Under the pieces are notes generated by a model, which worked only from the letters and a program-made list of their open reading frames with translations, ran no database searches and was not told the DNA's origin. The position numbers were made by a program, and so were the translations under genes. Below, piece by piece: positions 1-23,823 of a stretch of 23,823 nt of DNA (positions are counted from its first letter, which is position 1; every line of letters starts with the position of its first letter). Source of the stretch: a virus; IMG/VR virus record IMGVR_UViG_3300031613_000022, positions 1 through 23,823 of that record, one strand, 5' to 3'.

Positions 1-117
1 TTAAGACCAGATGGAGGAAGTTGAGGAATCTTCGACAGACACACATATTTCAGACGATAAATCTGGATCTTGGGAAAACTCAGGCACCGTCTACATATAG
101 ATCTAAAGCTTCAACTT
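1..117. other. Left-edge segment, probable tail of a rightward unit
   Basis: No gene can be assigned here with confidence. On the plus strand, one frame enters from outside the window and stops with TGA at 22-24, reading LRPDGGS. Another is open from base 3 to a TGA at 117-119, but its content (rich in R, K, T and Q, no recognisable domain) is not convincing. The plus-strand terminator immediately downstream argues that a rightward gene ends in or just before this stretch. That would match the N4 arrangement, in which rightward early/middle genes converge on the leftward vRNAP gene. No minus-strand gene was recognised. Confidence 0.3.
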
Positions 118-157
118 GACCCAAGGAACAACAAAACTATGTGCCTTGGGTCTTTTT
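118..157 (+). terminator. Intrinsic terminator of rightward transcription at a convergent junction
   Basis: A perfect 9-bp stem, GACCCAAGG (118-126) with CCTTGGGTC (144-152), closes a 17-nt loop and is followed directly by TTTTT (153-157). The T-run lies on the plus strand. In the opposite direction the hairpin is followed by AAGTTG, which is not a U-tract, so it is polarised against rightward transcripts. It abuts the last codon of the vRNAP gene (stop at 158-160) and therefore insulates that gene from antisense readthrough. Any terminator for the vRNAP transcript itself would have to be this hairpin used weakly, or a site beyond the window. Confidence 0.75.
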
Positions 158-3100
158 CTAGTTTGGTAGGATCGCGTTGACTGGTAGCATCGACGGCGCC
201 TGCAATCCCATGCCCCAACCAAACGAATACCCTAACGTACCTTGCATGTACTTACCCAACCCTGATCCAGAAAACACAGTGTCTACATTAAGAGCTGGTC
301 CAATTCCTGCTCCAAATAGTAACGCAGCAGTAGGTCTATTTCGGATCATATTAGCCCCAATTTTCATGATACGGATTTTGTATGTTGAAAACCATACAAG
401 ACCATTTGCTTCAGCAGCGCCTCGACCCCTGCCTGACAAGCGACTGTAAGGGACAAACTCCTCAACTATGACCGCCAGTGCTTCTTTGGAGGTCATGCCT
501 TTTTGTTGGGTCAGATGATCATAAAGCACAGCTTTAGCTAAAAAGTCCCCATACTGAACCATGCGGTTAAGACCTTTGAACAGAGCAGTATCTTGTGAGA
601 TTACCAAGTGTTTAGCCGTTGTTTTGACTACCTCCGGTAGCTTGTCAAACTGATTACTCAGAAACTCTGTGACACGGTTCTCACTCATAGCTTTGTCACC
701 GGTGTTTACATCCTCTGATTTGAGAGTGTACTCACCAGCTTCCAGGAGAGGCCAGATAGACAGCTGACGGTTGGCATCTTCCAAAGCCTGGATCTGACCT
801 TTGATCTGATTGGCTTTGCGCTTGTTCTGGATCTCAGCCTGCAGTTCCACATTCAAAGCAGTGATCTGTTCTTTGTTTTTGTTGTAAGCGCTAGTTTCTA
901 TGAATTTTCTCACCATAGCTTTTGAGCCAGTGATGTACCCAATACCCCAAGACCCAAGATGCAACTGATTTGAGAACAGGTTGTCAATAATCACAATCAC
1001 AGACTTAACCACGATCGTGTCTTTGGCCAAGCTCACAGCGTCCTGGATCGTGCCCTCAACAGTGGAAAAGTATTTGAAGGCGTCCGCACCTATAATCGTA
1101 GTTGCCATGTCCTTAAAGGCTTTCTGCGTCTTAGGCCTCCAACGTGAAACTCCTGACCAAGAATCTGTTATCGATGCAGAACGTGTACCAATAACGTCCA
1201 GAACTACGTCTTTTCTGAGAGGAAGGTAATTAGGTTTGCCATAAAGCTTAGCTGCAGCCTCTTTGATCTGCCAGCCCAAAGTACCGTAGGCATCCTTGAT
1301 AGTGGCATCTTTCTGGTCTTTGTCTGCCACGTTTACAAAGTCATCAATGTTGCCATACTTTGCCAAGTGATCGTCATGGATTTTTTTAGTTGCCAGTAAC
1401 ACCTGCTGATTCAACTCCCCTGAAATCTCTTCTTCCAGGATACGGCCAGTCCATACACCTGACATTTTAAACAGATCTGTGCTGCTTTGAAGACTGGCTT
1501 GATCCTCAGCTTTCAGAGTGCGCTCATAGCCTTTGACCTCACCTTTTCCATTGAAGACTGGCTGCAAATATTCACCTGCTGGCACACCATCTTTGGTTGT
1601 CCGTCCACGGAGCTTAATCTGCTTGGTGTACTCCAGGGGAACCGGGCCGCCACTCTCAGCTGATCGGGTTACGCCAGTCCGTTGGTCGACGCCGCGCCAA
1701 GTTGGGTGAACGGTTTGAGCCAAGCCTTGATTAAAAGAAGCTTTGCCCCCGACCGTCGACCGATAGAGACTCCGAGTGCCTTGGTATTTCTCTGTTGGAT
1801 CCCCTTTGTAAGCAGACACTTTGACAAAGCCTTTGAAGATCATCTCTTGGTGTTTAGAGTCATCAGCAATCTCCAGAATAGTCCCAGGCTTTGGTGTACT
1901 AGGGGCATACCCCTTCCAGCCATTGTACTGCAGCATGAGACCCTCTTCACCTTTTGGTAGGCGTTGGGCCTCTAAAGCTCTGTTGGACTTGTGGTAGCCC
2001 GCCAGAACCTCCATGCCACGCTTCTCTGTGGCACTCAGATCTTTGACGGTCTGTTTGACGGAGTCTTCCATCAAATCGAACGCATACAGAGTCACCAAGC
2101 GATCGAGAGCATTCTCCAGTTTTTTGTTCGGCTTTGGCTTATTTTGAACGTCCTCATTCAAGAGTTCAGAGATCGCTCTAGCATTGCGAAGCAGGCTCTG
2201 AGACGTGTTGTCTCGGTTGACCATGTACTTCGCTAAGGCTCTTGCTTTACGCCTCATCAACTGGCTGTGGTTTCCACCCAAAGAAGACACCTTCTCCTCT
2301 GCTGCCTGAACCATGGAGCCAGACTTCACAGGATCAGCCATCAAGAAGAGAGCTTCATTACGGCTCAGAGCCATCAAGTCGGCTTTAGCTATAACTGTGA
2401 AAAGATCGTCATTTTCTTTTTCAGAAAGCTTTTTGCTGAAGTAGCCGGTCAACTCTTTGGGTATGTTCACACGTGCATCCTGGCGTACAGAATCTACTTG
2501 AGTATTGATCGGGTTAAGGAGATCAAACACAGGAGCGTTGCTTGGGGTTCGGCCCCTAAAATCACGGATAATTTCCCGTGTTGTAGCTAGATTTTCAAAA
2601 CCGTTCATAAAGTTTGTCAAAGAATTACCTTTGATCTCGGCTTCAGACTTTGAGCCCATTGAAACCACAAACGAAGACAACACAAGAGCAGCCTTCTTAG
2701 CCTTCTCCCGACGATTCGTGGGGTTAATCTTCTTGTTTTGTTTGTCAATCCACTGGGAAGTTTTCTCACTTCCCAGGCTAAGCATGTTGGAACTCCAGTC
2801 GTTAATCTTGTCCATGCGAGCATAGTTCTCGGCCATAACAATATACTGGTTCTCGCGCTTTTGAACTGCCAGAGCTTCAGCCAAGACATCTAAAGCACCT
2901 TTCACATTGCGAGGCTGAGCCTTACGGCTCACTGACAAGCTTGTAATCATGTTTGCAATGGTGGCCATGACACGATTGATCCAACCATCTACTGTGTCTT
3001 TTTTGATCTCATTGTTCTTGGGGGACGCCATGTTTTCCATAGCGTTTCGTAGAATTGGATCAGTCTGAGACAGGGCCAAGAACGTCGCTAGAACGTCTGT

Positions 3101-6100
3101 GTTACCATTGGCTGTGCGTCGTAGGCCATCAGCACCCGTCAGCATGTCATACCGGCGCTCAGCGGCCTTCATAGCCTTCTTGTTGGTCTCTGAACTACCG
3201 GGAGCCAACAGATCTGAAGGCTTCAGTGTTTTCATGACATGACCAAAGATCCGGTTGGTTCTCTCAACAGCGCCTGCTTCCATCCGCATGCCACTCATCA
3301 TGGCTTTATGGATCTGGCGAAAGACCTGTTCTTGGCGAACCTCTGGCAAAAACCCTGCATGGGTCGCTTGTGTACTGGCTTCTGCACTGACTTGAATGAG
3401 CTTATCAATTTTATAAGCAAAGCGGTCTGCAACTGACTCGTCCCCTGGAGTGGCTTGAGCTGTAAAACGCTCTCGGTTCAGTCTGATGTGGGCTTCCAAC
3501 CGGTTGGTGTAAGTCTCATCCAGCTGCTCCAAACGAGGATTGGTTGGATTGACTTGGTTCATCATATAGTTGCCAAACTGCTCCATCTCGATCTGTTGAT
3601 CTTTGGTAGCCTGACCCAACAACATTTCTGTGTTGAAGCTGATGTTTGAGAACAGAGTGCTGCCCGGCTTGGACTTGATCTTCAACATGCGCTTGACCTC
3701 ACCCAGAACCTTCTGAGCAATCTTCAGGACAGGATCGTAAACCTTCCGCTTCTTGGCCATCTCGATCAGGTTCTGGTTGGTCATCATCCAGCTGACAAAT
3801 TCGTTCATCTGGCGAGCTGGATTGGCTTCGTGGGTTGTCAGCTCTTTTTGAAGAACAGCGATTGAGCCAGCTGTGCCAGTGAAGTCTTTGACCAGGATAC
3901 GCTCGCCAGGCTTCCGGCGTGTTGTGGTCCCAGTGAACCGCTCAGGGATCAGGCTCCTGAACTCTTTGATAAGAGCTTCCAGGTTACGAGTCGCCATCGT
4001 CACATTAGGAGCTGAGCTTCTTGGATCATCAAAGTGGTTCACCAAGATACGGGTTGTGTGAACGTGCAGCATTTCATGCAGCAGGGTCTCTGGAGCCAGA
4101 TTGGATACAAAGACAATGTTAGATCCGATGTGGGCCTGCCCCCGTTGGATTGGAGATTTGTCCAGCTCTGAGTGAAGATCATTCCGAACTGCTTCCAACT
4201 GCTTGGGGGAGCCAAAATAGTAAGTGGCATTCACAAACTTAGGATCCTTCATCAGAACATCCTGAAGCAAGCTTTTCTGTTCAACAGAGAGCCCGTCGAT
4301 GTCCTTCAGAGCCAGAGGAATCTGACCACCTGTAAGCATGGTGACTTTCTCGTGGTTCTCAACTTCAGTTCCCACGGCCTTGATGGCAGCCACCAGTTGA
4401 GGATCTTTCTGGGCAGCGTCCCGGCTGGTCAATTGCTTCTTCTCAGCACGCCGAAGAGTCTTCATGTGTTTACGGTGGATCTTGTTAGCCCAGTTTTTGA
4501 TGCCCTCGTAATCCCACGTCTTGCCGTTAGAAATGTCTGTGCCCTCACGCACATAAGGGGAACCAGCAGCAGCCAGGTGATCGGTTGAAGTGCTGACCTC
4601 TGCAATGGTTAGCTTGCGTGCTTTGGACTCCATTGCCAGATCAGCCATTAAACGCTGTTGAGCTACTAACGCATCAAACAGGGCTTCATTGGACATTGAT
4701 TCCCAAGGTTTTCTACCAAAAGCACGATTAATCTTCTTGCGTGTCTCAAGAGAGAAATTGGCAATGTCACTCTTCTTCAAAGTAGCCAGCATCTGCTGAT
4801 ACCCAGTTGCCATGGCTTCATAAGGGCCGTCCAGCATCCATGCATCAAAGTTTGCTTTGTTGATCTGCTCAGAGTTGGTGACGATGTTATCCAGTGACAT
4901 CACTACGCCATCATAGACGGGCAGGGTGGTTGTAATGGAACTATCCCCTTGAACATAGGTGTTCAGGATCATCCGGCCGTCACCTGTTCCGATCGTCAGA
5001 TAGGGAGAGACTTTGACGCTTGCATCACTTGGAGTTTTGACTGTGTTTTGTGACCCAAACCGGCGGAGACGGGATACCTTAGTGTTATTGTTATAGCGAT
5101 CAAGCTTAGGAGTCTTGCTAACACCTTGGCTCTCGTTACCTTCTTGGAGAGTGGCTTTCGGTGGTGAGATATGAAAGCTCTGGGCATCTGTGTCATAGAC
5201 AGGTGAGCTCTTCAGAAGGCTTTCAAAGATCGTCTTCAACTCCGCTTCAGGCAGAGTCTGACTGGCTCCGATTTTACCTTCCGTGCGCCATTCCTTCAGT
5301 ACAGCGTTATACTGCTTTTCAAACAGATCTTGAAAAATAGCGGTCTGGATCGACGCCAATGTCTGAGACTGCTCCATGCGTATAGCTAAACCACCAGTGG
5401 CGAAGTCTAAAGACTCTCTCAAATGCGGGATCAAAAGCTCTTGGATCTTCAGAGTAACACCTCTGTGCATGATGTGATCGACCATCATTTTATTACCTGC
5501 AGGGTTACTGATGATCTTGCTGATGTCCATGTCGTCAATACCCGAACCAAATAGCTCTTTTAGGGCTTTAACAGTCTCTGGATCAAAGGGGGACCGATCA
5601 GATTTGTTAGCTTCCAGAGAGAGCCCTACATGGATTTCGTCAATGATCAAGCTGGCAATCTTACCAGCAATACCTTCCTCGCCTGCCCCGTATAGAAACA
5701 CGGTCAAAGGGTTCTTGGTCACACCCCGTTTAATTGTTAGGTGGTCAGAGCCGTCTACAGTGGGGCCATACACAGGATTGTAACTAAAGCCGTCCAGGAA
5801 CTTATCCATGACTTTCAAAAGCGCTGCATACGCTGGGTCATCAAGTAATGGTAGAATCAGATCACGAAGCTTTTTAGCAGCCACTTCATATAGGTCATCT
5901 GGATCTTCGGTGAAGTGGTCGGCAAATGTCTTCTTGTCTGGGCTGAACATAAGACCACCCTGAGCATACCGACGAATATCATCTATCGTGAATTCACCCA
6001 CAGACATGTGCATGATAGCATTGATAGGTCCGTCAGTAATGCCATCAGCTTCCAAGCCAAGGGACACCTTGAAAGATGTCTTAGCTTCTCCACCTTGCTC

Positions 6101-9100
6101 CTGAGCCATCTTCATAGCCTGTACAGTCTGTATAGCATGAAGAAGCTTGTCAGTTACTTCCACATTGGAAGCAGTAACGGCTTTGACGAAATCACTCCTC
6201 ATGAAATTCATCCGGTCCCCGTCAATCTCGCCACGACGCCATTCGTCGACGATGTCAAGTGCGGGCAGTAAAGCTTCAGGGTCGTTAAACAGATCTTTGG
6301 CTTGTTGAATACTGAGCTCTGGATCCTGCTTATGGACTTTGATGTCTGCAGCTTGAGCCACAGCCAGCCACACACGATCTACCATCTCAGAATCTGACAG
6401 ATCGATCGTTGCAACAGTGGGGGTGATCATCTCACGCATGGTCTTGTTACCCTGCTGAGTGACTGGACCTTGTTGCATCAGGCGGCCAACACTTGTGATG
6501 ACCCAATCAAAATATGTGGGAACCTTGTAGCGGGTTGTGCCTGTAGCTTCAGCATAAGCGTCGATCTCTGAAAGATACCCATCAACTCCTTCTATGCCTG
6601 ACCGTATCGACGCATTCTTGCCTTCGATTGATGTCCGGTGAGCTGGGTTCAATTTGTACGAGATGTTGTCGAGATCAATGAGGCCCAGGGCTTTTCCATA
6701 CATATCTCGTCCAAGAGTATCCATCAACCAGACCTGGCTGGTGTTCACATAAGAAGAAGTGTTCCGCTTCATGTCCAGAACCGTGGTCTCGTCTTCTGAT
6801 AGCTTCGCTATTGGGTTGCGCAGCTGGTGGCTCTCCCGCTTGGTGGAAGGCTTACCAATATGGCGTTCTTTCTCACCGTCTTGCGTGAAGGCTCGTGTGA
6901 ATACATCCGGCATGGAACCAAGGGTCTTGAGCGCAGTTGCATTGGATCCAGTAGGCTTCGGATTGATGAACGTCCACTTTATCTCGATGGCATCTTTGAT
7001 CTGGTCGGTAGGTTTGCCTTTAGCTTTAAGAGCGGTCTTTTCAGCTTCTATGGCGTCATCTGTTTTAGGAGCCAGAACCACGCCTTCAAAGTCTTCAATT
7101 TGCCCTTCCAGGAACTGTGCCTGCAGTGCAGTACCAGCTAAAGCTTTGAACAGACCGCTGGTGTAGCTGGCTGTCACTGTCTTGTCGGCCGAGACACCCA
7201 GCAGATCTTGAGTGAGCCGTGCGATCTCATCAAGCACACCTTGCAGAGGCATACCTTGAGAGGCCGCCAGCTTGGCAGAGTCTGTAATGACGGCATTATC
7301 AGGCGTACCAAACTTCTTCTTCAACTCATCTACGTCATAGCTAGGAATACTACGTCTTGCAGTGCGAGCCATCCATTCAGAAGTGGCCATAAACAATGCT
7401 TGAGACACAAGAGGATCAATAGCGTATTTGCCATTCTCTTGTAGAGTCATGAAGTTGAGGGTCTTGCCGTCATCTGTAGACAAGATGTCCTGAGTCTTGT
7501 CCCCTTTGGCATTTGTCCCGTTCATCAAGCTTTTGATCCAACGATCATCTTCAGCAGTCAGACGTTCATTGGTCAGATCATCGATTGATTTTGCAAATTT
7601 AGGCATCTCGTTTTGAACCAAGGCAGTTACCGCGGTGACTTCTTCTTTAGTCAACTCACGGATCATCCCATTGTCATCGCGCTGCAGCTTGGTGATGTTC
7701 TCCATCAGGAATGCGATCGGGTCTTCTTGCTCTGCCATCAGCGAGCTGAGAGGCTTGGCGTTGAACGCTTGAATAAAGTGGTTCACGGAGCCTTTGGCAG
7801 CCAGAAGCCGGTCTTTAGATTTGGTCATCCAGTGGCGCTCAAGAGCTTTGGTTTTGAGTTCAGCTTCTGTTGATGGCTTATCAGTGGGCTCTGGCTCAAC
7901 AGGGGCAACATCTTCGACTGTAGCAACTGCACCAACATTATCGTTGTCGATCAGATCCGCGTCTTCATCGACAACAGGTTCAGCAACAGACTCATCATCA
8001 ATCACCTCGTCAACTATAACAGGTTCAGATTTTACCTTCTTTTTCGGTTTTGCTTTAGGCTTGGTCTCAACAACAGCCGGAGCTTTCAGAGCTCTACTGT
8101 TCAGATCTGGAGCTTTCAAAGCACCTGACTGCAGGTCTTTGGTGAGGGTGCCCATCTCTGGGCCATATTGATCCAGGAGAATGTTGAAAAGACCCACAAC
8201 TGCTTCCAGGTCAGCTGATGCATTTCGCATCATGGCAACAGATGCCGGGGACTTCACTTGCCCATAAATCCCTTTCTTGTCCATGTAACGATCACCGTTT
8301 TTGTAGGACATGTAAGGGACAGATCGTCCAGCACCCTCAGAAACAGATTTGTTAATAGCCTTCATTTTGTTGATCTGGCTTGTAGCAAACGCCTTCAGTT
8401 CGATCAGGGCAGCTTGCCCTTCCAGCTTGTGACCAGAATCCATCGACTTGCGGATACGGGCATTGTGAGCTGACAGAGATATAAGGCCACGAGCCTCATC
8501 ACCTGTGTTGCGAATCTGGTTCGAGACAAGTTTGAAAGTTGGGAAATTGTCTGAGACATTCTGTTCTTTTTTGCGTTGCTCAGGGGTCATGTCCTTGAGA
8601 GCAGCATCCAGATCAGCTTGGTTCTGTTCCTTGTTGGCGTCGCTGGTCTCGAAGCTTTTGGCAATCAATGAGGCTACTTTCAGCTTCTTCTTCAGACGCT
8701 CAGCAGTCTTACCACCGCCTACCTGATCTAAGACAATGTTGATGTCTGCAGATGTCACAGCTTCCGGGTTTGCCAGTTTGATCATGTCAATTAACCGGCC
8801 ACGATTCAGAGCTTCTTCTTCAGTCTTTGGGGCACCAGCAGGATCATCAAGACCCACCACTTCCCGAAGCTTTACTGGGTCCATTGAACCAATAAACTTG
8901 TTGGCTTCCGTCACAGCAGCAGAGCTCTCGTAAAGCTTCACTGATTGGTTCACGGTAGTGTACTTGACTCGATCTGGATCAGCTTCATCAAGCTTATTCA
9001 TCTCGGTTTCCACATCAGTGGCCGAGGCTTCTCTCATAATAGCCATCTCGGACAGCACACCAAAGCTTGCCATCAAACGATCATCGTCGGTGGATTCCTT

Positions 9101-11101
9101 GTTGGCCAGGGTGGCACCGTGAGCGTCGATCACATCAATGCGGGTGAGAGGGCGAGGATTGGCTTCAAAGCTTTCCTTGAGAGCCGGAACTTGATCCATG
9201 GTCTCCATAGCTTCAACGTCTGACAGAAGAGCAGAATTGCGAACCACGTCCTGAGCAGCCTTTTTCTTGTCGGCCGCTTTGGAAACGTCTTCCACATTCA
9301 CTGGTTCAGTAGGCTCAGTGGATTCAGTTGGCTCATCAGTGCTGGTTGGATCAGTGGGTTCTTCTGTTCCGGTTTGGTTTGGTGTGGGTGGGCCAGAGAC
9401 TTCAGGGGTTTCAGAAGCTTCAGGAGCCTCTGTATCCGGGGCAGGGGCACCTATCGTGCTGGCAGCGTCTGCCATACTCTCATTGGCTGTTTTCAGGGCG
9501 TCAGGGCTCACTGCCGAGTCTGCATTAGCAGAGGCTTCTGCCGCAGCAGTCCGAGCTTCCAAAGCTGAACCAGCAACATCAGACCCTGCACTTGCTACAG
9601 TAGAGACAACCTTACCAGCAAGACCAGGTGATTGCATAATACCAGCCGCACCAAGACCACCTATTGCACCTTCAACAGCAGACGATGCCACATCTTCAAA
9701 AAGTTCTGTTTCAACTCCCCCACCAACAATTAAACCAGCGTTAGATGTGAGCTGAGCATTACCTTCTTGGATAAATTCTTCTGTAGTTTCACGGGCTGTA
9801 TTGCCAGCTACTTTCTTTGAAGCTTGTGCGATCGACGTACTTCCAACACCACGCCCTAAAGGATTTGCAGCAAACGAAGCTGTGAGCTTACCAGCTAAAA
9901 TTGCTGCAGGAAGGGCCAACGCAAATGTCACAAAACCGCTATCTATAACCAAATCGCCAAGAACCTCATCATGGCTCATGTTGTTGTTTCGCATTTCCCA
10001 ATACTTATCATTGCCCACCATGTCAGCTTCGGTAAGAGACAAAAATTTCATTTGGTTTTGTTGAACAGCGGCACCACTTTCACCAAGACCCATAATGAGA
10101 GGGGCCGCTTTCTCACCTTCTTTGAGAGCCAAAGATCTACCAGATGCTGTTTTCAAAGAAGCCTTAGCTGCCTCTTTTGACATACCACCTGCAACCATTT
10201 TGCTGACAGCCCTGGCTTTACCAACATACGAAATAGGGGCAGCAAACGCAGCAACCGATGCCACACCTTGAGTTACGAGAGAGGCAGCTTGATCAGGGTT
10301 TTGAGCGTAGTTCACAGCTGTGTCGACCATCGCTGCGCCTTGCTTCTTGAGCCAAGGAGATACAACACGATCCCACTTGCTGTCACTATCGGCATTGGCA
10401 GCCAGGTCTTGCTGATACTGAGCTTCGCGGTCTATTTTATCCAGCTGCGCAGCTCGTGCAAACTGGTCCCCACGCTCAACTGATGTGTCAGACTTTAGGC
10501 TATTAATCTGTCCTGTGATTGCCTGAGTTGCTTTACCAATACCCGGTGCAAGCGGGTAGCCAAAAACCTCTGGTAATTCAAAAGCATCCACTGTCTTGTT
10601 TCGGCCGTAATCACCAATAGCAGCAACCCCGGACAAAAAAGATCCAGCAACGTTTACAGCACCAGTTGATAGATCAGCAGCCGTGTCTCCAAGCAACTCA
10701 CCCCTGGTACGGCCCGCGTCTTGAATACGATCTTCGTTGAGATAAGCACGTGCATAATCGGCTTTGTAGTTCGCAGCCTCTTGGCCATATTTAATGCTGA
10801 ACGCCAACGAAGACAGAGAGTTCAAATCTTTAGTAACTTCGTCCTGAGCCAGTTCATTCCCTTCTTGGGATGCCAGAGCCATACTAGCCCGACCTTCTGG
10901 AGACTCCAAGGATGCTCGCTTCTGAGCAGAGATTTCTTGCAAGCTTGCAGACTTACCTTCAACCAAGGACGGCTCAGAAGCTTGAGGAGCTTGTGTCTCA
11001 ACAGGTGTGCCAACCTCAAACCGACCAGGGGCAGACTGACCAAAAGACGACCCAAACTGAGCCATGTCGTTAAGTGAGATAGGTTTGGTTGGCTTCGCCA
11101 T
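158..11101 (-). CDS. N4-like virion-packaged RNA polymerase (giant, about 3,647 aa)
   Basis: Single-subunit DNA-dependent RNA polymerase carried in the virion and ejected to transcribe early genes. Core signatures seen: DTLGR at 1461-1465 (the T/DxxGR motif), motif A with D1686 in LEADGITDGP, motif B R1792-x3-K1796-x7-Y1804-G, and motif C with D2064 in PVYDGVV. The A-to-B and B-to-C distances (about 110 and 268) are close to those I recall for N4. The N-terminal ~545 residues have several Gly/Ala-rich hydrophobic stretches. Low-complexity linkers lie near 547-604 (P/T/E-rich) and 1007-1080 (K/P then D/E-rich). A zincin-like HEMLH (2342-2346) lies after the polymerase. The final ~1,000 residues have no assigned domain. 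In N4 the flanking regions serve packaging and ejection. Start chosen at 11101: GAGG lies 9 nt upstream, whereas the in-frame ATG at 11167 would place codons through the terminator. Last gene of the leftward block. Confidence 0.95.
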   Translation of the reverse strand: MAKPTKPISLNDMAQFGSSFGQSAPGRFEVGTPVETQAPQASEPSLVEGKSASLQEISAQKRASLESPEGRASMALASQEGNELAQDEVTKDLNSLSSLAFSIKYGQEAANYKADYARAYLNEDRIQDAGRTRGELLGDTAADLSTGAVNVAGSFLSGVAAIGDYGRNKTVDAFELPEVFGYPLAPGIGKATQAITGQINSLKSDTSVERGDQFARAAQLDKIDREAQYQQDLAANADSDSKWDRVVSPWLKKQGAAMVDTAVNYAQNPDQAASLVTQGVASVAAFAAPISYVGKARAVSKMVAGGMSKEAAKASLKTASGRSLALKEGEKAAPLIMGLGESGAAVQQNQMKFLSLTEADMVGNDKYWEMRNNNMSHDEVLGDLVIDSGFVTFALALPAAILAGKLTASFAANPLGRGVGSTSIAQASKKVAGNTARETTEEFIQEGNAQLTSNAGLIVGGGVETELFEDVASSAVEGAIGGLGAAGIMQSPGLAGKVVSTVASAGSDVAGSALEARTAAAEASANADSAVSPDALKTANESMADAASTIGAPAPDTEAPEASETPEVSGPPTPNQTGTEEPTDPTSTDEPTESTEPTEPVNVEDVSKAADKKKAAQDVVRNSALLSDVEAMETMDQVPALKESFEANPRPLTRIDVIDAHGATLANKESTDDDRLMASFGVLSEMAIMREASATDVETEMNKLDEADPDRVKYTTVNQSVKLYESSAAVTEANKFIGSMDPVKLREVVGLDDPAGAPKTEEEALNRGRLIDMIKLANPEAVTSADINIVLDQVGGGKTAERLKKKLKVASLIAKSFETSDANKEQNQADLDAALKDMTPEQRKKEQNVSDNFPTFKLVSNQIRNTGDEARGLISLSAHNARIRKSMDSGHKLEGQAALIELKAFATSQINKMKAINKSVSEGAGRSVPYMSYKNGDRYMDKKGIYGQVKSPASVAMMRNASADLEAVVGLFNILLDQYGPEMGTLTKDLQSGALKAPDLNSRALKAPAVVETKPKAKPKKKVKSEPVIVDEVIDDESVAEPVVDEDADLIDNDNVGAVATVEDVAPVEPEPTDKPSTEAELKTKALERHWMTKSKDRLLAAKGSVNHFIQAFNAKPLSSLMAEQEDPIAFLMENITKLQRDDNGMIRELTKEEVTAVTALVQNEMPKFAKSIDDLTNERLTAEDDRWIKSLMNGTNAKGDKTQDILSTDDGKTLNFMTLQENGKYAIDPLVSQALFMATSEWMARTARRSIPSYDVDELKKKFGTPDNAVITDSAKLAASQGMPLQGVLDEIARLTQDLLGVSADKTVTASYTSGLFKALAGTALQAQFLEGQIEDFEGVVLAPKTDDAIEAEKTALKAKGKPTDQIKDAIEIKWTFINPKPTGSNATALKTLGSMPDVFTRAFTQDGEKERHIGKPSTKRESHQLRNPIAKLSEDETTVLDMKRNTSSYVNTSQVWLMDTLGRDMYGKALGLIDLDNISYKLNPAHRTSIEGKNASIRSGIEGVDGYLSEIDAYAEATGTTRYKVPTYFDWVITSVGRLMQQGPVTQQGNKTMREMITPTVATIDLSDSEMVDRVWLAVAQAADIKVHKQDPELSIQQAKDLFNDPEALLPALDIVDEWRRGEIDGDRMNFMRSDFVKAVTASNVEVTDKLLHAIQTVQAMKMAQEQGGEAKTSFKVSLGLEADGITDGPINAIMHMSVGEFTIDDIRRYAQGGLMFSPDKKTFADHFTEDPDDLYEVAAKKLRDLILPLLDDPAYAALLKVMDKFLDGFSYNPVYGPTVDGSDHLTIKRGVTKNPLTVFLYGAGEEGIAGKIASLIIDEIHVGLSLEANKSDRSPFDPETVKALKELFGSGIDDMDISKIISNPAGNKMMVDHIMHRGVTLKIQELLIPHLRESLDFATGGLAIRMEQSQTLASIQTAIFQDLFEKQYNAVLKEWRTEGKIGASQTLPEAELKTIFESLLKSSPVYDTDAQSFHISPPKATLQEGNESQGVSKTPKLDRYNNNTKVSRLRRFGSQNTVKTPSDASVKVSPYLTIGTGDGRMILNTYVQGDSSITTTLPVYDGVVMSLDNIVTNSEQINKANFDAWMLDGPYEAMATGYQQMLATLKKSDIANFSLETRKKINRAFGRKPWESMSNEALFDALVAQQRLMADLAMESKARKLTIAEVSTSTDHLAAAGSPYVREGTDISNGKTWDYEGIKNWANKIHRKHMKTLRRAEKKQLTSRDAAQKDPQLVAAIKAVGTEVENHEKVTMLTGGQIPLALKDIDGLSVEQKSLLQDVLMKDPKFVNATYYFGSPKQLEAVRNDLHSELDKSPIQRGQAHIGSNIVFVSNLAPETLLHEMLHVHTTRILVNHFDDPRSSAPNVTMATRNLEALIKEFRSLIPERFTGTTTRRKPGERILVKDFTGTAGSIAVLQKELTTHEANPARQMNEFVSWMMTNQNLIEMAKKRKVYDPVLKIAQKVLGEVKRMLKIKSKPGSTLFSNISFNTEMLLGQATKDQQIEMEQFGNYMMNQVNPTNPRLEQLDETYTNRLEAHIRLNRERFTAQATPGDESVADRFAYKIDKLIQVSAEASTQATHAGFLPEVRQEQVFRQIHKAMMSGMRMEAGAVERTNRIFGHVMKTLKPSDLLAPGSSETNKKAMKAAERRYDMLTGADGLRRTANGNTDVLATFLALSQTDPILRNAMENMASPKNNEIKKDTVDGWINRVMATIANMITSLSVSRKAQPRNVKGALDVLAEALAVQKRENQYIVMAENYARMDKINDWSSNMLSLGSEKTSQWIDKQNKKINPTNRREKAKKAALVLSSFVVSMGSKSEAEIKGNSLTNFMNGFENLATTREIIRDFRGRTPSNAPVFDLLNPINTQVDSVRQDARVNIPKELTGYFSKKLSEKENDDLFTVIAKADLMALSRNEALFLMADPVKSGSMVQAAEEKVSSLGGNHSQLMRRKARALAKYMVNRDNTSQSLLRNARAISELLNEDVQNKPKPNKKLENALDRLVTLYAFDLMEDSVKQTVKDLSATEKRGMEVLAGYHKSNRALEAQRLPKGEEGLMLQYNGWKGYAPSTPKPGTILEIADDSKHQEMIFKGFVKVSAYKGDPTEKYQGTRSLYRSTVGGKASFNQGLAQTVHPTWRGVDQRTGVTRSAESGGPVPLEYTKQIKLRGRTTKDGVPAGEYLQPVFNGKGEVKGYERTLKAEDQASLQSSTDLFKMSGVWTGRILEEEISGELNQQVLLATKKIHDDHLAKYGNIDDFVNVADKDQKDATIKDAYGTLGWQIKEAAAKLYGKPNYLPLRKDVVLDVIGTRSASITDSWSGVSRWRPKTQKAFKDMATTIIGADAFKYFSTVEGTIQDAVSLAKDTIVVKSVIVIIDNLFSNQLHLGSWGIGYITGSKAMVRKFIETSAYNKNKEQITALNVELQAEIQNKRKANQIKGQIQALEDANRQLSIWPLLEAGEYTLKSEDVNTGDKAMSENRVTEFLSNQFDKLPEVVKTTAKHLVISQDTALFKGLNRMVQYGDFLAKAVLYDHLTQQKGMTSKEALAVIVEEFVPYSRLSGRGRGAAEANGLVWFSTYKIRIMKIGANMIRNRPTAALLFGAGIGPALNVDTVFSGSGLGKYMQGTLGYSFGWGMGLQAPSMLPVNAILPN

Positions 11102-11110
11102 GCGAGTCAT

Positions 11111-11116
11111 CCTCAA
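11111..11116 (-). promoter_or_regulatory. Ribosome binding site of the vRNAP gene
   Basis: The minus strand reads TTGAGG, then ATGACTCGC, then the ATG at 11101. GAGG lies 9 nt from that start, good spacing. The alternative in-frame ATG at 11110 directly abuts GAGG and has no spacing, so it is unlikely to be used. This site decides the start. Confidence 0.7.
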
Positions 11117-11124
11117 GCAATTAA

Positions 11125-11161
11125 CAAAATAAAAGGAGGCTATGGATGTACCAAAGCCTCC
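11125..11161 (-). terminator. Intrinsic terminator/attenuator upstream of the vRNAP gene
   Basis: On the minus strand GGAGGCT pairs with AGCCTCC, a T-T mismatch follows, then TGG pairs with CCA around the loop TACAT. The stem (11135-11161) is followed by TTTTATTTTG (11125-11134), a typical U-tract. It lies after the stop of the 683-residue gene (11213) and only 23 nt before the vRNAP start. There is no room for a conventional promoter between them, so vRNAP mRNA must arise by readthrough or from an unusual start. A partial terminator here would lower vRNAP output relative to the other virion proteins. Confidence 0.8.
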
Positions 11162-11212
11162 CTGCATTATTCACTTTTTATGTGGGCCTGTGTATGCCCG
11201 TCTTGTGACGGC

Positions 11213-13264
11213 TTACATGTTGAGCATTTCTGGTATCAGATCCATCAAGCCCATGACTTCATCTGATATAGGACCACTATTTTGTATGTCCGACATGAAC
11301 TTAGACAAGATACCTTCAGCTTGTGTACGTCGACCCTCATCAAGGTCGTTTCTTGCTTGCAGCATACTGATTGCCGCAGACACTTGTTGCACTTGCTGTG
11401 GGGGCAAACCTACTTCATCCCCGATCATCTGAATAGTCTCCGCAGGTGATCCACGGAATGCGTCCTGTGCTTGCTGATACCCAGGAGTTTGTGCGCCGCT
11501 TGCTTGGCTTGAAGGGCCATCGCTTTGTGGACCCCTGCCTGCAGAAAGAGCTTGGCTCAAGTTATCAGGTGTACTCATTACTGGAGACGGTGTCGCCGGT
11601 GTTGCAGGAGCTGCAGCATCCTGACGACTTGCCCAAAAGTCAGCAACTCCTTCCCCATTTTGTCGAATTGCGTCAGCTTGTCCGAAAAGGTTTGCGCCCC
11701 TCTCAGGACTAAACATACTTACGCCACCAGCAATGGCACCTTGTACACCCGCAGCTGCATTGTAACCTCCTTGAAGCACTTGACCAACCATCGTGTCAGT
11801 AGAGTCGCTTAAATCCCTAACATCTTTCAATATGTTTTGACCAACGGCATTAGAATTAGCAGCTCTTTCTGCAGGTGTTAATGAGCCTGAAGGGGCAGCG
11901 TTATTTGATTTAGGGCTCGGGACACCATTTGAACCGCTGCCTCCTCCTCCTGAAAACAATGGAAGGCTTTCACCGCCTGCCCCCGGTGGAGCATTTGCAA
12001 TACGCGCCTCGTAAGTATACTCTGTGCCCATCTCAGTCATACGAGCCAAAGCCCGATCTGCTCTTTCATCGTTACCACGAGTTGCTGCGATCGCATACTC
12101 TTCTTGAAGTTCATCCCACTCACCTCGAAATGATTCAAGTTTTGCGTTTTCACGGTTATACTCGGCTCGTAATTCTTGGTTGGCTGCCCTGTTTGCTTCG
12201 TTGTTGAGATCACCAAGAATGGTTCTAATACCGCTATCGTTCAGCTTAGTTTTATTCCATAAAAAACCCCCCGCCTTGACAGTAGACTCCATAACTGCAG
12301 CAATTGTTTCAGGTGCAACCTTTGAAAATTCTTTTTGCAGTTTGTTGAAGTCAGCTTCCATGTCTCCGAACGACCCCATGAACGAAGACTCGTCTTCACC
12401 AGCAGCCGTGAACTGTTTCTTCATGCGAGACTGTAACTCAGCGGCCGTTTTACCGGGTGCGCCGCTGTAAGCTTGCTGGCCTACCGCATGCCAACGCAAC
12501 CCGGGGTTTGCGCTAACCATACGCTTCAGCTCAGTTTTTTGATAATCAAGTGCTGTGTTGGTGTTCACCATCATAGGATTGCTTGCCATAGCACGTTTAA
12601 CAGCTGGGCTAGTATCCCAATGCGCGGGATTCACCTCATCAGCTGCAGCAAGCCATGCAGCTTCTTTCTCTGCAGAGTAACCTTGTTCGAGAATCCATGG
12701 AGTCATCTCTGACGGTTGAAGGCTGTTGGCCATTTGGTCGACGCCAGCCAACGCTTCTTGTCGCATTGCTGCATTGGCGTCATCACTAGCTTGTTGTGCA
12801 ACAGTACGCTTTCGATCTTCGATTTTCCAGCTATCTGTAATTTGTTTTTGACCTAAGTTATAACCTGCAGTCTCTGTGCTCTGATCCCGGCTGTTGTTGA
12901 TTGACTGGGAGTTGGCGTTGGCAAAGAGATCATCACGTCGACCGGCAATCATCTCTAACGTGTCACCGTTTATGTCCCTGGGGTTGATACCCAGAGATTG
13001 AAAAATACCTTCTTTGCTGGCTTTGTCCCAGCTGCCAACATCAGTAATGCCCATGGCTTTACCAACAGCTGCAGCAGAGTTTTCAAACATGAGATCAGCA
13101 TCAGCTTGAGCTTGCTCAGCATCACGCTCTCCCTGGAATCCACGGAGGTTGGTTCCCATGTTTTGGAAAGCGCCAGAGACCATCTGACCTCCACGAGCAG
13201 ACGCCTTCAGTGAGCTATCAAAGTTTGGCGCGTCGACGTTCTGCCATGTAATACGGTTTCCCAT
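11213..13264 (-). CDS. Internal virion protein, N4 gp51 position (683 aa)
   Basis: No catalytic motif was recognised. The protein is soluble-looking, rich in Ala, Gln, Asn, Ser and Gly, with long helical and coiled-coil-prone stretches (roughly residues 20-75 and 290-400). A Gly/Ser/Pro-rich flexible segment follows (roughly 425-475), and the last ~80 residues look helical (AAISMLQARNDLDEGRRTQ). There is no signal peptide or clear membrane span. The start at 13264 has AAGGA 8 nt upstream (minus strand AAAGGATATTATTTATG). By order, immediately before the vRNAP gene and after the gp52-like gene, it corresponds to N4 gp51, a virion protein thought to belong to the ejected internal set. The function is inferred from position. 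A terminator follows its stop, making it the last gene of the strongly expressed block. Confidence 0.7.
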   Translation of the reverse strand: MGNRITWQNVDAPNFDSSLKASARGGQMVSGAFQNMGTNLRGFQGERDAEQAQADADLMFENSAAAVGKAMGITDVGSWDKASKEGIFQSLGINPRDINGDTLEMIAGRRDDLFANANSQSINNSRDQSTETAGYNLGQKQITDSWKIEDRKRTVAQQASDDANAAMRQEALAGVDQMANSLQPSEMTPWILEQGYSAEKEAAWLAAADEVNPAHWDTSPAVKRAMASNPMMVNTNTALDYQKTELKRMVSANPGLRWHAVGQQAYSGAPGKTAAELQSRMKKQFTAAGEDESSFMGSFGDMEADFNKLQKEFSKVAPETIAAVMESTVKAGGFLWNKTKLNDSGIRTILGDLNNEANRAANQELRAEYNRENAKLESFRGEWDELQEEYAIAATRGNDERADRALARMTEMGTEYTYEARIANAPPGAGGESLPLFSGGGGSGSNGVPSPKSNNAAPSGSLTPAERAANSNAVGQNILKDVRDLSDSTDTMVGQVLQGGYNAAAGVQGAIAGGVSMFSPERGANLFGQADAIRQNGEGVADFWASRQDAAAPATPATPSPVMSTPDNLSQALSAGRGPQSDGPSSQASGAQTPGYQQAQDAFRGSPAETIQMIGDEVGLPPQQVQQVSAAISMLQARNDLDEGRRTQAEGILSKFMSDIQNSGPISDEVMGLMDLIPEMLNM

Positions 13265-13285
13265 AAATAATATCCTTTCAGCTAC

Positions 13286-13834
13286 TTACAGCTTGTGCTC
13301 ATTAATTTTAGCGTCTGCCTCAGACTGGGGTCTGTTGTTTTGATGATAGCGAGCAGTCATGCGATCTTCGAGAGCCAGGTTGTAAGATGAGATCTGGTTC
13401 GACAAGTTTGTATCGTACGCTTTTTTCTGAAAGTTAAGAGAATCCTTGGCCAATTTGTTTTGCTGTAAGCCCGACCAGAGCTGACCAAAGCTGGCAATAG
13501 TGTCTGAAATAGTAGCCACAGATCCCATGTTGAATCCATCTTTGCCCCAGAAACTATTTCCAGTTACTTGGCTGTCTGCGCTTTTTCCCGTAAGATCGGC
13601 ATAGTTTCCTCTACCAGTATCTATTGTACCGTAGCTAACTCCTTCATTCATACCAGATTCACTTGGTGAAAGCCCTTGGACATCCATAGGATCAGAGGCA
13701 CTCATAGAGCCAGGAATTCTGCTAGATCCGAGCTTAGGCCCACCTACGGGAATACCTCCATTAAAATTTGGGTGCGGGGCAGGTGCTTGATTCCCAAAAG
13801 TCATCATTTGAGGTGCAAGATTATTCTGGGCCAT
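13286..13834 (-). CDS. Small virion protein, N4 gp52-like (182 aa)
   Basis: Two-part protein. The N-terminal ~110 residues are disordered and rich in Pro, Gly, Asn and Met (MAQNNLAPQMMTFGNQ...). The C-terminal ~70 are helical and polar, with IASFGQLWSGLQQNKLAKDS and then SYNLALEDRMTARY. This resembles the small helical virion protein found between the gp51 and gp53 homologues of N4-like phages. Its likely role is as an internal or tail-proximal component packaged with the vRNAP set; this rests on pattern and gene order. Start: an upstream in-frame ATG at 13840 abuts the GGAGG with no spacing, while the ATG at 13834 has ideal 6-nt spacing, so 13834 is preferred. A 21-bp gap separates it from the next gene. 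Confidence 0.7.
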   Translation of the reverse strand: MAQNNLAPQMMTFGNQAPAPHPNFNGGIPVGGPKLGSSRIPGSMSASDPMDVQGLSPSESGMNEGVSYGTIDTGRGNYADLTGKSADSQVTGNSFWGKDGFNMGSVATISDTIASFGQLWSGLQQNKLAKDSLNFQKKAYDTNLSNQISSYNLALEDRMTARYHQNNRPQSEADAKINEHKL

Positions 13835-13840
13835 GGTCAT

Positions 13841-13845
13841 CCTCC
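13841..13845 (-). promoter_or_regulatory. Ribosome binding site deciding the start of the 182-aa gene
   Basis: GGAGG on the minus strand is followed directly by ATGACCATG. Spacing is 0 nt to the first ATG and 6 nt to the second, which selects the start at 13834. The vRNAP gene has the same layout (GAGG, an abutting ATG, then a properly spaced in-frame ATG). Confidence 0.65.
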
Positions 13846-13891
13846 AGTAGGGGGGCTGTGAAATTTAAGGAGCCAGCAAAAGACAATCTCA

Positions 13892-16222
13892 TCATAAGAT
13901 CGGCTTCGGGAGTTCGAGAGATGTTTCGGCAAAATTATCAATCAGGCTGTGCGTTAGTTCAGCAATGTCTGAACCAGTGAGCAATGTGCGATCAAAGAAA
14001 GTAGAGCTGGACTCTCTAAAGTATTCCGTGGCGTCGGTGAGCATCATAGGATTAATAAACGCACCGGTCATCCCTAGAATCTCTTCAGAAAGATTTTGTA
14101 TGCGCTTCATTTCGTCTTCGTAACCTTCAGTGGCTTCGGCCATTTTTTCTTGAATATCTAATGTGTCTGCAGACAACCATTGTTGGTAAGCTGCTGAGAC
14201 TGAATTTGTGACTTTAATGAAGTTGTCTGCATTCATCATGGAGCCCCAGTCCACATCGAACGAACCAGTAGCTCCATAAGACTGGGCATAAGTCATTGCA
14301 ACAAATGAGACGATCGTCCCAATTATGGCTCCAGCTTTGTCCCCAAAAAGTTCCACAGAAGCAACCTGGATCAAAGACGTGATTACCATAGATGCAATTG
14401 CATTGGCCACAGCGCCAACCACAGCGGCCGCATAGGCAGTTGTTATGCCAAGAGCAGTACCGATAGCCAAGTTGGATCCAAGGATGCCTCCTGCGGCAAC
14501 CAAGCTACCACCTGCGGTAATAACACTCAGTCCAATAGCTGCAATAATCAAAATAACTTTGAACAGTCCAGTTTGATACCACCTTATCGTAACAACCTTG
14601 TACGAATTCAGAACCAAATAAGCGCTGTAGGGCACCATTTGAGTGTGGGCAAGAATGCTCATTTCACGCAAGGTTGGGTAGTGTAAGGGAACAAGAAATC
14701 CTGATGCCTCTGTGTCGTCTAAAGCTTCTTTGGCTGTGATCAAAACACTGCTACCGCGGTAAACATAGTTCTGGTGCTGAAGGCCAACTATCTCGAGTTT
14801 GGTGTACCTGTACGGCCCTGTCTGGCGAAACAGGTATGTTCGAGTATAACGTTTGGGTTGACGCACTGCGAGCTGATAGGTGTTTAACTCCCGCCAATCT
14901 ACGTCTGTTTGCACCGATGTAATGACACGATCTTCCCCGGCATGGATCCAAACATCCCCTTCTTTTACTTTGCCCCTTGAACGGTCTCCGTCGTATGTCT
15001 TTGCGTTACCAACATGCTGAGTCTGTTGGATATACGTCCACTCCATGCGATATTTGAAGTCAGGTAACTGAGGTGCATAAAAGTTCAGCTCGTTTGAGCT
15101 TGGTTCTGTAAGGCTGATATAACGGTTCAATGGGGCATCAGTACCATAAAGAGGATGCTGCCCGTTTTGTTCAGCCCCTCCTTGCATCCACCTATCAAGT
15201 TTTACAGCAGCTGCATTATTATCAATGACTGCAGCTTGGTAGTCATTGAAATCTGTCAAAGTACGGGTTTGATCCTGCTCTAGTTTTTGAAAAAACTCAA
15301 ACAAGTAACGGCGAGCAGCGTTGTTATCTGTATTGAAAGGAACGCCATGAACTACGAAGCCGTAATCGATGTCATCAAGATTGGAATTGTCTTCAACAGA
15401 GTCAATGAAGTCTTCAATCGAACTGCCTGTAAGCTTTTTGTAAGCCTTTTTTATTGAAACGTAATCATCCGAGTAAGCAGGATCCCGGATCGATACATTG
15501 TTCAACCGTATAGGAAGCACTGGCAAGAACTCTCCCAAGCTCTGTTCAGATGCTTCTAAGGTATCAAAAATGACGTTTCCAGTCCCCATCCTGTATGTAA
15601 AGAATTGTGGGGTGCCTTGAGTTAGCGTTGCATCCTCGACGTCTTCTGTAACAATACGATACCCAACATAAAGCAATTTACGATTTGGGTAGGCTGGATC
15701 AGAAACCCATAACAGATCTGATGATGCTGCCATACGCACCTCACTCTGGCCTGCTCGAGTAACAATAATCTCTTGTGTGTCTACATCCCACTCAGCAGAA
15801 TACTCGTCTTCATCCAGCTCAGGCCAGTTAATAAGAGCATAGTATTCCGCCCAGTAATCAATGTCACCGGGAGCAATCTCAGCAGACATAACACGTAAAG
15901 TTTCCTGGGAACCAAGAGACAAAACACCAGCTAATCCAGGAATAACCTTGTCTGCTTGCGCTGTAGAACTGGCGGTTAGTGTTGCTTCTGGGAGACCTAG
16001 CTCATAGTTGTTCTGGGCCCATCGAAAAAACCTTCGTTGGTTGCTACCACTACCGGTCATTAGAGCATGTCTAATCGTAGACCCAACACCCTCATCCTTG
16101 TCAACCAGAATAGCCCCAACCACCACAGTTGGGAGAAACCGGGGAATGTCTGCTTCTTCCCCGGCCAAGTTATACAGCGTCGAGCTGACGTATGTTTTTT
16201 TCTTTGAGCTGAACAATCCCAT
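13892..16222 (-). CDS. Large structural protein with long hydrophobic segment, N4 gp53-like (776 aa)
   Basis: Begins MGLFSSKKKTYVSSTLYNLAG, an opening I associate with a conserved structural protein of N4-like and related podophages (N4 gp53 position). Residues ~1-545 look like a globular beta-rich domain with many aromatic residues (for example DIDYWAEYYALINWP). Residues ~550-645 are an unusually long hydrophobic Gly/Ala-rich stretch (FKVILIIAAIGLSVITAGG, then IGTALGITTAYAAAVVGAVA) that could hold three or four membrane-inserting helices. The last ~120 residues are helical and polar. A virion protein with such a segment suits insertion into the host envelope during ejection; this is inference. 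There is no signal peptide. Start at 16222 with AAGGG 8 nt upstream; a 26-bp gap separates it from the preceding gene. Confidence 0.8.
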   Translation of the reverse strand: MGLFSSKKKTYVSSTLYNLAGEEADIPRFLPTVVVGAILVDKDEGVGSTIRHALMTGSGSNQRRFFRWAQNNYELGLPEATLTASSTAQADKVIPGLAGVLSLGSQETLRVMSAEIAPGDIDYWAEYYALINWPELDEDEYSAEWDVDTQEIIVTRAGQSEVRMAASSDLLWVSDPAYPNRKLLYVGYRIVTEDVEDATLTQGTPQFFTYRMGTGNVIFDTLEASEQSLGEFLPVLPIRLNNVSIRDPAYSDDYVSIKKAYKKLTGSSIEDFIDSVEDNSNLDDIDYGFVVHGVPFNTDNNAARRYLFEFFQKLEQDQTRTLTDFNDYQAAVIDNNAAAVKLDRWMQGGAEQNGQHPLYGTDAPLNRYISLTEPSSNELNFYAPQLPDFKYRMEWTYIQQTQHVGNAKTYDGDRSRGKVKEGDVWIHAGEDRVITSVQTDVDWRELNTYQLAVRQPKRYTRTYLFRQTGPYRYTKLEIVGLQHQNYVYRGSSVLITAKEALDDTEASGFLVPLHYPTLREMSILAHTQMVPYSAYLVLNSYKVVTIRWYQTGLFKVILIIAAIGLSVITAGGSLVAAGGILGSNLAIGTALGITTAYAAAVVGAVANAIASMVITSLIQVASVELFGDKAGAIIGTIVSFVAMTYAQSYGATGSFDVDWGSMMNADNFIKVTNSVSAAYQQWLSADTLDIQEKMAEATEGYEDEMKRIQNLSEEILGMTGAFINPMMLTDATEYFRESSSTFFDRTLLTGSDIAELTHSLIDNFAETSLELPKPIL

Positions 16223-16248
16223 AAAAGATGCCCTTTGTTATTGAGCAA

Positions 16249-17448
16249 TCAACCCAGATCTAGGTTTGTCCGAATTGCGATTATAGCCGAATTCAAATAG
16301 TCATCTGTAATCTGATTAGGTGCCGGAAGATCTTCATCCATAGCTTTCTGTGTGGTCCAGGTATCCAAAAGCATCTTCACAACCTTGGACTCAGCATCTC
16401 TTTGGTACGAGTCAATTTGCTGAGCATGTAGTGCTTTTTGCTTACCAACTGCACCTGCAATCACGGTCGTCCCATCTGTTCTCGTATCGAGTGTTTTGGA
16501 GCGGTGTGCTTCTGTTTGCTCATTGATTGACGCAAGCTGAGCAGGAAGTGTGTTGGTATTTGTATAGACCTTCCCAGCGGTGTCTGCATCAAAGCCAGCA
16601 GTCTGTGCAGGGAGTAAATCAGAGAGTTGATAAGTTTTCACGGCAGTCTCAGCATTCACGCTAGAAACTTGTGCTGGTAGAACTGAAGCTGTCTGATAAA
16701 GGGTTTGATCTTTGGAAGCTGAAATCTGTGCAATTTGAGCTGTAGCTGTATCGATCTGGCTTTGTGCTTTTTCCAGTTCTTTTGGCAACAAGTTAGCGAT
16801 CTCGTAATCCAAACGTGAAGTCTCTTTTTGCAGTTGGGTCAACTGGGCTGGAAGCAAACTTGCATTCTGGTATTCAGTCTGAGCTGTCTGAGCTTTGATA
16901 GCGCAATACTGCGCATCTTCACTTGCCAGTTTCATGACAGACAGGGAGTAATTTGCAGCGACTGTGTTGGTCTCGACACGAGCTGCAATAAGCTTTGCCT
17001 TGGCTGCCTCGTTATCAAGCCGAGCTGTTACGACCAGAATCTCTGCAGTTCGAGCTTGCTTCTGTGCTGCCTGAGCCTGCCAGTACGCGCTGTCTTTGGA
17101 GAGGAGATACTGAACTGAAGACGCCATAGCGGACTGCACAAGAGCCACATAGGCAGTGCTGTATTCTTTGCCGGTAATGCGGCCGCTATCGTATTGAGCT
17201 TTTAACTGGCCATCGAGAGCCACCATCAGACCATCAAAGAGACCTTCGCCTCCAACGGTACGTGTCGTAATGTCTGCCTCTGTTAGACGATGTACGTCAT
17301 CATAGAGAGAGTTGTTTGTGCTGCTTGGAATAGTAAATTCTGCACCTGTCAAATCAACAGCCGGTAGGGCAAAATCCTTACCGGCTGTCAGACTATCAAA
17401 CAGATCTTTTGCCGCTACATCGGCATCGCATGTTGTGTATGTGGGCAT
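16249..17448 (-). CDS. Internal virion protein with 22-residue repeats, N4 gp54-like (399 aa)
   Basis: Almost wholly alpha-helical. Residues ~85-120 contain GRITGKEYSTAY and QYLLSKDSAYW, which I associate with the N4 gp54 family of virion proteins. Residues ~120-330 form a long amphipathic Ala/Gln-rich helical region. Within it five copies of Y-x5-L-P occur, with P at 200, 222, 258, 280 and 302, usually followed by A-Q and preceded by an E/D-T element; the period is 22 apart from one gap of 36. Such proline-punctuated 22-residue amphipathic repeats recall lipid-associating helices, which would suit an ejected protein working in the envelope, but this is inference. Only a weak GAAAG precedes the start at 17448. 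It follows the Tad2-like gene by 46 bp. Confidence 0.8.
   Translation of the reverse strand: MPTYTTCDADVAAKDLFDSLTAGKDFALPAVDLTGAEFTIPSSTNNSLYDDVHRLTEADITTRTVGGEGLFDGLMVALDGQLKAQYDSGRITGKEYSTAYVALVQSAMASSVQYLLSKDSAYWQAQAAQKQARTAEILVVTARLDNEAAKAKLIAARVETNTVAANYSLSVMKLASEDAQYCAIKAQTAQTEYQNASLLPAQLTQLQKETSRLDYEIANLLPKELEKAQSQIDTATAQIAQISASKDQTLYQTASVLPAQVSSVNAETAVKTYQLSDLLPAQTAGFDADTAGKVYTNTNTLPAQLASINEQTEAHRSKTLDTRTDGTTVIAGAVGKQKALHAQQIDSYQRDAESKVVKMLLDTWTTQKAMDEDLPAPNQITDDYLNSAIIAIRTNLDLG
16537..16872 (-). repeat. Coding repeat: 22-residue units with Y-x5-LP in the 399-aa protein
   Basis: Residues 193-304 contain YQNASLLPAQ, YEIANLLPKE, YQTASVLPAQ, YQLSDLLPAQ and YTNTNTLPAQ. Proline positions are 200, 222, 258, 280 and 302, giving intervals of 22, 36, 22 and 22; the 36 equals 22 plus two heptads. 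The DNA copies have diverged, so this is a protein-level repeat rather than a recent tandem duplication. Confidence 0.8.
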
Positions 17449-17494
17449 GTCGGTTGCTTTCAGTTAGAGCAAGTATCTGTCAGTTTTGAGTAGT

Positions 17495-17944
17495 TCAGAC
17501 GACGATCTGCCAGTCGTTGGCAAAGCAGTCACCACAAGACGGAACCCAAGATGAAAGCGATCCATCAACTTGGGATATTCGGAACGAAGGATTAATGACT
17601 TGCCCGTAATCGTTTGTGTGTTTGTATAAGACCTCTACCCACATACCTTTGCCGTTCCAGCCAGCCCGAGCCACTTTGTGACCAGATTCCATGGCCACAA
17701 GAGCGTGCCCAAAGCTCAAGGAACCATCAGGTTGATATGCGTTGTGAAACACATCTGAAGGGGACCAGCTGATATACCCTTTGTGGCCAATATGGTTGGA
17801 TGGCCCACCGTCAACGTATTCCACCAGGTAGCCAGTATCGTCGCCGTTCTCATCCGAAGGTAGATCCCAACCTCGATAGTTGTTGTACTCCAGACGATTC
17901 ATCGCAACGGCGTAGATCTTCTTGGTTCCAAACATCACGTTCAT
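17495..17944 (-). CDS. Tad2-like (DUF2829) domain protein with N-terminal phage domain (149 aa), candidate anti-Thoeris/anti-CBASS
   Basis: The C-terminal ~75 residues match the DUF2829/Tad2 pattern: SFGHAL (77-82), KVARAGWNGKGMWV (90-103), DG (127-128), W133, D139 and A-x-DW (142-145). Tad2 proteins oligomerise and trap Thoeris-type (ADP-ribose-derived) signals, and some also bind cyclic dinucleotides. Residues 1-75 are a separate module (NRLEYNNYRGWDLPSDENGD, then GYISWSPSDVF) that I recall from other phage and prophage proteins fused to DUF2829; its role is unknown to me. Start at 17944: its ATG overlaps the upstream TGA (ATGA) and AAAGGAG lies 8 nt before it. A longer start at 18007 would overlap the upstream gene by 67 nt and is less likely. 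The domain call is strong; the anti-defence role is inferred, and a structural role is the alternative. Confidence 0.8.
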   Translation of the reverse strand: MNVMFGTKKIYAVAMNRLEYNNYRGWDLPSDENGDDTGYLVEYVDGGPSNHIGHKGYISWSPSDVFHNAYQPDGSLSFGHALVAMESGHKVARAGWNGKGMWVEVLYKHTNDYGQVINPSFRISQVDGSLSSWVPSCGDCFANDWQIVV

Positions 17945-18234
17945 GCCAGTCGCTCCTTTGGTCCACCATAAGTTGGCACTGGTTTGGTGATTGATTTCAC
18001 TGCCCACATGGCACCGTCTTCAATATGGGTTTGAGCCAAGGCTTTCAGACGCATGCGTTCACCTTGCTGAGTGATCTCCTCAGACGTGACAGCTCCTTTT
18101 TGGGGCACCAGTTCATCAAGCAGATCAATCAGAGCTGCAGCAGCCGTTTTTACACGGTCTACTGCACTGTCAGCGCTTGGATTGAAGGAAGTACCAACCC
18201 GGTACTCCCCTTTGGTTTGGATAATATCATTCAT
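17941..18234 (-). CDS. Acb2/Tad1-like helical hairpin protein (97 aa), candidate cyclic-nucleotide sponge
   Basis: A short N-terminal strand-like stretch (YRVGTSFNPS, 11-20) precedes one helix (about 24-43, DRVKTAAAALIDLLDEL) and a second longer helix (about 51-84) containing RLKALAQTHIEDGAMWAVK. The R..ALA.T.IE.gaMWA.K pattern in helix 2, with Thr-Lys soon after, is what I recognise from the Acb2/Tad1 family. Those small proteins assemble into hexamers and sequester cyclic di- and trinucleotides and Thoeris signals. Ligand-binding residues cannot be assigned by eye. The start at 18234 overlaps the previous stop as ATGA, and its SD is weak (AGG abuts the start), so it probably depends on coupling. 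Its stop overlaps the next start in the same way. The alternative is a small head-associated protein. Confidence 0.65.
   Translation of the reverse strand: MNDIIQTKGEYRVGTSFNPSADSAVDRVKTAAAALIDLLDELVPQKGAVTSEEITQQGERMRLKALAQTHIEDGAMWAVKSITKPVPTYGGPKERLA
17953..17959 (-). promoter_or_regulatory. Ribosome binding site of the Tad2-like gene
   Basis: Minus strand AAAGGAG, 8 nt before the ATG at 17944. It lies inside the end of the Acb2/Tad1-like gene and selects this start over the longer one at 18007, giving a stop-start coupled pair. Confidence 0.75.
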
Positions 18235-18887
18235 CCTGCGCTACCCCGTGCAGCCATCTGGTTCCCAGCAAGGCGATCCAGTTCAGACCTGGTCAAAGAA
18301 GGGAGCACTTCCAGAGCAAACTCAGGCGCCCATTTCTGATGGACAACATCTTGCCGAGTCTCTTTGTCTTTGCGGACAGTGATCGACAAAAACTTGCGTG
18401 CTTTCAGCTGGTTAAAGAGGATATTCGGGAGGTGATAGCCATTCTCTGTAGCCTCGCCATACGGAATAAATTTCCGCACTGTACCAACGTATTTGTTAGC
18501 TACAGTGAAGATCTCACCCTCAAGCTCTTTCTTGTTTGGGTTCAGGTTCGTAATGACAACGCGAACCAGCTTCATCTGCTCCATGTGGATCGCTTTACGA
18601 ACACCAGCCTTGCGAGCTTGCTCTAGCAAAACCTTGTTCACAGGGGCCACAGTAGCACTGCGAGGGCGTGCGACAGGCTCATCAGCAGGGATAGTTCCAC
18701 TGTTGAGCGCTTCCGTAACTTTGGCACGAAGAGCGTCTACGCCGATCTTGGGAGAGAATTTCAGGCCAATTTGTTTGGCACGGAATTTGAGAGCTTCCAG
18801 TTCTTCTTCTGGTGTTGGCCCTTGCTCCTCATCTGGAAGCGCCAGTTCGTCATCTGTTTCTTGAAGATCTTGAGGTTCGTTTGTCAT
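18231..18887 (-). CDS. Conserved head-region protein, N4 gp55 position, with HeH/SAP-like motif (218 aa)
   Basis: The first ~30 residues are strongly acidic. Residues ~32-61 (ALKFRAKQIGLKFSPKIG, then DALRAKVTEAL) have the helix-extended loop-helix look of small HeH/LEM/SAP-type domains. The C-terminal ~120 residues (VRVVITNLNPNKKELEGEIF, then GTVRKFIPYGEATENGYHLP) form a conserved-looking domain that I associate with a protein encoded beside the capsid gene in many tailed phages. Its role is unproven; a head-completion or DNA-contacting structural protein is plausible. It is the first gene after the capsid gene, separated by 133 bp. Its stop overlaps the start of the Acb2/Tad1-like gene (ATGA), so the two are translationally linked. 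Confidence 0.7.
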   Translation of the reverse strand: MTNEPQDLQETDDELALPDEEQGPTPEEELEALKFRAKQIGLKFSPKIGVDALRAKVTEALNSGTIPADEPVARPRSATVAPVNKVLLEQARKAGVRKAIHMEQMKLVRVVITNLNPNKKELEGEIFTVANKYVGTVRKFIPYGEATENGYHLPNILFNQLKARKFLSITVRKDKETRQDVVHQKWAPEFALEVLPSLTRSELDRLAGNQMAARGSAG

Positions 18888-18976
18888 GGGTCTCTTAGTC
18901 CTTGATGTGCGGAGATACCGCGGTGATCACTGAGGGAGAAAATGCTTAGAAGTGATTTGCGATGGTGTGATGTGGT

Positions 18977-19002
18977 GTGAGGGGAAGTTTCCTACCCCTC
19001 AC
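18977..19002. other. Hairpin just downstream of the capsid gene
   Basis: A perfect 8-bp stem, GTGAGGGG (18977-18984) with CCCCTCAC (18995-19002), encloses a 10-nt loop 19 nt beyond the capsid stop codon. For the leftward capsid transcript it is followed by ACCACATCAC, not a U-run, so it is not a canonical terminator in that direction; it could stabilise the 3' end or be a processing site. On the plus strand it is followed by TTTTCTC, so it might stop antisense transcripts. The rest of the 133-bp gap holds a short GGTGTGATGT-type repetition and no convincing promoter. Confidence 0.5.
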
Positions 19003-19020
19003 TTTTCTCATGACCCAGGC

Positions 19021-20469
19021 TTAGATGCGGGCGATGGTCTTGATGATAGCAATGCGCTCAGTACGCAGAGCCATAAAGCCGTAGTACCACTTGATCGAGC
19101 TGAACCCCATTTCGCCGTAAGGGTCATTCCGATCAGCAGTCTCATTGCCAGGCATCTTGGTCGTAATCTTGAACTTCATCGACTTGGCAGACTTGTCCAT
19201 CTGGAAACCGATTGTGGTGAAGCTCTGGTCGCCAACAACGAGCATTGGGTAGATGTCGTATTGATCGTTGGTTTCCATGTAGCCAGCGTTCGTATCAACG
19301 TCAGCACCAGCACCGGCCCAGTTGAGCATCTCGGGAACCACAACGAAGCGGAAACGATCGATCGAGCCAATTTCACCGTTCAGCAAAGTTGTTGCATTGG
19401 CATACATATGCACTGGGACAAAAGCAGGTGTATCAAACTGGTCGACCATGCCGCGAACGGTAGCTTCCAGTTCGGAGCCAATATACATGACACGGCCCGA
19501 AGAAACGGTCTTGGTGTCAATCATGCGCGAACCAGCGATGACTTTGGTCTGCAGAGGCGTGCGGTTGTCGTTCAGAATACGAGCCAAACGGGACAGGTCA
19601 TCGTAAACCACTTCCGAGATTTCGGCACCTTCACCGGTAATCTCGTAATCAGACGAAGCAGCGCCTGCATAAACAATCACACCAGCGGCAGCCAGAAGGT
19701 CTTTCTGCAGAACGGCTTCTGTCAGCTGTGTTGCACCAGTCACTAGTTCACGGCTGATGTGGCTGTAAAGCTCATCGTCCGAGTCAAAGTCCATGGTTTC
19801 CTGAGTCCACTCAGTGAAGAAACCAAACTTGTGCAGCGAGCCGCTCAGAGTGAGACGAGTGAAACCAACGCGGTTCACACGGCCACCAGTCTCGGTCAGA
19901 GTCGGCATCTTGCCAGTGATCGTACCGATGTCTTTCGAGGAGCCATAAAGATTACCGTAACTGGCAATCGACGTAACGCCGACATCAAGAGCTACAACAG
20001 CATTCTTTTTCGTGGCGTTGACATAGGTAGGCGACAGGGAACCAACCAGTGTGATTGCAGTGAGGCCACTGCCACCGGAGTCATCATCACCGTCTGATGC
20101 AACCAGTGTGTCATCAACGTTGTCGTTGATCGTAACAACAGCAGCAGCCGAATCCGCATTGGCTACCATGACAGTTGCAGATGGGAAGATCACCTGAAAC
20201 TCGCTGCCTGACATTGTCGCGCCAGCAGCATCGATACCTTGGTCGTTGACGTTGCGATCATCGAGCAGAGGGATGTAGTGATGGACCCGGATCTCTTTGC
20301 CGTAATGCTTGGGCATCTTGGTCACGTCGGCCAAGGGCATGAAGTACATTTCTTTTTGGGCTTCAATAAGCGCTTTGCGCTGCCAAAAGAAGGTGTTCAT
20401 CTGCGTCGAGCCAGGCCCGTCGATGGTCGATTTGCTACCGGGGGGAGAGTTATACTGATGTGTAGGCAT
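19021..20469 (-). CDS. Major capsid protein, N4-gp56 family (482 aa)
   Basis: Forms the icosahedral head shell. The N-terminal part has the family look: [17 protein letters not shown] (24-40), then [20 protein letters not shown] (57-76) and DQGIDAAGA. Later the conserved-looking [17 protein letters not shown] (173-189) and [12 protein letters not shown] follow, and the C-terminus ends [15 protein letters not shown]. Length is somewhat above what I recall for N4 gp56 (about 400), partly because of a variable stretch at roughly 90-165 with the acidic-glycine run [10 protein letters not shown]. The start at 20469 has AAGGA about 10 nt upstream. It lies 29 bp downstream of the scaffold gene, the usual scaffold-then-capsid order, and a hairpin follows its stop. 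It is expected to be the most abundant product of the region. Confidence 0.92.
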
Positions 20470-20498
20470 GGTCGTGGTATCCTTTAAGACTGATTGGA

Positions 20499-21755
20499 TC
20501 AGCTAGTGGGGGAAGGGAGCGCCATAATTTCATCATCCGTCATATCAAACGGGTTGAATTCTTTTGGCGGTGTGGGAGCTGATGCTCGTGAAGCTGAAGC
20601 TGCACGTGCTTTTGGGTCAGACTTTACAACTGGCTTCGGAGTTCCTGTGCGGACTTCCAGGACACGTGCAGCAGGTGTCTGTGCAGGTGTCTCTACGGTG
20701 GCCGGTGCGGTCGGGCTTGGAGCGGGAGCCAGAGAGCCTTGGGCCTGGAGGTGATCGCCAACAGTCTTGTAAGCATTAATAAAAGAGACGCCGTCTAATT
20801 CACCCAAAGTTCGACGACGTTCGACCTCAGTCGTGATTTTGGCATAAATACCACTTGCACGCTGGTCTCGAATAATCCCCAATAGTTCGGGTTCTTTGTA
20901 AACCGCTTCCTTGCTGGCTTGATCCCATTGAGAGTTGATCAGATTTACCGTATCCTTGCCTTCTTGGGTGGATGTGACATCTCCCAAGGTTTCATGGAAA
21001 TGGTGTTCGTGATCACTCACAGAGTGATTGCCGGGGCGGTATGTAGGCTCTGACGATGTATCGAGATCCATTGGATCGATTGCACCATCATGCAAAAGCT
21101 TCTGAAGAGCTGCAGGGTCTTTCTTATCAACGTCGATCAGAAAGGACAGCTTGTCTTGATCCATGAGGCCATTGTTCTCAAGCATTCTCATGAGCTTGAG
21201 GTTTGGCTTCAGTTCCTGCATCTTCTTCGTATAGTTGGTTCCCATCTGCATCAGACGGATAACCTCGTCCGGGGAGCTCGGAGTGAACTCCCGTCCGTTG
21301 GCTTTGAAAGGAGCCATTATCTGTGTGTACGCCGACTCGAAATCAACAGGTTCTGGCGTCTCTGCTGGCTTTGCTTCGCCATCAGTTTTTGCACCATCGG
21401 GCTTTCTTTCGCCCTTATCCTCACCTTCGATTGCTTCGGTGTGATTTGGTGTGACAGTACCTTCAGCATTTTCAGATGCTGCAACGGTGTCATCACCAAC
21501 GGGGGCGGAGCCATTAGAAGCTTCAGCCAATTCTTCATCCGAAAAAAGATTTCCGTCAGCATCTGCATTCACCTCTTCTGCCGGGGCTACCGTAGCCGCT
21601 GGTTCCACAGGTTCAGTGGGTTCAGCAGAAACTTCTTCAGTAGGAGCCTCCACAACAGGCTCTTCAACAATAGGCGCTTCCTGATCTGAATCAGGAATAG
21701 AGGTCATGTTCATGACTTCCTCATCGGTGAGATTATCGAAGTCCTGTTCGTTCAT
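20499..21755 (-). CDS. Scaffolding-type protein, N4 gp57 position (418 aa)
   Basis: The first ~130 residues are disordered and very acidic (Glu, Pro, Ala, Val, Thr rich). The middle (~140-330) is helical, with a [15 protein letters not shown] segment and a regular EVIRLMQMG...[16 protein letters not shown] helix. The tail (~335-395) is Pro/Ala/Lys/Arg-rich and basic. Acidic and disordered with a helical core, directly upstream of the capsid gene, it looks like a head scaffold. N4-like annotations often call the gene in this position 'tape measure', which is less natural for a short-tailed phage. The two ends carry related short motifs (LTDEEVM at 9-15, MTDDEIM at 405-411). Start at 21755 overlaps the upstream stop as ATGA; GGAGG lies 7 nt before it. 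Confidence 0.75.
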
Positions 21756-22081
21756 GCTGCATCCTCCGCGCGAGCGTCATCGAGTGCTTCGCCGTTGGTG
21801 TAGATGTCTTCTTCAGCCATTTCTCCAACACGTACGATGGACTGAAGATATTGCTTCAAGAGGGAAATAGCCTGGATCGCCAAAAATACCTCGTTGCGGT
21901 CTACATTCGGATTTGCAATAGCAGATACTTCAGCAAGGCGGACTGCTTCATCTTTGAAGTAGCCATCCAGGATGATCTTCTTAAACTCACGGTTGCTCGA
22001 CAACTTTAGAGCGGCGTTCTTGAGTTCTACAAGTTTCCGCGATTCGTCAATCGAGTCTTCGAGTTGCTTGATGTCAGACAT
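21752..22081 (-). CDS. Hypothetical helical protein, N4 gp58 position (109 aa)
   Basis: An all-helical, highly charged small protein (KQLEDSIDESRKLVELKNA; FKKIILDGYFKDEAVRLAEV; EVFLAIQAISLLKQYLQSIV) with an acidic tail. There is no signal peptide, membrane span or catalytic motif. I recall similar short helical proteins between portal and scaffold genes of several podophage groups, but no function I can name; a portal-scaffold accessory role is a guess from position. The SD is weak (AAGAGA about 7 nt upstream of 22081). Its stop overlaps the scaffold start by 4 nt, implying coupled translation. Confidence 0.7.
   Translation of the reverse strand: MSDIKQLEDSIDESRKLVELKNAALKLSSNREFKKIILDGYFKDEAVRLAEVSAIANPNVDRNEVFLAIQAISLLKQYLQSIVRVGEMAEEDIYTNGEALDDARAEDAA
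21763..21767 (-). promoter_or_regulatory. Ribosome binding site of the scaffold gene
   Basis: GGAGG on the minus strand lies 7 nt before the ATG at 21755, within the end of the 109-residue gene. It is a strong SD, so the scaffold can be initiated more efficiently than the weakly signalled gene before it. Confidence 0.7.
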
Positions 22082-22155
22082 TTCATTTCTCTTTACTGTT
22101 TTGAGGTGGATGGTTGTCAGATGAGGGACACTTTAGAGAACATTAAAGTAACCGG

Positions 22156-23823
22156 TCAACCTGTTACCAATTCTTTATATGCGAGAGCTGAACCCATGTC
22201 TGGATTGGGTTTTGCAGGATCTCTTTGAGCCAAGAAAGATTTGGTGATTTCCAGATCTTGGTTTGATCGAGCTTGCTCACCTTGCACATCCAAATTGCGC
22301 ATGTGTTCGGTGCCAGACTCTTTCTCCACAAACTCCAGATCTTTCAAATCAGCGCTTGATCCTTCAGTGCGTGCCTTGGACTGGTTCACCATTGACTTAG
22401 ATCTGATTTCTTCAATCTCAGCTTCAAGCTTTGCAATCTCAAGCTCTTTCATTTTCTGATCCAGTGGATCTGGCTCAGGTTTGAACTGCATGATCTTTTC
22501 AGCCAGAGCAGGCATACGCTTCAGTGTTGCAATCTCAGCCAGCAACATTTGAGTCATGGTAAAGTCCATGTTGTTACCCATGGTCTGCAGCATAAACGAA
22601 AGGTCTTGAGACTTGGCTTCATCAATTTCAGCAGTGGAAATGTCGACCTCAAGATCGAACTCACCCGCCAGCTCTTCACGCTTAACTGTTACATACGTTT
22701 TGTTTGTAACACGAACTGTCTCTTCTTCGCTCATGAACGCCTGGTTCATTGATGCAAACTTACGCCCAATGTCTGCCATGCCTTGAGCCATGCGACGCAA
22801 GATAGCCATTTCACGCTTAGCAGAGGCATCGAGAGCACCTCGAATACCTGTTGCCACGTCCCCATAAGCTTCACCGGAAATGCCTCCTGAGAATGCTTTA
22901 ACGCCAGACAGGGCTTCTGCTTCTTGGTTCTGAAGCTGAAGCATAGTCAGAGCGGAGTTAGGAATTTCAGGATACTTATGCTGGTGAATACTGTTCTCGG
23001 GATGAGCTGTTGGATTGAACTCATAGTCAGTACCAGCGTTGAATCGATTGCGGTTCACGACATCCAAAAGACCTTTGGCCACACCTGTCTGGCTGTTTGC
23101 AGACCGCCCCATCAAATCAATCATACCGCGGCTGACAGCGCCCAGGATGTTCTGGTTCTCTTCCAGCAGCTCTGCGTCAGGCTCACCCGTAACCGAATGA
23201 GTGAGCGGCATATAAGGCACAATCACCACTGGGATTTCTTGATCTGGGTAGGGGTTTGCTTCCATGCGAATCATGACGTTGCCAATATACGTGGCCACAA
23301 TCGGAACCAAGGTATCATCACTATTGATGTCGTAGGAGCCCCAGTATTCATATGCCACAACCCGTTTGCGAAGCTCGTCTTTGAACTGCACAGAGTCGTC
23401 AATGTTAGAGGCATGATCAGGCAGATTCATCGGGGTATTACCCTGCCAGTTCACATGATCAAGGTTTTTGTAACGCCCATCAGCAATCAGATCTGCTTTG
23501 GATGTCTCAAACGTAATGATACCAAACTTGGCTTTTGAAACGTCACCTTCACAAGAGGGATCCAGATAAAGATTTGAGTAGTGCAGGATAGTTGCTGTTG
23601 GCTGGTTGACCAGGACTTTCTCTTCCTCGACCTCTTCAGTGCCAATCTGTCGTGCTTGAACAGGGGCGCCGTATTCCTGAGATGCAGACACAGACTCTTG
23701 AACATCAGCTGGAAGATCTTTGAAAGCACGGGGATTATCTGTCTTGATCTGAGATGCTTGCTCCAGCATCTTAGAAGTCTCTTCGTCCTGTACTTCGATG
23801 ATTTCCCACACTGGAGCTTGGAC
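22156..23823 (-). CDS. Portal protein, N4 gp59-like, C-terminal part (cut by window edge)
   Basis: The frame stays open through the right edge (reading VQAPVWEIIEV at the boundary). A GTG at 23811 is only an internal Val codon, so the true start is outside the window. The 555 visible codons would be roughly the last three quarters of an N4-type portal (about 760 residues, from memory). Visible features are a beta-rich clip/wing-like stretch (EYGAPVQARQ, ILHYSNLYLDPSCEGDV), the conserved-looking SANSQTGVAKGLLDVVNRNR, GVKAFSGGISGEAYGDVATG and REMAILRRMAQGMADIGRKF helix, and a C-terminal coiled coil (QKMKELEIAKLEAEIEEIRS) with a flexible tail. The portal forms the head vertex ring for DNA entry and exit. 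A 74-bp gap separates it from the next gene. Confidence 0.88.
   Translation of the reverse strand, partial: VQAPVWEIIEVQDEETSKMLEQASQIKTDNPRAFKDLPADVQESVSASQEYGAPVQARQIGTEEVEEEKVLVNQPTATILHYSNLYLDPSCEGDVSKAKFGIITFETSKADLIADGRYKNLDHVNWQGNTPMNLPDHASNIDDSVQFKDELRKRVVAYEYWGSYDINSDDTLVPIVATYIGNVMIRMEANPYPDQEIPVVIVPYMPLTHSVTGEPDAELLEENQNILGAVSRGMIDLMGRSANSQTGVAKGLLDVVNRNRFNAGTDYEFNPTAHPENSIHQHKYPEIPNSALTMLQLQNQEAEALSGVKAFSGGISGEAYGDVATGIRGALDASAKREMAILRRMAQGMADIGRKFASMNQAFMSEEETVRVTNKTYVTVKREELAGEFDLEVDISTAEIDEAKSQDLSFMLQTMGNNMDFTMTQMLLAEIATLKRMPALAEKIMQFKPEPDPLDQKMKELEIAKLEAEIEEIRSKSMVNQSKARTEGSSADLKDLEFVEKESGTEHMRNLDVQGEQARSNQDLEITKSFLAQRDPAKPNPDMGSALAYKELVTG

Follow-up and report, generated by a model that had tools for sequence, protein, structure and literature searches.

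The window analysed here is a stretch of 23,823 nucleotides, a 23.8-kb IMG/VR fragment. Its virion operon lies on the minus strand in the order gp59 (cut), gp58, gp57, gp56 (capsid), gp55, acb2, tad2, gp54, gp53, gp52, gp51 and gp50. All ten genes from gp59 to gp50 were matched in N4 order by PHROG and HMM searches, with gp59 truncated by the window end. The gp56 homologue (nt 19021–20469) encodes the major capsid protein, and the gp50 homologue (nt 158–11167, phrog_2206) encodes the virion RNA polymerase. The gp55 homologue (nt 18231–18887, phrog_2130) and the gp54 homologue (nt 16249–17448, phrog_2050 virion structural protein) are the upstream and downstream anchors of the site occupied by acb2 and tad2. 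An earlier note on this DNA held that these two are the only genes added to the N4 order, and the placement of the ten genes revealed no further insertion. That note also described two 4-nt ATGA overlaps; both are exact, one joining the gp55 stop to the acb2 start (nt 18231–18234, minus strand) and the other joining the acb2 stop to the tad2 start (nt 17941–17944, minus strand). The overlaps give gp55-acb2-tad2 the geometry of translational coupling. The note placed the pair in the virion operon behind the capsid gene. The operon position holds, but the pair lies directly 3′ of gp55 and not of gp56.

The window capsid protein carries a clade-variable insertion of about 80 residues that is not in N4. 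A similar insertion is found in roseophage DSS3phi2, and a diverged version in the capsid protein of Vibrio phage 1.026.O.

A sister contig (L002/L010), listed separately, keeps the gp55-acb2-tad2 order and encodes an Acb2 differing by 1 residue. Since a second contig carries the same order, a chimeric origin of the window contig is unlikely. No compositional break was found at the acb2-tad2 cassette. Viral scans with single sequences of gp55 and Tad2 matched the sister contig alone, and alignments were required.

The acb2-like gene (nt 17941–18234, minus strand) encodes a protein of 97 residues. The protein matches Pfam PF24729, the Acb2/Tad1 hairpin, with E 1.2e-15 and 57.8 bits against a curated cut-off of 27. 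Its GEYRVG and THIEDGAMWAVK motifs belong to a pattern, GEYRVG...FNPS...THIEDGAMWAVK, that is common to 80 viral Acb2 loci. The AlphaFold model, built from 47 sequences with pLDDT 90, contains helices at residues 8–13, 23–40 and 51–83, which is the Acb2 layout of a short N-terminal helix followed by two long antiparallel helices. The best Foldseek match of the model is T4 Vs.4/Acb2 with cGAMP (prob 0.95, TM 0.57/0.64), and the E value of 0.7 is expected because the protein is small and helical; the other matches, among those listed, have a prob below 0.5. Against the PDB, phmmer with the Acb2 sequence alone gave no match, and a profile of 6 sequences matched a designed protein only. With the 47-sequence profile T4 Vs.4 became the top natural match (E 0.076), T4 Vs.4 and Tad1 both being weak. 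By eye, Tyr11 lies at a plausible position for the Tyr that stacks on the ligand (T4 Y8), and the invariant Lys29 at one for the conserved Lys of the dinucleotide site, although the N-terminal alignment with T4 Vs.4 is unreliable.

The tad2-like gene (nt 17495–17944, minus strand) encodes 149 residues, with an N-terminal phage domain (phrog_872) and a C-terminal PF11195 Tad2 domain. The reading frame is open to a GTG at nt 18007, but the ATG at nt 17944, which has the good Shine-Dalgarno sequence AAAGGAG, is preferred as the start. The match to PF11195 has E 3.6e-21 and 75.9 bits against a curated cut-off of 25, and that to phrog_872 spans the full length of the protein. Phmmer retrieved ModTad2 (best E 1.4e-12), SPO1 Tad2 and AcrIIA7. 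The predicted model (pLDDT 93) has the Tad2 monomer fold, with ModTad2 and SPO1 Tad2 as the top Foldseek matches (prob 1.00, E 7e-7, TM up to 0.88 on the target). The family assignments of the earlier note, one Acb2/Tad1-like and one Tad2-like protein, are supported by Pfam, phmmer, and AlphaFold with Foldseek. The N-terminal domain of the two-domain Tad2, about 75 residues (window nt 17720–17944; phrog_872, also phrog_9467), is highly conserved.

Each virion-operon junction was compared across named phages and viral contigs, with lineages defined as groups at 90% identity of the upstream protein. The sample for gp55-gp54 consists of 163 lineages plus L065, a contig that ends before gp54, which gives 164 Schitoviridae lineages. 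An extra gene is present in 10 of the 164, leaving about 94% of the schitovirus lineages empty there, and all 17 of the junctions read in named isolates are empty. Antagonists of nucleotide immune signals account for seven of the ten inserts (7/164); the remaining seven junctions of the virion operon have no such gene (0/923 lineage-junctions). The difference has a Fisher p of 1.6e-6, which is a guide and not a strict probability because the lineages share ancestry. The earlier note had proposed a survey of this junction; antagonists of immune signals do recur there, and the window is not the sole carrier, as six other lineages have them.

The junction cargo was identified by Pfam as Acb2+Tad2 in the window, Tad2+Acb4 in L065, a single protein with Acb4 (PF13876) fused to an RyR domain (PF02026) in L079 (nt 10930–11529), a truncated Acb2 of 63 residues in L188/L189/L190 (L188 nt 6618–6806), and Acb4 in L221/L238 and again in L226. 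A truncated Acb2 of 62 residues in L355 (nt 4746–4931) was identified by HMM. Acb4 is a family of CBASS sponges (PMC11722364), and RyR corresponds to RyDEP, a family that acts by degrading or sequestering 2′/3′cADPR (PMC13232231). The cargo thus represents one functional class drawn from four unrelated families. Three of the junction lineages carry antagonists for both CBASS and Thoeris. In six of the seven anti-signal cassettes the start coincides with the stop codon of gp55, as ATGA, TAATG or TGATG, and this holds for none of the three other inserts.

The Acb4-RyR fusion of L079 is a possible CBASS and Thoeris antagonist within one chain. The truncated Acb2s of L188 and L355 are devoid of the N-terminal Tyr segment, and their dinucleotide binding may differ. 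The inserts of other kinds are in L052, L413 (nt 3125–4970) and L416 (nt 4228–4923), the latter two structural-looking by eye and uncoupled from gp55. Some further candidates were rejected: the gap of L036 is a split gp54 and not an insert, and the gp54-gp53 gaps of L078, L097 and L101 come from a split or variable gp54 or hold unrelated ORFs.

In a gp55 plus capsid tree (FastTree, branch supports left aside) the seven lineages all belong to a single clade that has about 18 leaves and includes empty junctions as well. The junction Acb4s also cluster together, as 5 of the 39 Acb4 leaves, and the content of Acb2, Tad2 and RyR varies between the junction lineages. The single clade and the single Acb4 group make the junction look like one old cargo site with exchanged content. 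The simplest reading is that gp55-gp54 had an ancestral Acb4, which later disappeared, gave way to Acb2, Tad2 or RyR, or gained one of these as a partner. The window Acb2 is up to 64% identical (best segment) to the Acb2 of other phages and much less like the truncated forms of the same site; thus it probably arrived at the site separately from them.

The earlier note regarded a two-sponge unit wired to structural genes as a new arrangement; the pairing of a CBASS sponge with a Thoeris sponge is not new. In phage N4 itself gp48 is Acb4 and gp49 is Tad2-like, and the two are adjacent outside the virion operon (L011, nt 3633–4486). N4 gp48 was demonstrated to act as Acb4 in the triggering of Panoptes (PMC12657230). 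Acb4 adjoins Tad2 in about 30 of 79 other Tad2 loci. Among 50 schitovirus records, Tad2 is present in 15, Acb4 in 25 and Acb2 in 6, and 10 of the 15 with Tad2 have Acb4 at a distance of about 1.3 kb or less. Acb2 adjoins Tad2 in L118, L132 and L299. Both families are already known, and many phages, the classic phage N4 among them, pair an antagonist of CBASS with one of Thoeris.

In L299 (nt 5351–6764), from an unrelated phage, Acb2, Tad2 and Acb4 lie in a row directly after a gene for a GroES-like co-chaperonin.

The acb2-tad2 observation is confirmed, and the pair is probably a dual-sponge counter-defence cassette in a cargo site whose content is exchangeable and which belongs to the late virion operon of a single Schitoviridae clade. 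The ligands are those predicted from the families; membership of a family does not settle the ligand, and the specificity of some relatives in the RyR and Tad2 families is different. An Acb2 oligomer would sequester the cyclic oligonucleotides of CBASS, and Tad2 would sequester the cADPR-type signals of Thoeris and possibly cyclic dinucleotides too, so that neither the CBASS nor the Thoeris effector would be switched on. Through the coupling to gp55, both sponges would be made late and at a high level with the virion proteins. Late synthesis could supply the high dose of a stoichiometric sponge and have it present when capsid-derived triggers appear.

The late position of acb2-tad2 is odd in that most characterised sponges (SPO1 Acb4, RyDEP) are expressed early. 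It becomes plausible because sponges act stoichiometrically and because capsid or head-assembly proteins can trigger both systems: one Thoeris system responds to the major capsid protein, and a prohead protease can activate CBASS, which can also be evaded through capsid mutations (PMC11312562). The proposed late dosing of a sponge against a capsid trigger is consistent with this literature. A broader proposal is that the virion operon has a built-in slot for counter-signalling, in which interchangeable CBASS and Thoeris antagonists are coupled to gp55 and made in synchrony with capsid-derived triggers, late and not early; we consider this possible but rather doubtful. The earlier note had the sponges made with the capsid protein, which is unsupported as written, since the pair follows gp55 and a GC-rich hairpin, GTGAGGGGTAGGAAACTTCCCCTCAC, lies between the capsid gene and gp55 (nt 18977–19002, minus strand). 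The hairpin may lower the read-through from the capsid gene into gp55-acb2-tad2. Within the cassette, a scan of the coding strand gave no sigma-70-like promoter or terminator above chance. Across lineages, a terminator-like hairpin occupies the gp56-gp55 gap in 70 of 139, suggesting attenuation after the capsid gene.

The position might be a matter of dose and not of timing. The virion operon would then be chosen as the site of strongest expression for a sponge that needs abundance, with the capsid trigger irrelevant, and we give this a real though minority chance. The effect of a sponge is proportional to its concentration (PMC12043709), strong hairpins 3′ of the cassette in L188 and L226 look as if they close an expression unit of its own, and Acb2 is also found 5′ of the terminase gene in the schitovirus L166 and in L118. 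However, the highest expression is presumably that of the capsid gene, whereas the cassettes sit beyond the hairpin that follows it, and the Acb4-Tad2 pair of N4 is outside the virion operon altogether.

The two proteins might instead belong to the virion or help in its morphogenesis, with the Acb2 and Tad2 folds put to a new use, for instance carried into the next cell as a sponge available from the first minute on. Their place between structural genes and the extra conserved N-terminal domain on Tad2 would agree with such a role. We nevertheless judge it improbable, as the same families occur outside the virion operons of many phages, the great majority of schitovirus lineages have no gene at the junction, and the junction cargo interchanges between unrelated folds. 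That gp55-gp54 is a neutral landing site, simply tolerant of insertions, seems just as improbable. The inserts of L052, L413 and L416 are not anti-signal genes, as a neutral site would allow, but the other seven of the ten antagonise one class of signal, and the coupling to gp55 seen in six of those seven is shared by none of the three. Lateness might also be an adaptation to a defence that senses sponges. Panoptes is one such defence: it kills once its decoy nucleotide has been depleted by a sponge, and it is triggered by both Acb2 (PMC12657218) and N4 Acb4 (PMC12657230); late sponges would leave it no time to respond. This reading is likewise improbable, as N4 Acb4 lies outside the virion operon and nothing connects the hosts of the window phage with Panoptes.

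For the cassette in its cargo site, the novelty lies in the position. No description of a fixed, refilled anti-signal slot in a virion operon was found in the openly searchable literature, with bioRxiv preprints as far as they are in PMC. With a fixed slot close to the capsid gene and different sponges refilling it, the question of when a sponge must be made becomes directly testable. Capsid or head-assembly proteins are able to trigger Thoeris and CBASS, but expression is early for those sponges whose timing is established so far. If the slot reading is true, counter-defence would be a late function synchronised with the trigger rather than an early one. The site can also serve as a discovery tool, in that an unknown small gene at the junction, coupled to gp55, becomes a candidate antagonist of nucleotide signals.

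Comparison with known systems sets the window apart mainly by location. The Acb2-like protein shares with T4 Vs.4 the PF24729 hairpin above the cut-off, the helix layout and the best fold match. It is distant in sequence from the solved Acb2 even by the 47-sequence profile, has a longer loop between the long helices, and is encoded in the virion operon. The C-terminal domain of the Tad2-like protein is about 30–40% identical in the fold matches to SPO1 gp34.65 and ModTad2 (PF11195) and shares the GWNGKGM signature and the top Foldseek prob with them, whereas the N-terminal domain of the two-domain form has no equivalent in the solved Tad2. N4 and the window phage, both schitoviruses, each encode a CBASS sponge beside the same two-domain Tad2. 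The CBASS sponge is Acb4 in N4 and Acb2 in the window, and the N4 pair, gp48-gp49, lies on the opposite strand beyond gp50, outside the virion operon, whereas the window pair is inside it. The anti-defence islands with Acb4 or RyDEP, in SPO1 and DyoEdafos, likewise encode antagonists of nucleotide signals. Those islands are groups of small accessory genes with early to middle expression, whereas the window site is one fixed junction in the virion operon.
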